DNA from: Candidatus Poseidoniaceae archaeon
GTDB lineage: Archaea > Thermoplasmatota > Poseidoniia > Poseidoniales > Poseidoniaceae
Direction: 5' to 3'
Assembly: GCA_938084675.1 (NCBI GenBank)
Contig: CALKGM010000026.1
Coordinates: forward strand, 1-64,000
Length of the DNA stretch: 64,000 bases
Part shown: one piece after another, positions 1 to 64,000 of the stretch
Numbering within the stretch: the stretch's first letter is position 1
Layout of the letters: every line of letters begins with the position of its first letter
The notes under the pieces: generated by a model
What the model was told of the DNA's origin: nothing
Databases searched by the model: none
The model's input: only the letters and a program-made list of their open reading frames with translations
Position numbers and translations under genes: made by a program

Positions 1-1
1 A

Positions 2-223
2 GATGGAATTCTTGATTCCCTAAGTAAATCTATTGGAGAGAATCCGGTTGGATCCATCTTCGTGGTGATTCTTGTTGCTTTTGGAGTTGGAGTTGGAGTT
101 GGAGTTGCAGTCTTCAGAAGGAGTCGAGAGTTCCACCAGGACATGTTTGCAGTAGACATTCAAGAATTCAATGAACCCTATGAACAGAAATCAGTGGTTG
201 ACATTCCCTCTGAGGAAGAATGA
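2..223 (+). CDS. C-terminal fragment of a membrane-anchored protein
   Basis: Only the last 73 residues are inside the window, read in frame from base 2 to a TGA at 221-223; the ORF track omits it because no start is visible. One hydrophobic helix (VGSIFVVILVAFGVG followed by alternating Gly-Val) ends in a positive RRSR, followed by an acidic tail of about 30 residues ending IPSEEE. A single C-terminal helix plus a short cytoplasmic tail is the usual anchor of archaeal surface proteins, so this is probably the end of a large exported protein. The function of the missing part cannot be told. Confidence 0.6.
   Translation, partial: DGILDSLSKSIGENPVGSIFVVILVAFGVGVGVGVAVFRRSREFHQDMFAVDIQEFNEPYEQKSVVDIPSEEE
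81..107 (+). repeat. Hexanucleotide microsatellite inside a transmembrane segment
   Basis: TTGGAG is repeated four times in a row followed by a partial TTG. In the coding frame it gives alternating Gly-Val within the membrane helix of the partial gene. Because the unit is six bases, copy-number changes would lengthen or shorten the helix without shifting frame. Confidence 0.7.
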
Positions 224-582
224 ATCGATGAGCTACTTTGTTCTCCGCAAAGGAGATTTCTGTTGCCCGTATGGGCTTCAGTAGGCTCTTCACAACGTTA
301 CGCAACAAAATGTAATGTTCCAATGAAGTGGATAAAGGAATACTATATGTTCACGAGGGATGATGCTAAACACCCTTGTACACGATTAACTTGTATTCGT
401 GGGTTTGCAGTGGGCCATATTGAACGCTACCCCTGTGAAGATCTCGTAGAGAGGAAAATCCGTCTATGCGGTAGGTTGTGAAACCTTCCTTTTTCGTGAA
501 CATACACATCATGGTCTAAGAAGTGAATGCGAATGCTTCTAAACGATGGAATGACTAAATACGCTCTGACCGTGGAGCAAAT
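224..582. other. Intergenic region, no convincing gene
   Basis: About 360 bases lie between the partial membrane protein and the BioY gene. The ORFs called here on either strand (263-481 plus, 427-624 minus) have irregular composition and no recognisable domain. I see no tRNA, CRISPR or clear hairpin. The only element worth noting is a TATA-like CTAAATAC at about 555-562, 24 nt before the ATG at 583. Confidence 0.5.
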
Positions 583-1215
583 ATGTTTCAGCATATTGCA
601 TGGAAAAGGCCTCAACAATGGCATCTTGGCTTAAGTTCAAACCGCATGACTGCGCTTGAGCGTACAATTGCAATCGGGTTTTTCACAGCACTTATTGCCC
701 TTTGCGCTCAATTTGCAATTCTCATCCCACGTATTTCACCGGTTGAATTCACGTTGCAGACTTTTGCAGTCATGGCAACAGGAGTCTATCTAAGGCGTAA
801 CGATGCTTTCGCAGCAGGAAGCCTGTATGTCGCTCTTGGCGCAATTGGCCTACCCGTCTTTGCCGGTGGTGGAGATTACCTTTTCAGCGAAGGCGCTCTG
901 TTTTACAAAGGAGGTTACTTGTTGTCATTTCCCATTGCATCGGCTTTAGTCGCCGAAGGTTTGGACCGCTCAAGAAGAGCCGGACATGCTGATTTGAAAT
1001 CTCAGTTGATCTGTTGGACGCTGGCCATGATCCCCGTGTATGTGTTTGGTACCATGTGGCTTGCCTACTCGCTTGATTGGTCGCTGGAAGCCGCCTTTAA
1101 TGCAGGAACCAAACCGTTTCTGCTATGGGATGGTTTGAAGATTATTGCACTGGCCTTCATTACGACAAAGGTGTGGACATACGCACCACATGATGAAGAG
1201 CAGGCAGACGAGTGA
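583..1215 (+). CDS. bioY: BioY-family biotin transporter S component
   Basis: An integral membrane protein of 210 residues with about six hydrophobic segments, matching the BioY family, the substrate-binding S component of energy-coupling factor (ECF) biotin transporters. Family-like features are the early VEFTLQTFAVMATGVYLRR segment, the Gly-rich LGAIGLPVFAGGG region and KGGYLLSFPIASALVAEG. No ECF ATPase or T component lies nearby, so it either uses a shared module elsewhere or works alone. A TATA-like CTAAATAC 24 nt before the ATG at 583 suggests a leaderless transcript from that start. The in-frame ATG at 646 (MTALERT) would give a 189-aa protein closer to the usual family length and is a real alternative. 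Confidence 0.8.
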   Translation: MFQHIAWKRPQQWHLGLSSNRMTALERTIAIGFFTALIALCAQFAILIPRISPVEFTLQTFAVMATGVYLRRNDAFAAGSLYVALGAIGLPVFAGGGDYLFSEGALFYKGGYLLSFPIASALVAEGLDRSRRAGHADLKSQLICWTLAMIPVYVFGTMWLAYSLDWSLEAAFNAGTKPFLLWDGLKIIALAFITTKVWTYAPHDEEQADE

Positions 1216-1243
1216 ACAAACAGAATGTTTCCGCCCAAGTGGA

Positions 1244-2326
1244 TTACTTGGATTGGCGTAATGCCAGAAGTTTAGCTTGAAGGGCAGCCTTTCGGTCATC
1301 AACCGGCTCGTTGCTTGAATTACTTTCTTGGTTCAATCGACGTGCGAAAAGGGCTGAATCCCACACAAGCACTTCCCCATCATCGCATCCAACTGCTGTC
1401 CTTGTGCTCGTACTGGAAATACTTCGAACCCGAGAAAGTGATGTGCTAGCGAGAAGGGACCCGTCAGATGAATCGTGAACAGAGAGGTGGCCGTTGAGTT
1501 CTGAAGCCCGAGCGACCCAGAAAAGACTCCTCTCCTCTGCGATGAAGCCGCTATCTTGTGCAGAAATCGGATCCCCTTTAGATTCCCATTGCAGTGTTCC
1601 GTCGTCATTACGAACAGAAAGATGTCCTGCGTCGGTAGATGCTGCAAACCCCTGTGAAAGCATACTAAGGTGTTCAACTGCTCCTGATTCAGTACTCAAA
1701 ACAGTGGCTTTGTGGTCCACAACCGAACCATCGGTTTGACCGAACAGAAGACGCTCTCGACCCGATACACCGCTCATGACTGGGAACGAAGTAGGAGGCA
1801 AGTGATGTTCAAACGGGGGGGAGTCGGAGAGCGTAAGCCATCCGCAGCGAGGTCTACCAAGGCCTGCATAACGTTGTTTTCCGAGTTCAAGTACGGACCA
1901 AGGCCGTTCATCCATTCGTTCAACCCAAAGACATTCACCATTCGCATCAAACTTCCAAAGGGCAGACTCAATGAAATCGTTATGCTCAATATCATAAACA
2001 GATGATACCGCTAGAATGCTGCCATCCCACCACCGTACATCGTCCGCACTTCCTTCAAGAGCAACCTTCCAATGCTGCTCGCCGGTGTGAGGATCCAATG
2101 CGACAAGATGTAAGCCGCTGGTCACCACAATCGTTTGGTCGCTCACAGCAATAGCGCTGATTCTGTTTCCCGTTTGCGCAGTCCATAGGATGGTCCCTTC
2201 CTCGTCCCAACGAATCAAATGGCCGTCCCATCCTCCGGCAAAAACATCTCCGTTTTCCATGACGTTGACCATTGAAACGCTTTCGCCGAGAGAGCGCACC
2301 ATCCATGTAGCGCCTCTGAGGTCCAT
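1244..2326 (-). CDS. PQQ/WD40-like beta-propeller protein
   Basis: A 360-residue soluble protein made of repeated blades with the pattern of PQQ-like propellers: DGHLIRWDEEGTILWTAQTG, LVALDPHTGEQHWKVALEG, LSVRNDDGTLQWESKGD, LSVHDSSDGSLLASTSL and GEVLVWDSALFARR. Each blade has the hydrophobic-D-x-x-G-x-x-W turn typical of this fold. There is no signal peptide or membrane helix, so it is probably cytoplasmic. Such propellers are usually binding scaffolds; the partner cannot be inferred. The C-terminus is a charged helix (DDRKAALQAKLLALRQ). It is divergent from the carbonic anhydrase gene, with starts about 70 bases apart. Confidence 0.7.
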   Translation of the reverse strand: MDLRGATWMVRSLGESVSMVNVMENGDVFAGGWDGHLIRWDEEGTILWTAQTGNRISAIAVSDQTIVVTSGLHLVALDPHTGEQHWKVALEGSADDVRWWDGSILAVSSVYDIEHNDFIESALWKFDANGECLWVERMDERPWSVLELGKQRYAGLGRPRCGWLTLSDSPPFEHHLPPTSFPVMSGVSGRERLLFGQTDGSVVDHKATVLSTESGAVEHLSMLSQGFAASTDAGHLSVRNDDGTLQWESKGDPISAQDSGFIAEERSLFWVARASELNGHLSVHDSSDGSLLASTSLSRVRSISSTSTRTAVGCDDGEVLVWDSALFARRLNQESNSSNEPVDDRKAALQAKLLALRQSK

Positions 2327-2397
2327 GTTTAGAGCCAGAAGTTCTCCGCCATAAGGAGGTCGCTTGATTGATTAGAATAATTGAGATTCCTTCCTAA

Positions 2398-2952
2398 ATG
2401 AAGAACGACGGACAAGAACAAAATGCTACCTGCGTGCGTTGGTGGTTGAGCACCATGACTTCGTTCACCGATCGACTCAGCGATTCCAACGATGCATATG
2501 TCAAATCCTTCGACGCTCATGATGTCCCTGGAAGGGCTGGCGTCCACCTTTTACTGCTGACTTGCATGGACTCTCGCATCGTTCCACATGCTGTTTTGGG
2601 TTTGGAAGTTGGCGATATGAAAGTCATACGAAACGCAGGTGCTCAATTAAACCCCGAAGTTGAACGTGATATCGTCCTTGGAAGCTATCTTCTGGATTGC
2701 GATAACATCGTCATCATGGCCCACACACGCTGCGCCATGGCCAGTTTGAGTGTAACCGATGTCAAGGAAACATTGGAAGGCCTAAGCGGACTTGATTTCT
2801 CGACCTTTGAGCCTAGAATGATTGAAAATCAGGAGGAAAAGTTGCGCGGTGATGTCGCGACTCTGCTCGATAACCCCCTGTTGAAGAATGATGTCAAGGT
2901 ACGAGGGGCAATTTACGATGTTGACACGGGTAAAGTCAACTGGATTTGTTGA
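2398..2952 (+). CDS. Beta-class carbonic anhydrase
   Basis: Interconverts CO2 and bicarbonate with a catalytic zinc. The beta-class signature is visible: CMDSR (zinc Cys and the Asp-Arg dyad) around residue 57 and the second zinc site H-x-x-C in AHTRCAM around residue 103. At 184 residues it is the size of the compact prokaryotic beta enzymes. The ATG at 2398 has a TATA-like TTAGAATA about 23 nt upstream, fitting a leaderless transcript; ATG 2455 (MTSFTDRL) is a plausible shorter start because family members usually begin near there. It is probably cytoplasmic. It may feed bicarbonate-dependent carboxylases or help pH balance; nothing adjacent decides this. Confidence 0.88.
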   Translation: MKNDGQEQNATCVRWWLSTMTSFTDRLSDSNDAYVKSFDAHDVPGRAGVHLLLLTCMDSRIVPHAVLGLEVGDMKVIRNAGAQLNPEVERDIVLGSYLLDCDNIVIMAHTRCAMASLSVTDVKETLEGLSGLDFSTFEPRMIENQEEKLRGDVATLLDNPLLKNDVKVRGAIYDVDTGKVNWIC

Positions 2953-2960
2953 GGTCTTAT

Positions 2961-3848
2961 TCAATCGGTCAATGGAATACGTCGCCGTGGGATGGCGAAT
3001 GTGAGTACGAATGCTAACAATCCAAGAATGCAGGCCGAGTAATAGTGGCCCATTGTAAACACGGAAAGGCCAGCAGAGGTCCTCAATAACCCGATGGAGC
3101 CGTTTTTTAGTGCCCAAATGCTGAATCCAGCTGCAATAAGTGCGAGGCCCATGAATCCAAATCCAACCAATACATAGGTTGCAGAAGCACTCGGGTCCAT
3201 CAACGGATGGTCCATTTGTGTCGGCGTCATATCAATTTCCCGAATCTCACAATCAGTCACACCAGGGTCTTCACAGGGCTGATTTGCGAAGGTTTCAGAT
3301 GATGGCACGTTGAATGTGAGGGTGGTAAAACCGATGGGTTCAATCAATGCTGGCGGTGAAAGAAGGACCCGGTTCGAGTAAACATCACGATGGTCGTCTC
3401 GCTCAACGATAATATCAGCACGAATCAGTCCAGGAGTGAGGTTTTCAAACTCAAACCCTCCATTTTCACTCGTTGTGTTTTGGACCGACAACCACGTTTG
3501 AGTTCCTCGGTCAAGCCATGAGAGGTAAACGGTCGCTCCCGATAGCGGTTGGCCTGATTCATCCATGACTGAACCACGGAAGGTAGCGGTTTCAGCCGGC
3601 GCGCTCTGCGCTAAGCGATAGACGAATTCATCGGGACGAATCAACCCGTCATCGGGAGAGGAGAAATCTAAACCGTTGAGAAAACCAAGAGCGCAGATAA
3701 ACAAAAGGAAGATTGCTGTTGCTCGCCCCATAGGGTGCAGATTCGGGTCTTCAATTGTCAACACGGCACCGGAGGAGGCGAACAAAAGCGGCGTCTCTTC
3801 GATCATTTCATCGAGATACGGAGTTTCTTCCTCCGCACCATCCGCCAT
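2961..3848 (-). CDS. Membrane protein with carboxypeptidase-regulatory-like (CnaB-type) domain
   Basis: A 295-residue protein. A hydrophilic acidic N-terminus precedes a helix (GRATAIFLLFICALGFLNG, about residues 41-59), then an external beta-sandwich of the carboxypeptidase-regulatory-like kind (FRGSVMDESGQPLSGATVYLSW ... GGFEFENLTPGLIRADIIV). After the sandwich, two or three more helices follow, ending in the positive RRRIPLTD. Two Cys-containing segments (CEDPGVTDCEIRE) could form a disulfide outside the cell. The function is unknown; similar domains act as stalks or adhesive modules. It is convergent with the carbonic anhydrase gene, with 8 bases between. Confidence 0.6.
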   Translation of the reverse strand: MADGAEEETPYLDEMIEETPLLFASSGAVLTIEDPNLHPMGRATAIFLLFICALGFLNGLDFSSPDDGLIRPDEFVYRLAQSAPAETATFRGSVMDESGQPLSGATVYLSWLDRGTQTWLSVQNTTSENGGFEFENLTPGLIRADIIVERDDHRDVYSNRVLLSPPALIEPIGFTTLTFNVPSSETFANQPCEDPGVTDCEIREIDMTPTQMDHPLMDPSASATYVLVGFGFMGLALIAAGFSIWALKNGSIGLLRTSAGLSVFTMGHYYSACILGLLAFVLTFAIPRRRIPLTD

Positions 3849-3868
3849 GCTCTACGGTAGAGGTGGCC

Positions 3869-5275
3869 CTACTTGACTTCAATGCGCTCGTTCCAGCGAG
3901 CCTTCAATTTCTCAAGAGCCGCATGAGTGAGCCACACGGTCAGCGAAACCGTTCCATTTGGGTCTCGTTCGTTTGAAGTCACCATGCCTTGGTCGTAAAT
4001 GTCTGATACAATCCGCTCAACAGCATCACCGGTATTGTCCATAGATGGATGAACATGAACCGTTGACGGCGAGCCAAACAAGTGGCGGAGTATGGCTCCT
4101 TTTAGCGTATCAATTCCAACGCCCGAATGTGCTGAAATACCAAGGGCTGGGGGAAAGCCTAGCCCTGCTACAGTTGCGTGTGCTTCGTCAAGCATATGCT
4201 CGTCGGCTTGGTCAATTTTCGTCAAGACTACCTGCATCGAATGGTGATATGGGTCCATGGCATCATTCCATGGAAATTCATCGTCTACCGGTTCACCGTA
4301 GAGCCGTTCAAACACTTCTCGTCGGGTGGTGAGGAGTTTTCGTTCGAGTTCAAGGGGGGAGTCGGAGGCATCAGCCAAAACCAGGGTCAAATCGGCTTCT
4401 AACGCCTCAGCGAGAGTTGCTTTAAATGCCGATAGAGTAGCGTTTGGTATGTTATCAATAAATCCAATGGTATCTGCAAGAAGAACGCGGGGGCTATCCT
4501 CCATACGCCCTACCGTGGTCTCTAATGTGGAAAATAATTGGTCTTCAACGAGGACTTTTTTCCCTGATAAAAGTCGGAAAAGAGACGATTTTCCAGCGTT
4601 TGTATACCCGATCAAACCTACCGTAACCGCTCCACTGCGAACCCGTTGTCGTCGGTGCTCTCGCTGAGCGTTGGTTTGTCTTATTTGCCTTCGTCGCAGG
4701 TTTGCTAACTCTCGGCCAACGTTCGCAAGAACATTTTGAAGTGCCGTTACACCACCACCACCGTATCCTGCTCGCTCTCCGGTAGTTTGCTGATGCATGA
4801 GTTCACGCAGAACGGTTCGGTCGGATTGTAACTGCGCTATTCGAACCTGCGTTCGTGCCTCAACTGAGGACGCATGAGATGTGAAAAGCGACAGCAAGAG
4901 GCGAACTCGGTCCCAAAGTTCAAGCCCAATCGTCTGACTGATGTTGACCAGTTGACGAGGCGTTGCATTGGTGTGAATAAGAACCAAGTCTACCTTGCCC
5001 CAGGGATGTTCTTTAATGGCACTTTTCCGCTCGTCAGCAACGTCCTGAAGACGGCCTTTTCCAAAGTAACTGCGAGGATCCGAACTCCCTTTTTGGTTGA
5101 TTTTCTCCACAACTAAAATACCCATTGTAGCCACTAACGCCTCAAATTCCGACGTGTCTTCTTCTCCCCGAACCAAAAGCAAGGCGTGACGGCCCTCATG
5201 GTTGGTACGAGCCTCCCCCAGAACAACACCGCCGCTTCCGGCGACGACAAAGGGGTCCTCGGGCGGTTGGGCCAT
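3869..5275 (-). CDS. hflX: GTPase HflX
   Basis: Ribosome-associated GTPase of the HflX family. The N-terminal HflX domain carries the signature DPRSYFGKGRLQDV; a helical linker (RVRIAQLQSDRTVLRELMHQQTTGERAGYGGGG) leads to the G domain with P-loop GYTNAGKSS, G3 DTIGFI and G4 TKID. The C-terminal part is the usual small domain. The track starts the ORF at 5380, which would overlap the divergent Pcc1 gene. I prefer the ATG at 5275 (MAQPPEDP), 25 nt from a TATA-like CATATCA at 5297-5303; ATG 5299 (MRLIPP) is possible. Archaeal HflX binds the large ribosomal subunit, and in bacteria the family splits stalled or damaged ribosomes. Confidence 0.88.
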   Translation of the reverse strand: MAQPPEDPFVVAGSGGVVLGEARTNHEGRHALLLVRGEEDTSEFEALVATMGILVVEKINQKGSSDPRSYFGKGRLQDVADERKSAIKEHPWGKVDLVLIHTNATPRQLVNISQTIGLELWDRVRLLLSLFTSHASSVEARTQVRIAQLQSDRTVLRELMHQQTTGERAGYGGGGVTALQNVLANVGRELANLRRRQIRQTNAQREHRRQRVRSGAVTVGLIGYTNAGKSSLFRLLSGKKVLVEDQLFSTLETTVGRMEDSPRVLLADTIGFIDNIPNATLSAFKATLAEALEADLTLVLADASDSPLELERKLLTTRREVFERLYGEPVDDEFPWNDAMDPYHHSMQVVLTKIDQADEHMLDEAHATVAGLGFPPALGISAHSGVGIDTLKGAILRHLFGSPSTVHVHPSMDNTGDAVERIVSDIYDQGMVTSNERDPNGTVSLTVWLTHAALEKLKARWNERIEVK

Positions 5276-5296
5276 GAACAGTGGGGGGATTAGCCT

Positions 5297-5303
5297 CATA
5301 TCA
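5297..5303. promoter_or_regulatory. Shared TATA-like element between hflX and pcc1
   Basis: CATATCA (TGATATG on the other strand) is centred 24 nt before the pcc1 ATG at 5324 and 25 nt before the preferred hflX ATG at 5275, the archaeal TATA-to-start distance for leaderless mRNAs. One element could direct transcription both ways. Seen by spacing only. Confidence 0.35.
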
Positions 5304-5323
5304 GCCCACCCCAAGACCTTGTT

Positions 5324-5545
5324 ATGGCGGAACGCCACGAAATGACCCTCACTTGGACCGGGGACCTTGAAACCGCTCACCGCTTGGTTGAATTAGCTCG
5401 CCCGCATTCATGTGAAATCAAGCCTAACGAGGAACACGATTCGGTTATCCTTACGGTAGTCGTTGTGGACCAAGATTTGCAACAATTGCGTGATACGGTT
5501 GATGCCTTACTTGTGTCCTTTGACACCGTTGAAAGCGAGGATTGA
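5324..5545 (+). CDS. pcc1: KEOPS complex subunit Pcc1-like protein
   Basis: A 73-codon ORF resembling Pcc1, the small dimerising subunit of KEOPS, which with Kae1, Bud32 and Cgi121 makes the universal t6A37 modification of ANN-decoding tRNAs. Family-like features are the two-strand/helix arrangement: an N-terminal beta strand (MTLTWTGDLETAHRLVELARP), then SVILTVVVVDQDLQQLRDTVDALLVSFDTVE, matching the Pcc1 pattern of a hydrophobic strand followed by L-R-x-x-x-x-x-L. Kae1-Bud32 are not in the window. The ATG at 5342 (MTLTW) is an alternative start. The identification rests on length and pattern, so it is moderate. Confidence 0.6.
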   Translation: MAERHEMTLTWTGDLETAHRLVELARPHSCEIKPNEEHDSVILTVVVVDQDLQQLRDTVDALLVSFDTVESED

Positions 5546-5558
5546 CGAGGCGGTAGAT

Positions 5559-5909
5559 GTGGCGGATGTCCTCTTGATTGATGCCCACTGTGTCCTTTGT
5601 AACCGTCTCGCTAAATTCCTTAATAAACGCCGTTCAAAGAAGAGCCAACTGCACATTTATGGCATAGATTCGGAAGAAGGTATGAGATTCGTTGAGGGTT
5701 TTTCCGAATCGATCAGAGAAGCCGATTCAATGTATCTTATCCGGGCAGGTCAACCTTTCATTCGCTCAGCAGCAAGCATCCGATTGTTACTCTACATGCG
5801 CTGGTATTACACAATCTGGTATCCACTGGCATGGCTCTTTCCGCTACCACTACGAGACGGTGTGTATCGCCTGGTATCGAGGTACCGTCACCGAATGTCA
5901 AACCAATGA
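5559..5909 (+). CDS. DCC-family (DUF393) thiol-disulfide oxidoreductase-like protein
   Basis: The sequence VLLIDAHCVLCNRLAKFL carries the DxxCxxC signature of the DCC/DUF393 family, here with DAHCVLC in place of the usual DGxCxxC, followed by the family-like RAGQPFIRSAASIRLLLYMRWYYTIWYPLAWLFPLPLRDGVYRLVSRYRHR. These small proteins are thought to be thioredoxin-like redox proteins; no substrate is known. The start is uncertain: the ORF track begins at 5463 and overlaps pcc1, whereas the GTG at 5559 directly precedes the conserved strand and has a GAGG 8 bases upstream. ATG 5502 is the other candidate. Probably cotranscribed with pcc1. Confidence 0.72.
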   Translation: MADVLLIDAHCVLCNRLAKFLNKRRSKKSQLHIYGIDSEEGMRFVEGFSESIREADSMYLIRAGQPFIRSAASIRLLLYMRWYYTIWYPLAWLFPLPLRDGVYRLVSRYRHRMSNQ

Positions 5910-5914
5910 GTTGT

Positions 5915-6694
5915 TCAAAACTCCAAGTCCAAAACAACGGGCGCATGGTCGGAGACGTCAATTCCCCCTTGGCGAACGATGAAGCAATCTTTCAAGGCTC
6001 GGGTTGCTGACTCATTCAAGAGGAAATAATCAATTCGCCATCCGCGGTCTTTGGCCCTTGCTTGACCACGGTTTGACCACCACGAGTAGAGTTTGTTGCC
6101 TTCGCCGGCGATGTGTCGAAACGCATCAGTCCAACCATCGTTGAGTAATTCCGTAAACCATGCACGTTCATGGGGAAGAAATCCAGAGGATTTCGCATTG
6201 CCCTTTGGGTTCCAAATGTCATCTTCCGTATGGGCTATATTGAGGTCGCCACAGACAATGACTGGGCGGTCGTCTTCAAGATACGGGCGGAGAAATGTTC
6301 GCCATTCCGCCATCCATTCTTCTTTGAAGCGTTGGCGCTCTTCCTTGTTAGAGCCGCTAGGAAGATAGGTGTTAATGCAAATGATCCCATTGACTTCGCA
6401 GACCAGCACGCGCCCTTCTGTGTCAAGGGGGTCCTGACTACCGCCATGCCCGGTTTGGAGAACGGTATGGGGCTGCTTCGTGGCCGTTGCAACTCCTGAA
6501 TACCCCTTCTTTTCTGCTGGATGAAGGGTCACCTGCCATCCTGTTGGCCAGCTCCAATTCTTTGGGAGTTGTTCCTCTAACGTCCTTGTTTCTTGGAACA
6601 TCGTGACGTCTGCATCAAGTTCTTCAAAGTATGAATCAATTCCTTTACGAATAGCTGCACGTAGTCCGTTCACGTTCCAAGAAACAAAGCGCAT
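5915..6694 (-). CDS. xth: Exodeoxyribonuclease III / AP endonuclease
   Basis: A 259-residue enzyme of the exonuclease III (Xth/APE1) family that cuts DNA 5' of abasic sites in base excision repair and has 3'-phosphodiesterase and exonuclease activity. All metal and catalytic motifs are visible: N-terminal SWNVNGLRA, FQETR (metal Glu), YLPSGSNKEERQRFKEEW, CGDLNIAHTEDDIWNPK (catalytic Asp and Asn) and the terminal SDHAPVVLDL with the catalytic Asp-His. Length matches the family. It is convergent with the DCC gene (5 bases apart). The ATG opens directly on the first conserved strand, so the start is well supported. Confidence 0.93.
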   Translation of the reverse strand: MRFVSWNVNGLRAAIRKGIDSYFEELDADVTMFQETRTLEEQLPKNWSWPTGWQVTLHPAEKKGYSGVATATKQPHTVLQTGHGGSQDPLDTEGRVLVCEVNGIICINTYLPSGSNKEERQRFKEEWMAEWRTFLRPYLEDDRPVIVCGDLNIAHTEDDIWNPKGNAKSSGFLPHERAWFTELLNDGWTDAFRHIAGEGNKLYSWWSNRGQARAKDRGWRIDYFLLNESATRALKDCFIVRQGGIDVSDHAPVVLDLEF

Positions 6695-6727
6695 GAATCA
6701 ATCGTAGGGCCGAGAGTGAATAAGGAT

Positions 6728-7828
6728 TCAATCAAGTGCGGATGAGATGTTCTGGCCTGCCTCTTTGGCCGTGTAGGCTGCGGCATCTGCTAAGGCGTAG
6801 TTACTGGCTACCCACTCACCTGCGAGTAGGATTCCTTTGGAACTCAGCGTGTCATATGCAGGTTTTTCTCCGGTGGTTTGTATGGTAATTGTTCGTTGTT
6901 GGCGCTCATGGATGAGGTGGTTTCGCCATCCTGGGGCATGATGATCGAGTGCTTCATTTAGACGCTGAAGACGGGTTTCATGTGACTCTCCTTCTCGTTC
7001 AAAGGCCACCGAAGAGAGAAAGGCTCCATCCAACTTCATCCGTGGTTGGATGTTAGCATAATCCAAAATAACGACACCGCCTTCTTCGTCAATAATTCCA
7101 TGTCGCTGCGATAAAGGGCGAGAAGAAAGAGCGGCATCAACGGTACTTGCTCGGATTGGTTGGAGGTCTGGTTCTTCTCCTAGCCAGTGCGGGGAGAGTA
7201 ACTTTTTTGCTCGCTTCCAACCGCATGCTACAATGATTACATCGCATTCTAATTCACGCTTGTCAGCGAGATGGACGGTTCCGTTCTGAATTGAAACTAC
7301 GTCGCAACCTGCTTCGATGAGCACGCCAACTTCATCCAGCGCCGAGGCCATTCGGCCGACAACGCCGGACCATCCTTCACCGACCACGCACAGTTTTCCG
7401 TTTTGTAACGCTTTGAAACGAGATATATCCTCCTTCAAAGCGCCCATATCAGCCAGGAGGCGCGCTCCGCTAACAGCAGGATGTGTTCGGTCGTTTGCTC
7501 TCAGTACCCTCCGTAGAAGCGATGCTTGCTTGACATTCCCCCGAGGCCGAAGTGGCCCTACACCGGATACATGCAGGCGGTCAATACGCAATGTGCCAAG
7601 CACCATTTTCAAGCGGCTGACCTTCTTTGTAACCTTGGCTAGTGGGCCGTTTGCTTGTAATAAATGTGGGCCAAATCCAAATGGAATTCCATCAAGAGAT
7701 TCCGAGGTACCGCGCCCACCAAGATGTTCTCCGCGGTCTAGAATCACAACATGATGGCCCGCCGTTGTAGCGTAAAGGGCGGCAGTCAGTCCTGAAAGGC
7801 CCGCACCAATCACCGTCACTCGAGCCAT
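6728..7828 (-). CDS. FAD-dependent amine-oxidase/phytoene-desaturase-like oxidoreductase
   Basis: A 366-residue flavoprotein. The N-terminus holds a classical dinucleotide-binding fold (VTVIGAGLSGLTAALYATTAGHHVVILDRGEHLGGRG), with the GG-R-G turn of the amine oxidase/phytoene desaturase/protoporphyrinogen oxidase superfamily. The C-terminal FAD-contact motif GILLAGEWVASNYALADAAAYTAKEAG is also present. The substrate cannot be assigned; no carotenoid or haem genes are nearby. Its end lies about 30 bases from the exonuclease gene on the same strand, and its start is divergent from nadC. Confidence 0.75.
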   Translation of the reverse strand: MARVTVIGAGLSGLTAALYATTAGHHVVILDRGEHLGGRGTSESLDGIPFGFGPHLLQANGPLAKVTKKVSRLKMVLGTLRIDRLHVSGVGPLRPRGNVKQASLLRRVLRANDRTHPAVSGARLLADMGALKEDISRFKALQNGKLCVVGEGWSGVVGRMASALDEVGVLIEAGCDVVSIQNGTVHLADKRELECDVIIVACGWKRAKKLLSPHWLGEEPDLQPIRASTVDAALSSRPLSQRHGIIDEEGGVVILDYANIQPRMKLDGAFLSSVAFEREGESHETRLQRLNEALDHHAPGWRNHLIHERQQRTITIQTTGEKPAYDTLSSKGILLAGEWVASNYALADAAAYTAKEAGQNISSALD

Positions 7829-7906
7829 ACCATCGCCTCAGGGTCGTCGGTGAAAAGATGTGCGTTCAAGGGTTGGCTTGAAGTGAAGGTTCGCATTCCG
7901 TCATTC

Positions 7907-8848
7907 ATGGCCGATGAGCAACCTGTGCCTCATGACCGCGGACACGAACTGTGGACAGTAGAAGGCGGAGCAAGTCGTAAATTGCTAGCAAGCATTGACC
8001 GCTGGGTTAGTGCTATGGTCGGGGATGACGGCATCGATATGCCTCTTTCAAGTCGCTCAGAACAAGTTGATGCTACAATCGTTGCACGCCAAGATGGTTT
8101 GATTGTCGGTTGTGCTGCTGTAGATTACATGCTCCAAATATGGGCGCCATCCGTCCGTATCTCATGGTTTGCAGGCGATGGTAAACGGGTATCGGAAGGC
8201 GATGAAATCGCCAGTTTGTCCGGAGACCGAGACAGTCTTCTCATCATTGAACGGCCAATTCTCAACATGTTGGGACAGCTTTCGGGAATTGCAACCAATG
8301 CGAAGCGTTGGTCCGCCATCGCGCCAAAACAGATTGCTTGTACACGCAAAACGGTTTGGGGCCTCTTGGACAAATGGGCAGTACACATGGGCGGTGGCCT
8401 ATCACATCGGCTCTCCAAAACAGACGCCCTCATGGTCAAAGAAAACGACCTTGCCAGCATGCACCAAGAGTTGGATTCACATGAACATCGGCTTGTCGCC
8501 TTTTTGCAAACCGTAGATATGTCCGAGGTTGGGGCTTTTCTAGAGGTTGAGGTTCGTACTGAAAAAGAGGCGATGATGGCCGCTATGGTCTGGTCGGGAA
8601 GAAAGGCCGACGGTGTTGACCGTCTCGTCATCATGCTTGACAACTTTACTCCAGACGCTTGCAAATCTGTTTCAGAACAAATGATTGAGCAAGAAATTCG
8701 CCAACATGTCGTCTTAGAAGCAAGCGGTGGAATTACCTTCGAAGGTCTCGATGAATGGCGCGAATGTGGGCTTGATGTGGTCTCGACCAGTGCGATCAAC
8801 CGGGGTGTCAAACCGATGGACCTCAGTATGCTTGCTCAGGGCTTGTAA
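7907..8848 (+). CDS. nadC: Nicotinate-nucleotide pyrophosphorylase (quinolinate phosphoribosyltransferase)
   Basis: Makes nicotinate mononucleotide from quinolinate and PRPP in de novo NAD synthesis. The family signatures are clear: IERPILNMLGQLSGIATNA, CTRKTVWGLLDKWAVHMGGGLSHRLSKTDALMVKENDL (the substrate-binding TRKT and GGG-x-x-HR blocks) and the C-terminal EASGGITFEGLDEWRECGLDVVST. The segment between TRKT and the K-W-AV block is slightly changed from the usual TRKTTPGLR. The track extends the ORF to a GTG at 7850; I prefer the ATG at 7907 (MADEQPVPHDRG), giving 313 aa. The gene is followed after 9 bases by phosphopantothenate synthetase, so NAD and CoA synthesis may share a transcript. 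Confidence 0.9.
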   Translation: MADEQPVPHDRGHELWTVEGGASRKLLASIDRWVSAMVGDDGIDMPLSSRSEQVDATIVARQDGLIVGCAAVDYMLQIWAPSVRISWFAGDGKRVSEGDEIASLSGDRDSLLIIERPILNMLGQLSGIATNAKRWSAIAPKQIACTRKTVWGLLDKWAVHMGGGLSHRLSKTDALMVKENDLASMHQELDSHEHRLVAFLQTVDMSEVGAFLEVEVRTEKEAMMAAMVWSGRKADGVDRLVIMLDNFTPDACKSVSEQMIEQEIRQHVVLEASGGITFEGLDEWRECGLDVVSTSAINRGVKPMDLSMLAQGL

Positions 8849-8857
8849 GGTGATGAT

Positions 8858-9607
8858 ATGGGTGAAATCGCTGCAGACCCTAGTCATCCGCGTTACGCCT
8901 CATTATTGATGAGGCACCGATTAGAAGAAGCCGAAAAGAAAGGGATGCTTGCCGCCAGTGCTATGATTGCACACGGCCGTGGAGAAGCGTTTGACTATCT
9001 CCTTGGTGAAGTGACCATCCCGAGTGCCCTTGACGCTACCCGCCATGCTCTTGCTTCAATGATTCAAGGGGAGCGAACTGTTCTCAGTGTCAACGGAAAC
9101 GTTGCGGCACTTGCTAGTGATGAGATGTTGATCCTGGCCTCTGCACTTGGATGCCCATTGGAAGTCAATATTTTTTACAGAACCCCTGAGCGTATGAAGG
9201 CTATACTCGGACATATTTCAGAGAGAATGAACATCCTTGGATTGGATGTTGAAGTCCTCGGTCATGCGCCAAATGCATTCATACCTGGACTCAAAGGTCC
9301 GAGGGCAGCCTGCCACAAAGAAGGCATCTTAGACAGCGATGTAATTCTTGTTCCCCTTGAGGACGGGGACCGATGCAGAGCCTTGATGGAAATGGGAAAA
9401 ACAGTCATTGTGATTGACTTGAACCCTAGGTCACGGTCCGCTCGCGAGGGAACCATTACCATCGTTGACGAATTATCAAGGACGTTGAAGAACATGGTCG
9501 CTATGCTGGAAGAAAAGGCCTCAATTGTCATGGATGCTGATTATGATAACGATGCAACGCTAGACCGTGCATTGGAATGGATGCTCAATACACTCAAAGA
9601 TGAGTGA
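8858..9607 (+). CDS. 4-phosphopantoate--beta-alanine ligase (archaeal phosphopantothenate synthetase)
   Basis: The archaeal enzyme (former DUF137) that joins 4-phosphopantoate to beta-alanine with ATP, replacing bacterial PanC in coenzyme A synthesis. Recognised from characteristic blocks: SHPRYASLLMRHRLEEA near the start, AHGRGEAFDYLLGE, TVLSVNGNVAALASDEM, VPLEDGDRCRALMEMGKTVIVIDLNPRSRSAREGTITIVDELSRTLKNM. Its 249 residues match the family. It is a good archaeal marker. It starts 9 bases after nadC and ends near the convergent LeuB-type gene. Confidence 0.92.
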   Translation: MGEIAADPSHPRYASLLMRHRLEEAEKKGMLAASAMIAHGRGEAFDYLLGEVTIPSALDATRHALASMIQGERTVLSVNGNVAALASDEMLILASALGCPLEVNIFYRTPERMKAILGHISERMNILGLDVEVLGHAPNAFIPGLKGPRAACHKEGILDSDVILVPLEDGDRCRALMEMGKTVIVIDLNPRSRSAREGTITIVDELSRTLKNMVAMLEEKASIVMDADYDNDATLDRALEWMLNTLKDE

Positions 9608-9621
9608 ATGTTGTTTCTAAA

Positions 9622-10806
9622 TCAGAAACGCTCGCTCAACTTGTGAGCCAAACGATCTGCGATAGCCGTCCCGACGTCGGAACAAGATGCGCTTCCACCG
9701 ATATCGTATGTGACGAGCTTTCCTTCTCGGAGGTGGTCTGCAACGCTATCATCGATCAGGCGGGCAACTTCAATCAATTCATCTTCGCCGTTTTTACGGC
9801 CAAGGTAGTCCATCATCATCTGAATGGAATTGATGGAAGCGATTGGGTTGACCTTGTTGAGGCCTGCGTGCTTGGGGGCTGAGCCGTGAACGGGTTCGAA
9901 GAATGCATGTTGGTCACCAATGTTACCGGATGCCGCCATGCCCATTCCTCCTTGCAGAACTGCACCCAAGTCTGTTGAGATATCTCCAAACATGTTGGAT
10001 GTTACGACGACGTCGTAGTGTTCAGGTGAGCGGGTGAGCCACTGCATGAATGCGTCAATGTAGCCGTAATCCGCTTCTGTATCTGGGTGCTTTCCTGCAA
10101 TGGATTCGAATGTTTTCCTGAACAATTGACAACCACGGGTAACGTTTGATTTGTCAATGCATGAGACACGGCGTTGTCCATCGATCGGGGCGCCGTTTCG
10201 AGTGGCTGCAACCTCAAAGCCCATCTCAATCAATCGTTGAGAACCAGCTCGTGAAATTGGTCGTGGGTCGTAGGCCACTTCGCCCTCTAGACCGGGGAAG
10301 GTCATGGGTTCTGGCTCGTATTCTGGGCGTCCTTGGGCGCGGTCTGCACTGCGGCGGAGAAGGGCGTGATACAGGCCTTCTGTGTTTTCCCGAAGGATGG
10401 TCATGTCGACCATTCCAGGCTCCCAAATTTGTCGGAAGCCTCCGTGGATTTTGTGCGGTACCCCTTCGTAGAGTTTGATTGGACGAACATTGGCATACAA
10501 ATCCAAGCCGCTGCGAAGACCGAGGATAACTGACCCTCCTGCGAGGTCCCCGTTCGGCAAACGAGCGCCGGGTTGTCCAATGGCACCAAGGAAGATCGCG
10601 TCCGTTTCATCACGGCAAAATTCAAATGAACCTGGGGCCCATTCTTCACCGGTCGAAAGGTAGTGCTGTCCGCCACACGGAATGACCGTTTGGTCGAAAC
10701 CATGATTCGTATTTGCTTGAATTGTATCAAGAATCCGTTGGGCCTCCAAGGCAACTTCGCGCCCTGTTCCATCGCCCGGCAGTACTGTAATGCGGTGGTC
10801 ACCCAT
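9622..10806 (-). CDS. leuB: Isopropylmalate/isocitrate dehydrogenase family protein, probably 3-isopropylmalate dehydrogenase
   Basis: A 394-residue beta-decarboxylating dehydrogenase. It shows the family blocks ITVLPGDGTGREV, LRSGLDLYANVRPIKLYEG, DMTILRENTEGLY, the catalytic Lys region SCIDKSNVT, the metal-binding Asps in YDVVVTSNMFGDISTDLGA, and FEPVHGSAPKHAGLNKVNPIAS. The best guess is NAD-dependent 3-isopropylmalate dehydrogenase of leucine synthesis, because the ANVRP and EPVHGSAP blocks fit that group. Isocitrate, homoisocitrate and tartrate dehydrogenases share most of these motifs and cannot be excluded. A fused aconitase-type dehydratase, possibly the partner enzyme, lies 24 kb away. 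Confidence 0.75.
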   Translation of the reverse strand: MGDHRITVLPGDGTGREVALEAQRILDTIQANTNHGFDQTVIPCGGQHYLSTGEEWAPGSFEFCRDETDAIFLGAIGQPGARLPNGDLAGGSVILGLRSGLDLYANVRPIKLYEGVPHKIHGGFRQIWEPGMVDMTILRENTEGLYHALLRRSADRAQGRPEYEPEPMTFPGLEGEVAYDPRPISRAGSQRLIEMGFEVAATRNGAPIDGQRRVSCIDKSNVTRGCQLFRKTFESIAGKHPDTEADYGYIDAFMQWLTRSPEHYDVVVTSNMFGDISTDLGAVLQGGMGMAASGNIGDQHAFFEPVHGSAPKHAGLNKVNPIASINSIQMMMDYLGRKNGEDELIEVARLIDDSVADHLREGKLVTYDIGGSASCSDVGTAIADRLAHKLSERF

Positions 10807-11004
10807 GATGTCGGGACAGGGCGCCCATACATGAACGAAACCCTCGTGATAAAAAGGCGAAGCGCCGCGCGGCCAAACGCTTACCTTTCTTTCCTGTGGC
10901 GCACTAATTTACTGCGATTGCCGAGGCTGTAAACGGTCTCCATCGGAAATTATGGTTCTTCGGGAGGGGCATGCTTCATAGGCTGTCATCGCTCAAGCAC
11001 TGTC

Positions 11005-11658
11005 ATGGCGGATGAGGGACAAAAGGAACAGGAAACCCGTGTCTCTCTTGATGACATGCCCCTTGAGGTTCGTCAATTAGCAGATGTGATGCTCGGCGTC
11101 AATCCGGATTGGAACGTCCATGATTGGCTTGTTAAGCAAGCCACCAATGCCATGGATCTCTTGAGTGTGGATTTACTGCATGAAAAATTAGCCATTGAGC
11201 AACGACTTCAACGATTGGACGACCTTGGCCGTAGGATTGAAGGCGTTACTCGGAAGGAACATGCAGATGACCCATACCAAAGAAATTTGTTTGACTGCTT
11301 TGACATCAACGAAGAACACCCGTTACGAGGTCTAGGGCAACGAGCAGTTGAACCAAGTCGGGCGGCTGAGCCAGTAAATCTTGGACAAGAGCCGCACCCC
11401 TCGAGTGTTTTCATTGACCTCATGCCGAATGACAATACTGACGACCCACTTCTTGCCATTGCATGTCAGACCGTACTGATCACCGTAGAGGCTGAACTTG
11501 CGAGTGGTGAACCGGTTGCAACCCTTGAAGCGATTTTCAAAGGAACACGTTCATACAACATTGATGATGATGAGACCGATGAAGCTCTGGACCATCTTCT
11601 CTCCATTGGCGGATTGATTGAAGTCGATGATAACTGCTTCATTTTATTCCCTCAATGA
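11005..11658 (+). CDS. Hypothetical acidic protein with a possible C-terminal winged helix
   Basis: I do not recognise this 217-residue protein. It has no membrane segment. Residues 1-85 are charged and helical (including LLHEKLAIEQRLQRLDDLGRRIEG), the middle is disordered-looking and proline-rich, and the last 70 residues (TVLITVEAELASGEPVATLEAIFKG ... TDEALDHLLSIGGLIEVDDNCFILF) have the helix-helix-helix-wing pattern of a winged-helix domain in which a final beta hairpin follows G-G-L-I-E-V. It leads a same-strand set of four unknown genes up to 13377. A nucleic-acid-linked role is only a guess. Confidence 0.6.
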   Translation: MADEGQKEQETRVSLDDMPLEVRQLADVMLGVNPDWNVHDWLVKQATNAMDLLSVDLLHEKLAIEQRLQRLDDLGRRIEGVTRKEHADDPYQRNLFDCFDINEEHPLRGLGQRAVEPSRAAEPVNLGQEPHPSSVFIDLMPNDNTDDPLLAIACQTVLITVEAELASGEPVATLEAIFKGTRSYNIDDDETDEALDHLLSIGGLIEVDDNCFILFPQ

Positions 11659-11717
11659 GCGGGGTCCCGCATAAGTCCCAAGGCATCCTCTTTATGTTCG
11701 GGGACTGAGTATATTGT

Positions 11718-12344
11718 ATGGGAATACTACGCTCACTCTCCATCGCAACGCTGACATGGTTCACCGCTACTGCCTTCTTATTCCATCCTCAACTTGCTTT
11801 AGCCCTCTCCATTCTGATGGCTTTTTTTTCTGAGGCTACACATCATCATAGCGAAATGCGAACCATGCAACGCCACCATCGAGAAATGGTGGGGCACCTT
11901 AGAGAAGCAAACGCCCACATCGAAGGTTTGGAAGCGGCCCTCACACGCCGTCACATAGAACTCAACACCGCCATTGAAGAACTTCAACGGCGAGATGCGG
12001 TCGGCAGTCCAGCGGCTAGAGAACTCCTCAAGCGACAGGAAGAGGCTATGGAGGCTGCTTCACGCGCCCTTGACAGCCGTCAAGAACGTAGCAACATTGT
12101 TCTTGAAAGCATGGAGCGGCTGCTGTCATTCCAGGCAGAACAAACCGCCAACATGCAGCAAACCATGGGAGACCTTCTCGCTCAAATTGCGTTGCAGCCA
12201 AGAGGGAATGTCACCATGCAAGATAGTGTACTTGTCCAAGACATGAACGCCCGACCCTCCGCGGTAAGAACCCAACATACAGGTTCTGAGGCGCTCAAGG
12301 AAATCAACGAATGGCTCAAACGAGAAGCGGTATCTTCACCTTGA
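11718..12344 (+). CDS. Membrane-anchored coiled-coil protein
   Basis: A 208-residue protein with a hydrophobic N-terminal stretch of about 38 residues (SLSIATLTWFTATAFLFHPQLALALSILMAFF) that forms one or two membrane helices, followed by a His-rich turn (EATHHHSEMRTMQRHHREM) and a long heptad-rich helical region to about residue 155 (LREANAHIEGLEAALTRRHIELNTAIEELQRRD ... LESMERLLSFQAEQTANMQQTMGDLLAQ). It ends in a short amphipathic segment. The architecture suggests a scaffold on the inner face of the membrane. Function unknown; it starts a compact group with the two small membrane proteins that follow (19- and 9-base gaps). Confidence 0.65.
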   Translation: MGILRSLSIATLTWFTATAFLFHPQLALALSILMAFFSEATHHHSEMRTMQRHHREMVGHLREANAHIEGLEAALTRRHIELNTAIEELQRRDAVGSPAARELLKRQEEAMEAASRALDSRQERSNIVLESMERLLSFQAEQTANMQQTMGDLLAQIALQPRGNVTMQDSVLVQDMNARPSAVRTQHTGSEALKEINEWLKREAVSSP

Positions 12345-12363
12345 ACAGCGGTTTGGCTTAGAC

Positions 12364-12681
12364 ATGGCGGCCATGACGAAGAAGGAAGGAGCGCGTCGAA
12401 TTCTTGACGCCACAGCCTCATACTCTCGGATGAAAAACCGAGCAGTTGTTGCCGGCATCACAGGGGTCGCCCTTTCTTTGGGCATTATGGGGCTCACCAG
12501 ATGGGAGTTTGGCCTTGCAGCTTTCCTTTTATTTGGACTCTTGATGCAGTTCTCAGTGGAACGAATGACCACGAGTATTCGTTCAAGCCAACTTCAGGGG
12601 CTCAAGGCACTCGGATGGAAGGAAGATACCGAACTTGACGATGCCTGTATGGAGCGGCTAAAGAATCTCTTGGACTTGTGA
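12364..12681 (+). CDS. Small two-helix membrane protein
   Basis: 105 residues: a basic N-terminal segment (TKKEGARRILDATASYSRMKNRA), two closely spaced membrane helices (VVAGITGVALSLGIMGL and FGLAAFLLFGLLMQF), then a cytoplasmic helix ending WKEDTELDDACMERLKNLLDL. The ending DDACMERL is closely matched by DDASMERL in the next gene, which also follows a pair of membrane helices, so the two are probably distant paralogues. No known family recognised. Confidence 0.65.
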   Translation: MAAMTKKEGARRILDATASYSRMKNRAVVAGITGVALSLGIMGLTRWEFGLAAFLLFGLLMQFSVERMTTSIRSSQLQGLKALGWKEDTELDDACMERLKNLLDL

Positions 12682-12690
12682 GGGTTTGAT

Positions 12691-13377
12691 TTGGCCGGTG
12701 AACTTAACCCGTTTTCGGATTACTTCGCTGATGAAAGCACCTCTCTATTTCGATGGAAAGCGAGTAATTTTCTTCTTGGAACATTTTGTGTTTTACTGTT
12801 CTTTCCTCCACCTCTGCAATACTTCGGTGTCATCTCAACAGCAATCACGTTAGCGAGTGAAGGATTGCGGCGTAATCATCGTTCTAAGAGCGAAGAACGT
12901 CTGCTGAAATTTATTGACGCCATTGAATTTGATTGGGATGTGCTCTCTCAGTTGAATGTTGATGACGCGTCCATGGAGCGACTCCATCAGGCCTTTATCG
13001 CTGCCAAATTTTCGGGCATGGAACGCACAAACTACGAGCAAAAAAGAGGCCGTGGTGGTGATGAAAAGGGCCCAGCACTCTCCGACCAAATGGATGCATT
13101 CAACAAAGAACGGAAGCGTGTAGACCCCGCCATTCATGAAAAAGAATACGAAGGGCTGGAAGGACCTCTGCGACAAAGTGAACATCTTTTGCGAGATGCT
13201 GACCTCATGTATGCAAAACAAGCAGAGGAACGATGGAAAAGGTCTGAAGCAGATGATGCGGACCTCATTGAAGCGGGTGTTGAGCGCTTAGGAGACTTGG
13301 TGACGACGGAATGGTTTGAGAAAAACGCCAAAGACGGTGCCGTTTCTGACGTGATGAAATCTGACGATCCTCAATAG
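12691..13377 (+). CDS. Membrane protein with long charged cytoplasmic tail
   Basis: Starts with TTG at 12691, 9 bases after the previous stop and with an AGGG upstream; no better ATG lies before the membrane segment. Two hydrophobic helices (FLLGTFCVLLFFPPPLQYFGVISTAITLAS, about residues 26-55) are followed by a helix containing DDASMERLHQAF and a highly charged, helical tail of about 120 residues rich in Glu, Lys and Arg. The first 100 residues repeat the layout of the preceding 105-aa protein. Function unknown; it closes the 11.0-13.4 kb group of uncharacterised genes. Confidence 0.6.
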   Translation: MAGELNPFSDYFADESTSLFRWKASNFLLGTFCVLLFFPPPLQYFGVISTAITLASEGLRRNHRSKSEERLLKFIDAIEFDWDVLSQLNVDDASMERLHQAFIAAKFSGMERTNYEQKRGRGGDEKGPALSDQMDAFNKERKRVDPAIHEKEYEGLEGPLRQSEHLLRDADLMYAKQAEERWKRSEADDADLIEAGVERLGDLVTTEWFEKNAKDGAVSDVMKSDDPQ

Positions 13378-13422
13378 ACAGGGTGGGGCAGTTTCAATAC
13401 AGGGTCGCCTCGTGGTATCTCC

Positions 13423-14169
13423 ATGGAGGTTAAGGCCATTCTTATCGCCGGAGGCCACGGAAGTCGCCTCTACCCCTTCACTGACTACGTACAAAAGACG
13501 ATGCTTCCATTGTATGAACGCCCTGTTATCGATTATGCTCTCGGGACGATTCGTCGTGCTGGAATTAAGGACATCACCATCGTTTCAAACCAATTTATCG
13601 GGCAAATCACCCGCCACGTTGGTCAAGGACTTGAAGGAGAGCGGATTCATTACGTCATTGAAGAAGAGCCTCGCGGCGTTGCTGAAGCGCTGAAACTTGC
13701 TCGCCCCTACAACGACCAAGTTCGTTTGTTAATCTATTTCTCAGATAACATCACTACTATGGAATTGAAGGAAATCGTTGCAGACTTCTCCAATGCTGAA
13801 ACACCACCTGGTTGCATTTTGATGGCGAGAGAAGAAGAACATCCAGAAGCCTTTGGCGTTGGTGTAATCGATGGAGATGGGAATGTGGTTGATATCGTTG
13901 AGAAGCCCGAAAACCCTCCCTCAAATCTTGCTATTGGTGGGATTTATCTTTTTGATGAACGGTTTTGGTCGTATTTGGACCGAGCAGAAGCCATCCATGG
14001 TGCCAACACATCGATTTCTGACGTGAACCGTATCTATGTTAGTGACAAAGAGGCTGAATTGATTTCTGTTGGCGAAGAAACATGGGTAGATTGTGGCACT
14101 CCTGATACATTGCTGAAAGCCTCTTTGATGGCTAAAGAAGGCAAGTTGGACCCGACCCCGCACCGATAA
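13423..14169 (+). CDS. Sugar-phosphate nucleotidyltransferase (glucose-1-phosphate thymidylyl/uridylyltransferase type)
   Basis: A 248-residue NDP-sugar pyrophosphorylase with the nucleotide-binding signature ILIAGGHGSRLYPFTDYVQKTMLPLYERPVIDYAL, a metal Asp in YFSDNITT, and substrate-contact blocks IEEEPRGVAEALKLA, DIVEKPENPPSNLAIGGIYLFD and DVNRIYVS. It is most like RmlA-type enzymes that activate glucose-1-phosphate with dTTP or UTP. It is followed 12 bases later by a UDP-glucose dehydrogenase-like gene and then GtrA, an arrangement pointing to activated sugars for surface glycans or protein glycosylation. The nucleotide specificity cannot be read by eye. Confidence 0.82.
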   Translation: MEVKAILIAGGHGSRLYPFTDYVQKTMLPLYERPVIDYALGTIRRAGIKDITIVSNQFIGQITRHVGQGLEGERIHYVIEEEPRGVAEALKLARPYNDQVRLLIYFSDNITTMELKEIVADFSNAETPPGCILMAREEEHPEAFGVGVIDGDGNVVDIVEKPENPPSNLAIGGIYLFDERFWSYLDRAEAIHGANTSISDVNRIYVSDKEAELISVGEETWVDCGTPDTLLKASLMAKEGKLDPTPHR

Positions 14170-14181
14170 GGAGGAGATGTT

Positions 14182-15006
14182 GTGAAAATTGGAATTATTG
14201 GAGCAGGCATGGTCGGAGGCGCTATTGAGCATTGCTTTTCAGATGCCCATCAACTCTTCGTCCACGACCCTGCACGAGGGACTTCGCTTGAGGATGTTAT
14301 TGGCCATGTTGATTTCGCATACATCGCTGTTCCAACGCCCCCACACCCCGAAACAGGGGCTTGTGATACTCGGATTGTTGAGGAAGTCCTTGACGCCCTC
14401 CCCGAAGGATTCACTGCTGTTATCAAGAGCACAGTTGTTCCAGGAACAACGCAGCTCTATCACGAGCGTTATCCACACCTGAAGATTGCTTATTCACCGG
14501 AATTCTTGGTTGAACGTCAGCGTTTGGAGGATTTTGCAAATCAAGATGTTTTGGTTGTTGGCTCCCATCATGAAGACGTTGTAAAGCGAGTGTTTGAACA
14601 ACACAAGGAAGCCGGTGTCCTACGTAGAGAACAATTGTTTCATGTAACGCCAACTCAGGCGGAATTGGTGAAATATACCAAAAATACATTCTATGCAGTG
14701 AAGGTAACCTTCGCCAACCAACTCTACGATATTTGCGAAGCCATGGGTGAAGACTGGTATGGAATTCGTGACATCATTACGGCAGAGCAGGCTCAACCCA
14801 TCGGCCCTTCACACCTGGACCCTATTTTCGGACTCAGCCGGGGCTTTGGTGGCAAGTGCTTACCAAAAGACAGTCTGGCACTTGGAGTGTTAGCTGAAGA
14901 ATTGGGGGTTAAATACGCGTTCATGGATGCGATTCAAGATGACAATGCACATTTGCGCGGCATCCTTACTGGCAAACCAAGTGATGTTGTCACCAACGAC
15001 GATTGA
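14182..15006 (+). CDS. UDP-glucose/GDP-mannose dehydrogenase-like protein lacking the C-terminal domain
   Basis: Starts at GTG 14182 after an AAGGAGG ribosome-binding site. It has the NAD-binding N-terminal domain ([44 protein letters not shown]), the central helical domain ([34 protein letters not shown]) and the catalytic Cys block [14 protein letters not shown]. Family enzymes run to 400-450 residues with a third Rossmann domain that binds the nucleotide sugar; this one stops at 274, soon after the catalytic Cys, with no in-frame continuation in the next gene (GtrA). It may oxidise a smaller substrate or work as a dimer-completing form. It sits between the nucleotidyltransferase and GtrA genes. 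Confidence 0.8.
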
Positions 15007-15007
15007 T

Positions 15008-15445
15008 ATGGCCGAGGCATCCGTTTTAACCCGCTTTGCACCTCGGGGATCCTTGCTTCGATTTGGAATTGCGGGCAGCTTCAACAGTCTTGCATTTTTT
15101 ATTGCATGGGAGGTGTTTTTGTGGTCGTTTACAGACACGGATGTTCGTATCTTGTGGGGAATTGCTTGGGGCGTAACTGGAGTTATGGCACATTTCGTTC
15201 ATCGCGCCTATACATTTGACGCAAGAAAGCCCGTTAAGTGGACCTTTGCAACCTCAATTCCCACCTATGTATTCAGCCTCGTTGGCTCCAGCTATACCAT
15301 CGGGGCTCTTTCCGAGATGTATCCGAATCAATTGAGGGTGTTGTCGGTCGTCAACATGCTGGCTTGGGGCTTCGTGGTGTGGCTCACCATGCGAGTCTTG
15401 GTGTTTCAATACAAAGATGAAGACCCGGATGATCAGACTGCATGA
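15008..15445 (+). CDS. GtrA-family membrane protein
   Basis: About 145 residues from the ATG at 15008, one base after the previous stop; the track start at 14927 lies inside the upstream gene. Four membrane helices and the GtrA signature LLRFGIAGSFNSLAFFIAWEVFL plus VTGVMAHFVHRAYTFDA support the GtrA family, small proteins thought to move lipid-linked sugars across the membrane or assist glycosyltransferases. Together with the two upstream genes it forms a sugar-activation and export cassette. The last 13 bases overlap the convergent DUF2237 gene. Confidence 0.8.
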   Translation: MAEASVLTRFAPRGSLLRFGIAGSFNSLAFFIAWEVFLWSFTDTDVRILWGIAWGVTGVMAHFVHRAYTFDARKPVKWTFATSIPTYVFSLVGSSYTIGALSEMYPNQLRVLSVVNMLAWGFVVWLTMRVLVFQYKDEDPDDQTA

Positions 15446-15795
15446 GTCTCAAGAACCCCAAGTGGAATAATCTTGAGGGCATGCTCGTGGGTTGCTTCTA
15501 AATCAAGAGGGCATGCTTGTCCAGCATTAACAGCATCAAGCCATGTTCGAGCACAAACGCACCATGAGTCGCCTGGCTTTAGCCCCGGGAAGTTAAATTC
15601 AGGGACAGGTGTAATCAAATCATTTCCTTGCCCTTTTGCGAATTGAAGGAAATTTTCGTTGAGAACGCAGCAGACTGTGTGTGAGCCTCGGTCGTTAGAG
15701 TCGGTGTTGCAACAGCCATCTCGATACCAGCCGGTTAGAGGGTCGCTTGAACAGGTTTGGAGAGGCCCTCCAAGCACGTTGATACTAGGGTCCAT
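15433..15795 (-). CDS. DUF2237 family protein
   Basis: Very recognisable as DUF2237: NVLGGPLQTCSSDPLTGWYRDGCCNT, GSHTVCCVLNENFLQFAKGQGNDLITPVPEFNFPGLKPGDSWCVCARTWLDAVNAGQACPLDLEATHEHAL. The family is about 120 residues, Cys-rich and of unknown function; conserved Cys and Asp residues suggest metal binding. The track starts at 15825; the ATG at 15795 (MDPSINVLGG) puts the conserved block at the start as in relatives. It is on the same strand as, and follows, the glutaredoxin-like gene. Confidence 0.88.
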   Translation of the reverse strand: MDPSINVLGGPLQTCSSDPLTGWYRDGCCNTDSNDRGSHTVCCVLNENFLQFAKGQGNDLITPVPEFNFPGLKPGDSWCVCARTWLDAVNAGQACPLDLEATHEHALKIIPLGVLETHAV

Positions 15796-15840
15796 GGTCA
15801 AAGAGAATGTTTCAAAGTCTTTCAAGACTTGCTTTGGATG

Positions 15841-16179
15841 CTAACCCAATCCTGCCCACGAGCGAAACCTCTGCCACGCCGATCGTTCGGGAAGTGAATC
15901 TGATAGTCCAAGCATTACGTCCAATTCTCCGGACCTTTCAAGAATCAGAAGATGGTCAAAACCACCGACTAATGTCCCATCTATAAGGATCTGAGGGACT
16001 GTTTTTGCACCTCGTGAAGCCATGCTAAAGGCGCGTTGAATCGGCGGAGAGTTCTTCAGCCGTCGTTCGGTTACTTCGACCTGCTTGTTCTCAAACAACT
16101 GCTTTGCACGAACACAAGCGCCACAACCCTTGTTCGTCCAAATGACGACGTTTGGCTTGGCCTTCCCACCCACAGGCAT
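15841..16179 (-). CDS. Glutaredoxin-like protein
   Basis: 112 residues with a thioredoxin fold of the glutaredoxin type: VVIWTNKGCGACVRAKQLFENKQVEVTERRL (active site CGAC), the cis-Pro block AKTVPQILIDGTLVGGFDHLLIL and a C-terminal helical tail. CGAC replaces the common CPYC, so both redox cysteines are kept. It probably reduces disulfides or mixed thiols in the cytoplasm. Located 45 bases upstream of DUF2237 on the same strand, perhaps cotranscribed. Confidence 0.85.
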   Translation of the reverse strand: MPVGGKAKPNVVIWTNKGCGACVRAKQLFENKQVEVTERRLKNSPPIQRAFSMASRGAKTVPQILIDGTLVGGFDHLLILERSGELDVMLGLSDSLPERSAWQRFRSWAGLG

Positions 16180-16267
16180 CGGTGATGGCTATGAGGTTTG
16201 AAGATAGCCCTCACGCAGGGGTTTCCAACCGTTGAGTTCTTGTGGAAGAAGCGTTCGTAAGAGTCCG

Positions 16268-16699
16268 ATGCTACCTGATACGGTTCACAAATTGCCCCGA
16301 GAAGAACGGTTCGCCTATGCGCGACTTCTCGCTTACATGGCTCGAATTGATGACGAATTGACCATTGACGAGATGGCGATGTTTGAACAACGGCTTGGAA
16401 CAGCCCTGCTTTCGCCCAATCAGCGACAAATGATTCGGGATGAGTTGAAAAATCCGCCATCTCTTGAAGAGTGTATGGAGAATTTGTCCGGATTAGCCGG
16501 TCGTCTTGCCCTGCGTGACGCCGTCATGATGGCGGCAGCAGATGGGAATGTTGACGAGGATGAGCGTGATGCACTCGAGGATATTTCTGAACTTCTAGGG
16601 CTCAAAGAAGACGCCGTCGACCAACTGCTTCAATGGACCGTTGCTGGCTATAGGTGGATGAAAGAAGGCTACGACATTTTGGACAACCTTGAGGAATGA
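16268..16699 (+). CDS. TerB-like domain protein (first of a tandem pair)
   Basis: 143 residues from ATG 16268 (MLPDTVHKLP); the track start at 16232 adds an unconvincing leader. All-helical with two repeats of the TerB/DUF533 pattern: YARLLAYMARIDDELTIDEMAMFEQRL and DAVMMAAADGNVDEDERDALEDISELLGL, the acidic A-A-x-D-G-x-x-x-x-x-E loops possibly binding metal. TerB domains occur in stress and membrane-associated complexes; no tellurite genes are present, so the role is unknown. The next gene, 3 bases after the stop, is a paralogue. Confidence 0.72.
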   Translation: MLPDTVHKLPREERFAYARLLAYMARIDDELTIDEMAMFEQRLGTALLSPNQRQMIRDELKNPPSLEECMENLSGLAGRLALRDAVMMAAADGNVDEDERDALEDISELLGLKEDAVDQLLQWTVAGYRWMKEGYDILDNLEE

Positions 16700-16702
16700 A
16701 CC

Positions 16703-17119
16703 ATGTTCCCTGATGGTTTGAGCCATCGTTCACCACAGGAATTGCGCAGATATGCCGAAGTTTTGGTTTACATTGCTGCAGCTGACGGCGAACTCGTTCG
16801 GGAAGAAATCGCAGTGATTGAAGCGATGATGGGCCGTTGTATGATTCATCCGGAAGTTCGGGTGGACATCCGTTCGGGGTTTGAGCATCCCGTCCCCCTT
16901 GAACAATCTCTAATTGATTTAGAACAGGGTTTGATTCGTTTCATTCTAAGAGATGCTGCGTTTGTCGCCGCTATTGATGGGAGTTATGACCCGAAAGAAA
17001 TCAAAGCACTGAAGGCAATTGCCAAGGCTGGAGACATCAGTAAAGAAGAGCTTTCATCTCTTCTTGATTGGGTGGGAGACGGTTGGAATTGGTATCAAGA
17101 CTTTTCCAAAATTCTCTGA
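16703..17119 (+). CDS. TerB-like domain protein (second of a tandem pair)
   Basis: 138 residues, the same layout as its upstream neighbour: RRYAEVLVYIAAADGELVREEIAVIEAMMG and RDAAFVAAIDGSYDPKEIKALKAIAKAGDIS, then a Trp-rich end (LLDWVGDGWNWYQDF) that matches LLQWTVAGYRWMKEG in the first copy. The two products probably arose by tandem duplication and may heterodimerise. Function unknown. Confidence 0.72.
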   Translation: MFPDGLSHRSPQELRRYAEVLVYIAAADGELVREEIAVIEAMMGRCMIHPEVRVDIRSGFEHPVPLEQSLIDLEQGLIRFILRDAAFVAAIDGSYDPKEIKALKAIAKAGDISKEELSSLLDWVGDGWNWYQDFSKIL

Positions 17120-17195
17120 GCAAACGACAAATTTTGAGCCTTGCGGGAAGAGTCACATTCAAAGATAGAAAGCCGACCCGCTTGGAGTGGTGGGG

Positions 17196-19193
17196 ATGAT
17201 GCAAAACGGAGTCAGCGGATGGTATGCGCGCCTGGATCGATGTCTTGCTGACCGCAACAAACAGATTGATATCTGGCTCAGCACATGGGAGCAGTCCCTC
17301 AAATCCTTCCAGCCAATCGCCGCGCTCCTTCCTGAAGATTGGCCAACACTTCCGGCGAATCTTCTCACCGACCCGGGGCATGTGCTCGACCATCTTTTGG
17401 CTCGGCACGATGCCGAGTCCGACGGTCGCTCTCCTCGCGGCGCCCACCCAACTCCACCTCGTTTGGCCGACGCCGTCATTGCGTCCGAAATGCGTGAAAC
17501 TCTCATCAATCCCAAAAAGCCTGTTCAGCAATCAAATTTCCTCATGAGCAATCTTCCTCCTGGCTTCAGACAACATGTCGAGCAACTGAACCTACCCGTG
17601 GCTTCGCAAGAAAATGAGGTAGACAACGAAGCTGAAGCGGCAGCGGTCGAAGAAGGCCGACGCACCTTGAGCGGCATCCCCCTCCCTGTTGCTGATACTG
17701 CAACCGGCGGTGGCTTGTTCCATGCTCGCCTCATTCGCCGTCACGCTGACGCCCACGATGAGGCCGATGCTGAAATTAAGAAAGAGGATACTCGTCGTTT
17801 CTTCAGTAACATGCAACTTCTTGATATCGATCCTTTGGTGGTTCAAAGCACAAAGGCACGACTACTTCTCGAATCCATCCGACACGAACTGGTCAGTTTC
17901 GGTCCGGAAACTCCCGGAAAAATTTCACGAAAAGAAATGGAAGCCCTACTTGACGAAGGCGTTCAGCAGGGTGACGCACTCCAAGGTGAATGGCCGTGGT
18001 CACAGCAACCACGATTGGTCCTCACCAATCCTCCTTGGCTCCGAATCAAAGACCGCTTCCGCGGGATGGAAGACGGAAGTCGTCTTCGCAAGGAGCTTGG
18101 AGAACAACTTCGCGCCCTTCAAGACGACAGCAAGCCGCGTTTCTCAACCATGCGAGGCAACGTCAACCTCTACCGCCTGTTCATTGAACGCAGTTTGCAG
18201 ATACTGGATGAAGGTGGACGATTGCGGATGGTTGCGCCAGATAGTTTGTTGCGTGAACAATCTTCTCATCCTCTCCGAGAACTTCTGGTCAAGGAACATG
18301 CTTGGACACAGGTATGGTCTATTGAAGAAGCAAACTTGCTCTTCCCGGGGATGACACAAGGCGTTGTCGTTTTGGGCATCACAGCCAATGGCGACAGAAC
18401 CAATCTCATGATCCACGGGCCAATTACACGGTCCGACCTACGCCGAGATGGTGAAGGACTTTCCAGTCGTGTCCCGGTCTTTGAATTGAAAGATGAGCGA
18501 TGGACCTCTTGGGCCCGTGACACATGGGCTGTTCCACGGCTCCCAAGGGACCGTATTGAACGCAAGTATACTCTTGAGGTTCTGGACCGATTGGCCTTGC
18601 TCCCTCGCTTGAGCGATGAAACTCACCCACTTACAACCAACGAACGACAAGTTCGTGTTCGAGTCGGTGAAATTGACCAAACTGCTCATGCGAAATTCAT
18701 AGAAACATGGGTCAAAGGGAAGCGCAGTCGCCCGTTCATTCGTGGTGTGCACTTTTCGGAAAATGAAGATGGAGAGGTCTTTATCCGCCATCCTGCCTTT
18801 AGAACCGACATCCCTTCTCGCGCCAGTGAACGGCAACTCGCCATGTGGATTGGAGATCATCACCCTCGCTTTGGCCCCAGACTGGCCTGCCAGGCTATTG
18901 TCAACGCTCACCAAGAGCGACGACTCCGATGGGCAGTAATCCCTGAAGGAAGTGTGCTGGGCAACAGTGTCAACCACATTGAGCTTCATCAAGAAATACA
19001 AGATCGTCTCGTTTCAGAGCATGAAAACCTTGAATCCGGCCTCAATTGGTTGTGTGAGCACCTCAATAACGATGACCTCGACGAGTGGGCTCGTGCTTGG
19101 GCTGCAAACAATAACGTTAACAATTACGAACTGGAGATGCTTCCGCTGGAATTGCCTGAGGCTTTTCCGCAAATCAGCACTGTCGCCAATTGA
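17196..19193 (+). CDS. N6-adenine-type DNA methyltransferase, apparently without a cognate nuclease
   Basis: 665 residues from ATG 17196 (a GTG at 17187 opens the track ORF). Features of gamma-type N6-adenine methylases appear in order: AHPTPPRLADAVIASEM (the TP entry motif), a Gly-rich SAM motif in VADTATGGGLFHARLI, the acidic LLDIDPLVVQSTKARLLLESI, catalytic LVLTNPPWLRIKDRFRGM (NPPW) and the late GGRLRMVAPDSLLREQSSHPLRELLV block. The C-terminal 250 residues are probably the target-recognition part. Most restriction methylases of this type have a specificity subunit or nuclease beside them; none is seen. It could be a solitary methylase or a type IIG-like enzyme that lost its nuclease. Confidence 0.75.
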   Translation: MMQNGVSGWYARLDRCLADRNKQIDIWLSTWEQSLKSFQPIAALLPEDWPTLPANLLTDPGHVLDHLLARHDAESDGRSPRGAHPTPPRLADAVIASEMRETLINPKKPVQQSNFLMSNLPPGFRQHVEQLNLPVASQENEVDNEAEAAAVEEGRRTLSGIPLPVADTATGGGLFHARLIRRHADAHDEADAEIKKEDTRRFFSNMQLLDIDPLVVQSTKARLLLESIRHELVSFGPETPGKISRKEMEALLDEGVQQGDALQGEWPWSQQPRLVLTNPPWLRIKDRFRGMEDGSRLRKELGEQLRALQDDSKPRFSTMRGNVNLYRLFIERSLQILDEGGRLRMVAPDSLLREQSSHPLRELLVKEHAWTQVWSIEEANLLFPGMTQGVVVLGITANGDRTNLMIHGPITRSDLRRDGEGLSSRVPVFELKDERWTSWARDTWAVPRLPRDRIERKYTLEVLDRLALLPRLSDETHPLTTNERQVRVRVGEIDQTAHAKFIETWVKGKRSRPFIRGVHFSENEDGEVFIRHPAFRTDIPSRASERQLAMWIGDHHPRFGPRLACQAIVNAHQERRLRWAVIPEGSVLGNSVNHIELHQEIQDRLVSEHENLESGLNWLCEHLNNDDLDEWARAWAANNNVNNYELEMLPLELPEAFPQISTVAN

Positions 19194-19245
19194 TTGTATG
19201 ATTTCGCGAATTTAATTTCCGATATCACACCTTCGTAGCCCTAGA

Positions 19246-19253
19246 TTTTATAT
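19246..19253 (+). promoter_or_regulatory. TATA-like element upstream of the THEP1 gene
   Basis: TTTTATAT lies in an AT-rich intergenic stretch. A start site about 26 nt downstream (near 19276) would give a leader of about 28 nt that contains the CGGAGGA ribosome-binding site (19288-19294) in front of ATG 19304. This supports the ATG over the TTG at 19265. Confidence 0.45.
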
Positions 19254-19303
19254 CACATAACCCGTTGGAAAAGGTTGTACGACTTTTCGGAGGACGCAAT
19301 TCA

Positions 19304-19885
19304 ATGGGCATTCATCCAAAAATCGGAATCACGGGCTTGCCTCGTAGTGGAAAGTCCGCAGTCATGGAAAAAGTTCTCAAAATGCTCGTAGATGAGCGCA
19401 CGCGAGAAATAAAAATGCGTGGAGGCACCGTTGAAAAACCAATATTGGGCGGTCTTCGAACTGAACCACTCCTCGAAAACGGAGAGCGGCTAGGATACAA
19501 AATCATTGATGTTGTTACGGGAGAAGAGGGCATCATCGCGCACAAGAGCATTGATTCTCGCCTACGGGTTCTTGGATACGGCATAGATATTGACGAATTG
19601 AACAGGGTTGCCATTCCAGCGATTGATTACGCCCAGCATAACTGTGAGGTCCTCGTCATCGACGAAATTGGTAAGTTCTCAGTTGAATCAGAGGCTTTCG
19701 TTAGTGCGGTGCGCAGTGCTCTAGAAGTTGATATGCCTACCTTACTAACCCTTCACAAGAAGAGCCGTCACCCACTCTTGCAAGACATTCGTCGTCGTGA
19801 CGACGGTCGTATACTCGAGGTCACTCCGGTTAATCGGGCATTATTGCCGTATAAGATTCACAAGTTGATGCGAGAAACCTACTGA
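19304..19885 (+). CDS. THEP1-like nucleoside-triphosphatase
   Basis: 193 residues from ATG 19304, preceded by CGGAGGA; the track's TTG start adds 13 residues. P-loop NTPase of the archaeal THEP1/NTPase_1 family: Walker A GITGLPRSGKSAVMEKVL, Walker B CEVLVIDEIGKFSVES, and sensor-like LLTLHKKSRHPLLQDI. The archaeal homologue (Aquifex/Methanopyrus-type) hydrolyses a broad range of NTPs; its physiological role is unclear, with links to RNA or nucleotide metabolism suggested. Length agrees with the family. Confidence 0.82.
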   Translation: MGIHPKIGITGLPRSGKSAVMEKVLKMLVDERTREIKMRGGTVEKPILGGLRTEPLLENGERLGYKIIDVVTGEEGIIAHKSIDSRLRVLGYGIDIDELNRVAIPAIDYAQHNCEVLVIDEIGKFSVESEAFVSAVRSALEVDMPTLLTLHKKSRHPLLQDIRRRDDGRILEVTPVNRALLPYKIHKLMRETY

Positions 19886-19936
19886 GCATGTCAGGCTCAT
19901 CGGTTGATTCATCCGTAAGAAGTTCTTGGAACGTTC

Positions 19937-20278
19937 ATGCACCCTCCTGCAGTTGCAGTTTCCCGACTCCTTATGGGGACTGGCATGGGGTTGCTCCTCG
20001 GCGTTGGTTTTGCTATGCAAGATCAACGTTCATCGTTGGATTCAATCAACGCAATCCATGGTTTTGCAATTGTTGCTTTGGTGTGCTTGGTCCTCGGTTG
20101 GCAGCTTTCTAATGGAAAAGGTCCTCTGGCTTCACAATTTTCCAATGAAACCGATGAAGTAATGGCTGCCCGAGTGAAGGATGATATCGAGGATGTACAA
20201 CGGTCAGAAGACGTTAACAATGCCTGGGCTCAACTTGAATCCAAGGTGTTGACCAGCGAATTGAATGAAGAAGAATAA
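19937..20278 (+). CDS. Small two-helix membrane protein
   Basis: 113 residues with two membrane helices (AVSRLLMGTGMGLLLGVGFAM and IHGFAIVALVCLVLGWQLS) and an acidic, helical C-terminal half ending LNEEE. It starts 51 bases after the THEP1 gene. I do not recognise the family. The composition and codon pattern agree with neighbours, and the alternative ORF at 19888 in another frame has no protein-like composition. Confidence 0.55.
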   Translation: MHPPAVAVSRLLMGTGMGLLLGVGFAMQDQRSSLDSINAIHGFAIVALVCLVLGWQLSNGKGPLASQFSNETDEVMAARVKDDIEDVQRSEDVNNAWAQLESKVLTSELNEEE

Positions 20279-20338
20279 CGAAGCCGAAAATCGGTGCATT
20301 CATGAGGGGCCTCCTCATCAGCAAATTGAGGCAGCACT

Positions 20339-20722
20339 ATGAGTGAAATCCCAGAAGACTTGTACTACACCAAAGAACACGAATGGTTGAAACTTGATGG
20401 AGACACCGTCACCATTGGAATTACCGACCACGCTCAAGAAATGCTGACTGATATTGTCTACATTGAACTCCCTGCAGAAGGTGACGTTATGGACGTCATG
20501 GGCGAATTCGCTGTGGTGGAATCTGTCAAATCCGCATCACCGATTTTCGCACCGCTTGCTGGAACCATTACAGCGGTCAACATGGACCTTGATGACACTC
20601 CTGAATTGATGAACACCTCTCCCTATGGCGAGGGTTGGATTGTCAAAATGACACTCGACAACCCGGAAGGTGTTTCCGAACTCATGGACGCTGCTGGTTA
20701 CAAGGCTGAAATCGGCGAGTGA
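20339..20722 (+). CDS. gcvH: Glycine cleavage system H protein
   Basis: 127 residues, the lipoyl carrier of the glycine cleavage system that shuttles the aminomethyl group between P, T and L proteins. The lipoylation site is Lys64 in VVESVKSASPIFAPLAG, with the usual YYTKEHEWLK start and TDIVYIELPAEGD. Length matches the family. GcvP, GcvT and Lpd are not in the window, so either they lie elsewhere or the protein serves in lipoate transfer. The stop overlaps the start of the RNase H gene by 4 bases (GTGA). Confidence 0.93.
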   Translation: MSEIPEDLYYTKEHEWLKLDGDTVTIGITDHAQEMLTDIVYIELPAEGDVMDVMGEFAVVESVKSASPIFAPLAGTITAVNMDLDDTPELMNTSPYGEGWIVKMTLDNPEGVSELMDAAGYKAEIGE

Positions 20723-21267
20723 GCCGTTTGAGCACATCTCCCTTTTGGAGCCTCTATGTTGATGGCTCTTGTCTTGGGAATCAAAATGTCGACGCACAAA
20801 CACCTGCAGCCTGGGCCTTAGTGGCTGTCAAAGGCGACTCCGGGTTAGGTCGGGGAACCGGTGAAATTGTTGAGGAGACCTCTGGACGAGTAATCACTGA
20901 CCCTGATGGTGAGGGATTCATTGGTGCTGAAGTAGGCTCAAACAACACAGCAGAGTTGTGTGGGTTTGCAGCGGCTCTCCGTTGGCTTCTCGTAGAAGGG
21001 GGCGAAGAGTCCGCTGTGATTCGTGCCGACTCCCAATATGCAGGCAACCTTGCTAGTGGAGCATGGAAAGCCAAAGCCAACAAAGAGTTGGTTCGCCAAG
21101 TGCAATTGCTTTGGAGAGAAGTTGCAGGTTTACGGCCGCTAACATGGTCGCATGTGAAAGCACACCGAGGTCACCGCTGGAACGAACGTGCTGACCATCT
21201 CGCTCTGCGCAGAGCACAGGGCGAACAACCCGAGCCGCTCACCTTTTGGAAGCCAGGGCAGCGTTAA
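20719..21267 (+). CDS. Ribonuclease HI-family protein
   Basis: 182 residues, starting at GTG 20719 which overlaps the gcvH stop. The RNase H fold catalytic residues are all visible: first Asp in LYVDGSCLGNQN, Glu in NTAELCGFAAALRW, Asp in VIRADSQYAGNLASGAW, and the last acid in NERADHLALRRA, with the flexible-loop His in VKAHRGHRWN. It degrades RNA in RNA-DNA hybrids. It has an insertion after the first strand (TPAAWALVAVKGDSGLGRGTGEIVEETSGRVITDPDGEG), longer than in E. coli RnhA. Convergent with galU with a 4-base overlap. Confidence 0.87.
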   Translation: MSRLSTSPFWSLYVDGSCLGNQNVDAQTPAAWALVAVKGDSGLGRGTGEIVEETSGRVITDPDGEGFIGAEVGSNNTAELCGFAAALRWLLVEGGEESAVIRADSQYAGNLASGAWKAKANKELVRQVQLLWREVAGLRPLTWSHVKAHRGHRWNERADHLALRRAQGEQPEPLTFWKPGQR

Positions 21268-22127
21268 TCGTTCAAACGCTCTTGAAGCCAGTTGAGCATA
21301 GCTTCCGAATATTCTGGCCGGCGTAGTGCATGGTCAACTTGGGCCTTAAGCCACGAAAGTGGAGCGCCTGAATCATACCATTGCATTTTATCCAGAAGAA
21401 CGCCATGGAGCGTTCCTTCATTCATCCAATGCTCTTGTAGGGCAATGGTTTGTAAATCCCCACACCGTTCAAAAGAATACTCTTCCAACAGGGCTTCGGT
21501 TGTGTCTGGAAATACGTATCGACCGCACAATGCCATACGACTTGGTGCGGTAGCCAGAGTTGGTTTCTCAACCATTCCAGTGATGGTGTCCTCAGTCATG
21601 GAAACAATCCCATAGAGGCTCACTTGGTCCTCTGGAACTTCCATCAATCCAACGGTGGCTTGACCGTGCTGATTGAATTGTTCAACCAACTGCTTTGAAG
21701 CAGTAGAGGGGGTGAACGCCGTTGTTGGGCTGTGGGTGTCCATGAGAACATTATCCCCAAGCAAAACCAGCATGGGCCCTTCAACAGCATGAAGAGCACA
21801 CTGTAGTGCATTTCCAATGCCCTTGGCTTCATGCTGAATGTGAGTGAACACCTCAATGTCTTTGGTGATGTTGAAGAGCGTTTCATCAAGTTCGGGTCTC
21901 ATTGATGCTAGGTCAGAACGATCGGCAAGAAAACCTCCGAGGTTTTTTCGGGGAGAGAGGATGATGTGAAGGCGAGTTGCTCCAGCATTCTTGGCTTCCA
22001 TAACCAAATGGGTGAGCAATGGGACATCAATAAGTGGAAGCGTTTCCTTGGGTTGAATTGCACTTACTGGGAACATCCGAGTGCCTAATCCCCCAGCTAC
22101 AATCACGGCGTCACGAACTTGCTGCAT
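21264..22127 (-). CDS. galU: UTP--glucose-1-phosphate uridylyltransferase
   Basis: 287 residues from the ATG at 22127 (MQQVRDAVIVAGG). The track's much longer ORF (to 22520) runs through the divergent membrane protein gene and should not be used. GalU signatures: VIVAGGLGTRMFPVSAIQPKETLPLIDVPLLTHLVMEAKNAG, GIGNALQCALHAV, MLVLLGDNVLMD, MVEKPTLATAPSRMALCGRYVFP. It makes UDP-glucose, the likely substrate for the UDP-glucose dehydrogenase-like gene at 14.2 kb and for glycosyltransferases. Convergent with the RNase H gene. Confidence 0.87.
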   Translation of the reverse strand: MQQVRDAVIVAGGLGTRMFPVSAIQPKETLPLIDVPLLTHLVMEAKNAGATRLHIILSPRKNLGGFLADRSDLASMRPELDETLFNITKDIEVFTHIQHEAKGIGNALQCALHAVEGPMLVLLGDNVLMDTHSPTTAFTPSTASKQLVEQFNQHGQATVGLMEVPEDQVSLYGIVSMTEDTITGMVEKPTLATAPSRMALCGRYVFPDTTEALLEEYSFERCGDLQTIALQEHWMNEGTLHGVLLDKMQWYDSGAPLSWLKAQVDHALRRPEYSEAMLNWLQERLND

Positions 22128-22179
22128 AGTACTGCGACAAAGGCACAGGCTTTCAAGCGTGGCCCACCACGCAGGAAGC

Positions 22180-22599
22180 ATGGAGGCAAAAGCCGTCTCA
22201 ATTTCCCTTGCGGTGGTAGGAGCGGTACTTGTGGTACAGACCTTCTTCAATGTTGCACCTTCAGGGCCGTGGGATTCCGCATCATTTAGCCGCGGTGTTC
22301 TCGGATTAGCGGGTCTTTCCTGTTTGTATCTTGCTTGGTATGAGCGCACATTTGGCCGATTTGGGATTGCGCCGACTGTTAACAGATGGGAGAATCCCGA
22401 AGACACATGGTTGTCAGTCGTTGTTTTCGGCCTGGCTTGTCTGGTCATGACTCGCTTGCTCTCGTTATTTGATGCGGATGGAGTTGCTCCAGAGCCAGCT
22501 GGATTGATTCTTGCCCTCATAGGGTCACTTGCGCTGTTTAACGGATGTTATGTTTGGTCGATTACCAAAGGACCTCTTGCTCTTGATGAAGAAGAGTAA
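22180..22599 (+). CDS. Four-helix membrane protein
   Basis: 139 residues from ATG 22180 (MEAKAVSISLAVVG); the track start at 22081 lies inside galU. Hydrophobic segments: SISLAVVGAVLVVQTFF, GVLGLAGLSCLYLAWY, TWLSVVVFGLACLVMTRLLSLF and GLILALIGSLALFNGCYVW, ending in acidic LALDEEE. No family recognised. Divergent from galU, with 52 bases between start codons; the stop directly abuts the convergent HEAT-like gene. Confidence 0.6.
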   Translation: MEAKAVSISLAVVGAVLVVQTFFNVAPSGPWDSASFSRGVLGLAGLSCLYLAWYERTFGRFGIAPTVNRWENPEDTWLSVVVFGLACLVMTRLLSLFDADGVAPEPAGLILALIGSLALFNGCYVWSITKGPLALDEEE

Positions 22600-24081
22600 T
22601 CAGTCAAGGAAGCCAAGTTCTTGGTCAAGGAAATCAAGTGCATCTCCTAATTCAGGGAGCTCTCCCGGCTCTTCCAATGTTGACTGGGGAAGAGGCTTCT
22701 GTATTGTGGTTGGATGTGAGCCGCCTTCGGACAGCCATGTCTTCCATGATTCGCAACGCTCTGGGCGACGGAGAGTAAGGATTTCCCAAAGCGGTTCAAG
22801 GTCAGCGTTTTGCTCGTGAAGTCCTGTTATTCGCTGGGCAAATTGTTCGGAATCAACCTCTTCCATACGGATGAGTAGTTCTCGTAGTCGGGTTCGGACG
22901 ACTTCGTCACCGTCACACCAAAGTTGGTGAAGAAGTCCTCGAGCATCGGTCGAGTCATACTCGATGTACTCCCGAAGGTTTGGAACGAGATTCCTTCGAA
23001 CAACAGCCAATGGGTGGTGTGCAAGTGATGCTAAACGGTCTGCCCATTGTGCCTTGTCAAGATACTTCAAATCTCCAACAGTTGCACTTGCTGCGGCCAA
23101 TACACTCTCATCTTCGGAGTCGAGCATGTCATTGAGAAACGGGATGGCGTCTTCACCAAGTCGGCGGAATAATCGGGTCAACACGTCGGCTAAACCGCGC
23201 TGAACCAATGGCTCATCTCTAGCATGAAGTCGTTGGGTGAGTTCAAGGCCAAAGTCGCGGTCGGCTTCAACGGATTTTGCAAGACAAAGCGTTACTTGGG
23301 CTGCGATTTCAGGGTCTTCATCTGCTGCCCGCCTCAGTAGAATTTCCTTGAGGCCTAACGGTTCAATCAGGGGTTTTCGTTCCATCAACAGCCGAATCCA
23401 TTGCATCAAAAGCAGGCGGCGTGGGGAATCGCTGTTTTCCAGACGTTCAAGAAGCCAAACTGCCGCCTCAACACCTTGTGTGTGAGCCACGACGACCGTT
23501 GACATTCGCGGGACAACTGCGGTAGGATTCCAATCCATGTGCTGCGGTCCAGCGTCGGGCTGAGTATGCCATGTCCCTGGGCGCTCGGCGAGTGCGATGG
23601 ATTCTACGAGGTGGTATCCTTGGTGAACCGGTTGACCGTGAGGTACCGTTGAAAGCCCGTTAAGCAAAGCGATACTAAGCCACCAGCGGTCCGTATTTGG
23701 TGCATGCGGGTCAAACGCTTGAGCCAGCCAGTCGGTAGCGATGCAAAACAAAAGACGGTTTGATACTTCGCTCATACGACGTTTTAGCCACCGCTCGTGA
23801 ATCTCGAAAGGATCATCACTGAGGTTCATTCTGTGGGGTACGATCAGGTCTACTACGGAATTAAGATGACGGTCAAACATGCCCCGGTCAACGTTGAGGA
23901 TTCCAAGTCCTTGTTCAAACAACACATGAGGCGATGTTGGGGCAAGAGCCGGGAAGTCTGGGTCGCTCATTGGCGGAGAAGGAAGGGGCCAAGCAATGGT
24001 GCCCCGTTCCAGTGCTTCAACCAAACCGGTTGCCACAAGTTCAAACGCTTCGTTTGAAATCTTCTTACGAATCTTGCTCAC
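22600..24081 (-). CDS. HEAT-repeat-like protein
   Basis: 493 residues from GTG 24081 (a TTG two codons upstream is the track start). Residues about 230-420 show helical-hairpin repeats with HEAT character: EILLRRAADEDPEIAAQVTLCLAKS, QRLHARDEPLVQRGLADVLTRLFRRLGEDAIPFLNDMLDSEDESVLAAASATVGDL, RLASLAHHPLAVVRRNLVPNLREYI and RGLLHQLWCDGDEVVRTRLRELLIRM. No membrane helix. The C-terminus is acidic and ends in LDQELGFLD. Such proteins are binding scaffolds; the partner is unknown. It lies 39 bases downstream of the TFB gene on the same strand. Confidence 0.65.
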   Translation of the reverse strand: MSKIRKKISNEAFELVATGLVEALERGTIAWPLPSPPMSDPDFPALAPTSPHVLFEQGLGILNVDRGMFDRHLNSVVDLIVPHRMNLSDDPFEIHERWLKRRMSEVSNRLLFCIATDWLAQAFDPHAPNTDRWWLSIALLNGLSTVPHGQPVHQGYHLVESIALAERPGTWHTQPDAGPQHMDWNPTAVVPRMSTVVVAHTQGVEAAVWLLERLENSDSPRRLLLMQWIRLLMERKPLIEPLGLKEILLRRAADEDPEIAAQVTLCLAKSVEADRDFGLELTQRLHARDEPLVQRGLADVLTRLFRRLGEDAIPFLNDMLDSEDESVLAAASATVGDLKYLDKAQWADRLASLAHHPLAVVRRNLVPNLREYIEYDSTDARGLLHQLWCDGDEVVRTRLRELLIRMEEVDSEQFAQRITGLHEQNADLEPLWEILTLRRPERCESWKTWLSEGGSHPTTIQKPLPQSTLEEPGELPELGDALDFLDQELGFLD

Positions 24082-24120
24082 GCACAACCCCTCCTAACAC
24101 GGTTCCAAAGGATGCAACCC

Positions 24121-25047
24121 TCAAATGTCAAGCTCAATGTTGAGGTTTTGAATGAGTTCTTTGTATCGGTTACGAATGGTGACTTCTGTAACTCCAGCAA
24201 CTTCAGCGACTTCACGTTGAGTTCTGCGCTTTCCACACAAAACTGATGCGATGTAGATAATGGATGCTGCAATTCCTGTCGGCCCTCGGCCACTGGTCAA
24301 TTCTTTTTCTTGAGCCGCCTTGATGAGTTCGTATGCTTTGGCCTCAACTTCTGCATCCAAACCAAGTCCTGAACAGAATCGGGAAATATAATCTTCAGGT
24401 CCTGTTGGCATGATTTTCATCTTGAGTTCTCGGACCATGAATCGGTATGTTCGGCCAATTTCTTTTCGGCCAGTACGAGATGCTTGTCCAATCTCATCGA
24501 GTGTTCGTGGGACTCCACATTGTCGGCAAGCTGCGTAGAGCGATGCTGCTGCAACCCCTTCGATAGAACGGCCCCGAATCAAACGCTTGTCAACTGCTTT
24601 CTTGTAGTTAACAGCCGCAGCCTCACGAACGGATTTCGGAAGTTCAAGACGGCTAGCCATTCGGTCCAATTCTGCAAGAGCCATAGCCAAGTTGCGCTCT
24701 GTAGCGTTGCTGACTCTGCTTCGCTTCTGCCACTTTCGCATGCGGTAAAATTGAGAGCGGTAACGGGAATTGATCGTCTTTCCAGAATAATCCTTGTTTT
24801 GCCAGTCAATGTCTGTTGAGAGACCTTTGTCGTGGAGCATAACCGTCATTGGCGCACCGGTACGAGCACGCTGGTCGCCTTGCTCGGGTGAAAAGACACG
24901 CCATTCTGCACCTTGGTCGATAACGTTGTCTTCCAACACCAATCCACAGTCGTCGCAAACAACTTCGCCACGTGTTTCGTCTCTCGATAGTGAACGACTT
25001 CCGCAGTCGCTGCACTTGACAATATCTTCTACTTGCTGATCATCCAT
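24121..25047 (-). CDS. tfb: Transcription initiation factor IIB (TFB)
   Basis: 308 residues. An N-terminal zinc ribbon ([27 protein letters not shown]), the B-reader region ([35 protein letters not shown]), then two cyclin folds: [19 protein letters not shown] ... [28 protein letters not shown] and [24 protein letters not shown] ... [46 protein letters not shown]. It recruits RNA polymerase to TBP-bound promoters and contacts the BRE. The track's GTG at 25056 is less likely than ATG 25047, which has GGAG upstream. A strong TATA box precedes it. Confidence 0.96.
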
Positions 25048-25079
25048 ATGTTCCACTCCAACCCACTAAACTAGTGAAT

Positions 25080-25088
25080 CTATATAAG
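25080..25088 (-). promoter_or_regulatory. TATA box of the tfb gene
   Basis: On the minus strand the sequence reads CCTTATATAG, a close match to the archaeal TATA consensus. Its centre (about 25084) is 26 nt from position 25058, giving a leader of about 11 nt before ATG 25047 that still holds a GGAG. The upstream purine-rich AAAAGG is in the position expected for a BRE. Confidence 0.6.
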
Positions 25089-25223
25089 GCCTTTTGGGTT
25101 TCGTATTTAAATTTTATGGAATGGAATCTCTTCCCTTTTTGGGCTTGTCAAATTATTAGAGCCGAAAGTTCTGATTATTAACGATTCAATAACGGTTATC
25201 ATCTACACCGCTGTGGGGAAAAC

Positions 25224-25382
25224 ATGAACCGAAGAACCTCTCAAAATCAGAGAAAAGTTCGACTGCCAAATATACTTCGCCGCCAGCCTAAGAAAGCCGT
25301 CGCGGAAGAAAACACCCAAGAGGTCGCTGCTAAAGCTGATGACCCTTCTTGCCAGACACGTGGCTGCGGCTGTGGAAATTGA
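25224..25382 (+). CDS. Possible 52-aa basic protein with Cys-rich end
   Basis: Too short for the ORF track on this strand. ATG 25224 opens a frame with a strongly basic first half (MNRRTSQNQRKVRLPNILRRQPKK), an acidic Ala-rich middle and the ending CQTRGCGCGN with three cysteines. No homologue recognised. The ordered charge pattern and the terminal Cys cluster argue for a real gene; the lack of a convincing TATA or ribosome-binding site argues against. It is convergent with the large membrane protein gene. Confidence 0.35.
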   Translation: MNRRTSQNQRKVRLPNILRRQPKKAVAEENTQEVAAKADDPSCQTRGCGCGN

Positions 25383-25504
25383 GGGCGAACTCAATCTTCA
25401 TTCGCTCAATGTGAGCACTCGGAAGACCCATTGCTACCGTTTCCACGCGCCCTGATACAGTGGGAATACAGGTGGCCGATACAGACGCTACTGTCGCGGA
25501 TGAG

Positions 25505-27655
25505 TCAGGAATGCACGGCTCGTAATCGGACGTAATGAACTCCAGAGGCGCCCCCATGCCCGTATTCTGAGGGGCTAAATGTGAACGATTCGTCCACAGT
25601 GGCTGGCAGTCCATCCTTATCAGCCAAAGGGCCGCTATGGGCAAACGAGGTTCCATTCCATGAAGCTGCATAGAATCTGTCGTCCGCCCTGAGGTCTTCG
25701 ATTGTTCCGTATTCCAGGTCAATTGCAGCATCTGGCCAAGCGTCAAATCTGAACACTGCGATATCGATTTCAATCGAAGTTGCATTCAATAAAGAAGGAC
25801 TCAGTGTTACATTATCATCATAGTGTCTTACCACTAAGAGGTCGTTGCGAATAAGGTCCGTTGTACCAACTTTATGCCCGTGCCATTGGTCGTTAACGGT
25901 GACAAAGGGTTCAATCAAAAGATCGCTCGGCTGGTACTCACCCGCAGTATCGTCAAACTCCCAAAGCACCATCCATCCTGTCGCCTCACTTAATCCGATA
26001 ACAGGAACCAACCAGGGTGCTTCAATGCACAACGTGACGTCTCGGGCACAGGGTTCTGGACTTCCACGATTTCTTGTGATGATGTGGCTTACCTCACGGT
26101 CACTCATCCAAGAACGAAGAGCGTCCAATGCATGAGGTGGTTCCTTCGAGTCTTCTTTGCTAAGCCATTTTATTTGGAGGTCTTTTGACGATGCAACAAG
26201 CGTTGCATCCTCTGGTACTTCATCCGCGATTGAGCGTAGCATGTCCACCCATTCATACGTCCTAGAGTGATAGTCATCGGTCTCGATAAGATGATTCGCA
26301 AATGGCGCAACCATTGTCAACACGACTACCAGCACACATAATGCCGGGCGGGCTGCTGAATCAAAACGAGTTTTCGTGGCATCTATCACCGTTGGTTTAT
26401 CTCCATCTCTTTCCGATGCGCCAATACTAAATTCGGGTTGTGGGTTAATCAATTGGCTCGTCCAAGTTATGAACGGGTCAAACGAACGGGCTGCAAGTGC
26501 ACAGAACAACGGAATCACCAAAATCATGTATCGCGCCTCTCCGTATCCGAGAAGCAAACTGTAGATCATGATGTGAGGGATGGTGATGGCTGAAACTACA
26601 GCAAGTTGGCTCCATTTTTTATCCCGAATGAGCAGGATAACACCTAACAGAGCAAGGAACCAAATTCCCTCTGAAAGAAGGTCGAATCGAAAATCTAAAT
26701 ATCCGAAAACAGAAAAGTTCTCTGCCGACCATCCAACGCCTTCAACCGGGTCCAGTGCACGGTCGACGGGCGCATTGATTTGTGGCCGCAACGATGCCAA
26801 TAGGTCACCTGTTTCCATCCAATCATTGAGCATGAAGGGAAGTACGGCAAATGACCAAGCAAGAATGAACCATATCATTGGCTTTATTTTTCGAGCCATT
26901 AATCCTGTAAATCCAAGAACGCCCAACAGATACGTGAATGAATATCTCGCCAAGGCCACTCCTCCCGATGAAAAACCAATGAAGAGCATCAAGATTGCTG
27001 AAGGCTTTTTCCAGTCAATATGCAATAAGAGATTCATGGCTGTAGTTGCCAGCATAGCCGCGAAAATTCCATGATAATATTTTGGGCCCCAGTCAATCAC
27101 AATGGGTGAAGTAATCGCTGCAACTGCAAATAGCGTAGCTGGCACTGTTGAAGCCCCGAGTCGTTTACCTAGAACGTAAGTCTGTAAGCCAAAAAGCAAC
27201 ACGATGCCTCGCATCAAAACCAGTGATAGTGACCCACCTTCATCAAAAGCAAGCGTTGAACTGAGCAAGACTGGCAATAATGGTGGCCTGAAAATGCGGT
27301 TACTGAAGGCCTCAAAATCCAAAATATCCGCATAGGTCGAAGCCTGTACAATATGGTACGCGCCGTCGTAGTGTACGGGATAACTTGTTGCAGGTCGAAG
27401 AAGCTCACAGAGAACGGTGATGGCAACAAGGGTAAGAAGCACCAAGTGAGAAGAGGTTGACTTGCTTGATGCTCCTGGAGCGAACCGTTGTGTGATGGAG
27501 TAACTAAGCGGCAACAAGAGCAGACAAGAAAGAATCGATGATTTGTACCCAAGGAGAATGAGATTCAGTTGCAACCATCCGAAAATCAGCACCACTATTG
27601 GGGCAAACAGAAACCACCGCTCAAAAGCGTCAACATCAATTGACTCCTTCTCCAT
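25505..27655 (-). CDS. GT-C-like polytopic membrane protein (putative glycosyltransferase)
   Basis: 716 residues from ATG 27655 (MEKESIDVDAFERW). The first 430 residues contain about ten membrane helices; the last 280 form an external domain. Between the first helices lies YPVHYDGAYHIVQASTYADILDFEAFSNRIFRPPLLPVLLSS, with an acidic residue in the first extracellular loop and a RPPL block, as in GT-C enzymes of the PMT/ArnT kind that use lipid-linked sugars. The C-terminal part includes a predicted beta domain (LINATSIEIDIAVFRFDAWP). The exact activity is unproven. A role in glycosylating surface proteins would fit the sugar genes elsewhere in the window. Confidence 0.55.
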   Translation of the reverse strand: MEKESIDVDAFERWFLFAPIVVLIFGWLQLNLILLGYKSSILSCLLLLPLSYSITQRFAPGASSKSTSSHLVLLTLVAITVLCELLRPATSYPVHYDGAYHIVQASTYADILDFEAFSNRIFRPPLLPVLLSSTLAFDEGGSLSLVLMRGIVLLFGLQTYVLGKRLGASTVPATLFAVAAITSPIVIDWGPKYYHGIFAAMLATTAMNLLLHIDWKKPSAILMLFIGFSSGGVALARYSFTYLLGVLGFTGLMARKIKPMIWFILAWSFAVLPFMLNDWMETGDLLASLRPQINAPVDRALDPVEGVGWSAENFSVFGYLDFRFDLLSEGIWFLALLGVILLIRDKKWSQLAVVSAITIPHIMIYSLLLGYGEARYMILVIPLFCALAARSFDPFITWTSQLINPQPEFSIGASERDGDKPTVIDATKTRFDSAARPALCVLVVVLTMVAPFANHLIETDDYHSRTYEWVDMLRSIADEVPEDATLVASSKDLQIKWLSKEDSKEPPHALDALRSWMSDREVSHIITRNRGSPEPCARDVTLCIEAPWLVPVIGLSEATGWMVLWEFDDTAGEYQPSDLLIEPFVTVNDQWHGHKVGTTDLIRNDLLVVRHYDDNVTLSPSLLNATSIEIDIAVFRFDAWPDAAIDLEYGTIEDLRADDRFYAASWNGTSFAHSGPLADKDGLPATVDESFTFSPSEYGHGGASGVHYVRLRAVHS

Positions 27656-27870
27656 GATTGACAAGGCATTGAAGTGGGGTTGTTGTTCTTGTGGTTCTAA
27701 ACGCAAACAAGGTAACCTTTCAGTCCACACCTTGGCTGCTCAATGCAGTTCATTCCCAAACCGATTCATGACATGTCTGTGGGAACCCATTCCAATGTGA
27801 TAGTTCAGCCACGACTTGGTGTCGTGCCGGCAACTGCCTCGTTTATGACTGCCCCGAGGGTGGATAGGCC

Positions 27871-28305
27871 ATGGACTGGAAAAAACATATTCGCACGGGC
27901 TCAAAAGCAGCAGGGGCTATGGCAGCCATCAATCTCCTGATTCTTGGATTTTTGATGGTTATTGGCTACACCACCACCCCACTTGACCCAAGAGGAGTTG
28001 AGATCCCAATTGTTGCTTTTGCAATTGCAACGGTGATCGGCGGAGGAATCGTTCCTGGCCTGGTTGGTACAGTGACTTGGGTGAAGGTTAACGAACGCTG
28101 GAGTGAGCAATCACGAATTCTGTTTACACTTCTTGCACTTGCACTTGCTTCATTCAGGACGCTTCCATTCACAAATCCGAGAGTCCCAACAGGTGATGCA
28201 TATGTTTTGACTGCTGTACTCCATTTCTCCACAGCAATCCTTGGGAGTTGGTTTATTCCTTCCTTCTCAAATGCTGAAACGTCCACCGGGGACGAAGGAT
28301 TTTGA
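27871..28305 (+). CDS. Four-helix membrane protein, unknown
   Basis: 144 residues with helices at about 20-37 (AINLLILGFLMVIGYTT), 48-70 (VAFAIATVIGGGIVPGLVGTVTWV), 83-97 (ILFTLLALALASF) and 113-132 (VLTAVLHFSTAILGSWFIP). The N-terminus is basic (MDWKKHIRTGSKA) and the C-terminus acidic, giving cytoplasmic ends by the positive-inside rule for the first. The layout resembles small DUF6069-type proteins, but this is not certain. Convergent with taw1, divergent from the GT-C-like gene. Confidence 0.55.
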   Translation: MDWKKHIRTGSKAAGAMAAINLLILGFLMVIGYTTTPLDPRGVEIPIVAFAIATVIGGGIVPGLVGTVTWVKVNERWSEQSRILFTLLALALASFRTLPFTNPRVPTGDAYVLTAVLHFSTAILGSWFIPSFSNAETSTGDEGF

Positions 28306-28359
28306 GACAGCGGCTTCGTTCCGATGGTTCGCTTCAGTTGCTGACTTTCAACACCCGAC

Positions 28360-29370
28360 TTAGGAAACGATAGGAAGGTGTTTCACAGAAGGGGCTATTC
28401 CCAAGTCGTCTGGGAAGAACATGGTTGGTTCTGGTACAGGAATTGGAGATATTTCTCGTCCAACCAGAGCGACACGGCTAGGGCGGGAGTCAGAAAGAAC
28501 CTCGCGGTTTGTAAGTGGGGCGATTTTGTTAGAGAAGTCCATGATATCGTCGTGGCTCGGCATGTTCTCCATCGACAAATTTTCCCGACTGTGTCCGACG
28601 AAGACGTAGCCTTTGTTTTCAATAAAGTCCGGGTCAGCACGATTGTCCAATGCGGCAAATTGGGAGATGTGTTCATCGCTCATATTGATCCCTTTCATCA
28701 GCGTGTGGCGGCATACGATTCGCGTGTCCAGAGAGGGGAGTAAGTCGATGGTCTTCTCGAATTGTTCCCATGCGCCGTGGTTGTATTTTGGTCGGCAAAC
28801 ATCGTCAAACACCTGCTTGTTTGGAGCATCAACCGAAACATAGAGTTGGGTTGGGAGGGTATCTAATTTTTCAAGAACCTTCGGCAGGGTTCCATTGGTT
28901 ACCAGCATGGTTGTCATTCCATGTTTGTGGCACAAATCCATATATTCTGAAAGGCGGGTGTAAAGGGTTGGCTCTCCATTAAGTGAAATTGCAACGTGTT
29001 TTGGGTTTTGGGCATCAAGCCACTTTTCACGAGGCACTTTTGGATTACCTCCAAAGCCAGAAAGAAGGCGACGCTGGGCGCGTACGGATTCGTAGAGCAA
29101 ATCAAGAGGGTCTTGGTCTGTGAGTTCGAGCGTGTCCATGTGGGGTTCTCGCCAACAGTACGTGCAAGCGAGATTGCACTGGTCGACAACTGGAGACATT
29201 TGCATGCAATTATGGCTTTCAACACCGTAGAATTTTCCCTTGTAACACTGTCGGTCACGAAGCAGAGATTCTTTGGTCCAGTGGCAGGTTTTCACACCGC
29301 CATGTTCGCCAACAATGTGGTAGCGTTGTTTCTGTAATTTGGCCTTGAGTTGTGGGTCCATTCCTGCCAT
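28360..29370 (-). CDS. taw1: tRNA 4-demethylwyosine synthase (Taw1/TYW1)
   Basis: 336 residues; radical SAM enzyme that condenses pyruvate with N1-methylguanosine-37 of tRNA-Phe to form imidazoline-ring 4-demethylwyosine. The radical SAM motif CNLACTYCW (CxxxCxxC) is clear, with the upstream cysteines of the second cluster in KTCHWTK, RQCYKGKFYG and HNCMQMSP. Other family blocks: HVAISLNGEPTLYTRLSEYMDLCH, LYVSVDAPN, IVCRHTLMKGINM, ENKGYVFVGHSR. Like other archaeal forms it lacks the flavodoxin domain of eukaryotic TYW1. The substrate m1G37 is made by Trm5; a Trm5/Taw2-like gene lies at 62.7-63.8 kb. Confidence 0.93.
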   Translation of the reverse strand: MAGMDPQLKAKLQKQRYHIVGEHGGVKTCHWTKESLLRDRQCYKGKFYGVESHNCMQMSPVVDQCNLACTYCWREPHMDTLELTDQDPLDLLYESVRAQRRLLSGFGGNPKVPREKWLDAQNPKHVAISLNGEPTLYTRLSEYMDLCHKHGMTTMLVTNGTLPKVLEKLDTLPTQLYVSVDAPNKQVFDDVCRPKYNHGAWEQFEKTIDLLPSLDTRIVCRHTLMKGINMSDEHISQFAALDNRADPDFIENKGYVFVGHSRENLSMENMPSHDDIMDFSNKIAPLTNREVLSDSRPSRVALVGREISPIPVPEPTMFFPDDLGIAPSVKHLPIVS

Positions 29371-29480
29371 GCAATCACACCCTTAGCCGTAATCCTCTGT
29401 TGGGCATTTGCCCGGTAGGGAGCGGCTCGGATGATGACTCGTCAGGTTTCAATGATATCAAAGCCTCGTTGAGATAATGA

Positions 29481-29489
29481 CTTTAATTT
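29481..29489 (+). promoter_or_regulatory. TATA-like element for the 29508 gene
   Basis: CTTTAATTT is centred 23 nt before ATG 29508 with no ribosome-binding site in between, the arrangement of a leaderless archaeal transcript. Confidence 0.4.
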
Positions 29490-29507
29490 GGGCCTCTGTG
29501 GAGAACT

Positions 29508-30014
29508 ATGGGGTTGTTTGATTCAAAGGGGTCCACCCTGAAGTTTTTGCTTCAATACCTCATCGGTTTCCTTGCGTTTTGGGGAGGATTAGCTGCTGTC
29601 TTCCTCTTCTTCAACAACTCAGATTCAGTTGTCATAAACGCTGACGGGGAAGTTCACCTTGGAGCGCCAGAGACCTATTTCCAAATCATGTATGTCATTG
29701 GACCAGCAATACTTTGCATTAGTATGATTCTTAGTTCAATACTGGTTGGTTTAATGACTGGGGTTCGGAAGGGTGCTGAAGCCATGTTCATCGGAATTGC
29801 CTGTACGCTTCTCGTTGGTTTTTTTGTGACCAGCATGATCTCTGGTGCGCTGGACAACAATTTCTACGACGCCACGGGAACATTCGGCCTGATTGAAATT
29901 CCCTCTGAAGCAACATATGCATCCAACCTCTTCATAGGAAACCTCATGCTTTGGGCTAATTTTCTATTAGAAGTTATTCGCTTTAAACCCGAGAAGGTGT
30001 TAGTGGAATTGTGA
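29508..30014 (+). CDS. Four-helix membrane protein, unknown
   Basis: 168 residues. Helices at about 11-34 (FLLQYLIGFLAFWGGLAAVFLFF), 57-84 (FQIMYVIGPAILCISMILSSILVGLMTG), 91-113 (AMFIGIACTLLVGFFVTSMISG) and 141-157 (NLFIGNLMLWANFLLEVI). Short acidic external loops contain SVVINADGEVHLG and NNFYDATGTFGLIEIPSEA. No family recognised. A TATA-like box 23 nt before the ATG supports the start. Confidence 0.6.
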   Translation: MGLFDSKGSTLKFLLQYLIGFLAFWGGLAAVFLFFNNSDSVVINADGEVHLGAPETYFQIMYVIGPAILCISMILSSILVGLMTGVRKGAEAMFIGIACTLLVGFFVTSMISGALDNNFYDATGTFGLIEIPSEATYASNLFIGNLMLWANFLLEVIRFKPEKVLVEL

Positions 30015-30108
30015 AATACGCTCTACTTTGGAGCATTGAACAACCCGTTCTTGAAGATTTAACGCTCCAAACTATGTCGGAAATAAATCATTGGCCTTTT
30101 CCCGAAGT

Positions 30109-32247
30109 TCACTTGCTAAGAAGTGGGATAAATGCATTTGCAGCCTTTTCGCAAGCATTGGCAACGTCATCAAGGCGTTGCAAAACCCGGTACATGTGCA
30201 TGGCTGCAAGCGGTGAATCGTCCCCGTTGCTGAACACATACCTTGCTGCTTCTGCCTCAACTGTATCTGCCTCGTGCTCCATGAGATTCACTTCTTTGAT
30301 CTGCTTTGCAAGTTCATCTCGAGCTGCTTTGGTTTCCCCACTGATGGTAAACTCCCTCAGTGCGTTGACGGTGTCTTCGTAAGTAGCAACCGTTGCTGCA
30401 ACCGCTTCAGCCATTTTCTTGAGGTTGATTTTCGCTTCATCATCGTCAAAGAGGTCTCGGAATGCAAGCTGTTCAGCAACGTTCTGAGCATAGTCAGCGA
30501 TTCGGTCTTGACGTGAGACCATATGAAGGAAATCATCCATGCCAACCTGGACGCCAAACCTCATGTCGTCACTCACCATTTTACGAAGTTCTGCCTTCAC
30601 GTTGTCAGCTTCTAACTCAGCCTCGATTGTGGCCTTTATCGCTTGGGATGGGTCATTTCCATCACATGCATCGTTTACTGCCTTGAGCATGTGATTCACG
30701 GTTACTTCGACCGTTTGAGCGTGCTCGTGGAATTTGTGGAATGGAGATACAATCAACCTGTCTTGACTGGCGTCGGACAGCGCGTCTTCGATGTGGATTT
30801 CTCCGCCACTTTTCCAAATTGCGTATCCGACGGCAATGAATGAAATCGGTAGAATCACGATCATGTTCAACACGGAGCCGCCCGAACCAACAAAGAGAAC
30901 AATGGCTCCAAATGCTGCTACTGGGACACTCGCTACCCAGGAGGCTGCAATTTTGCCAAACACTCGGAAATCTACGGCTTTTGCACCGCCAGCAAGCCCT
31001 ACACCAACAACGGCACCGACCAATGTATGGGTTGTTGACACTGGAACGGCAAGGAAAGGCATTGAAAAGATGAGAATTGTCGTCGCTGCTCCGAATTCAG
31101 CTGCAAAACCACGGGTTGGTGTAATGTCGGTGATTTTCTTACCGATGGTTTCCATAACCCGCCAACCCCATGTCATGACACCGATTGCGATACCAACAGA
31201 GCCGAGGAGAACGAGCCAAAGCGGGATCGGGGCTTGCTCAGCCAACTGAAGTTCGGGGTTAGAGAACACGTCCCAAACGGCGGCCATTGGTCCAATAGCA
31301 TTCGACCGGTCGTTCGCTCCGTGTGCGAAAGCGACGTATGCTGCAGTAATGATTTGCAACCAAACAAAGATTCGTTCTACACCCTTGAATCCCCGCACTT
31401 CTTCCTCGATGTCAACTCTGCGAAGAACGAAGTAGAGGATAAGGCTTGCAATTGCGCCAATCATGGCTGCAAGAAACAAAGCGTTGAGTGGAAGCCATGC
31501 ATTTTCTGCGTAGGGATTGAAGACGCCATTTTCCTTTGCAGGTAACCAGTTGGATTTGTCAATCCAACCGTTTGAATCTGCTCTTGAAATAAAACCCTTG
31601 AGGGCTTTGAATTGTAGAGCGAGACCCAGGACAAAAAATGTGGGGAAGGCAAGGATAGGAGCGAGCCACTTTGACCGAGATACGGGGTCGTCGTTATCCA
31701 ATACGGTTTTCTTGATAATCATGTACGAAAAGAAGGCGATGAGGGCGCCCATCAACGGGCTTGCAACCCAAGACATGACAACTTGGCCAACTTTCTCCCA
31801 GTTGATGAGTTCCATTTCCCACTTGACTTCAAGGACCAATCCAACACCGATGATTCCACCAATAATCGAGTGAGTCGTAGACACGGGGAGCCCCATTCGT
31901 GTCGCGATGGTCAGCCATGTAGCGGCCGCCATCATTGCTGCAATGAATCCCAGGGCGATGTCTTGAGACAAGAGTGTGTCGACAACAACTCCATCATCAT
32001 TGAACGGCACGACAAGAATACCCTTTCGGACCGTATCGGTCACGGCGTCTCCAGCGAAAAAGGCTCCAGCGAATTCAAAGATTGCAGCAATGATCACCGC
32101 TTGTTTGAGTGTTAGCGCTCGTGAACCAACAGAGGTCCCCATAGCGTTTGCGACATCGTTTGCTCCAATGTTCCATGCCATGTAGGCACAGACGACAATT
32201 GACAGACCGATTAAAATGAGAATAAGAGGCTCCATGTTACCCTCCAT
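30109..32247 (-). CDS. pit: PiT-type phosphate transporter fused to a PhoU-like DUF47 domain
   Basis: 712 residues from ATG 32247 (MEGNMEPLIL); the track's 32334 start runs into the promoter. Residues 1-500 are a PiT/Pho-4 family phosphate permease with both signature repeats: YMAWNIGANDVANAMGTSVGSRALTLKQAVIIAAIFE and AYVAFAHGANDRSNAIGPMAAVW, plus paired LPVSTTHSIIGGIIGVG and VPVSTTHTLVGAVVGVG. The last 200 residues are helical and soluble (HKFHEHAQTVEVTVNHMLKAVNDAC ... MVSRQDRIADYAQNVAEQLAFRDLF ... LQRLDDVANACEKAANAF), matching DUF47/PhoU-like proteins that normally are separate genes beside pit. Covalent fusion suggests the domain gates the transporter. Divergent from a PhoU-domain regulator. 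Confidence 0.87.
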   Translation of the reverse strand: MEGNMEPLILILIGLSIVVCAYMAWNIGANDVANAMGTSVGSRALTLKQAVIIAAIFEFAGAFFAGDAVTDTVRKGILVVPFNDDGVVVDTLLSQDIALGFIAAMMAAATWLTIATRMGLPVSTTHSIIGGIIGVGLVLEVKWEMELINWEKVGQVVMSWVASPLMGALIAFFSYMIIKKTVLDNDDPVSRSKWLAPILAFPTFFVLGLALQFKALKGFISRADSNGWIDKSNWLPAKENGVFNPYAENAWLPLNALFLAAMIGAIASLILYFVLRRVDIEEEVRGFKGVERIFVWLQIITAAYVAFAHGANDRSNAIGPMAAVWDVFSNPELQLAEQAPIPLWLVLLGSVGIAIGVMTWGWRVMETIGKKITDITPTRGFAAEFGAATTILIFSMPFLAVPVSTTHTLVGAVVGVGLAGGAKAVDFRVFGKIAASWVASVPVAAFGAIVLFVGSGGSVLNMIVILPISFIAVGYAIWKSGGEIHIEDALSDASQDRLIVSPFHKFHEHAQTVEVTVNHMLKAVNDACDGNDPSQAIKATIEAELEADNVKAELRKMVSDDMRFGVQVGMDDFLHMVSRQDRIADYAQNVAEQLAFRDLFDDDEAKINLKKMAEAVAATVATYEDTVNALREFTISGETKAARDELAKQIKEVNLMEHEADTVEAEAARYVFSNGDDSPLAAMHMYRVLQRLDDVANACEKAANAFIPLLSK

Positions 32248-32267
32248 AGAATATTGGTACTTATACG

Positions 32268-32290
32268 AGATTATGTATAATCTATATAGA
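32268..32290. promoter_or_regulatory. Palindromic elements in the divergent phosphate promoter
   Basis: Two adjoining palindromes lie between the divergent transporter and regulator genes: AGATTAT-GT-ATAATCT (32268-32283) and TCTATATAGA (32281-32290, a perfect 10-bp palindrome sharing TCT). The first is centred 28 nt before the transporter ATG at 32247 and the second 25 nt before the regulator ATG at 32311, so they coincide with the TATA positions of both genes. They may be TATA boxes only, or TATA boxes overlapped by an operator. Confidence 0.5.
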
Positions 32291-32310
32291 GGTATATTGG
32301 AGCGTACGTT

Positions 32311-33363
32311 ATGGCTCTTGGACCGGGTGACCACGAAGTGCGGAAATTACAGTCAACGGGTGGCAGTACGTTCACGTTGAGCCTTCCAAAGCCCTGGATC
32401 CTCGAGCAGCAGTTGAAATCTCGTGATTCACTCCGAATTGATTGGAGACCTAGTGGTGCATTAAGAGTCACTCCTCTGGACATGGCAACATCTCTTGAGA
32501 AGCACGTATACTTCAATTTTGATACCCTTCCGGAAAACAGTCTTCATGACCATTTGATGGGCGCATACATCTCCGGTGCTGACCTGATAACCATTGAATT
32601 TGAGGAAGGGGGTCGTCAATCATTAAATCATCCAATTCGGCGGTTTCTGCGAGCAACGCGGGGTTTTGAAATAATAGATGAAAGAGAAACACGTATTGAC
32701 TTGCGCTGCCTTCTAAATGCGGGAGACATGCCCCTCCATTCGAGTCTCAACCGTATGTATCTCCAAGTAACATCACTGATGAGAGACGTCATTAGTGTAT
32801 TTGAGGGAGGAGATAAGGAATTTTTCAGCGATGCGGAAGAACGAGAAAGTGAAGTCGACGCATTGCTGTATTTGATTGAACGGCAAGTTCGGATCTTGTT
32901 AGATTCTCACATGGTGGCGACAAAACTGAACCTTACACGAACTCAGGCTCTTGAATATGCCAATCTAGCCCGATGTCTAGAGCGTATGATGGACCACGCA
33001 TTTACCATGACGCAATTCGTTGTTGAATACCCACATCTCATCAACCCACATACCAGAGAAAGTCCGATTTACCATGTGCCGGAATGGCAGTCAGCATTGA
33101 AGGAATTGATGATTAACATACGGACGAGAGATTCAACGCGAATTGAAGAGGCCCGTCATCAATTGAAAGCTCTCCAAGAAACGCTTCTCGCCTATGAGCA
33201 CACATTACTGAGCAAAAAGGGAACCAACCAGTGGATGGCGCAAAACTTGAGCCTGTCGGAATCTGTGCGTCGTCTGTGCGCATATTCTCGCGATTTCGGA
33301 GAAATCCTCCTCAATATGAAGATTTCAACCGAAATGATGCGGGTTCGTGAAGTGGTGTTGTAA
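32311..33363 (+). CDS. PhoU-domain regulator with N-terminal AbrB/SpoVT-like domain
   Basis: 350 residues. The N-terminus (EVRKLQSTGGSTFTLSLPKPWILEQQLKSRDSLRIDWRPSGALRVTPL) has the swapped-hairpin AbrB-like pattern found at the start of archaeal PhoU-type regulators, a DNA-binding fold. From about residue 140, two PhoU-like three-helix bundles follow (LNRMYLQVTSLMRDVISVFEGG ... SEVDALLYLIERQVRILL ... ARCLERMMDHAFTMTQFV). Family members are phosphate-uptake regulators. Placement back-to-back with the phosphate transporter supports control of that gene and of itself through the shared promoter. The mRNA is probably leaderless. Confidence 0.8.
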   Translation: MALGPGDHEVRKLQSTGGSTFTLSLPKPWILEQQLKSRDSLRIDWRPSGALRVTPLDMATSLEKHVYFNFDTLPENSLHDHLMGAYISGADLITIEFEEGGRQSLNHPIRRFLRATRGFEIIDERETRIDLRCLLNAGDMPLHSSLNRMYLQVTSLMRDVISVFEGGDKEFFSDAEERESEVDALLYLIERQVRILLDSHMVATKLNLTRTQALEYANLARCLERMMDHAFTMTQFVVEYPHLINPHTRESPIYHVPEWQSALKELMINIRTRDSTRIEEARHQLKALQETLLAYEHTLLSKKGTNQWMAQNLSLSESVRRLCAYSRDFGEILLNMKISTEMMRVREVVL

Positions 33364-33470
33364 AATACAGTTGGTTTATTTTAAACACCTATGTGTTGGC
33401 GAATTCACCGCTGATTGATATAGGGCGGAGTGCAACTATAACATGAGAAACAACTCAGAAGATGAGCACT

Positions 33471-33635
33471 ATGGACAAAGAATTGGAAACCTACGTAGAA
33501 TTGACGATGACGAGCCAAAAATACCGAAGCGGTATCTTTGGTTCAATGCTTGACCGCCTTGCAACAGCCATTGCATTTTATCGCAGTGGCGTTGACAATC
33601 GTGGAGTTTACCACGCACGGAAGGGGGCGTACTGA
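33471..33635 (+). CDS. Microprotein A (54 aa), paralogue of the following ORF
   Basis: Missed by the ORF track. From ATG 33471 it reads MDKELETYVELTMTSQKYRSGIFGS, then a helical segment with a basic end (HARKGAY). Its first 25 residues align without gaps to the next ORF with 13 identities, which is the main evidence that it is coding. The stop codon is immediately followed by the ATG of that ORF. An in-frame ATG lies at 33462. A second overlapping frame from ATG 33443 (36 codons, 23 nt after a TATA-like GATATAG) also exists but shows no paralogy. Function unknown. Confidence 0.5.
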   Translation: MDKELETYVELTMTSQKYRSGIFGSMLDRLATAIAFYRSGVDNRGVYHARKGAY

Positions 33636-33752
33636 ATGGACGACTATCTCGAGTCCTACGTTGATCAGGCCATGAATGCCCAAGTGCTTCGCAACGGTAT
33701 CTTCCGTTCTTCACCACTTTCCTGGGTCAAGGGCCTTTTCTCTAAGAAGTAA
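33636..33752 (+). CDS. Microprotein B (38 aa), paralogue of the preceding ORF
   Basis: Reads MDDYLESYVDQAMNAQVLRNGIFRS and ends with the basic, possibly amphipathic SWVKGLFSKK. The ATG abuts the stop of microprotein A, and the shared pattern MD-x-x-LE-x-YV-x3-M-x2-Q-x2-R-x-GIF-x-S shows common descent. The AlkB-like hydroxylase gene begins 38 bases downstream, so the three may be cotranscribed. No known family recognised. Confidence 0.5.
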   Translation: MDDYLESYVDQAMNAQVLRNGIFRSSPLSWVKGLFSKK

Positions 33753-33790
33753 GGATAGGTTTTACAAGAACCGTCAGATTGTTTTTATCG

Positions 33791-34741
33791 ATGAGATGGC
33801 GATGGTTCCCTCACCTCTCGGGTCTCATAACCCCGCTAGTATCACTTGTTGGGCTTTGGCTTGGAGGTTGGTGGATGGGTTTAACACTCATCCTACTGTT
33901 AGCCATATATCCGCTGCTTGATACGCTTCTTGGATTTGATGAGCAAACCGATCCGCTTCAAGAAGGGTTACCTTACAACGTCATTCTTCACCTTCATGGA
34001 GTCCTCGTTCCGTTGACGGTTTGCGTACTTTTATGGCGTATCTCTGTTGATGGTTTGACGTCATTTACTGGGCTTGGAATCCTTTCAGTGGGCCTCAGCA
34101 GTGGTGCATCGGGGATCGTTTCTGCACACGAGCTTGGACACCGTAAACCCCGTTCTGGAAGTTGGTGGCTGGCTCGACTCAGTTTGTTTTCTGTTCTTTA
34201 TTTGCACTTCACAACCGAACACAACCATACCCATCACAAGCATTGGGCAAAGAAAATCGACCCCACCTCGTCTCCATTAGGAAGAAGTGTATACCGGCAT
34301 TTCATTACCACCATACCGCTTCAAGTCCGAGGTGCTTATCGTGCACGACCAGTAGATACACGACGGTCGTTGATGCTTGAAATCGTGTTCCTTGTTGCAC
34401 TCTATGCTGTCAATCCTGAATGGTTGGTAGCCTTCGTTGGTCAAGCCTTCATCGCCGTGTTCCTTCTTGAGTTTGTGAACTACCTTCAGCACCATGGGTT
34501 ATTGCGCGAAGACGGGGAGCGCGCTGGTGCGCAACATGCCTGGGAAAGCCGTCACCGTTTGTCCCGTTGGACGTTGCTTGAATTACCGTTACACCCGGCC
34601 CATCATATGAAGTCCAGCACTCCGTACCATCATCTCAAAACTCATGATGATGCTCCACAACTTCCCCACGGATACTATGTTATGTTCCTGCTGGCGCTGG
34701 TCCCACCATTGTTCAATCGGGCCCTCAGAAACCGCGTTTGA
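33791..34741 (+). CDS. AlkB-like membrane di-iron hydroxylase (alkane 1-monooxygenase/desaturase superfamily)
   Basis: 316 residues from ATG 33791 (MRWRWFPHL); the track's TTG is 4 codons upstream. An integral membrane protein whose histidine clusters match alkane monooxygenase in content and order: SAHELGHRKP, TTEHNHTHHKHWAKKIDPTSSPLG, FVNYLQHHGLLRE (cf. NYxEHYG) and ELPLHPAHHMKSSTPYHHL. These bind the two irons. The enzyme would hydroxylate an alkane or another lipid-like chain using an electron donor such as rubredoxin, none of which is seen nearby. It is shorter than typical bacterial AlkB (about 400 residues). The true substrate is unproven. Confidence 0.75.
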   Translation: MRWRWFPHLSGLITPLVSLVGLWLGGWWMGLTLILLLAIYPLLDTLLGFDEQTDPLQEGLPYNVILHLHGVLVPLTVCVLLWRISVDGLTSFTGLGILSVGLSSGASGIVSAHELGHRKPRSGSWWLARLSLFSVLYLHFTTEHNHTHHKHWAKKIDPTSSPLGRSVYRHFITTIPLQVRGAYRARPVDTRRSLMLEIVFLVALYAVNPEWLVAFVGQAFIAVFLLEFVNYLQHHGLLREDGERAGAQHAWESRHRLSRWTLLELPLHPAHHMKSSTPYHHLKTHDDAPQLPHGYYVMFLLALVPPLFNRALRNRV

Positions 34742-34824
34742 CCCTGATTTTACCGGGGCCAACAAAAAATATGGCCCGAACCGATTATCAACAGTTGGCC
34801 CTTGAACAAAGTTGAGGGGGAGCG

Positions 34825-36813
34825 ATGCGAGACAACTGGCCACCTAAAAAAGTCGCTTTATCGCCGGGAAAGCGCGTCTTATTCCTTACAAAGGATCTCG
34901 AACTCATCAAGCAACAACTCTACGAGGGGTTGGACCTTAAGATGGAGGATTTGAAGATTGAAGACCTCCTTGACGACATCAATACCGACGTAATGACTCC
35001 TGCATGGGTTTGTTTTGATCACGACCCCGCTGAAATTGCAAAGAATGCTTACGCGGGACTGATGCACAACGGGCTCCGCGTGTTTCGGGAAAACGCATTG
35101 AAGAACGGAGATTTTGAAGTCATCGTTTCGGGCCAGCGCAAAGGTACGGGTTCAAGCCGAGAAACAGCCGCTCAATGCGAGCGATGGGCTGGAATCAATA
35201 TTGTCATCGCTGCCTCATTTGCGCCAATTCACGAGCGTAACAACATCAACCTCGGCCAACTCATGGCGGGACACGATGTATTGAAGCGGTTGCAAGAAGG
35301 AGAGGAAATCTCACTTGAAGAATTCACTGGAGCATACGACCCTGTCACCCAACTCATCATTGAGAAAGGTGGATTGTTTCCTTTTGCAAAGGCACTTCAA
35401 GCAAATGAATTGGAACTCGCGCCGCTTAACACTCCATCCAAACCGATGACAATGGCGGAGCACATCATCAGCCGAAACTTGGTAGGGCAGCCTGAAGGGC
35501 AGTGTGTCAAGCCTGGCGACCCAGTCATTGCTCAAGTTCAGGGAGGGTATTCTCACGAATTCACAACGGCTCAAGTTCACACGTTCCTTCAAGAAGAATA
35601 CGGGATGGATTACTCGCTTCCGAACCCGAGTAAATTTGCAGTCTTTGAAGACCATCTTCTCTACGCACACCACAATCCAAAGTTTGTTCCATTCATGCAT
35701 AAAGTGCAAACCTTACGCGACCTTCAGGTCGCCTTCCAACAGCATGCTGGCGTCCGAGATTATTCTGCAATCGACGGCGTCTCCCCTGGGATTTGTCACC
35801 AAGTTGCACGAGAGGAGTTTATTGAAGTCGGAGATTTCATCCAAGCAACAGATTCTCACACCTGCATGGGTGGAGCGTCAAACGCCCTAACATGGGGTGT
35901 AGGTGCCACAGAATATGCGAACCTTGTAAGCGCTGGATTCACCTTTGTCAAGGTGCCTGAATCAATTCGATTTGAACTCGTTGGTGAACTCCACAACGGT
36001 TGCACTGCAAAGGATGTTATTCTCGCAATTCTCGCTGACCACGCTCGTGAAGAATTAACCCTGAACCGTAGCATGGAATTTGGAGGCCCTGGCCTTACAT
36101 CGCTCTCTATTGACGAACGAGCAACTCTGTGCAATATGGCTACAGAGTGCTCGGGCAGAACGGGTATTTGTGAAGCCGATGATGCTCTTTACGATTGGAT
36201 GGTATCAGCTCAACCTCACCTGACAGTTGAAGGGCAGAAAGCGCGTTCGGTTCACCCTGACCCTGGCGCACATTATGACGGTGGCGTCCACGTCATTGAC
36301 CTCTCAACGATTGTCCCCATGGTCGCCCACCCGGGCAATCCGGACGAAGGCGTTCCAAGTGACCCAACCAATGGAGCAAACATCAGCGACATCGGACAAG
36401 TTCGTATCGACATCGCATACGGAGGCTCCTGTACTGCAGGGAAAGAAGATGATATCGCCTACTACGCTGAAGTTTGTGAGGCTGCTCAACAAGCCGGCCT
36501 CAAGGTCAAGGAGGGTGTTGAATTCTTCATCCAATATGGATCGGGGCAAGTCAAACAACTCGCTGAAAACAAAGGATGGCATGAGCTCTTCCAAAGCGTT
36601 GGCGTCAACCTGATCAACCCCGGATGTGGAGCCTGCATTGGCGCTGGCCCAGGAGTTTCAATTACTCCAGACCAAGTTACGGTCTCTGCGATTAATCGCA
36701 ATTTCCAAGGGCGTTCTGGGCCAGGGAAATTGTATCTTGCAAGCCCATTGACCGTCGCTGCATCTGCATTCACTGGCGTCATTTCCTCGTGGCATCCGGA
36801 ACTCTTTGTTTGA
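34825..36813 (+). CDS. Aconitase/isopropylmalate dehydratase family protein, swivel domain fused in front of the catalytic domain
   Basis: 662 residues. Residues about 50-150 form the small swivel domain (INTDVMTPAWVCFDHDPAEIAKNAYAG ... VSGQRKGTGSSRETAAQCERWAGINIVIAASFAPIHERNNINLG); from about 200 the large iron-sulfur domain follows (ICHQVAREEFIEVGDFIQATDSHTCMGGASNALTWGVGATE ... YGGSCTAGKEDD ... INPGCGACIGAGPG ... INRNFQGRSGPGKLYLASPLTVAASAFTG). Cluster ligands are the Cys of SHTCMGG and the CGAC pair. Most archaeal isopropylmalate dehydratases are two separate proteins; here both are joined, small first, as in AcnB but without its HEAT domain. Substrate (isopropylmalate, citrate or homocitrate) unresolved. 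Confidence 0.82.
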   Translation: MRDNWPPKKVALSPGKRVLFLTKDLELIKQQLYEGLDLKMEDLKIEDLLDDINTDVMTPAWVCFDHDPAEIAKNAYAGLMHNGLRVFRENALKNGDFEVIVSGQRKGTGSSRETAAQCERWAGINIVIAASFAPIHERNNINLGQLMAGHDVLKRLQEGEEISLEEFTGAYDPVTQLIIEKGGLFPFAKALQANELELAPLNTPSKPMTMAEHIISRNLVGQPEGQCVKPGDPVIAQVQGGYSHEFTTAQVHTFLQEEYGMDYSLPNPSKFAVFEDHLLYAHHNPKFVPFMHKVQTLRDLQVAFQQHAGVRDYSAIDGVSPGICHQVAREEFIEVGDFIQATDSHTCMGGASNALTWGVGATEYANLVSAGFTFVKVPESIRFELVGELHNGCTAKDVILAILADHAREELTLNRSMEFGGPGLTSLSIDERATLCNMATECSGRTGICEADDALYDWMVSAQPHLTVEGQKARSVHPDPGAHYDGGVHVIDLSTIVPMVAHPGNPDEGVPSDPTNGANISDIGQVRIDIAYGGSCTAGKEDDIAYYAEVCEAAQQAGLKVKEGVEFFIQYGSGQVKQLAENKGWHELFQSVGVNLINPGCGACIGAGPGVSITPDQVTVSAINRNFQGRSGPGKLYLASPLTVAASAFTGVISSWHPELFV

Positions 36814-36956
36814 TTTCCGCGTCGGTTTTTGGCCCCGAAATGGATAGGCTTCATCCCAATCTTACTGCTTTGTATATGTACCCTCAAACAAGCGGGTAAG
36901 CCATCTGTCGGCCCGACGTCATCAAGACGAAGGAGGACCGGTAGGGTGGTGTGCGC

Positions 36957-39011
36957 ATGTCAGGAACTGCAGAACGAATGGCCAAAAACCAGAAGCAAGT
37001 CGCAATTTCGGAATTTTTTGAGAAAAACAAGCACTTCTTAGGATTTGATTCGCTCACCCGTTCTCTTATCACAGCAGTAAAAGAGGCTGTGGACAACTCA
37101 TTGGATGCGTGCGAAGAAGCCCGTATCCTTCCAAAAATACGTGTTCAAATCACAAAAATCGATGATAAAAAGAACATTATTGAACTCAAATCCGAAGATA
37201 ATGGACCGGGCATTCCGCAACGAAGTATTGAGAAAGTGTTTGGACAGTTGTTGTTCGGTTCTCGCTTCCATGCAATTCGCCAATCAAGAGGGCAACAGGG
37301 AATTGGAATTACCGGAGTGGTCATGTACAGTCAACTCACAACGGGTAGGAAAACCCATGTGCGTTCAAAAATCGCTACTGAGGCATCGGCTGCTATCGTT
37401 GATATCGGCCTTGATACAAGAAAGAATAAGGCCACAAAATCCAACGAAAGCCGAGAGATTTGGGAAAACCCAGATGGCTCCTTCAAAGAGCACGGGCTTG
37501 AAGTCACCACCCGTATGAAAGCGAAATACCAGAAGGGGCGGCAAAGCGTCTATCAGTACCTTCGCATGACCAGTATCGTCAATCCTCACGCAGATATTAC
37601 CTTCATTGACCCAGAAGGGGAGACTCACCACTGGCCTCGTGTAACTGAACGCCTACCAACAAAAGTTGAGAGCATCAAACCACACCCACACGGCATTCAC
37701 CTTGGGACGCTGCAACGCATGTGTACCGAATCCACCGATTCACGCATGACTGTTTTTCTTAGAAACAATTTTTCTGGTATGTCAACCCGTGCTGCCAAGG
37801 AATTGTTAGAAGTCGCTGAAATTAGCGAAAAGGCAAAACCCAAATCCCTCAAACCAGAGCAATATAGAGCGCTTCTAGAGGCTTTTCAAGGAGAAAGGAC
37901 ATTGAACAACAAGCCCGTTAAACTTCTCAATCCACCGACAAATTGTCTTTCTCCAATTGAAGAACTTCTCATCAAGAAAGGATTGTCAAAGACCATTGAC
38001 TCTCGTTTCGTTACCACCATGACTCGTTCTCCAACGGTAACACAAGGAAACCCGTACCAGGTTGAGGTTGGACTTATCTTTGGGGATGGAATGCTAGCGG
38101 ACAAGCCTGTTGAAGTTCTTCGGTTTGCAAACCGTGTGCCCCTAATGTATCAACAAGGTGGTTGTTTGTTGACCAAAGCAATTGAATCAGTAGATTGGCG
38201 GCAGTACGGATTAGATCAAGCCGGAGGAAGGGGGGTTCCAAAGGGTCCTGCGGCCATACTTGTTCATCTTGCAAGCACTAACGTTCAATTCACATCTGAA
38301 GCAAAAGAAGCACTGGCTGATAACAGCGAAGTATTGGATGAGACTCGAAAAGCTCTCCTTGAGATGGGACGAGGGTTGCGAAAGCATCTTGAAAAGAAGA
38401 AAAAGATGGCGAAAACCCAAGAAAAATTCGAGTTGGTAAATGATATTATACCCGCCATTGCAGAAAAATCTGCACAAATACTTGGCCGGCCTGTTCCCGA
38501 ATTAGCAGGGTCCATTACCAAAATCATGAGCGCAGTTATCGCAGAAGAAGAGACCGTATGGAACAAGGAAACCAAGAAAACCGACGTATCGATTACACTG
38601 TTCAACTATACCTCTCGTGCGCGCTCTTACACACTTTTGGCGTCATGGCCAGAGCGTGATGGTGCTGTGATGGAGAACAACAACACGGGTGGAAGAAAAG
38701 AGGCTACTGGCGTTTGGGCTTGGAAGCTTGATACGCTTGAGCCAGGACAAACTTACGTCATCAAATATACTCTATCTGGATTGGAAAAAGGAGATTGGAC
38801 CGATACGGATGTATTTTTCCGAGGAAGTCAGGACGTCATCGGTGCAACGAAGATGGACGAAAAACTGTTAGAAGAAATCCGAAGGCAAGAGGCTGTTGGA
38901 ACTTCCAAAGAAGAGGAATCTTCGGATGAATCAGATGATGTTGAGCCGTTAGCCGAACCTGAAGTTCCCCCGCCCACTGGGCAGCAAACCCTGTTTGGAG
39001 GTGGTGAATGA
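36957..39011 (+). CDS. top6B: DNA topoisomerase VI subunit B
   Basis: 684 residues from ATG 36957 (a GTG two codons earlier is the track start). GHKL ATPase subunit of the archaeal type IIB topoisomerase: N-box EAVDNSLDACEEA, G1 EDNGPGIPQRSIEKVFGQLLFGSRFH, G2 RGQQGIGITGVVMYSQ, then the H2TH and transducer domains (GGRGVPKGPAAILVHLASTNVQFTSEAKEALAD) and a C-terminal Ig-like domain followed by an acidic tail. The enzyme relaxes and decatenates DNA by ATP-driven double-strand passage. It overlaps top6A by 4 bases, so the two subunits are translationally coupled. Confidence 0.95.
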   Translation: MSGTAERMAKNQKQVAISEFFEKNKHFLGFDSLTRSLITAVKEAVDNSLDACEEARILPKIRVQITKIDDKKNIIELKSEDNGPGIPQRSIEKVFGQLLFGSRFHAIRQSRGQQGIGITGVVMYSQLTTGRKTHVRSKIATEASAAIVDIGLDTRKNKATKSNESREIWENPDGSFKEHGLEVTTRMKAKYQKGRQSVYQYLRMTSIVNPHADITFIDPEGETHHWPRVTERLPTKVESIKPHPHGIHLGTLQRMCTESTDSRMTVFLRNNFSGMSTRAAKELLEVAEISEKAKPKSLKPEQYRALLEAFQGERTLNNKPVKLLNPPTNCLSPIEELLIKKGLSKTIDSRFVTTMTRSPTVTQGNPYQVEVGLIFGDGMLADKPVEVLRFANRVPLMYQQGGCLLTKAIESVDWRQYGLDQAGGRGVPKGPAAILVHLASTNVQFTSEAKEALADNSEVLDETRKALLEMGRGLRKHLEKKKKMAKTQEKFELVNDIIPAIAEKSAQILGRPVPELAGSITKIMSAVIAEEETVWNKETKKTDVSITLFNYTSRARSYTLLASWPERDGAVMENNNTGGRKEATGVWAWKLDTLEPGQTYVIKYTLSGLEKGDWTDTDVFFRGSQDVIGATKMDEKLLEEIRRQEAVGTSKEEESSDESDDVEPLAEPEVPPPTGQQTLFGGGE

Positions 39012-40108
39012 TGTCAAGAACTCATACGAACGATGAAACAAAGATTGCCCTGCATGAAGTAGTCGCTGAAATGTACGATAAAATTGTCAAGGGCGAAGCG
39101 CCTACAATGACGCTTCCCGTTCGGACCAAAACCAACATTGCTTTTGATGATAAATTGGGGGTGTACAAGTATGGGAAAAAGCGTTCAACTCGTGACGCTA
39201 CCAGCCTTGGTTCTGCGAAGCAACTTCTTCGAGCCCTGCATGTTGTTGAATTTATTGAGGAAATGATCGATGCCGGAAAGTCGTCAACGCTGAGAGAAAT
39301 GTACTACATTTCGGAGGCTTGGGGGTTAGGAAAGTTCGGTTCACAAAATGAATCAAACAACCTAGCAGAAGATTTGGAAGTCGTTACCAAATGCCTGCGT
39401 GAAGATTTCAAACTCCGTCCAGAAGAAGACGGCGCTCGTATGATTGGAAACCTTACCTTACGGGAACGAAACCGAAGAGGAGAATGGATGAGAATCAATG
39501 CCCGTGACGATGTTGGAGATTCAGGTTATGGCGTACCATACAATGTTGAACTCGAAAAGATTGAGTTGCTTGAGCATGACATTAAATTCATCATGGCCAT
39601 AGAGACCGGTGGTATGTTTGACCGATTGATTGAAAATGGATTTGATGAAGATTTCAACTGTGGTCTTTTGCATCTTAAAGGACAGCCTGCTCGGTCAACA
39701 CGACGCATACTCAAGCGAATGAGCGAAGAGTGGGATTTGCCTGTTGTTGTCTTCCTTGACGGCGACCCGTGGTCATTCCGAATCTTTGCATCTATTGCAT
39801 ACGGTGCGATCAAGACCGCTCACATTTCTGAATATTTGGCCACGCCCAGCGCCACCTATCTCGGAATCACTGCTGACGATATCATGGCATATGACCTCCC
39901 GAATGACGACCTTTCGCCACGGGATGTTGAGGCACTCAAGGCCGAACTTTCCGACCCGCGATTCGCTGACCCATGGTGGCAGGAACAAATCAACATGATG
40001 TTGGAACTTGGAAAGAAGGCTGAACAGCAATCTCTTGCAAAATACGGACTTGATTTCGTTACCGACACATATCTCCCAGAGAAATTAGCTGAACTCGGTT
40101 TGGCCTGA
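39008..40108 (+). CDS. top6A: DNA topoisomerase VI subunit A (Spo11 homologue)
   Basis: 366 residues, the DNA-cleaving subunit. The catalytic Tyr is in STLREMYYISEAW, and the metal-binding Toprim acids are in IMAIETGGMFDRL and VVVFLDGDPWSFRI. The end contains the family-like AYDLPNDDLSPRDVEALKAEL segment. The start is ATG 39008 or 39011, overlapping the top6B stop. Together the pair forms a heterotetramer acting in decatenation after replication. Confidence 0.96.
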   Translation: MMSRTHTNDETKIALHEVVAEMYDKIVKGEAPTMTLPVRTKTNIAFDDKLGVYKYGKKRSTRDATSLGSAKQLLRALHVVEFIEEMIDAGKSSTLREMYYISEAWGLGKFGSQNESNNLAEDLEVVTKCLREDFKLRPEEDGARMIGNLTLRERNRRGEWMRINARDDVGDSGYGVPYNVELEKIELLEHDIKFIMAIETGGMFDRLIENGFDEDFNCGLLHLKGQPARSTRRILKRMSEEWDLPVVVFLDGDPWSFRIFASIAYGAIKTAHISEYLATPSATYLGITADDIMAYDLPNDDLSPRDVEALKAELSDPRFADPWWQEQINMMLELGKKAEQQSLAKYGLDFVTDTYLPEKLAELGLA

Positions 40109-40126
40109 GGCCCATGAGCGAGCCTT

Positions 40127-41203
40127 ATGGGGGAAGAGGGTGTGGAAAGCACCATGCAAGCCCCGCCGAAGAAGAAGGCTTCACCCTGGCCCATGCGCCT
40201 TATCGCTGTTGGTGGGGCGATGATTCTTGTTGGGATGGTCTTACTCATGAGTCAATCCTCCCATGTGTCTGAGGCATTTGACCCAAGAGAAAACAATCAT
40301 GCAGAGTACACCGGAACCGGTAGTTTCCCTACCGGGGCTGTTGAAGATACATGCTATCGGTTCTACCAAATCGAGGGAGACGAGAAAATGACGGTTGAAC
40401 TGAAGCGAGTTGTTGGTGCAGCGCCAGTTGGCGACCCTATTGCTGAAGCAAACTGTAACCTTGATTTCGAGGCAATGTCGGGAGATAACACAGATTTTGT
40501 TACTGTTGCTTCATGGAAACTGAATGCGACGGAAAAGTACGTTATTGACATTCAATGTGATGAAGACTGCAGTGAAACCGTTGGGTGGTTTGTTTCAATT
40601 GACTCGTTTCAAAGCGAGTTCTTTTCTTCAACATGGCTCATTGCTGGAGGAGCGATTTGCTGCTTTGGCGTGTTGATTACACCGATAGCCCTCATCGTTT
40701 ACCTCGCCTCAAAACCAAACGGTGGGCCCAGGGTTATGATGATCAACGCTGATGGTTCCATGATTCCCGTGACGGATTTCACCCCCGACCAAACCGTAGA
40801 GTTCACGCAGAACACCGGTACTCCCTCTAACATTGATGAAAGCGTTGCTCCACCCTTTGCAGACACAACTGCAAAGAGCCCACAGAGTGAAGATTTTGTT
40901 GATGGGAAAACAGATGTTGCAGCAGGAAACCTCCTCACGACTGAACAGGTTTTTGCCTTAATGAAAGGTGATGTTGAAGCGGCACAAGAACATGCGCGAA
41001 CCGACCGCTATCAAGGGGAACAACCCGAGCGAGTTGAGGCTGAGGCTGCTAACGCAGCGGCTATCTACTCCTGGGATGAGGGTGTTGTGGCGAACGAAGC
41101 AGTTTCCGAGAAAAAGAAGGAAAGACCCACTGCAAGAACTTCTACCAACACTTCTACCTCGGCTGAAAAGAATAACGGTTGGAAGGACTGGGATGAACAA
41201 TAA
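40127..41203 (+). CDS. Two-helix membrane protein with extracytoplasmic domain
   Basis: 358 residues. A basic Pro/Lys-rich N-terminus precedes a helix (MRLIAVGGAMILVGMVLLM), an external beta-rich domain of about 120 residues with paired cysteines (DTCYRFYQIEGDEKM, EANCNLDFEA, QCDEDCSETVGWF), a second helix (WLIAGGAICCFGVLITPIALIVYLAS), then a long cytoplasmic acidic and disordered tail ending GWKDWDEQ. The segment TTEQVFALMKGD resembles short helical motifs but no domain is recognised. Possibly a small receptor or anchor. It is 18 bases downstream of top6A. Confidence 0.6.
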   Translation: MGEEGVESTMQAPPKKKASPWPMRLIAVGGAMILVGMVLLMSQSSHVSEAFDPRENNHAEYTGTGSFPTGAVEDTCYRFYQIEGDEKMTVELKRVVGAAPVGDPIAEANCNLDFEAMSGDNTDFVTVASWKLNATEKYVIDIQCDEDCSETVGWFVSIDSFQSEFFSSTWLIAGGAICCFGVLITPIALIVYLASKPNGGPRVMMINADGSMIPVTDFTPDQTVEFTQNTGTPSNIDESVAPPFADTTAKSPQSEDFVDGKTDVAAGNLLTTEQVFALMKGDVEAAQEHARTDRYQGEQPERVEAEAANAAAIYSWDEGVVANEAVSEKKKERPTARTSTNTSTSAEKNNGWKDWDEQ

Positions 41204-41257
41204 CCAAATCGGTGAGTTCATAGAGGTCTGAGCACTACCCAACCATAGGTTGAGAAG

Positions 41258-42004
41258 ATGACGGACCTCGATACGGCACTTTACTTGCTTCAAAATAAGA
41301 TACGTCGCCATATTGTAGAGCGATTGGTTCGAGAGCCGCATTACGCCATGCAGCTTGCCCAACTCATCGGGGTAAGTCAGCCTGCTGTCGTTAAACACCT
41401 CACTGAATTGGAAAAGGGCGGATTGGTTTCCAAGGCTAAGGTTCCTTCGGAAAAAGGCGGGCCGCCGCGAACTGTATACAGCGTGGACAGGGCTTTCTCA
41501 GTCCACATCGACCTCGGCCCAGACCTCTTTCGTTGTGAAACGCGTAAACTGCCTAAAGGCGGACCTATGCGCCTTTCTCCAAAATTACCGAAGGCCTCCG
41601 TGCCGATTGCAGAGTCGTTGAGCGGTAGGAAAAAAATAGCCGTTGCAGAAGGATTGGCCCACCTACGAACACTTGCCCAGGTGATGGATGACTTGGATGC
41701 ACAACGCGATGCATTGGTCTCACTCCATCAACACATCCGTCAGCGCGTATCTGCTGGAGTCGAAGCCGACTTTACCCAGTATGAAGAGCGCACCATCGTA
41801 CAGTCGATGGTTGAAGCCAGTGGAGATAGGCTTGACATAACCTCTCTTATTCGAAATGAATTGGTCGGAGAAGCCAACGTGAGTGAAATGATTGAAACCA
41901 TCCGTTCTCAACTTGAACGTCAAATCGCCCGCCGTTCAGGTCACATCATAGCGGCTCCGCTCAACACAGAGTTGCGCTGGTACCTTGGACCAGGTTCAAA
42001 CTAA
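41258..42004 (+). CDS. ArsR-like winged-helix transcriptional regulator
   Basis: 248 residues. The N-terminal 75 residues are a winged helix of the ArsR type: ALYLLQNKIRRHIVERLVREPHYAMQLAQLIGVSQPAVVKHLTELEKGGLVSKAKV, with the recognition helix QPAVVKHLTELE and a wing GGPPRTVYSVD. Residues 120-230 are helical (FIRTL-like coiled segments, DDLDAQRDALVSLHQHIRQRV), probably for dimerisation; archaeal homologues of this size are common. There is no obvious ligand site such as metal-binding Cys. Convergent with the giant surface protein gene. Confidence 0.78.
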   Translation: MTDLDTALYLLQNKIRRHIVERLVREPHYAMQLAQLIGVSQPAVVKHLTELEKGGLVSKAKVPSEKGGPPRTVYSVDRAFSVHIDLGPDLFRCETRKLPKGGPMRLSPKLPKASVPIAESLSGRKKIAVAEGLAHLRTLAQVMDDLDAQRDALVSLHQHIRQRVSAGVEADFTQYEERTIVQSMVEASGDRLDITSLIRNELVGEANVSEMIETIRSQLERQIARRSGHIIAAPLNTELRWYLGPGSN

Positions 42005-42024
42005 GCCCGAAGGCTGTTTGATCC

Positions 42025-45000
42025 TTAGACGTCTTCTTCGGAAAGAACCGAGACAAGCGACGACTGTTCTGCAAGACGCTTGTTGACATCGTCACGGCGG
42101 CCTTTACCAACAAGGTAAACCACGCCGAGCAGAGCGACGGTAAGAACGATCACTGCAAACGGCAGCGCTGTCTTTCCAATCACTTCACCAGCCACGTCGA
42201 AGAACGGGCTGTCAGATTCAAGAGCTTCTCCAACGGCTTTCACGTTGTCACGTTCATCAGACTCTACGATTTCGTTCATTGGGTCAACCACAACATAGAC
42301 ACCTTTGCTTCCTGCACTAACAGGGTAAAGGAGGTAAAGTTCGATTTCCTTTGCATCTTCGGTAGCATCTGGGGCTAAGAGTGCTCCAACAACTTGGCGC
42401 ATGACGATGCGTTCTTCATCACAGCCGTTCTTGCGAATTTCCTTGATGGTGTCTTGGTCGTTGACCTTGTCGTACTCACAGAGAACAATTTCAATGTTCG
42501 TTGCGTGGACGTTACCGGTGTTCTGCAAAATGATACCAATCGGGATGGTGGAGTCAACTTCGCTGCTGTAAGATGGCGGAGTAATGATTTCCTTGATTTC
42601 CAAATTTGGAGCACGTAGACGAAGTGTGACAATGAATTCGTTGGTGTCAAAGTCATCTCCGCTCCATTCTGGGGAATCATCATGGTCACCGTTGTTCTCC
42701 ATGTCTCCGTGCATTGAAACCACCTTCAAACCGAGGTTTCGGGTGTCAAGTTTCGCATTTGTTCCGATGGACACAGCAGCAACCACTGAAGCAACTTCAT
42801 ATGGAGCCATCTCAGGGAGACGGTACTCGTTTAAGTCAGTCAAGTAGACGCAGGAGTCTTCAGGGAATGAGGAGGCAGTCGATACTTCCTCTACACATGC
42901 TTCCTCAATAACGACATCAGCACTGATTTGCTTGAGCATGTACCACTCAACACTCCACCCATCAAGCATGTTCATGCCTGGAAGGGTCTGCCAGACCAAT
43001 TCATCACCGTCACGTTGTGCAGTGTGGTTGTTCATGGATGGGACGTCGGGGACGTTTCCGTTGTTGGTGACATTGAACGTGTATCGGACAATCTTTCCTG
43101 GTGCAGATGTCTTGACTGCGTTGTCTACCCTCGGGTCCATTGAGATTTGCATGTCATGGAATTCGTTCACGGTGACAGACATTTCAATGGTATCACGAAG
43201 ACGGGTTTCTCGTCCGCTTGAGTCAGGATAGGCTTCTTCTGAATATGCTTGGAGGATGACCGTATATTCGCCGGCGTCAACCTTGTTTGGAACGTTCATG
43301 AGGACGTCAAACGCCTGGTAGGTATCGGGCGAAAGTTCCATCAAACCATCGCGAGGGATGTCAATGTCCCAGATAACATCAACGCCAAAGGCATCGGTCA
43401 CACGGGCAAGGCGGAAATCAAATCGGTCCGGCCCGTTTCCATCGTTTGCAACAGTGATCGGTAAAGTGATTTGGTCGCCGGGGTTAACATCAATTTCTAA
43501 CCCGATATCTGGGTCAATGCCAGCATCTAGAACATATTCATGGATGACGTTCGTGGATAAGATGACGGAATCCGAAATACGGGGGTACCCTTCCAGGTAA
43601 GCCTTGACCGTAACTGCTGGCCCAAGGCCTGCTGTTGCATTGGTTGGAGCGCACACATCCACACTAACGGACTTTGTCACAGATTCATCTCCGCCTGAGA
43701 TGGTCCAAGGAAGAGGTACTCCAAGAGCTGCGTCTGGATTGTTTGAGGCATCCGAGAAGTCGACACCAACAACCCAGTTCTCAATGGTCCATGCATCCAT
43801 GTTAATGCCGTCTGGCTTTACTTCGGGTGCGCCGGGTGTCACGAAGACAAGGTCGCCAGAATCGAAATTCTTGGTAACATCAATTTCGTATGTTGCGCAT
43901 TCCCCAGGCAAGACATATGTGCTTGTATCATCGATTTCAAATTCAATATTTCCAGTTGAACGTATGGATACAAAGACACTCAATTCAAGAATATCGTAGG
44001 TTCCTTTCTCTACTGACTTAATCGGCTCGCCTTCAGACCAGCCCTTGACATAAACCACGAATGCCCCCGGGTCTTCAGTGGTTGGAACGGTGATTTGCAA
44101 ATTCTTGGTTACAGACTGTCCCGGGTCAAGTTCTACCCGTGTTGGGAAATTAATCTGCCATCCGAACGGCAAGAGCCATTCTTGCTGCCCTTCCAAACTG
44201 TTCGAATCCCAAAACACGAAAGCGTCATTGACGTTTCCGGTGTTGGTAATCGTGATTGAGAAGATTGCCGTTTGGCCCTGTTCAATATCAGCCATACTGT
44301 GTGATGTATCCAGGTCTATTCCGTGAACCACGTCCATCAAGGTAAGAGTGGTGATGTCGTTCTGAATTGCTGGGTCCTTGTAGGATTGCGCGGTGACCTT
44401 AATCTCACCAAGTTCGTCTCCATTTGCCTGGTAGATCGACGGGGCTTGCACACGCATGTAGAAGCGGATGTCCTCTCCACCTTCGAGGAAAATTGGAGTA
44501 TCTGGGAAGATGCTTGAATGGTTGGAAGCGAAGTAGAGGTTGGCGGTCCAGTTCAATGGAACACCGGAAATGTTCAATCCGTAGGTATCTGCAACCAAGT
44601 CCTTGGGCCCAGGTGTAGAATTGTTCATCGTCATGTTGTAAATGGTTTGCTCACCAGGTTCAATCACATGATAGAAGGTCTCGCCTTCTTCGTAGTCAAG
44701 GTCTACTTGACCTGTAAGTACGTGAGAATAACAAATCGTGAATCGGTTGTTGTTTCCGTCAGCACCACACTTGTTCGTATCGGACCAAGCAATGTGTGCT
44801 CCACTTCCCAAATCGTTGGAAAAGGCTGGAGGCATTCCAATGCTCGGCTGACGCCCACTATTAGGTCCCAATTTATTCGAATTCCAAGAGGTTACTGGTA
44901 TAGCCTCCCAAGGGTCAAGAGCTGTAAGGCCGTCCCCAGTCAAATCCGTTTGATTAAGACGTACATACATTATTTCCTCATTCGCTGAGGTGTTTCCTGA

Positions 45001-47046
45001 ATCAACCCAAGCGATGTGGACATTGTTCTGATCATCGGTAAGTAATGATGGGAAGACTGAATTTCCTGCATAAGGAGATGCTGGCGGGAGGCCGTTCTTT
45101 CCTTCAACGTTGGAGATAGCGATATCGTTAATCTTCTTGATGGCGTAGGTGGACAATCCTTCTTCAGCACCGTCCCAGATACCAGCACCCTGAAGTCGCA
45201 GCTTTGTGTAGTAAACTTCGTAATTGGTATCCTTCTCGAATCCGTAATCACGTCCGTCCATCCAAGCGATGTGCGTGTTTCCTTGCATGTCTACGCCAAT
45301 GGAGGGGTGGAAGGAGTATGCGTCGTCAATGGTAACACGCGTATCATTCACGACAACCAAGTGTCCGTCTGCAGCGGGGCCTGTGTCTTCGATGTAGGAT
45401 TGCCCGCTAACGGAGTGGCCTGATGCTCCCGGAACGAATGAAGGGTCGTTGTTCATCTTTGCATAGGGGTCAAGCACTGTCATGTAGATTTCACGAGAGT
45501 TGTTGGTAGAAATGTAGACCATGGCTTCAACGAGAAGTGCCATTTGGTTGGTACCGCTTCCTGAAGGGAACTCGTATGCTTGGCCGCCTGAATCGGTGTT
45601 GGCAAGTGTGTTTCCTGGGCAGTTACGAGTGTTCGTGGAGACAATGCCGTTTGGACACTGAACCAAGTCCATGAAGTGAGACTGGATGTTACCCGCTCCA
45701 CCGTATCCTTGTCCGTAAAGACCGACAGGGATGACGCCTGCAAGAAGACAGTTGTCGTGTGCTTCTTGAATCGCAGCTTTGTCATCGGCTTGTTGGGACG
45801 GGTCTCCGTCCTTTGGTCCTTCATCGGAAACTGGGATTACGATCTTTGTCGCGTTTGGGTTCCAACGGTGGTCGTCACCGGTTGGAGGGTTTCCTGGAAC
45901 GTTTCCTTGAGCGTCTTTCCAAGAGAGGCAGGCCCAGTTTGAACCTGGACCCCAATCTTCTCCAGAATATCCAGAGTAAGTGTTGCCATTGTAAACCGTA
46001 CCCGGAAGTTTGCGAATACCACCGGAATCATCACCGGGGTTTAGGCCAAGAGGGGTTGTTCGTGGGCCTGCATTTTGGTTGTAACCTTGACAGTTTCCTG
46101 AGCTAGCTGCACCAGGTAGAGTGTTGCCGAGGCCGTAGATGGTTTCGTAAACGGTCATGTTTGCTACTTCAAGCATAGGCTTGATACCTTGGAAGTAACT
46201 TCCAGAGGCAAAGTTGCCTCCGTAAACGACCGTGCAGATATCTGCCCACTCGGTGTACATTGACCCCGAGGTGTCAACGATGAAAGCAAGTTCGACTTTA
46301 CCTCCGCGAGTATCATCCCAGGCGATTTGGACATAGTCGTTGGCGTCTACGACGACGTCTGGATGTCCTTTGTGTCCGATGATGGGCGTGAGTAGTGTGT
46401 CATCAAACAACGTGACGATAGCACCGGATGCAATAACAGGTTGAATCATTGAGTAGTAAATTTGTGGTTGGTTGAAGAATTTACCAAGTTGGTCATAGTT
46501 GTCTTCCCAGACGATGTGAATGTTGTTTTGGCTGTCGATATCTAGGGCTGGCCAATCACGATTTTGAGAGCGGCGTTCAATGATGGTATCATCAATTGCG
46601 GTGAGGGTTCCATCATCAGATGCGGAACCGTCCATTGGCGTAGTCCATGGATTAAGGGCTGTGTACATGATGGCGTGTTGGCCCGACTTGTCGGCCCACA
46701 CAACGTGAACTCGGTCAAGATCATCCACCTTCATGTCCGGATGCCAAATCTTGTGTAGGCCCGGGTTGGTTATTTGTGTGGCATCGATGAGCGTTTCTCC
46801 ACGAGGCGAGAGCATCGAATAGTAGAGGTGTTGATTGTTTCGAGTCCAAACGACGTGAACGTTTCCTGAACTGTCAGAACCTACCGATGCTTGTGCATCG
46901 GACGAGGTCCCTCCGTCAACAATTTGGACGGCTTCGGTAATGACGACTGTGCTTGCTGCGACGCTGACGCTTGCCATAAGCAAGCCGGACATGACGGATA
47001 ATACCATGAGGGATGCAAGGCTGATTGACTTTGTTTTTTGATTCAT
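42025..47046 (-). CDS. Giant exported surface protein with propeller-like repeats, an inserted VWA-like domain, and NEW3/CARDB-like domains
   Basis: 1673 residues. A Sec signal peptide (residues 1-31, SLASLMVLSVMSGLLMASVSVAA) precedes repeats of the form D-x-x-N-x-x-H-I-x-W-x-D (NVHVVWTRNNQHLYYSML, RVHVVWADKSGQ, NIHIVWEDNYDQ, NTHIAWMDGRDY, NVHIAWVDSGN), as in sialidase/propeller blades. One blade is interrupted by a von Willebrand A-like segment (VELAFIVDTSGSMYTEWADIC, MIDAS DxSGS). Further on are several beta domains with T-N-T-G-N-V-N-D motifs (NEW3/CARDB-like), then a C-terminal helix (LPFAVIVLTVALLGVVYLVG) and basic tail. Probably binds or displays on the cell surface. AGAGGTGA lies just before the ATG; a TATA-like TTATTTAT is at 47117-47124. 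Confidence 0.82.
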   Translation of the reverse strand: MNQKTKSISLASLMVLSVMSGLLMASVSVAASTVVITEAVQIVDGGTSSDAQASVGSDSSGNVHVVWTRNNQHLYYSMLSPRGETLIDATQITNPGLHKIWHPDMKVDDLDRVHVVWADKSGQHAIMYTALNPWTTPMDGSASDDGTLTAIDDTIIERRSQNRDWPALDIDSQNNIHIVWEDNYDQLGKFFNQPQIYYSMIQPVIASGAIVTLFDDTLLTPIIGHKGHPDVVVDANDYVQIAWDDTRGGKVELAFIVDTSGSMYTEWADICTVVYGGNFASGSYFQGIKPMLEVANMTVYETIYGLGNTLPGAASSGNCQGYNQNAGPRTTPLGLNPGDDSGGIRKLPGTVYNGNTYSGYSGEDWGPGSNWACLSWKDAQGNVPGNPPTGDDHRWNPNATKIVIPVSDEGPKDGDPSQQADDKAAIQEAHDNCLLAGVIPVGLYGQGYGGAGNIQSHFMDLVQCPNGIVSTNTRNCPGNTLANTDSGGQAYEFPSGSGTNQMALLVEAMVYISTNNSREIYMTVLDPYAKMNNDPSFVPGASGHSVSGQSYIEDTGPAADGHLVVVNDTRVTIDDAYSFHPSIGVDMQGNTHIAWMDGRDYGFEKDTNYEVYYTKLRLQGAGIWDGAEEGLSTYAIKKINDIAISNVEGKNGLPPASPYAGNSVFPSLLTDDQNNVHIAWVDSGNTSANEEIMYVRLNQTDLTGDGLTALDPWEAIPVTSWNSNKLGPNSGRQPSIGMPPAFSNDLGSGAHIAWSDTNKCGADGNNNRFTICYSHVLTGQVDLDYEEGETFYHVIEPGEQTIYNMTMNNSTPGPKDLVADTYGLNISGVPLNWTANLYFASNHSSIFPDTPIFLEGGEDIRFYMRVQAPSIYQANGDELGEIKVTAQSYKDPAIQNDITTLTLMDVVHGIDLDTSHSMADIEQGQTAIFSITITNTGNVNDAFVFWDSNSLEGQQEWLLPFGWQINFPTRVELDPGQSVTKNLQITVPTTEDPGAFVVYVKGWSEGEPIKSVEKGTYDILELSVFVSIRSTGNIEFEIDDTSTYVLPGECATYEIDVTKNFDSGDLVFVTPGAPEVKPDGINMDAWTIENWVVGVDFSDASNNPDAALGVPLPWTISGGDESVTKSVSVDVCAPTNATAGLGPAVTVKAYLEGYPRISDSVILSTNVIHEYVLDAGIDPDIGLEIDVNPGDQITLPITVANDGNGPDRFDFRLARVTDAFGVDVIWDIDIPRDGLMELSPDTYQAFDVLMNVPNKVDAGEYTVILQAYSEEAYPDSSGRETRLRDTIEMSVTVNEFHDMQISMDPRVDNAVKTSAPGKIVRYTFNVTNNGNVPDVPSMNNHTAQRDGDELVWQTLPGMNMLDGWSVEWYMLKQISADVVIEEACVEEVSTASSFPEDSCVYLTDLNEYRLPEMAPYEVASVVAAVSIGTNAKLDTRNLGLKVVSMHGDMENNGDHDDSPEWSGDDFDTNEFIVTLRLRAPNLEIKEIITPPSYSSEVDSTIPIGIILQNTGNVHATNIEIVLCEYDKVNDQDTIKEIRKNGCDEERIVMRQVVGALLAPDATEDAKEIELYLLYPVSAGSKGVYVVVDPMNEIVESDERDNVKAVGEALESDSPFFDVAGEVIGKTALPFAVIVLTVALLGVVYLVGKGRRDDVNKRLAEQSSLVSVLSEEDV

Positions 47047-47116
47047 ATGGTCACCTCTAGTGAAAGAACAGTCAAACGGTGTGTGTCTTCCTACTTAACC
47101 GCGTCCCCTTTCGGTC

Positions 47117-47124
47117 TTATTTAT
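47117..47124 (-). promoter_or_regulatory. TATA-like element of the giant surface protein gene
   Basis: ATAAATAA on the minus strand, 70-78 nt before the start codon, would give a leader of about 50 nt. Unlike many genes here this one has a strong ribosome-binding site (AGAGGTGA, 5 nt before ATG), consistent with a leadered, well-expressed mRNA. Confidence 0.4.
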
Positions 47125-47179
47125 CAAAGCCCAGTGACCCGTTTTCAGGCGAGAAAGAACCGCATAGGGGCTGAACGAA

Positions 47180-47815
47180 TCAAGCCCATTCTGAAGGGTC
47201 AAATCCTGAACCAAATGACATCTTCTCATCGTATTCCACTTGTGGCGTGTTCGTTTCACTGACATCCATTGGAGGCTGATTTTGTCCGCTTTTAGCCTTC
47301 TTCCAATCGTCTACGGGACCCGGTTTTCCAACACCTGGGCCGTAAGAATACTTGATTTCGTGAATAAGGGCTAGTTTCGCGAGCCAAAGTTTGCGTAGAC
47401 TGTTCATGAACTCGTTCTTGCTTAACCCGTCAAACCAAATAGGTAAGCTCACGTTGAAAGCCTGCATTGGACCTGGTTTCTTCTCTTCTTGATGTCCCAT
47501 GTGAACCACCCAATCAACGCCAGAGCGAATCAAATGAAGTCTGCTTTCATGAATCCATTCACTCCAGTCACTTTCTTCATCATCCATGTGTTCCTTCATT
47601 TCTTTTTGTTGGCCCTCATCGACTCGAGTCATGCTTGATACGGCGACAAGGTCTCTGCCTTTTGGAATCACTACGGCGAACATGTGCCCTTGCTTTCCAC
47701 CAGGATACCGAACCAGAAAGTGAGCGTTGGCTCTTGGATCGTTTTGTGCCTTTGCAGTTAGGCGCTCTTCAGTAAACCACTGCTTGAGTTGGTCGGATAC
47801 TTCTTCTGGCGTCAT
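47180..47815 (-). CDS. Hypothetical protein, weakly similar to DUF2299
   Basis: 211 residues, soluble, alpha/beta. Features: helical start (EEVSDQLKQWFTEERL), NAHFLVRYPGGKQGHMFAVVIPKGRDLVAVSSMTRVDEG, then WIHESRLHLIRSGVDWVVHMG and a disordered tail. The start and the yP-x-x-x-x-x-x-x-V-x-x-P-K-x-x-D strand pair remind me of DUF2299, an archaeal family of unknown function, but I cannot confirm. It lies downstream of the acyltransferase on the same strand, 38 bases apart. Confidence 0.55.
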   Translation of the reverse strand: MTPEEVSDQLKQWFTEERLTAKAQNDPRANAHFLVRYPGGKQGHMFAVVIPKGRDLVAVSSMTRVDEGQQKEMKEHMDDEESDWSEWIHESRLHLIRSGVDWVVHMGHQEEKKPGPMQAFNVSLPIWFDGLSKNEFMNSLRKLWLAKLALIHEIKYSYGPGVGKPGPVDDWKKAKSGQNQPPMDVSETNTPQVEYDEKMSFGSGFDPSEWA

Positions 47816-47853
47816 GGAACATCCGAGGACTTCCTCCCGTTTGAACCGAACCC

Positions 47854-49473
47854 TTAGGAATTCGTCACGGTTTCATTTGCCTCAAGGAGGTTTTTCAATA
47901 GCCGAGTAAGGTTTTGTCGGTCGTCGTCCTTCATCCATCGTCGTCGCCATGCTTTACGGGAGTCTACGTAATCATCCCACGTCCACGAGAATGTTTTGCC
48001 ACTGAACCAAAATACCGGGAAAAGGGCAAGATACGCCAGGCTTGCTGCAACAAAACGAAGCATACCCGATTCGCCAAGAGCAATTCGCCAATCAAATCCT
48101 ACAAGTGAGGTGAGAGATTCATGGAACATGAATGCCGCCCCAAGCCATAATGCTGCAATCAGGGGCCAAACGAGGAGTGACCCGAAGAATGCTGCCAGGA
48201 ACTGATAACTCGTCCGAGCATCCAGCCCTTCGTCGGTTGAATCGCCAAGAAGGCGGCCCAAGGCAACCTGGAATCCCAACGAGGTTACGGAAAATGGCAG
48301 GAACGTCAAAAAGAGAAGGGTTCGTAGAAACACTGGCACTATGTGAAGTGGATTTGCCCGGCGCAATCCATTGCCCGCTGAATTGAGGTCTCGCCCGTCC
48401 AACCCTTGGTTCTCTAAAATTTCGGCAGCTTCGGTTGCATCAGCAATGCGCACGCCTTCCAAGGGTAGCGGAGGAAGTGCATTTGAGGGAGTTCTCATTT
48501 TATTTTTTACGACACGTGCAGCGTGAACTTCATCCTGCCATGTAGCAAGCGGGGTATTGTTCATTCTGGCCTCCACATGGGCAAGAAGGTGAACTCCTCG
48601 ATGCTCCTCCCATGAGTCAGTATGAGCGGTATATTCCGGTAATTTTTCTTGGAGTTTGTCACGGACTGCAAACACCATTTCTGCAGGAGGTTCCACCCAA
48701 CTGCCTTTGGCGACTGCCTCTACTAACTCATCGGGTATGCTTTCTTCAGGTAGAGCAAGGGGTTCTCCAAACTCAATGTATTTGTCGGTTCGGAAATATT
48801 CACGACGACGGTAATGCAATCCTACAGGCAGAAGCGTTGGCATGGGGAGGTTGTTTGCTTTTGCGAGGGCTGCGGCTGCTAGAACAGTTCGAAACGGTCC
48901 GGTTCGGAACCGTATCATGTGCGAGTTGTCGTGGCTCGTTCCTTCGGGGAAGAGGACGCAGCCAAACCCGTGAGTGATTCCACTGGCAAGGGCGAGAAGC
49001 GACCGGCCGTTGATGTGCTGTGCTTCATCTTCCGTGCATCCACCTCGGAGCAATTCTGCTTTACGCACAACTGGCTGTACGGCAAGTTTTCGTGTCCACC
49101 AACCCAGAAGAGGTCGAGTCACTAGATCGTGCCTTCCGCCAACAACAAATTCTTTCGGATGGTGAAGAAAAACCCCAAGTGGGTCCATGAGACCGTTGGT
49201 ATGCCAAGCGCAACACATTGAGCCGCCGCCGCCTTGTTCCAATGGTGCTTCACGGGTAGATGATGTGGTCCTGAATTGGATGGCTGCAACCCGCCTGCAC
49301 ATCCAAAACGCCACCTTAGTCCAGAAATACGAACCTGGAATTGTTGAATCATATGTTGGAAGGGGCGTAGCAAGGAGTTTGTCCATTCGCATGTTTTTAG
49401 CCGAAGAAGAAAGGATGGGGAGTGTTTCCCCATTGTGTACCAACTCTTCCTCTTCAGTGACAATCGTGGCCAT
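47854..49473 (-). CDS. PlsC/Sct1-like glycerophosphate acyltransferase with C-terminal membrane domain
   Basis: 539 residues from ATG 49473, whose A is shared with the stop of the HIT gene; the track start (49656) lies inside that gene. The acyltransferase signatures are HTNGLMDPLGVFLHHP (H-x5-D as in the fungal Sct1/Gpt2 glycerol-3-phosphate acyltransferase group), GWWTRKLAVQPVVRKAE, FPEGTSHDNSHMIRFRTGPFR and LPVGLHYRRREYFRTDKYIEFGEPL. The last 170 residues contain several membrane helices. It would acylate glycerol-3-phosphate or lysophosphatidate. This is unexpected for an archaeon with ether lipids, though bacterial-type lipid genes have been noted in Marine Group II genomes. Confidence 0.8.
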   Translation of the reverse strand: MATIVTEEEELVHNGETLPILSSSAKNMRMDKLLATPLPTYDSTIPGSYFWTKVAFWMCRRVAAIQFRTTSSTREAPLEQGGGGSMCCAWHTNGLMDPLGVFLHHPKEFVVGGRHDLVTRPLLGWWTRKLAVQPVVRKAELLRGGCTEDEAQHINGRSLLALASGITHGFGCVLFPEGTSHDNSHMIRFRTGPFRTVLAAAALAKANNLPMPTLLPVGLHYRRREYFRTDKYIEFGEPLALPEESIPDELVEAVAKGSWVEPPAEMVFAVRDKLQEKLPEYTAHTDSWEEHRGVHLLAHVEARMNNTPLATWQDEVHAARVVKNKMRTPSNALPPLPLEGVRIADATEAAEILENQGLDGRDLNSAGNGLRRANPLHIVPVFLRTLLFLTFLPFSVTSLGFQVALGRLLGDSTDEGLDARTSYQFLAAFFGSLLVWPLIAALWLGAAFMFHESLTSLVGFDWRIALGESGMLRFVAASLAYLALFPVFWFSGKTFSWTWDDYVDSRKAWRRRWMKDDDRQNLTRLLKNLLEANETVTNS

Positions 49474-49901
49474 TACTTGCCTCCTCCTTGTAAATCGGAA
49501 GATAGGCGTGCGAGTTCCGAGTGGTTTGGTTCTCCTGCGCTTTGTGGGGGCCACATAGCCATCAAAGTCGCCCCGCCGTCGCCCTCTGTACGAGGGATGA
49601 CGTGAATGTGAACGTGGGGGACTTCTTGTCCCGCCAGTGGGCCGTCGTGGATGCAAACGGTGAAGTCAGAAGTGGAAAAATGCCGCCCGAGGATCTGTTG
49701 CACCTCAGCAACCCCTTCCATCAATGCCCCGCGTTCGTCCGAATTCAATTCACTTAGCCGTTGAACTCCGCGGCGTGGGATGACCAAAGTATGCCCGGAC
49801 CGCCGAGGAAATATATCAAGAAAGGCAAACCAGTGTTCACCTTCTGAGACAAAGTGAGATGGGATTTCACCCCGCAGAATATTATCAAAGAGGGTCACCA
49901 T
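49473..49901 (-). CDS. HIT family nucleotide-binding protein
   Basis: 142 residues with the histidine triad PHVHIHVIPR (H-x-H-x-H) and upstream blocks FAFLDIFPRRSGHTLVIPRRGVQRLSELN and CIHDGPLAGQEV. Members of the HIT superfamily (Hint/Fhit) hydrolyse nucleoside phosphoramidates or dinucleoside polyphosphates. It overlaps the acyltransferase start by one base, so the two are cotranscribed. The N-terminal FDNILRGEIPSHFV segment is typical. Confidence 0.87.
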   Translation of the reverse strand: MVTLFDNILRGEIPSHFVSEGEHWFAFLDIFPRRSGHTLVIPRRGVQRLSELNSDERGALMEGVAEVQQILGRHFSTSDFTVCIHDGPLAGQEVPHVHIHVIPRTEGDGGATLMAMWPPQSAGEPNHSELARLSSDLQGGGK

Positions 49902-49931
49902 TGTCTCAAGCGAGAACTACGATGTCTTTCT

Positions 49932-51593
49932 TCATTGTGGAGGAAGTACCCAGTGCCCACCCTCTCCTTTCTTGAGAGCAAGGGTTCCAATTGACCCAAG
50001 GTGGTCTACCGTGTTGTGATGAAGAAGGTCTTCATTTGATGATTCAAAATCGCTACGCTGGAATGTTCCTCGTGACTCTTTGCGGGCCATTCCCGATTGA
50101 GTTGATGCGATGAGCATTCGTACCGATGCTTGTGTTCTGAAAATTTCCAAGAGGTTCGTATTAGCGATGAGCGAAGCCTGGTCGAGATGTATCGACTCTG
50201 CTGCGACCGAAGCAGATTCAAGTTTGGTCAAAAGATTGCTAAGGGAATCATGCGTGTAATCCGAAGTTGCGGCAAGTGCTGCACGAACTGAGGACATTAC
50301 GGTCCCACAACGAACAACATGTGTCCCTTCTCCATCCCCGAGCATTGCTGAAAGGTCTGCAGATGATTGTTCAAGAGAAGATGTCAGTGCATCTGGGGAG
50401 CCAAAGGTGCGACCTTTGACCCATTGGCCAGCGTGGGCCCCCGCTGCAAGTCCAGAGCATAACCCGTCAAGCATCCTGTTACCCGGCAGGGCGGCTGCCC
50501 CATGCATTCCCGTACAGGCTGCGTCGCCAGCTGCGTAAAGCCCAGTGAACCAGCGAGCCCAAGTGTTGACAACACATCGGCCGTTAAGGTCTACAGGCAA
50601 TCCACCAATTGTATGGCCCGCTACAGGCTCAAGTGCAACGGTTTGACGATTCATGTCAATGCCTGTTCGTTGCTTGACAAGACGGAAGATTGACCCCCAC
50701 CATGCGGCGTTGGAACCCATTTCCCTTGCATCAAGAACGGGTTGGACTGCCGCTTCAATGGCTGCGCAAGCCTCAACCGGGCTCATCGAGTTAACTTCAA
50801 TCGGGGCGCCGCTTCCTTCGTGGATTCGTGCTCCGTCAGACAGAAGGTCGAGTGGAAGGAAGAGGTTGGTCCCCTTGATGACGAGGGGGTGCTTCATGAC
50901 GAACTCCATGTCTCGCAGTGGGACGCCGGCCCTGAAGGCCATGTCCATACCCAAGCCGGAAATTCCGCTTGTATATGCGCCTTCAAAGCCTTCATCAGCG
51001 ATGATGACGGCTTTGGATTGTAAGCCAATGACGCGCCCGTTTACCATGTCAAGGGCGATTATCCCGGTTACGGTTTGGTTGTTGTGAACCAGCGTGAGGG
51101 GGATTTGGTCGCCTCTGCGTATGACGCCATGGCGCATGCATTGTTCTTCGCTAATTTGCTGCAATTCACGAGCGGTGGTACTTCCTGCACCAACGTTTCT
51201 TGGTTGTGAATGCCCAAGGGCTTTCCGAACCATAGGGAGACCTTGTGCGTCTCTGCGGAAATTCAAGCCTCGGCGCTCAAGCAAGTCGACGATCTTAACC
51301 GCCTTTGCTGTAGTTGTTGACACCATGTCTTGGTCGGAAAGGAATTCACCACAACGGATAGTATCCTCGCGATGACTGCGGTTATTGGACTCTTGAAGTG
51401 AGGCTGAAAGTCCAGTAAGCGGAGCCATTCCAGGTTCTCCGAGCCCTGTCGCTGACATCAACAACGTGTTGGCTCCTTCTTTCGCAGCTTCGGCAGCAGC
51501 ATGCAATGCTGCCGGGCCGTCTCCCAAAACGATGACATCCCATGCTTCCATGACTTCACTTCCGACATTTTTGCCGAAGTGTCGGCCCGCCAT
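49932..51593 (-). CDS. Succinate dehydrogenase/fumarate reductase-type flavoprotein, divergent
   Basis: 553 residues. FAD-binding N-terminus DVIVLGDGPAALHAAAEAAKEGANTLLMSATG, family blocks GMDMAFRAGVPLRDMEFVMKHP, EPVAGHTIGGLPVDLNGRCV, FTGLYAAGDAACTGMHGAAALPGNRMLDGLCSGLAAG, and a helical C-terminal domain. It resembles SdhA/FrdA and NadB, but MEFVMKHP replaces MEFVQFHPT and MHGAAALPGNRM replaces HGANRLGGN, so substrate residues are shifted. No iron-sulfur or membrane anchor subunit lies beside it. ATG 51551 (MEAWDVIVLG) is an alternative start; a TATA-like stretch at 51626-51634 favours 51593. Could be an isolated SdhA, a NadB-like oxidase or a different flavoenzyme. Confidence 0.7.
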   Translation of the reverse strand: MAGRHFGKNVGSEVMEAWDVIVLGDGPAALHAAAEAAKEGANTLLMSATGLGEPGMAPLTGLSASLQESNNRSHREDTIRCGEFLSDQDMVSTTTAKAVKIVDLLERRGLNFRRDAQGLPMVRKALGHSQPRNVGAGSTTARELQQISEEQCMRHGVIRRGDQIPLTLVHNNQTVTGIIALDMVNGRVIGLQSKAVIIADEGFEGAYTSGISGLGMDMAFRAGVPLRDMEFVMKHPLVIKGTNLFLPLDLLSDGARIHEGSGAPIEVNSMSPVEACAAIEAAVQPVLDAREMGSNAAWWGSIFRLVKQRTGIDMNRQTVALEPVAGHTIGGLPVDLNGRCVVNTWARWFTGLYAAGDAACTGMHGAAALPGNRMLDGLCSGLAAGAHAGQWVKGRTFGSPDALTSSLEQSSADLSAMLGDGEGTHVVRCGTVMSSVRAALAATSDYTHDSLSNLLTKLESASVAAESIHLDQASLIANTNLLEIFRTQASVRMLIASTQSGMARKESRGTFQRSDFESSNEDLLHHNTVDHLGSIGTLALKKGEGGHWVLPPQ

Positions 51594-51622
51594 AAGGAGC
51601 GCGCTTCTTTTGTCTGCAACAA

Positions 51623-51639
51623 ACAGTAATTTTTACTGT
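51623..51639. promoter_or_regulatory. Inverted repeat at the promoter of the SdhA-like gene
   Basis: ACAGTAA-TTT-TTACTGT, a perfect 7-bp inverted repeat with 3-base spacer, lies in the gap between the flavoprotein gene and the upstream membrane protein gene. The AT core falls about 30-40 nt before the ATG at 51593, where a TATA box would be, so a dimeric repressor could block it. It could also be the hairpin of an upstream terminator, as a T-run follows in the same gap. Confidence 0.4.
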
Positions 51640-51649
51640 CGCTTTTTGT

Positions 51650-53218
51650 TCACAAATGGGTTTTAGGAAGCGGTTTTGAGGACCAGGAACGCGCTTGTTC
51701 CAACTTCTTGTTCTTCTGCCTGTAATGACTGCTGTTACGGTTTTTCACGATGGTTCGTAAGACGCGAGATTCTATCACGACGCCTTCGTCGTCCCGAAGA
51801 ATAACTTGTACGTAGCGCTCACCCTGTAATTTCCCGCCCCAGGCCACTCCAAGCCATAGAACAACACCTTTTTGCAGGTATCGCGGGACCCAATCCAGAG
51901 CATCGTCTTCACCTGTGGCGTTGAGTTGAACCGAGTGACGTGGAGGGGGGCAAGGTTGGAGTTCAAAGCGGTGGTCGCGAACGACCGGTTCGCCTCCCGG
52001 GCAAACAACTTCTATTCGTGCGACCGTGGATTTGAAGGATTGGTTATTTAGAGCGATGAAAAGGTGACCTGTTCCTTCCTCACATTCAGAATCCAAGGCG
52101 ACGTCCATTCTCCAAGGTGAGCGAAGAAGCATGGGCGAGCCTGATAACAAATCAAGTTGAAGCCGCTCAAGAAGCCTGAACGCACTAGGCTGCCAAACTC
52201 GGGCGTGTTCTAGAAGGCGTTGAAGAGAGCGCCAGTTGAATTTGGAGGATTCGTCGAGTAAAATTTCACTTAATGCATCAGGCCGAATAAATTCTGTTAG
52301 TTCAACCATTGCTTTCTCATCGTCAAGCTCATCATTTGCATGGAGATGAAGAATGTACAATACTCGCTCCCATGACTGATCTTTATCGTAGCCTGGGAGG
52401 ATGCTGTCTCTAAATTCGTTGAGCCATTCAAGCCATTCCAAGTAAAGGTCGGGGTCGAGATGGAGGACGATGAGTTCTCCCAAGATAGAACCGAGTTGGG
52501 TTGGGTGGTGAGTTGGTGCATGGTGCACCAAACAGGGCATTTTGTCGCCTTGTTGGCGTACTGCGTCGGTGGTGAAATAGGAGTGAAATGTATGGGCAAA
52601 ACCAAGCGTCATTGCTACAAGGAAAGACAGGTTCCAAACCAACGAATCTTCTGTAATCACCGTCCCAAGGCCAAGTAAAAATACAGCACTGAACGCCAGT
52701 AACGCATTGACTGAATTATGGCGGCGGACATCTGTTAACCCTTCCAAAATTCGGTCCATTCCAGGTTGAGAGCGCAATGAGAGTTTTCCGCCAATGGCTT
52801 CATCGTCAATTTCTCTGAGAGAGATTCTCGCTTGAATGGACTGCCACATTGCTTCTCCTGCGAGAAGTGGGGGGAGGATGCACAGTGAAAGGGGCGCTAG
52901 CCAGAACAAAATCACATAGCCCGGATTTGGTGGCGCAGTTTCTGGAAAGAGGACGGAAACGAGAGCAACAATAGCAACACTCAGCCCCAATAATAACCGA
53001 AGTAATAGAAGAAGGCGCTTGCGGGCAAAGGTGCCAACTTTCATACGAAGTTCTTCTTGCCGTTGCCACTTCTCAACGGTTCGCTGAAGCGGATTTTCGG
53101 TTCGGTCAAATCCATGCCCGTAAGGGTCTGGCAGGGCTGCGGCGAGTTCAACCTCTTCTCCCGCTTTCACTTCGCCACCGTACCTGCGTATACATTGTTG
53201 AATATGGCTCTTGTCCAA
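51650..53218 (-). CDS. Membrane protein of unknown function
   Basis: 522 residues. After a charged 70-residue start, four helices in two pairs: LLLLLRLLLGLSVAIVALVSVLF, YVILFWLAPLSLCILPPLLAGEA, VNALLAFSAVFLLGLGTVIT and LVWNLSFLVAMTLGFAHTF. The remaining 270 residues are soluble: a helical part (DPDLYLEWLEWLNEFRDSILPGYD ... WRSLQRLLEHARVWQPSAFRLLERLQ) and a C-terminal beta domain (GHLFIALNNQSFKSTVARIEVVCPGGEP). No homologue recognised. It ends just upstream of the flavoprotein gene and starts near tRNA-Arg. Confidence 0.6.
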   Translation of the reverse strand: MDKSHIQQCIRRYGGEVKAGEEVELAAALPDPYGHGFDRTENPLQRTVEKWQRQEELRMKVGTFARKRLLLLLRLLLGLSVAIVALVSVLFPETAPPNPGYVILFWLAPLSLCILPPLLAGEAMWQSIQARISLREIDDEAIGGKLSLRSQPGMDRILEGLTDVRRHNSVNALLAFSAVFLLGLGTVITEDSLVWNLSFLVAMTLGFAHTFHSYFTTDAVRQQGDKMPCLVHHAPTHHPTQLGSILGELIVLHLDPDLYLEWLEWLNEFRDSILPGYDKDQSWERVLYILHLHANDELDDEKAMVELTEFIRPDALSEILLDESSKFNWRSLQRLLEHARVWQPSAFRLLERLQLDLLSGSPMLLRSPWRMDVALDSECEEGTGHLFIALNNQSFKSTVARIEVVCPGGEPVVRDHRFELQPCPPPRHSVQLNATGEDDALDWVPRYLQKGVVLWLGVAWGGKLQGERYVQVILRDDEGVVIESRVLRTIVKNRNSSHYRQKNKKLEQARSWSSKPLPKTHL

Positions 53219-53220
53219 AT

Positions 53221-53226
53221 AAAAAA
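53221..53226 (-). terminator. Oligo-T terminator after tRNA-Arg
   Basis: TTTTTT on the minus strand follows the tRNA 3' end after one base, the typical archaeal T-tract terminator. Confidence 0.55.
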
Positions 53227-53227
53227 G

Positions 53228-53301
53228 CGGGCGTGGCAGGATTCGAACCCGCGATCTCCGGCTTAGGAGGCCGGTGCATTATCCAGCTGTGCTACACGCC
53301 C
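53228..53301 (-). tRNA. tRNA-Arg (anticodon CCT)
   Basis: Read on the minus strand it folds as a complete cloverleaf: acceptor GGGCGTG paired with CACGCCC, D arm AGCACAGCTGGATAATGC, anticodon stem CCGGC/GCCGG with loop CTCCTAA (anticodon CCT, decoding AGG), and T arm GCGGG-TTCGAAT-CCTGC. The discriminator is G. CCA is not encoded. No intron. It is 41 bases beyond the RFC-like gene on the same strand and is followed by an oligo-T tract. Confidence 0.95.
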
Positions 53302-53342
53302 AATCCAATGTGATGGACAATGTTTCAAGATGCTTCCGATGG

Positions 53343-54482
53343 TTATTGCTCTGCGTGCTCTACGCCGATTTCAGCAACTCGGTGTAAGAACGCTTCAAGT
53401 TGAATACGCCCTTGTGCAGAGCGTTGCAGAGACATATCGCAAAGTGACAGGGCGTTCAAGAGTGCCGTTAGCAACTTGGGGTCAAAGTGAGAGCGACCCG
53501 CCGTCAAAAATCGATGAAAGCGATCGACGACCTCTCTTGAATCCATATCATGTGCATTCATCATTTGGTCCAAAGCCCCCATGGCCCCTTTCAATACTCG
53601 GCTGTTCTTCTCACCCTTCTTTTCCCATCGCCAATCATGGACTCGTCCTCGAAGAGCCTCCTCAAGAATGAGCTGAACTTCGCGAAGTGAGGTGTTAGCC
53701 ATGAGCGTTTGTACATTTTTACGGTCGTTCAACAAATCCCGTTGTGCGAGCAGTTGAATCATGAAGATGGCCTTCCTGAGATTCCCATTGGCTACGTGGG
53801 CTACATCGCCAACCAAGCCTAACGCTGCATCGTGCCCTTCTTTTCCAAGGATTGTGTTCAGTCGTTGCTCAATCATTACCCGTGAAAGAGTGGGAATGCG
53901 GACATGCTGGACTCTGCTGCGTAGTGCCTCAATCATTCTTGAGGGGGTATGTGTTGTGAAGATGAATCGTGCACTTCGGCTGCTTTCTTCCATCATTCTT
54001 CGCAAGTACGATTGGCGTGCATGACCGAGATAGTCGGCGTCTTCAATAACGATAATTCGTGACACTGGAGCTCGTCCGGATGATGGGTCGCGTGGTGATT
54101 CTTGTCCGGATGGAGGTGGAGTTCCATCGCCTGTGAGGCTCATGGAGTGGTCAAAGGCATCAAGACTCGTTCGGCCAGCAAGCGTATCTTCTGACCCTGA
54201 ACCCTCTGGACGTAAGAAAGCCTCAAACTTGGCCATTGCTCCAGCAGTTTTCGCGAGATCTCGTGCTTGAAGAACGTGTGTTGTCGACGACCAAGCCGGG
54301 CCGAGAACCTGTCTACAGACGAGGCGGTAAGCAGCAGTTTTTCCACAGCCTGGCGGGCCCGAAAGGAGGAGATGAGGGGGGTTGGAGCCAACGGCAGCCC
54401 TCTCAAGAGTTTGAATCAAACCTTCTGGAGCGACGAGTTCCGAAAAAAAGCGTGGCTGGTATTGCTCAAGCCACATCGTCAT
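53343..54482 (-). CDS. RFC-type clamp-loader AAA+ paralogue with degenerate Walker B
   Basis: 379 residues from ATG 54482 (MTMWLEQYQP); the track start overlaps rpo12. N-terminal WLEQYQPRFFSELVAP matches the RFC box W-x-x-KYRP; Walker A is LLLSGPPGCGKTAAYRLV; Walker B reads IIVIEDADYLG instead of DEAD; the SRC motif reads RSRVQHVRIP, so the SRC Cys is Val. An insert of about 50 residues rich in Ser, Gly and Pro (RPEGSGSEDTLAGRTS ... PSSGRAPVS) precedes Walker B. It probably belongs to the archaeal RFC small-subunit group as a divergent copy that may bind but hydrolyse ATP poorly. A canonical RFC pair is not in the window. Confidence 0.75.
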   Translation of the reverse strand: MTMWLEQYQPRFFSELVAPEGLIQTLERAAVGSNPPHLLLSGPPGCGKTAAYRLVCRQVLGPAWSSTTHVLQARDLAKTAGAMAKFEAFLRPEGSGSEDTLAGRTSLDAFDHSMSLTGDGTPPPSGQESPRDPSSGRAPVSRIIVIEDADYLGHARQSYLRRMMEESSRSARFIFTTHTPSRMIEALRSRVQHVRIPTLSRVMIEQRLNTILGKEGHDAALGLVGDVAHVANGNLRKAIFMIQLLAQRDLLNDRKNVQTLMANTSLREVQLILEEALRGRVHDWRWEKKGEKNSRVLKGAMGALDQMMNAHDMDSREVVDRFHRFLTAGRSHFDPKLLTALLNALSLCDMSLQRSAQGRIQLEAFLHRVAEIGVEHAEQ

Positions 54483-54532
54483 ACTAACAGCAAATTGACC
54501 AAGGTCTTTCAACTCTGCGAGAAGATAAAATC

Positions 54533-54682
54533 TCACTCAGCGTTAATGCGCTTGGTGCCGTGACGGCGGAGTTTCATGAAAATACGGGAACCGCAAGCCT
54601 TGCAGCTGATTCCGTTTCGCTCTCGATGGAACGATTCCAGGCTTCCACAGTCTGCGCATTTGTAATCTACGAGTTCAACCAT
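54533..54682 (-). CDS. rpo12: DNA-directed RNA polymerase subunit P (Rpo12)
   Basis: Too short for the ORF track. 49 residues: MVELVDYKCADCGSLESFHRERNGISCKACGSRIFMKLRRHGTKRINAE. The zinc ribbon C-x2-C-x(n)-C-x2-C followed by GSRIFMKLR and a basic tail matches archaeal RpoP/Rpo12, which bridges the Rpb3/Rpb10-Rpb2 assembly. Length is right for the family. It lies between the HTH gene (15 bases upstream) and the RFC-like gene (50 bases downstream), same strand. Confidence 0.85.
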   Translation of the reverse strand: MVELVDYKCADCGSLESFHRERNGISCKACGSRIFMKLRRHGTKRINAE

Positions 54683-54697
54683 AATGTCTCTCTCCAT

Positions 54698-54946
54698 TCA
54701 CCGCGACCGTGCATCCCGTTTTGAACCTGTTTGTCGCGAACGCCCACGAATAAGTTCGTCAAGAGTTGCAGGAGCCATCACATAAAGTCTACCAGTCTCG
54801 TAAAGATAGGCGATTCGAGAACGTACGGCAGAAGCCGTGCGTTGATGCAAACGTGCTATTTCATTCAGACAGCATTGGCTCTCAAGATTTTCAATAAGAT
54901 CATCATCTTCTGAACCAGACCAAGTATGGCCGCTACGGGGTGACAT
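54698..54946 (-). CDS. Small SANT/Myb-like helix-turn-helix protein
   Basis: 82 residues from ATG 54946 (MSPRSGHTWSGSEDDDLIENLESQC); the track start overlaps the preceding gene. The core HTWSGSEDDDLIENLESQCCLNEIARLHQRTASAVRSRIAYLYETGRL has the W-x5-E-x3-L-I helix and the E-I-A-x-x-x-x-R-x-x-x-A-V-R-S-R helix of small Myb/SANT-like DNA-binding domains. A basic tail (GRSRQTGSKRDARSR) follows. It starts 7 bases after the tandem beta-grasp protein and ends 15 bases before rpo12, so it is probably in their transcript. DNA target unknown. Confidence 0.65.
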   Translation of the reverse strand: MSPRSGHTWSGSEDDDLIENLESQCCLNEIARLHQRTASAVRSRIAYLYETGRLYVMAPATLDELIRGRSRQTGSKRDARSR

Positions 54947-54953
54947 GTATGCC

Positions 54954-55379
54954 TCAGCAGTGGTTGCCACCAACCAAGCCGGGCATGAGGCGGATGCGGC
55001 TGCCTGCGTCAATGTTCATGTCGGCCACGTCAGCGGTACTGACGAGTTGGTCGTTAACGAACACCCAGGTTCCTGGGGCGCTTTGAGCCTTGTCTGCGAT
55101 TTCAGCTTGGGTCATGACCACTTCGGAGTGACCGGACTTGTCTGCGATTTCGACGTTGAAGGTTGGGGCGTTGCCACCAACCAAGCCGGGCATGAGGCGG
55201 ATGCGGCTGCCTGCGTCAATGTTCATGTCGGCCACGTCAGCGGTACTGACGAGTTGGTCGTTAACGAACACCCAGGTTCCTGGGGCGCTTGCGGCCTTCT
55301 CAACGATTTGTTCTTGGGTCATCTGAACCACACTGTGGCCAGATTTGTCTGCGATTTCTACTTCAAATGTATTGTCCAT
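54954..55379 (-). CDS. Tandem ubiquitin/MoaD-like beta-grasp protein with two Gly-Gly motifs
   Basis: 141 residues from ATG 55379 (MDNTFEVEI); the track uses a GTG three codons upstream. Two head-to-tail copies of a 69-residue unit. Each runs: strand F-x-VEIADKSG, strand HSEVVMT, helix QAEIADKAQSAPG, strand TWVFVNDQLVS, then TADVADMNIDAGSRIRLMPGLVGGN. The strand order and the ending IRLMPGLVGG match ThiS/MoaD/SAMP and ubiquitin, and the last 30 residues align without gaps to ubiquitin GKQLEDGRTLSDYNIQKES. The first unit's GG is followed by NAPT and the second unit, the last by NHC, so a protease would be needed to expose Gly-Gly. The identification as a protein-modifier precursor is inference. 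Confidence 0.7.
   Translation of the reverse strand: MDNTFEVEIADKSGHSVVQMTQEQIVEKAASAPGTWVFVNDQLVSTADVADMNIDAGSRIRLMPGLVGGNAPTFNVEIADKSGHSEVVMTQAEIADKAQSAPGTWVFVNDQLVSTADVADMNIDAGSRIRLMPGLVGGNHC
54964..55083 (-). repeat. 120-bp perfect direct repeat, copy encoding the second unit's C-terminal half
   Basis: Identical to 55171-55290 over 120 bases at a spacing of 207 bases (69 codons). It encodes APGTWVFVNDQLVS through GLVGGN. Outside this tract the two units differ at many bases. Confidence 0.85.
55171..55290 (-). repeat. 120-bp perfect direct repeat, copy encoding the first unit's C-terminal half
   Basis: Partner of 54964-55083. Complete identity, including third codon positions, indicates recent duplication or gene conversion confined to the half that carries the Gly-Gly motif. 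Confidence 0.85.
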
Positions 55380-55413
55380 GGTTTCCACCTTTGAGAAGAA
55401 GAAACTCCGACCA

Positions 55414-55421
55414 CATATAAA
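55414..55421 (-). promoter_or_regulatory. TATA-like element for the tandem beta-grasp gene
   Basis: TTTATATG on the minus strand, centred 39 nt before ATG 55379. Predicted transcription would start near 55391 and give a short leader holding AAAGGTGG, a good ribosome-binding site 5 nt before the ATG. A strong, independent promoter for this gene and those downstream. Confidence 0.5.
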
Positions 55422-55503
55422 CCTCGGAAAAAACCAAGATTGTTTCTGTCACGGTGTTCATTTCAACTCCACAGAAGTTGAGGCCTCTAACCGGATATAA
55501 ACA

Positions 55504-56934
55504 TCAAAGTTTGAGGTTGGCTTGCCGACTCAAGAGATGGATTTGCATGCTGTGCTCAAGGATAGCAGCATTAGCCCATGCTTGGTCAAAATCTGCACCA
55601 ACTGCGTAGGCGCCGTTGCCACGGACAACAACACAACGCATGTTTCCTTGAGTAAGTGCTTCTCGAACTTGGCGAAGATAATCATCGGGCTGCTCGTCAT
55701 CGGGGTCTACAATGATGATTTTTCCGATGTGATGTTTACCGACTTCATCGATTGGATTGAGTAATACAAGGTCCTTTTCACAACTGGCAGTGGTTGTGTG
55801 AGGCGCATGCATGTGAATGACTGCTGCAGGCCCACCAGTTACCACCGATACCGACGCAAGAATGACCTCCATTACGTGCCAATCGGTAGGGGAGCCTCGT
55901 GGCGAAGTTCCCCCAAGTTGACCGGCACACAAACTTCGTTCGTTCATTCTAGGAAGCATAGCCATATGACGACTTGATACCATAATGTTAGGTTGATCGG
56001 GAGAAATCATAGCCAAACTTCCCATTGTGGCTCGAATCAAATGTTCTCGGTCAAGTTGCCTCCCCATGCGTACAAAGTCAGAAACGACGTGAGCGGGGAT
56101 GACAATGTTATTTTCCACAAGAGGGGGCATGGGCGGCTCCTCCAACTGCTCAATGACCTCAGTTGCTCCAACAACAGATTGGCGCAGGCGGGCATTTTCC
56201 ATGTGAAGCCTTTCAAGCTCCGCCTCTTTTTCCGCCAGTGCGTTGAGCATGGCCTCTGAGGGTTCTGCGGATGGAGGAATGACTTCAACGGGTTTTCCGG
56301 AATTCTCCTCATTTTTTGCGGTTGGTTCTTCAGATTCTTTAGGCTGAGGCTCTGGCATTGGCTCTGGTTCGCTCGCTGGCATAGATTCAGTGACGGTGGG
56401 GTCTTCTTCTGGCTCGGCGGTGGTTTCGTCCACGATTGCAGAAGGTTCCATCTCTGTTGTTTCTTCAACGCTAGGAAGTTCGGTTGGGACTTCCTCTGGC
56501 TCCTCGGAAGACGTTGAGTTAGATGGAGGGTCGGATGGAGGGCCGCTGGGTGGGCCGGATGGAGGACCGCTAGGGGGGCCGGATGGAGGGCCGCTGGGTG
56601 GACCGGATGGAGGGCCGCTGGGTGGGCCGGATGGAGGACCGCTGGGTGGACCGGATGGAGGGCCGCTGGGTGGGCCGGATGGAGGGCTAGAAGGAGTTGG
56701 TTCTGTTGGTTCATCATCAGACGTTGATGGCAGGGGTGAATCCTCTGCTGCTTCGCCTACGGCTGTTTGGCCTTCCTCAGGAGCCTCATCCTTTGTTTGA
56801 ACGGGTTTTGTTTCCTCATCAGGCTGTTGTTCGAGCTCGGATATGTCTCCAAAAGCTCCGCCTAGCATATTCTCTAATTGGTTATTTTCAGCTTCTTCTC
56901 GTGCGATTTCTGCTGATGTTTTCGGTTTCGCCAT
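55504..56934 (-). CDS. Class II aldolase/adducin-domain protein with long PPSG-repeat linker
   Basis: 476 residues from ATG 56934 (MAKPKTSAEIA; a GTG seven codons earlier opens the track ORF). A short helical start (REEAENNQLENMLGGAFGDI), then an acidic region with about 12 tandem PPSG units, more acidic Pro/Glu/Ser sequence, a coiled coil (SEAMLNALAEKEAELERLHMENARLRQS), and a C-terminal domain of about 200 residues with the class II aldolase pattern: MVSSRHMAMLPRMN, AAVIHMHAPHTTTAS (metal His pair), VGKHHIGKIIIVDP, VVVRGNGAYAVGADFDQAWANAAILEHSM. The catalytic fold usually acts on sugar phosphates; the usual NHG is changed to GNG, so catalysis may be lost. Confidence 0.65.
   Translation of the reverse strand: MAKPKTSAEIAREEAENNQLENMLGGAFGDISELEQQPDEETKPVQTKDEAPEEGQTAVGEAAEDSPLPSTSDDEPTEPTPSSPPSGPPSGPPSGPPSGPPSGPPSGPPSGPPSGPPSGPPSGPPSGPPSGPPSDPPSNSTSSEEPEEVPTELPSVEETTEMEPSAIVDETTAEPEEDPTVTESMPASEPEPMPEPQPKESEEPTAKNEENSGKPVEVIPPSAEPSEAMLNALAEKEAELERLHMENARLRQSVVGATEVIEQLEEPPMPPLVENNIVIPAHVVSDFVRMGRQLDREHLIRATMGSLAMISPDQPNIMVSSRHMAMLPRMNERSLCAGQLGGTSPRGSPTDWHVMEVILASVSVVTGGPAAVIHMHAPHTTTASCEKDLVLLNPIDEVGKHHIGKIIIVDPDDEQPDDYLRQVREALTQGNMRCVVVRGNGAYAVGADFDQAWANAAILEHSMQIHLLSRQANLKL
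56521..56697 (-). repeat. 24-bp tandem repeats coding PPSGPPSG
   Basis: The unit GGATGGAGGGCCGCTGGGTGGGCC (plus-strand sense) recurs about six to seven times with few changes, coding PPSGPPSG on the minus strand. Two 12-bp half-units alternate. Copy number probably varies among strains. It also creates the spurious ORFs at 56037-56717 (minus) and 56390-56800 (plus). Confidence 0.8.
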
Positions 56935-56964
56935 GGTAGCACCCAATTCCCCCACATGGCGCGG

Positions 56965-56972
56965 CTTAAATA
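56965..56972. promoter_or_regulatory. Shared TATA-like element between the aldolase-domain gene and tRNA-Asp
   Basis: CTTAAATA is centred about 32 nt before the tRNA-Asp 5' end on the plus strand, and reads TATTTAAG about 35 nt before ATG 56934 on the minus strand. One box could serve both. Confidence 0.4.
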
Positions 56973-57000
56973 GCGGTTGCGCCCCCGACGGGTTAAATCT

Positions 57001-57072
57001 GCCCGCTTGGTGTAGAGGTTATCATGCAGGATTGTCATTCCTGCGACCCGGGTTCAATTCCCGGAGTGGGCG
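57001..57072 (+). tRNA. tRNA-Asp (anticodon GTC)
   Basis: Full cloverleaf: acceptor GCCCGCT with AGTGGGC (one G-U pair), D arm GGTGTAGAGGTTATC, anticodon stem CAGGA/TCCTG around TTGTCAT (anticodon GTC), and T arm CCCGG-GTTCAAT-TCCCGG. The discriminator is G and CCA is not encoded. No intron. The next gene on the minus strand ends three bases away. Confidence 0.94.
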
Positions 57073-57074
57073 CC

Positions 57075-57965
57075 TCACTCTTCTTCAAGGAGAGTTTCGT
57101 ATGTCTTTTTTTCACGGTTAATAGGACGTGCAGGCAGAAAATACCACATCAAGGGTAAGACGAGAAGGGAGTCTAAATTCTTCCCGAGCTCGATGTTAAA
57201 GGTTGATTCAAACGCAACAAATGATTTCCCTCCCGTCTCGTTTTCCTCTGGCGGCTCAGCGATTACACCTGCTCGGTCTTCCTCATCAACCAAGCCAAGA
57301 TCGTAACCTGAGAAGTCGGCTTGGAGTTCAATCCCAATCCAAATCGGTTTGAGTCCAAATGAGTCCTCTGTATGAACAAAGGATTGAGTCTCAAGTTCTG
57401 CACCTGGCGCACTGCCTGCCTTTGACCCCTCATCGTCACCATCTCCCAAACTCGCAACATAGCACAATGGGAACGCAGTAAAGGCCACGAGAGTCAATGC
57501 GAAGGCAAATGCGCGAAGGTAATGGCGCCACTTCCACGAAGCCATCATGATAAGTTCGCTCAAAACAAGAATGACAAGGGATATTTTGATGAAATCACGC
57601 CCTAATTTGAGCCAATCTCTCTCGTTTCCTTTTGATTCAGAATCCTCTGTATTTGTTGATTCATCGGCAACCGTAGCGTTGTCGCTATCGCTTGAATTTA
57701 CTGGTACAGTAGCGCTGTCATCACGTTGTAGGGTGTACAGAAAGAATGAGGTTGCTCTCTCAATACGAACATCGATGAGCGTCTGTTCATTATCAATCGC
57801 CACCAGCGAATGAAACTCGGTTGGTGCTGGTCGCCCTTCTGTGTAGGATGCTTCAACGGTTGCAACCAACCATGCTGAAATGAATACATGGACTGCAAGC
57901 AACGCAGTGATGGCCAAACGCACGACGCCTGAGCCAGCGAAAGCGCGTGGACGGGGCGGCCTCAT
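57075..57965 (-). CDS. Membrane protein with extracytoplasmic and acidic domains
   Basis: 296 residues. Four hydrophobic segments: LAITALLAVHVFISAWLVATVEA, IKISLVILVLSELIMMASW, HYLRAFAFALTLVAFTAFPLCYVASL and LDSLLVLPLMWYFLPARPI. The first loop (about residues 35-110) is acidic and Ser/Thr/Asn-rich (TVPVNSSDSDNATVADESTNTED), suggesting an external, possibly glycosylated stretch; the second loop holds a soluble beta domain. No family recognised. It lies downstream of the 936-aa surface protein gene on the opposite side of a 30-base gap, same strand. Confidence 0.55.
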   Translation of the reverse strand: MRPPRPRAFAGSGVVRLAITALLAVHVFISAWLVATVEASYTEGRPAPTEFHSLVAIDNEQTLIDVRIERATSFFLYTLQRDDSATVPVNSSDSDNATVADESTNTEDSESKGNERDWLKLGRDFIKISLVILVLSELIMMASWKWRHYLRAFAFALTLVAFTAFPLCYVASLGDGDDEGSKAGSAPGAELETQSFVHTEDSFGLKPIWIGIELQADFSGYDLGLVDEEDRAGVIAEPPEENETGGKSFVAFESTFNIELGKNLDSLLVLPLMWYFLPARPINREKKTYETLLEEE

Positions 57966-57995
57966 GGAAGCCGCCTAGCGTTCGTGCCTTTTGAG

Positions 57996-60806
57996 TCACT
58001 CGTTGTTTTCACGACGGCGGTTGCTGCCAGCAAGGGCTGCAATACCAACCATAGCCAACACAGAAAGTGGAGAGAGGAATGGAAGAAGTCCTGCATCTTC
58101 TGCAACATCTTCTGCAGTATCTGGTACTACGGTTCCATCTCCGCCATCTCCGTCGTTACCGACTTCATCGAGGCCAAGTTCCGAGACATCGGCACCAGCC
58201 TGCTCCAGTGCGTCTTCGAGAGCGGAGAGGTCATGGTTTTCAACATCAACAATATCACCGAGGTCTTCAAAGTCGGCCATCTCTGTTTGTGCTTCTTCGG
58301 CGGGAGCTCCGGTCAAGTAACGAATGGACATGAAGGTCATAGGCAAGTCTTGACTGTATCCAGTTGTTGCTGGTCCAGCGATGACGTACTTTTCCCCATC
58401 GTCATCCATAGCGTAAAGTCCAACGCCGATGATTGTAGCATGCTCACTACTCCACAACGGAGCCCACATACCATCAGAGTAAGGGAATTCAGGAATTTCG
58501 TTTTCTTCAAGGTCTTCAAAAGTAGTACTAAGATGGTCGGCAAAGTCTTGAGCAACATTTTCGAGGCTGGATTCACTGAATGCTTCCAAAATCGCCATGA
58601 GGCGGTCACTTGGTTCGCCTTCAGTACTCACTTCTTCACATCTCTCTATGGTGTCAAAGGCTTCGGTCTCTCCTGTTTCAACAAGCATCATAACGACGCA
58701 ATAGTCGCCCTCGTTGGAAACATCAAATTCGTCGCCAACCGTTTCGTATTGCGTCTCCTCATCGTCAAGCGATACGGTCGTTGAAGATACTTCAGTGCCA
58801 CTGTCATCTTGCACGCTAATAACGAGATCAACACCCTCGCTTGTGCCGTAGACTTCTCCTTCGTAGTAGAGGGTCATTCCTTCGCTCCATACGTCCATGT
58901 ATAGGCTCGGACCGATCCACTCTTCTTTGCACTCTGCGCCCATTTCCGACACCGTGGCCCCTGAAGCAGTCTTCATGGCGGCGTTGCTGCAGAAGGTATT
59001 CTCTCCAAGGGAAGGGGAAGTTATCATGAACGAACCGTAAATGTAGGAGTCATCGGAGGAATAATCACAAACGTCCCAATGCACAGAATCGCAGACAGTG
59101 AACTCTTCAAGGCCCATCACTGTGCCTTCGTCGTTGCTTACTGAAATCTCAAGACGGTAAAATTCGACTGCTCCTTCGTCTTCCATTTCTGAACAATCAC
59201 CTGTTCCGTCATTGATGTTGTCCCATGAAATATCCGTTCCATCCTTGCAGGTGAACATGTGGGTTCCGTCTTGGTTTTGTTCATCTTCGCCACCGCTGCA
59301 ATCGTTTTCTCCGTTGTTGACATCCTGCCATTCAAGTTCATTAGAATCGTCACAGGTGAACATACTCGTTTCACCGTCGAGGTTAAACTCCATTACGTCA
59401 ATATTTCCATAGTAATTTAATTCGTCGTTTTGGAAGTAGGTGTTGATGTAAACTTCTTGCTCGTCAGAGCCATCCTGGCAGTGTTCATACCCATCGTTAA
59501 CATACCATTGGTAAATCCAAGACCCATCGTCACACTGCCATTGATTTTCATAAGGGTCCCAGCCCGAGTCATCCGTTCCTTCAGCCAAACTGCCAGCCCA
59601 TTCGTCAAAGATGGTATCAACAATAGAATCCTCGAAACTCGCCTGAAGGTCTTCAGCGATTTCTTCACCGAAAGATAGGGTGCTCTGTGCAAGAACATTG
59701 CCTACCATGGTAAACATTACCGGATTCCCTGGGGGGCAATCCACACAAGCGAGAGCTTCAACGGTTTCACCGTTTCCGAGGTCGACCTCATATTCGTTTC
59801 CTTCCAAATCACCTTCCATTGAGAAGTATGCATTTCCTTCAAAGGCCCCATCGTAGGTGCCCGAGTGCGCGAATGCATCGGAAACCGTCAAATCAAATTC
59901 ACCAGAGTCAAGTCCAAATTCTTCGGTTGGGAGTCCTGTGAAGTAAATTTCATAATCGGCTGCGCCAGTGTAGGTTCCATCTATTTCTCCGCAAAGGTCA
60001 GCAACCTCAGCTTGGCCCCAATCGTCCCAAACTCCGTAATCATCCTCGTCATCGGTGCAATACCAATCTGTCTCGTCATTGTCGGAAGCCTCGATGTAAA
60101 TTGGGCTTTCAGCGTCAAGGCGCCAGACCGCATCGGTTGATTCCATGCTGTACCCAAAGCTGATTCCTGTAGCAAAGTCAACAGCGAGTTCTTCTCCGCC
60201 GCCTTCCAGTGCAATATCAACATCAAGCGACATGTCAGCACTCACAGTCATGTCAAGATCCATGTCGGCGCCTACAAGATTGTAGTCATCAGTGAGGTAC
60301 TCTGTGTAAAGAATGTCCACGGTGAGAACGTTCTCAAACTGGCTGATCACGTCGATGTCAATGGAATTCGCATCGCCACCAAATGATGCTGCTTCGTCCC
60401 AGTCAGTTAGGAGAACCCCGTCAAAGAGAATACCGTGTCGTAGAACAACATCGCTGGTTCGACTCCACACTTCGATATCATCTCCGTTACTGTCTTGGAT
60501 GGTTTGCATGGTGATGTCTTCTGTTTGGTGAACATAGACGTTAGAAGAGCCGGTAGTTAATTGCCCAACATCCAAGTTGAATCCAGCATCATCGGCATCA
60601 GCCATAATTTCGATGAGGAGTTCGTCGATGTTTAAGCCGCTCAAGTTGGAAAAATCGTCGTCAAGGCTGGACCAATCGTATTCAACCCCATAATAGAATT
60701 CTGAGGGCGATGCGGGTTGGGCTTGGACCATGGTAATTGGAGCAAGTGCAGTCAGCATCAGGAGGGTCACAAGTAGGCCGGATTGGGAGCGTCGTTTAAC
60801 GGACAT
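57996..60806 (-). CDS. Large exported surface protein with LDLa-like cysteine repeats
   Basis: 936 residues from ATG 60806 (MSVKRRSQSG); the track start adds 35 residues. A signal peptide (LLVTLLMLTALAPITMVQA) is followed by a very acidic beta-rich region with many Asp/Glu. In the middle are three repeats resembling LDL-receptor class A modules: QCDDGSWIYQWYVNDGYEHCQDGSDEQ, FTCDDSNELEWQDVNNGENDCSGGEDEQ and FTCKDGTDISWDNINDGTGDCSEMEDEG. The C-terminus has a helix (PFLSPLSVLAMVGIAALAG) and a basic end (SNRRRENNE), possibly an archaeosortase-like sorting signal. It is probably a calcium-binding, halotolerant surface protein. Ligand unknown. Confidence 0.78.
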   Translation of the reverse strand: MSVKRRSQSGLLVTLLMLTALAPITMVQAQPASPSEFYYGVEYDWSSLDDDFSNLSGLNIDELLIEIMADADDAGFNLDVGQLTTGSSNVYVHQTEDITMQTIQDSNGDDIEVWSRTSDVVLRHGILFDGVLLTDWDEAASFGGDANSIDIDVISQFENVLTVDILYTEYLTDDYNLVGADMDLDMTVSADMSLDVDIALEGGGEELAVDFATGISFGYSMESTDAVWRLDAESPIYIEASDNDETDWYCTDDEDDYGVWDDWGQAEVADLCGEIDGTYTGAADYEIYFTGLPTEEFGLDSGEFDLTVSDAFAHSGTYDGAFEGNAYFSMEGDLEGNEYEVDLGNGETVEALACVDCPPGNPVMFTMVGNVLAQSTLSFGEEIAEDLQASFEDSIVDTIFDEWAGSLAEGTDDSGWDPYENQWQCDDGSWIYQWYVNDGYEHCQDGSDEQEVYINTYFQNDELNYYGNIDVMEFNLDGETSMFTCDDSNELEWQDVNNGENDCSGGEDEQNQDGTHMFTCKDGTDISWDNINDGTGDCSEMEDEGAVEFYRLEISVSNDEGTVMGLEEFTVCDSVHWDVCDYSSDDSYIYGSFMITSPSLGENTFCSNAAMKTASGATVSEMGAECKEEWIGPSLYMDVWSEGMTLYYEGEVYGTSEGVDLVISVQDDSGTEVSSTTVSLDDEETQYETVGDEFDVSNEGDYCVVMMLVETGETEAFDTIERCEEVSTEGEPSDRLMAILEAFSESSLENVAQDFADHLSTTFEDLEENEIPEFPYSDGMWAPLWSSEHATIIGVGLYAMDDDGEKYVIAGPATTGYSQDLPMTFMSIRYLTGAPAEEAQTEMADFEDLGDIVDVENHDLSALEDALEQAGADVSELGLDEVGNDGDGGDGTVVPDTAEDVAEDAGLLPFLSPLSVLAMVGIAALAGSNRRRENNE
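59172..59545 (-). repeat. Three LDLa-like coding repeats
   Basis: Three consecutive modules with C-x-D-G-x...N-D/N-G-x-x-x-C-x-x-G-x-D/E-D-E pattern, spaced by short linkers and recognisable in the translated sequence rather than as close DNA repeats. Each keeps two cysteines and the acidic SDE/EDE cluster that coordinates calcium in LDLa modules; the six-cysteine set of animal LDLa is not complete. Confidence 0.55.
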
Positions 60807-60858
60807 TGATTTGGGGCGGTTTTTAGTCCATATTAAGCCTATTGATGAGGGAGGGGGG

Positions 60859-61458
60859 TTATTTTTGCCGGTTTTTCTTGTTTTCCTTGCAGACTCGGAC
60901 AAAATTTTCAAACATCTCTTTGCCGAATTCAGAATCGTTCACCTCGGGGTGGAACTGGAGCCCAAAACGGTTACCTGCCTCGTTTTCCATGCCTTGAACC
61001 CTACAGGATGGGCTGCTTGCAGTGATGAAAAAGCCCTCAGGTACTTCATGCACTTCGTCATTGTGAGACTCCCAGACCGTCTGAGTTTGTTCAGTGCCGG
61101 CGAATATCTTCCCACCCTCTCGCTCAAGATTGATTTCCATTGCTCCAAATTCAGGTTCTGGCGACTCCCGGGCATCTCCTCCATAATGCCGAGCCATAAA
61201 TTGATGGCCGGCGCATATGCCGAGAATCGGAATGTCAAGTTCCAAGAATGCCGCACAATTACCCAACTCTCCCGTCAAACCGACTCGTGCAGCTCCTCCA
61301 GAAAGGATGAGCCCGTCAAGTTCCCGCATTTCACTAACCGGCGTCGTGTTTTCAATGATTTTTGTATCCACTTTGAGGTAGCGCAACATACGCCACTCTC
61401 GGTGAGTCCATTGCCCTCCGTTGTCAACAACATCAATCACAAGAGGTTTTTCTGACAT
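60859..61458 (-). CDS. guaAA: GMP synthase glutaminase subunit (subunit A)
   Basis: 199 residues from ATG 61458 (MSEKPLVIDV). Class I glutamine amidotransferase: VDNGGQWTHREWRML, LDGLILSGGAARVG, the nucleophile Cys in LGICAGHQFMARHYGG, and His-Glu in RFGLQFHPEVNDSEFG. It hydrolyses glutamine and passes ammonia to the ATP-pyrophosphatase subunit, which converts XMP to GMP. In archaea the two halves are separate proteins; the synthetase half is not in the window. Length fits archaeal GuaAa. Confidence 0.87.
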   Translation of the reverse strand: MSEKPLVIDVVDNGGQWTHREWRMLRYLKVDTKIIENTTPVSEMRELDGLILSGGAARVGLTGELGNCAAFLELDIPILGICAGHQFMARHYGGDARESPEPEFGAMEINLEREGGKIFAGTEQTQTVWESHNDEVHEVPEGFFITASSPSCRVQGMENEAGNRFGLQFHPEVNDSEFGKEMFENFVRVCKENKKNRQK

Positions 61459-61542
61459 CAACGCCACCTTACTTCCTTGGCGGTAGAGGGACGACCTTGA
61501 ACATGCCGATGCAACAAAGAGGGGAGGGGGTTTCGCTAAGTC

Positions 61543-62583
61543 ATGCGCAGGAGTCTCATGATAGGCGTGATTCTCTCTCTAATGATTGCAACGTTGCCGC
61601 CAACAATGGCCTGCGAAACTGAAGTGGAGCGGGCGCTCAACGGTGGATTCCCCGCCCCAACGGGCATATCTCCAAACAAAGATGAATCCATTCGTGAATC
61701 TGTGCGGTTGGCCAGCATTGGACAAAACGTAGCTCGAGAAATGCTCTGGCAGGTACTTATGGGGGCTGAACTTAGTGAACGCACCATCGCTGATGAAATT
61801 GACAGGGCCATGATCGAGAACGGTTCCAATCCCGATTGGCCTTCCTTTTCCACAATTGTCGCATCAGGTGCAAATGGGGCCATCCCCCATGGCGATCCAG
61901 AACATGATGGGGCGGGCCCAAAACAAGTACAGGTTGGCGATGTTGTTGTCGTTGACCTTGGGGCAAGAGTCAACGATTGGGTCAGTGATGTTACAAGAAG
62001 TTACGTGGTTGGAGGAACCACAAATGAAACCATCATCAAGGCATACATGGCTGTTTACGACGCGCAGAACCTCACCTTCCCGCTGATTGAAGCGGGTACG
62101 CCTGCTTGGGCATTGGACGATATTGCCCGCGCCCACATCGAAGAGCAAGGGTTTGGTGACAACTTCATCCATTCACTCGGCCATGGATTTGGAGTCTGTG
62201 TCCATGAACCGCCCCTACTCTCCGGCGGAAGCGACGACCCGCTGTTCGGACTTTCGTACAATCAGCAGCCCCTTGCACCTTATGACGCCATCACGATTGA
62301 ACCAGGCATATATCTGGAAGGGTGGTTTGGAATACGAATTGAGGACGATTTTTTGGTCAACCAAGAAGACCATGAATTCTTGACGGCCGACTTGCCTCGT
62401 GACCTGGATTGGTTTCTGATTGAACCTGATGCTTACGATATTTCAATGGCGTTTAATCCTCCTGCTGAGGAAGAAATCGAATCAAAGCAATTTTTGCCCA
62501 TGCCAGTCGGGCTTGTTGAAATTATGTGCTTGGTCGGACTGGCAGGATTGCGCCAAGACCGAACTGAAGAACACGATGAATGA
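61543..62583 (+). CDS. Exported M24-family metallopeptidase (Xaa-Pro aminopeptidase-like)
   Basis: 346 residues. A signal peptide (MRRSLMIGVILSLMIATLPPTMA) precedes a pita-bread peptidase domain. The five metal ligands are visible: Asp in VVVVDLGARV, Asp in VSDVTRSYVVG, His in HSLGHGFGVCVHE, Glu in ITIEPGIYLE and Glu in FGIRIEDDFLV. Family members remove N-terminal residues next to proline (PepP/PepQ) or initiator Met. The signal peptide and a moderately hydrophobic C-terminal segment (VGLVEIMCLVGLAGL) place it outside the cytoplasm, fitting a protein-degrading marine heterotroph. Confidence 0.82.
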   Translation: MRRSLMIGVILSLMIATLPPTMACETEVERALNGGFPAPTGISPNKDESIRESVRLASIGQNVAREMLWQVLMGAELSERTIADEIDRAMIENGSNPDWPSFSTIVASGANGAIPHGDPEHDGAGPKQVQVGDVVVVDLGARVNDWVSDVTRSYVVGGTTNETIIKAYMAVYDAQNLTFPLIEAGTPAWALDDIARAHIEEQGFGDNFIHSLGHGFGVCVHEPPLLSGGSDDPLFGLSYNQQPLAPYDAITIEPGIYLEGWFGIRIEDDFLVNQEDHEFLTADLPRDLDWFLIEPDAYDISMAFNPPAEEEIESKQFLPMPVGLVEIMCLVGLAGLRQDRTEEHDE

Positions 62584-62584
62584 A

Positions 62585-62710
62585 TCAGCGGCGGTGGTGG
62601 AGCGTTACGGTTCCGCAAACTCGGCACCAAACCTTGGTTCCGTCCTTACGAGGTGTTGCACCGGCGATGTCAATGCTTGCTCCGCATTCGCACTTCACGA
62701 TGTTGTCCAT
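62585..62710 (-). CDS. Small zinc-ribbon protein
   Basis: Too short for the ORF track. 41 residues: MDNIVKCECGASIDIAGATPRKDGTKVWCRVCGTVTLHHRR. Cys pairs C-x-C near the start and C-x2-C near the end form a plausible zinc ribbon, and the end is basic (HHRR), suggesting a nucleic-acid- or protein-binding mini-protein. It ends 1 base from the stop of the convergent M24 gene. Function unknown. It lies 42 bases from the Trm5-like gene, same strand. Confidence 0.55.
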   Translation of the reverse strand: MDNIVKCECGASIDIAGATPRKDGTKVWCRVCGTVTLHHRR

Positions 62711-62752
62711 GATACGCCGAGACGGGCGGGCTTCATGAAGTGAACGCTTGGT

Positions 62753-63847
62753 TCATAATGTAAAATCGCATTCAAATGCGACAAAGCACTTTGACGTAGA
62801 GAACCCTTTGATTTCAGCGAGGTCAACCTTGATGTCTATCGCACCATGGTCGTGAAGAAGACGTTTCAGGTTGTCTGTATCGTCGGCAAGGTGTTCACGT
62901 TCGCGAATGGCCCAACCACGAATCAAAACAGGGTCTCCTCGTCGTAATAGCGGCAGTAAACCAGGTAAGTGTTCAAGGCTGTTGTGGGGTAAATTGACCA
63001 GCAGAACATCGGCTTGGCCAAGAAGTGAGGGTGTTTCGCTCCATTGGAGAGCATTGGCGCAAATGGCTTCTACCTGCTTCAATGGGCCATCTGGCCGCCT
63101 TGATTGCCAATATTCAATGTTCAATCGCAAAAGGTCAACGGCATCGGGATTCAAATCGCCTGCCAAACAACCCTCGATCAAGCCGGGTTCTGCAAAAAGT
63201 AGAGGAAAGGCGGGGCCAACTCCTGCATACGGGTCGGCGATAACAAGGGGGCGGTCAAGACGCATGCGGAGGTTCTGAACAGAAGTCAATGTCTTTTCTC
63301 GCTCGCTGGAAAGCCGTGTTGAAAAATAGGCTTTTGCAGGATCAACCCAAACAAAATGACCGTGTTCTCGTACTCTTGTCCGAGTATGCTCTGTCCCATC
63401 TCGAGTTGTAATGATGGCCAAATCACGAACGCGGAAATCTCCCTTTACACCTTCATCCGCGCATATGACTCGGATGTTCGGCAACTGCTCCAACATGGCC
63501 TCAGCAATGCTTTCTCCATAAACTGCCGCCCCCCCCTCAAGTTTGACAATAAGGACGTCGCCTTGTATTTCATAGGCTGATGGCCATGTTTCTGGAGGGA
63601 GTTCTTGCAAGGCTTCTGGTAAGCGCTCCGTCCAATGCACGGGCCCCTTGCCCTTTCCTTCGGATTCAATGTGCAAATGTCCCTTCCAACAAGCGTCCGT
63701 CTCATCGGGTGCATCCTCCATAAGGGGAATTCCTCTGAAGCCTCCATCTAAGCGAACAACTCCCGATGTGGTAACCAGCCAGTGAGACGAGCGGCACAAG
63801 GCCAGCCAATCTTGAGTTTCCGCACTCGGCACTCTCAAATGACGCAT
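62753..63847 (-). CDS. Trm5/Taw2-like SAM-dependent tRNA-modifying methyltransferase
   Basis: 364 residues. The N-terminal half resembles the D1/D2 region of Trm5-like enzymes; the block EHGHFVWVDPAKAYFSTRLSSEREKTL is the family signature before the catalytic domain, followed by SAM motif I VIADPYAGVGPAFPLLFAEPG, motif II LAGDLNPDAVDLLRLNIEYW and motif IV-like VLLVNLPHNSLEHLPG (NLPH). Trm5 makes m1G37 in tRNA; Taw2 adds the aminocarboxypropyl group in wyosine synthesis. With taw1 in the same window either role would fit. It is the first gene of its strand here and divergent from the partial gene at the edge. Confidence 0.72.
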   Translation of the reverse strand: MRHLRVPSAETQDWLALCRSSHWLVTTSGVVRLDGGFRGIPLMEDAPDETDACWKGHLHIESEGKGKGPVHWTERLPEALQELPPETWPSAYEIQGDVLIVKLEGGAAVYGESIAEAMLEQLPNIRVICADEGVKGDFRVRDLAIITTRDGTEHTRTRVREHGHFVWVDPAKAYFSTRLSSEREKTLTSVQNLRMRLDRPLVIADPYAGVGPAFPLLFAEPGLIEGCLAGDLNPDAVDLLRLNIEYWQSRRPDGPLKQVEAICANALQWSETPSLLGQADVLLVNLPHNSLEHLPGLLPLLRRGDPVLIRGWAIREREHLADDTDNLKRLLHDHGAIDIKVDLAEIKGFSTSKCFVAFECDFTL

Positions 63848-63884
63848 GGCCTTCGCTCAAGCCAAGCGAACGGGAGGTTTGAGC

Positions 63885-64000
63885 ATGGCGGAGGGTTCTA
63901 CAACATCACAAAACCTTCCGTTGACCGGTCTTCTGCTGGTTGGAATGGGGCCGGGGAGCGTTGGAGCCATGACCATTGAGGCCGTAGAAGCAGCCACTGC
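63885..64000 (+). CDS. Start of a probable diphthine synthase/tetrapyrrole-methylase-like protein
   Basis: 38 codons reach the window edge. The reading frame MAEGSTTSQNLPLTGLLLVGMGPGSVGAMTIEAVEAATA has the opening strand and Gly-rich loop (LLLVGMGPGSVGAMTIEAVEAA) of tetrapyrrole-methylase fold enzymes, of which archaeal Dph5 (diphthine synthase, modifying elongation factor 2) starts this way. A GGGAGG lies 8 bases before the ATG. Only the first part is visible, so cobalamin-type methylases are an alternative. Confidence 0.5.
   Translation, partial: MAEGSTTSQNLPLTGLLLVGMGPGSVGAMTIEAVEAAT

Follow-up and report, generated by a model that had tools for sequence, protein, structure and literature searches.

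Two abutting open reading frames, which we call P1 and P2, were analysed in a stretch of 64,000 nucleotides from a Candidatus Poseidoniaceae archaeon (contig CALKGM010000026.1, positions 1 to 64,000; referred to below as the window). On the evidence of sequence comparison, P1 and P2 are genuine protein-coding genes under purifying selection. They are paralogous, belong to a microprotein family that we found only in the order Poseidoniales, and are preceded by a conserved promoter-like element of their own. The features of the locus are:

33384 to 33448, forward strand: promoter/operator-like element, consisting of a palindrome, ACACCTATGTGT, then TTGGC, TTCACC and the TATA-like sequence TTGATATAG (33415-33423)
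33471 to 33635, forward strand: P1, a microprotein of 54 amino acids (ATG at 33471, TGA at 33633-33635), with an acidic N-terminal helix (MDKELETYV...), an R-S-G-I-F motif and a basic AIAFYRSGVDNRG tail
33636 to 33752, forward strand: P2, a 38-amino acid paralogue of P1 (ATG at 33636, TAA at 33750-33752), with an acidic N-terminal helix as in P1 and a short basic amphipathic tail, SPLSWVKGLFSKK
33760 to 33767, forward strand: TATA-like box, TTTTACAA, 31-24 bases before the start of the AlkB-like gene
33791 to 34741, forward strand: AlkB-like membrane monooxygenase of 316 amino acids (PF00487, E = 5.2e-16)

A preliminary description of this DNA had reported two tiny ORFs of 54 and 38 codons joined as TGA then ATG, with 13 identities in an ungapped alignment of their first 25 residues. 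The coordinates, frames and sizes were right, as was the identity count, and in 200,000 shuffles of P2 none reached 13 identities with P1 (the maximum was 9). The description of P1 and P2 as a pair of paralogous, conserved microproteins is therefore supported. An in-frame ATG at 33462 could provide an alternative start for P1, although nearly all relatives begin at the MD.. codon instead. In both proteins residues 1-17 carry a net charge of about -4 and the remainder about +4. The two can be told apart by E4/T7 in P1 versus Y4/S-R7 in P2, although the P1 sequences behind these diagnostic sites were themselves retrieved with an MDxEL pattern; the search of named genomes used P1 only, so that its set is likewise biased to MDxEL-type P1. 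AF2 models contained helices only, at low to moderate confidence: a helix at residues 3-39 in P1 (mean pLDDT 63), and no confident interface in a model of the joined read-through form, P1-W-P2 (mean pLDDT 46). The predicted tryptic peptides of the pair include ELETYVELTMTSQK, LATAIAFYR and MDDYLESYVDQAMNAQVLR.

When related genomes were searched by tblastn, P1 and P2 were each recovered in 22 out of 59, in the expected order and with the expected spacing. Frameshifts and stop codons in relatives had been named as grounds for rejecting the genes; both frames were open in the relatives, with no frameshift or internal stop. A codon alignment of 37 sequences, which supersedes an earlier ungapped estimate, gave a median dN/dS of 0.13 for P1 and 0.22 for P2 (over 62 and 91 pairs, respectively, with usable dS), indicating the purifying selection for which the preliminary description had proposed to look. 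Codon position 3 was the most divergent, and comparison with the nearest relative yielded dS values of 0.37 and 0.42 for P1 and P2, with a dN of 0.05 in both cases. In frames +1 and +2, pN/pS was about 1 or above, so that the coding signature was confined to the stated frame. It had also been suggested that conservation might be better explained by the overlapping frame from 33443; however, this frame was interrupted or lacked a start in most relatives, where P1 stays intact. One relative, AH-273-O19 (L254), is not labelled as a MAG in the title of its record, which argues against a binning artefact.

The junction between the two genes differs between genera. In the window, and in its genus, the TGA of P1 abuts the ATG of P2, in frame and with 0 nt between them, whereas part of genus g4 has one extra codon (TAA ATA ATG) and genera g18 and g3 have an overlap of 1 or 4 nt. 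In much of the window's genus P1 ends in AGG AGG ACG ATT TGA ATG, and in relatives a ribosome-binding site for P2, AGGAGG, sits within P1 just before the P2 ATG; at this position the window has GGGGG, reading GGAAGGGGGCG. We considered whether P1 and P2 might be a single gene expressed by stop-codon readthrough, and rejected this, given that the P1 stop codon is TGA or TAA in relatives, and that the spacing is -4, -1, 0 or +3 nt between genera. Because they abut or overlap with variable spacing and frame, P1 and P2 are two coupled cistrons rather than a readthrough gene.

The roughly 90 bases upstream of P1 include a conserved element, ACACCT(A/T)TGTGTTGGC, followed by TTCACC and TTGATATAGG, which in alignments of 24-28 species had 15 columns that were invariant over 24 species. 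A sequence-only profile of the element had one match in its own genome (E = 1.9e-17), and in related genomes it scored strongly at the microprotein locus only, other matches being weak. The microprotein gene thus seems to be under its own, single-site control. A simple palindrome pattern, used to look for a regulon, showed no enrichment relative to its control. Before the microprotein gene of the sister family and of genus g3 there is a related pattern, TAAAATGCACC..ATTCATATA. The obvious candidate for a regulator in the sister family is a divergent gene of the HxlR type. At three sister-family loci (L157, L159 and L161), a row of HTH regulators (HxlR and others) is divergent from the microprotein gene.

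With a first profile, the family was detected in 157 of 319 genomes. A wider, class-wide profile found it in 204 of 340 (~60%), representing 17 of 25 genera, and every match was in the order Poseidoniales. In a sample of the phylum 89 of 390 genomes were positive, each of them from one of the order's two families, the second of which we infer to be Thalassarchaeaceae (subgroups as given in PMC9258230). No members were found in the other Thermoplasmatota in the search set, and a viral contig collection contained no relatives of the microproteins.

The two-gene form is not the only one. Some lineages retain a single microprotein gene, which at L251 and L254 is a chimera matching P1 at residues 3-13 (11/11) and then P2 at residues 14-23 (8/10) and in the P2 tail, as expected from deletion between repeats. 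The sister family has a pair of smaller ORFs that abut, one for an acidic N-peptide of 22-32 amino acids (for example, MDKWLENWVDEIMENWNDEVIS) and one for a basic C-peptide (for example, MSLFEIVVRAMADCRAPPWSEYPRRK); some genera of that family have the two fused, in g13 as one ORF of 51-55 amino acids. The C-peptide resembles the tail of P1 (AIADYRA..), and the P1 C-terminus is also conserved. The net charges of the split peptides are -3 to -8 (N-peptide) and +2 to +5 (C-peptide), and the existence of split and fused modules of opposite charge suggests that the modules may be in physical contact.

In the first family the microproteins occupy a slot with the order TYW1-like gene, PitA-like phosphate permease, PhoU-like protein, microproteins, then AlkB and/or ABC genes (the TYW1 and PitA labels being assigned from sequence, not by library search). 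The ABC genes, which follow in several genera, encode an ABC ATPase, a 1206-amino acid FtsX permease and a second ATPase; at L136 (5957-9577) and equivalent loci, this FtsX-type permease has a pentapeptide-repeat stretch at around residues 845-909 and two flanking ABC ATPases. In the window, 32311-33363 encodes a PhoU-domain protein with a weakly AbrB/MazE-like N-terminus, beside the divergent PitA-like permease. A small cluster encoding a ThiF/E1-like protein, a 207-amino acid protein (no Pfam match, JAB-like by eye) and an 81-amino acid protein is found near the microprotein locus in several genera (L145, 1481-3584; L086, 1305-3408). In the sister family the microproteins lie between the HxlR regulator and FadB, the latter being convergent.

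As the preliminary description had stated, the AlkB-like gene starts (ATG at 33791) 38 bases after the P2 stop codon. Judged by its sequence, its product is a true relative of AlkB, matching alkane 1-monooxygenase (PDB 8sbb/8f6t) with an E value of 1e-32 and having the histidine boxes HELGH, EHNHTHH, NYLQHH and HPAHH; alkB has been reported earlier in this lineage (PMC9535955). The sequence at the position of its TATA-like box, TTTACAA or TTTACAT, is kept in most of the genus, and the box coincides with the promoter-like AT peak position of the genome, so that AlkB is probably transcribed on its own. Across the window, the AT content before ORF starts is highest at -27, and an SD-like motif is present for only 17 of 52 ORFs, which suggests that leaderless transcripts are frequent.

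The preliminary description had proposed that the microproteins act with the AlkB-like enzyme, and had suggested co-occurrence with its gene as a check. Among 117 genomes with listed positions, AlkB followed the microproteins directly in 59 and at a distance of 150-4000 bases in 7, and lay upstream of them in 15; in 13 it was on a different contig and in 23 it was not detected, these last two classes being inflated by the incompleteness of MAGs. It follows the microproteins directly in all 19 members of the window's genus that carry them. However, two genomes of genus g6 keep the microproteins without a detectable AlkB, and at the second-family loci that we examined AlkB never adjoins them. 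AlkB itself is present in 21 of the order's 22 genera, frequently at a different site from the microproteins. The tie to AlkB is therefore one of gene order in about half of the genomes rather than a rule; adjacency is not constant, and the proposed joint action is not supported. The most likely relation of AlkB to the microproteins is that of a syntenic neighbour rather than an obligate partner.

These results bear on the idea that P1 and P2 serve the adjoining hydroxylase as accessory or regulatory subunits. Their position directly upstream of AlkB throughout the window's genus and in half of the tally would fit, and the amphipathic tail of P2 could lie on the membrane, but we consider this unlikely, because in many genomes with microproteins the enzyme is absent, elsewhere or upstream, because other genera have an ABC transporter or a different gene in the downstream position, and because AlkB has its own promoter-like box. 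The same box, together with the lack of any match in Rfam, also counts against control of the downstream gene through translation of P1 and P2 as leader peptides (uORFs), an explanation suggested by ORFs that are tiny, lie directly upstream of larger genes and follow a conserved 5' element. The amino acid sequence of P1 and P2 is under purifying selection, and the downstream gene varies by genus, the sister family having a convergent one (FadB), making this still less probable.

Two coupled small ORFs with acidic and basic parts and their own palindromic operator might also recall a type II-like toxin-antitoxin pair or a defence module. We think this very improbable, since P1 and P2 are paralogues of each other, often single or fused, are inherited vertically with a near-constant place across a taxonomic family, and are not found in the viral collection, with isolated weak matches only in PADLOC, PHROG and Pfam. 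We would attach equally little weight to the idea that P1 and P2 are secreted, as a two-peptide signal or as precursors of the RiPP type, by way of the ABC transporter that frequently follows. The paralogy, the conserved N-terminal helix with more variable C-termini, and the ABC ATPase, FtsX permease and second ATPase that follow in several genera would all be in keeping with such a role. However, neither peptide has an evident signal peptide or double-glycine (GG) site, the permease is of the FtsX rather than the C39-type exporter class, there is no constant modifying enzyme, the transporter is not the adjoining gene in the sister family, and conservation extends to the C-terminus of P1.

The reading that we prefer, and judge about as likely to be right as wrong, is that P1 and P2 form a two-part helical adaptor for a common partner, an adaptor that is specific to the order, regulated independently, coupled in translation and probably heteromeric. 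Coupled translation would yield P1 and P2 in roughly equal amounts, and the two might associate via their acidic and basic helices, as the split and fused forms suggest. The amphipathic tail of P2 may rest on the membrane surface, and the complex would bind a partner common to Poseidoniales, a possibility raised by the retention of the microproteins regardless of whether they are followed by AlkB, by an ABC transporter or by neither of these. Against the adaptor, several lineages do with one copy, and acidic and basic halves are common in small proteins. A more far-reaching version, in which a Poseidoniales-specific heteromeric micro-complex, its modules repeatedly split and fused, regulates a core process and its own single-site promoter, appears doubtful to us.

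Neither Pfam nor NCBIfam contained a match for P1 or P2. Over 21 members, Pfam, PADLOC and PHROG gave isolated weak matches only, the best in PADLOC having an E value of 0.003 in 2 members. No convincing relative was found in the PDB, where we attributed a match to 12 residues of an ABC ATPase (E = 0.12) to chance, and Rfam contained no RNA match. The family is named in none of the libraries searched. Being spread across Poseidoniales with a private conserved promoter, it points to a lineage-specific function, and the occurrence of split and fused versions, some with ORFs of only 22 residues, provides a natural test of the evolution of very small proteins and of interaction between modules. 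Poseidoniales lack cultured representatives, and are described as the most abundant planktonic archaea of the surface ocean (PMC6461757).

As regards known systems, the likeness to AlkB (PDB 8sbb, 8f6t) belongs to the neighbouring gene and not to the microproteins. Small regulatory or accessory subunits of membrane enzymes are a general class, with which P1 and P2 share the form of a tiny helical protein encoded beside a membrane enzyme; unlike these, P1 and P2 have no evident transmembrane helix, and the adjoining enzyme is not constant. Because many lineage-specific small families exist (PMC11364881), the kind of family is already known. Like families in smORF catalogues such as GMSC (PMC11364881), P1 and P2 have fewer than 60 amino acids, are easily missed in annotation, are conserved within one lineage and are without a known domain. 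What is unusual is the combination of a private promoter with an architecture of two parts, split or fused: the tandem paralogue pair, the split and fused modules and the private conserved promoter are specific features of the P1/P2 family.
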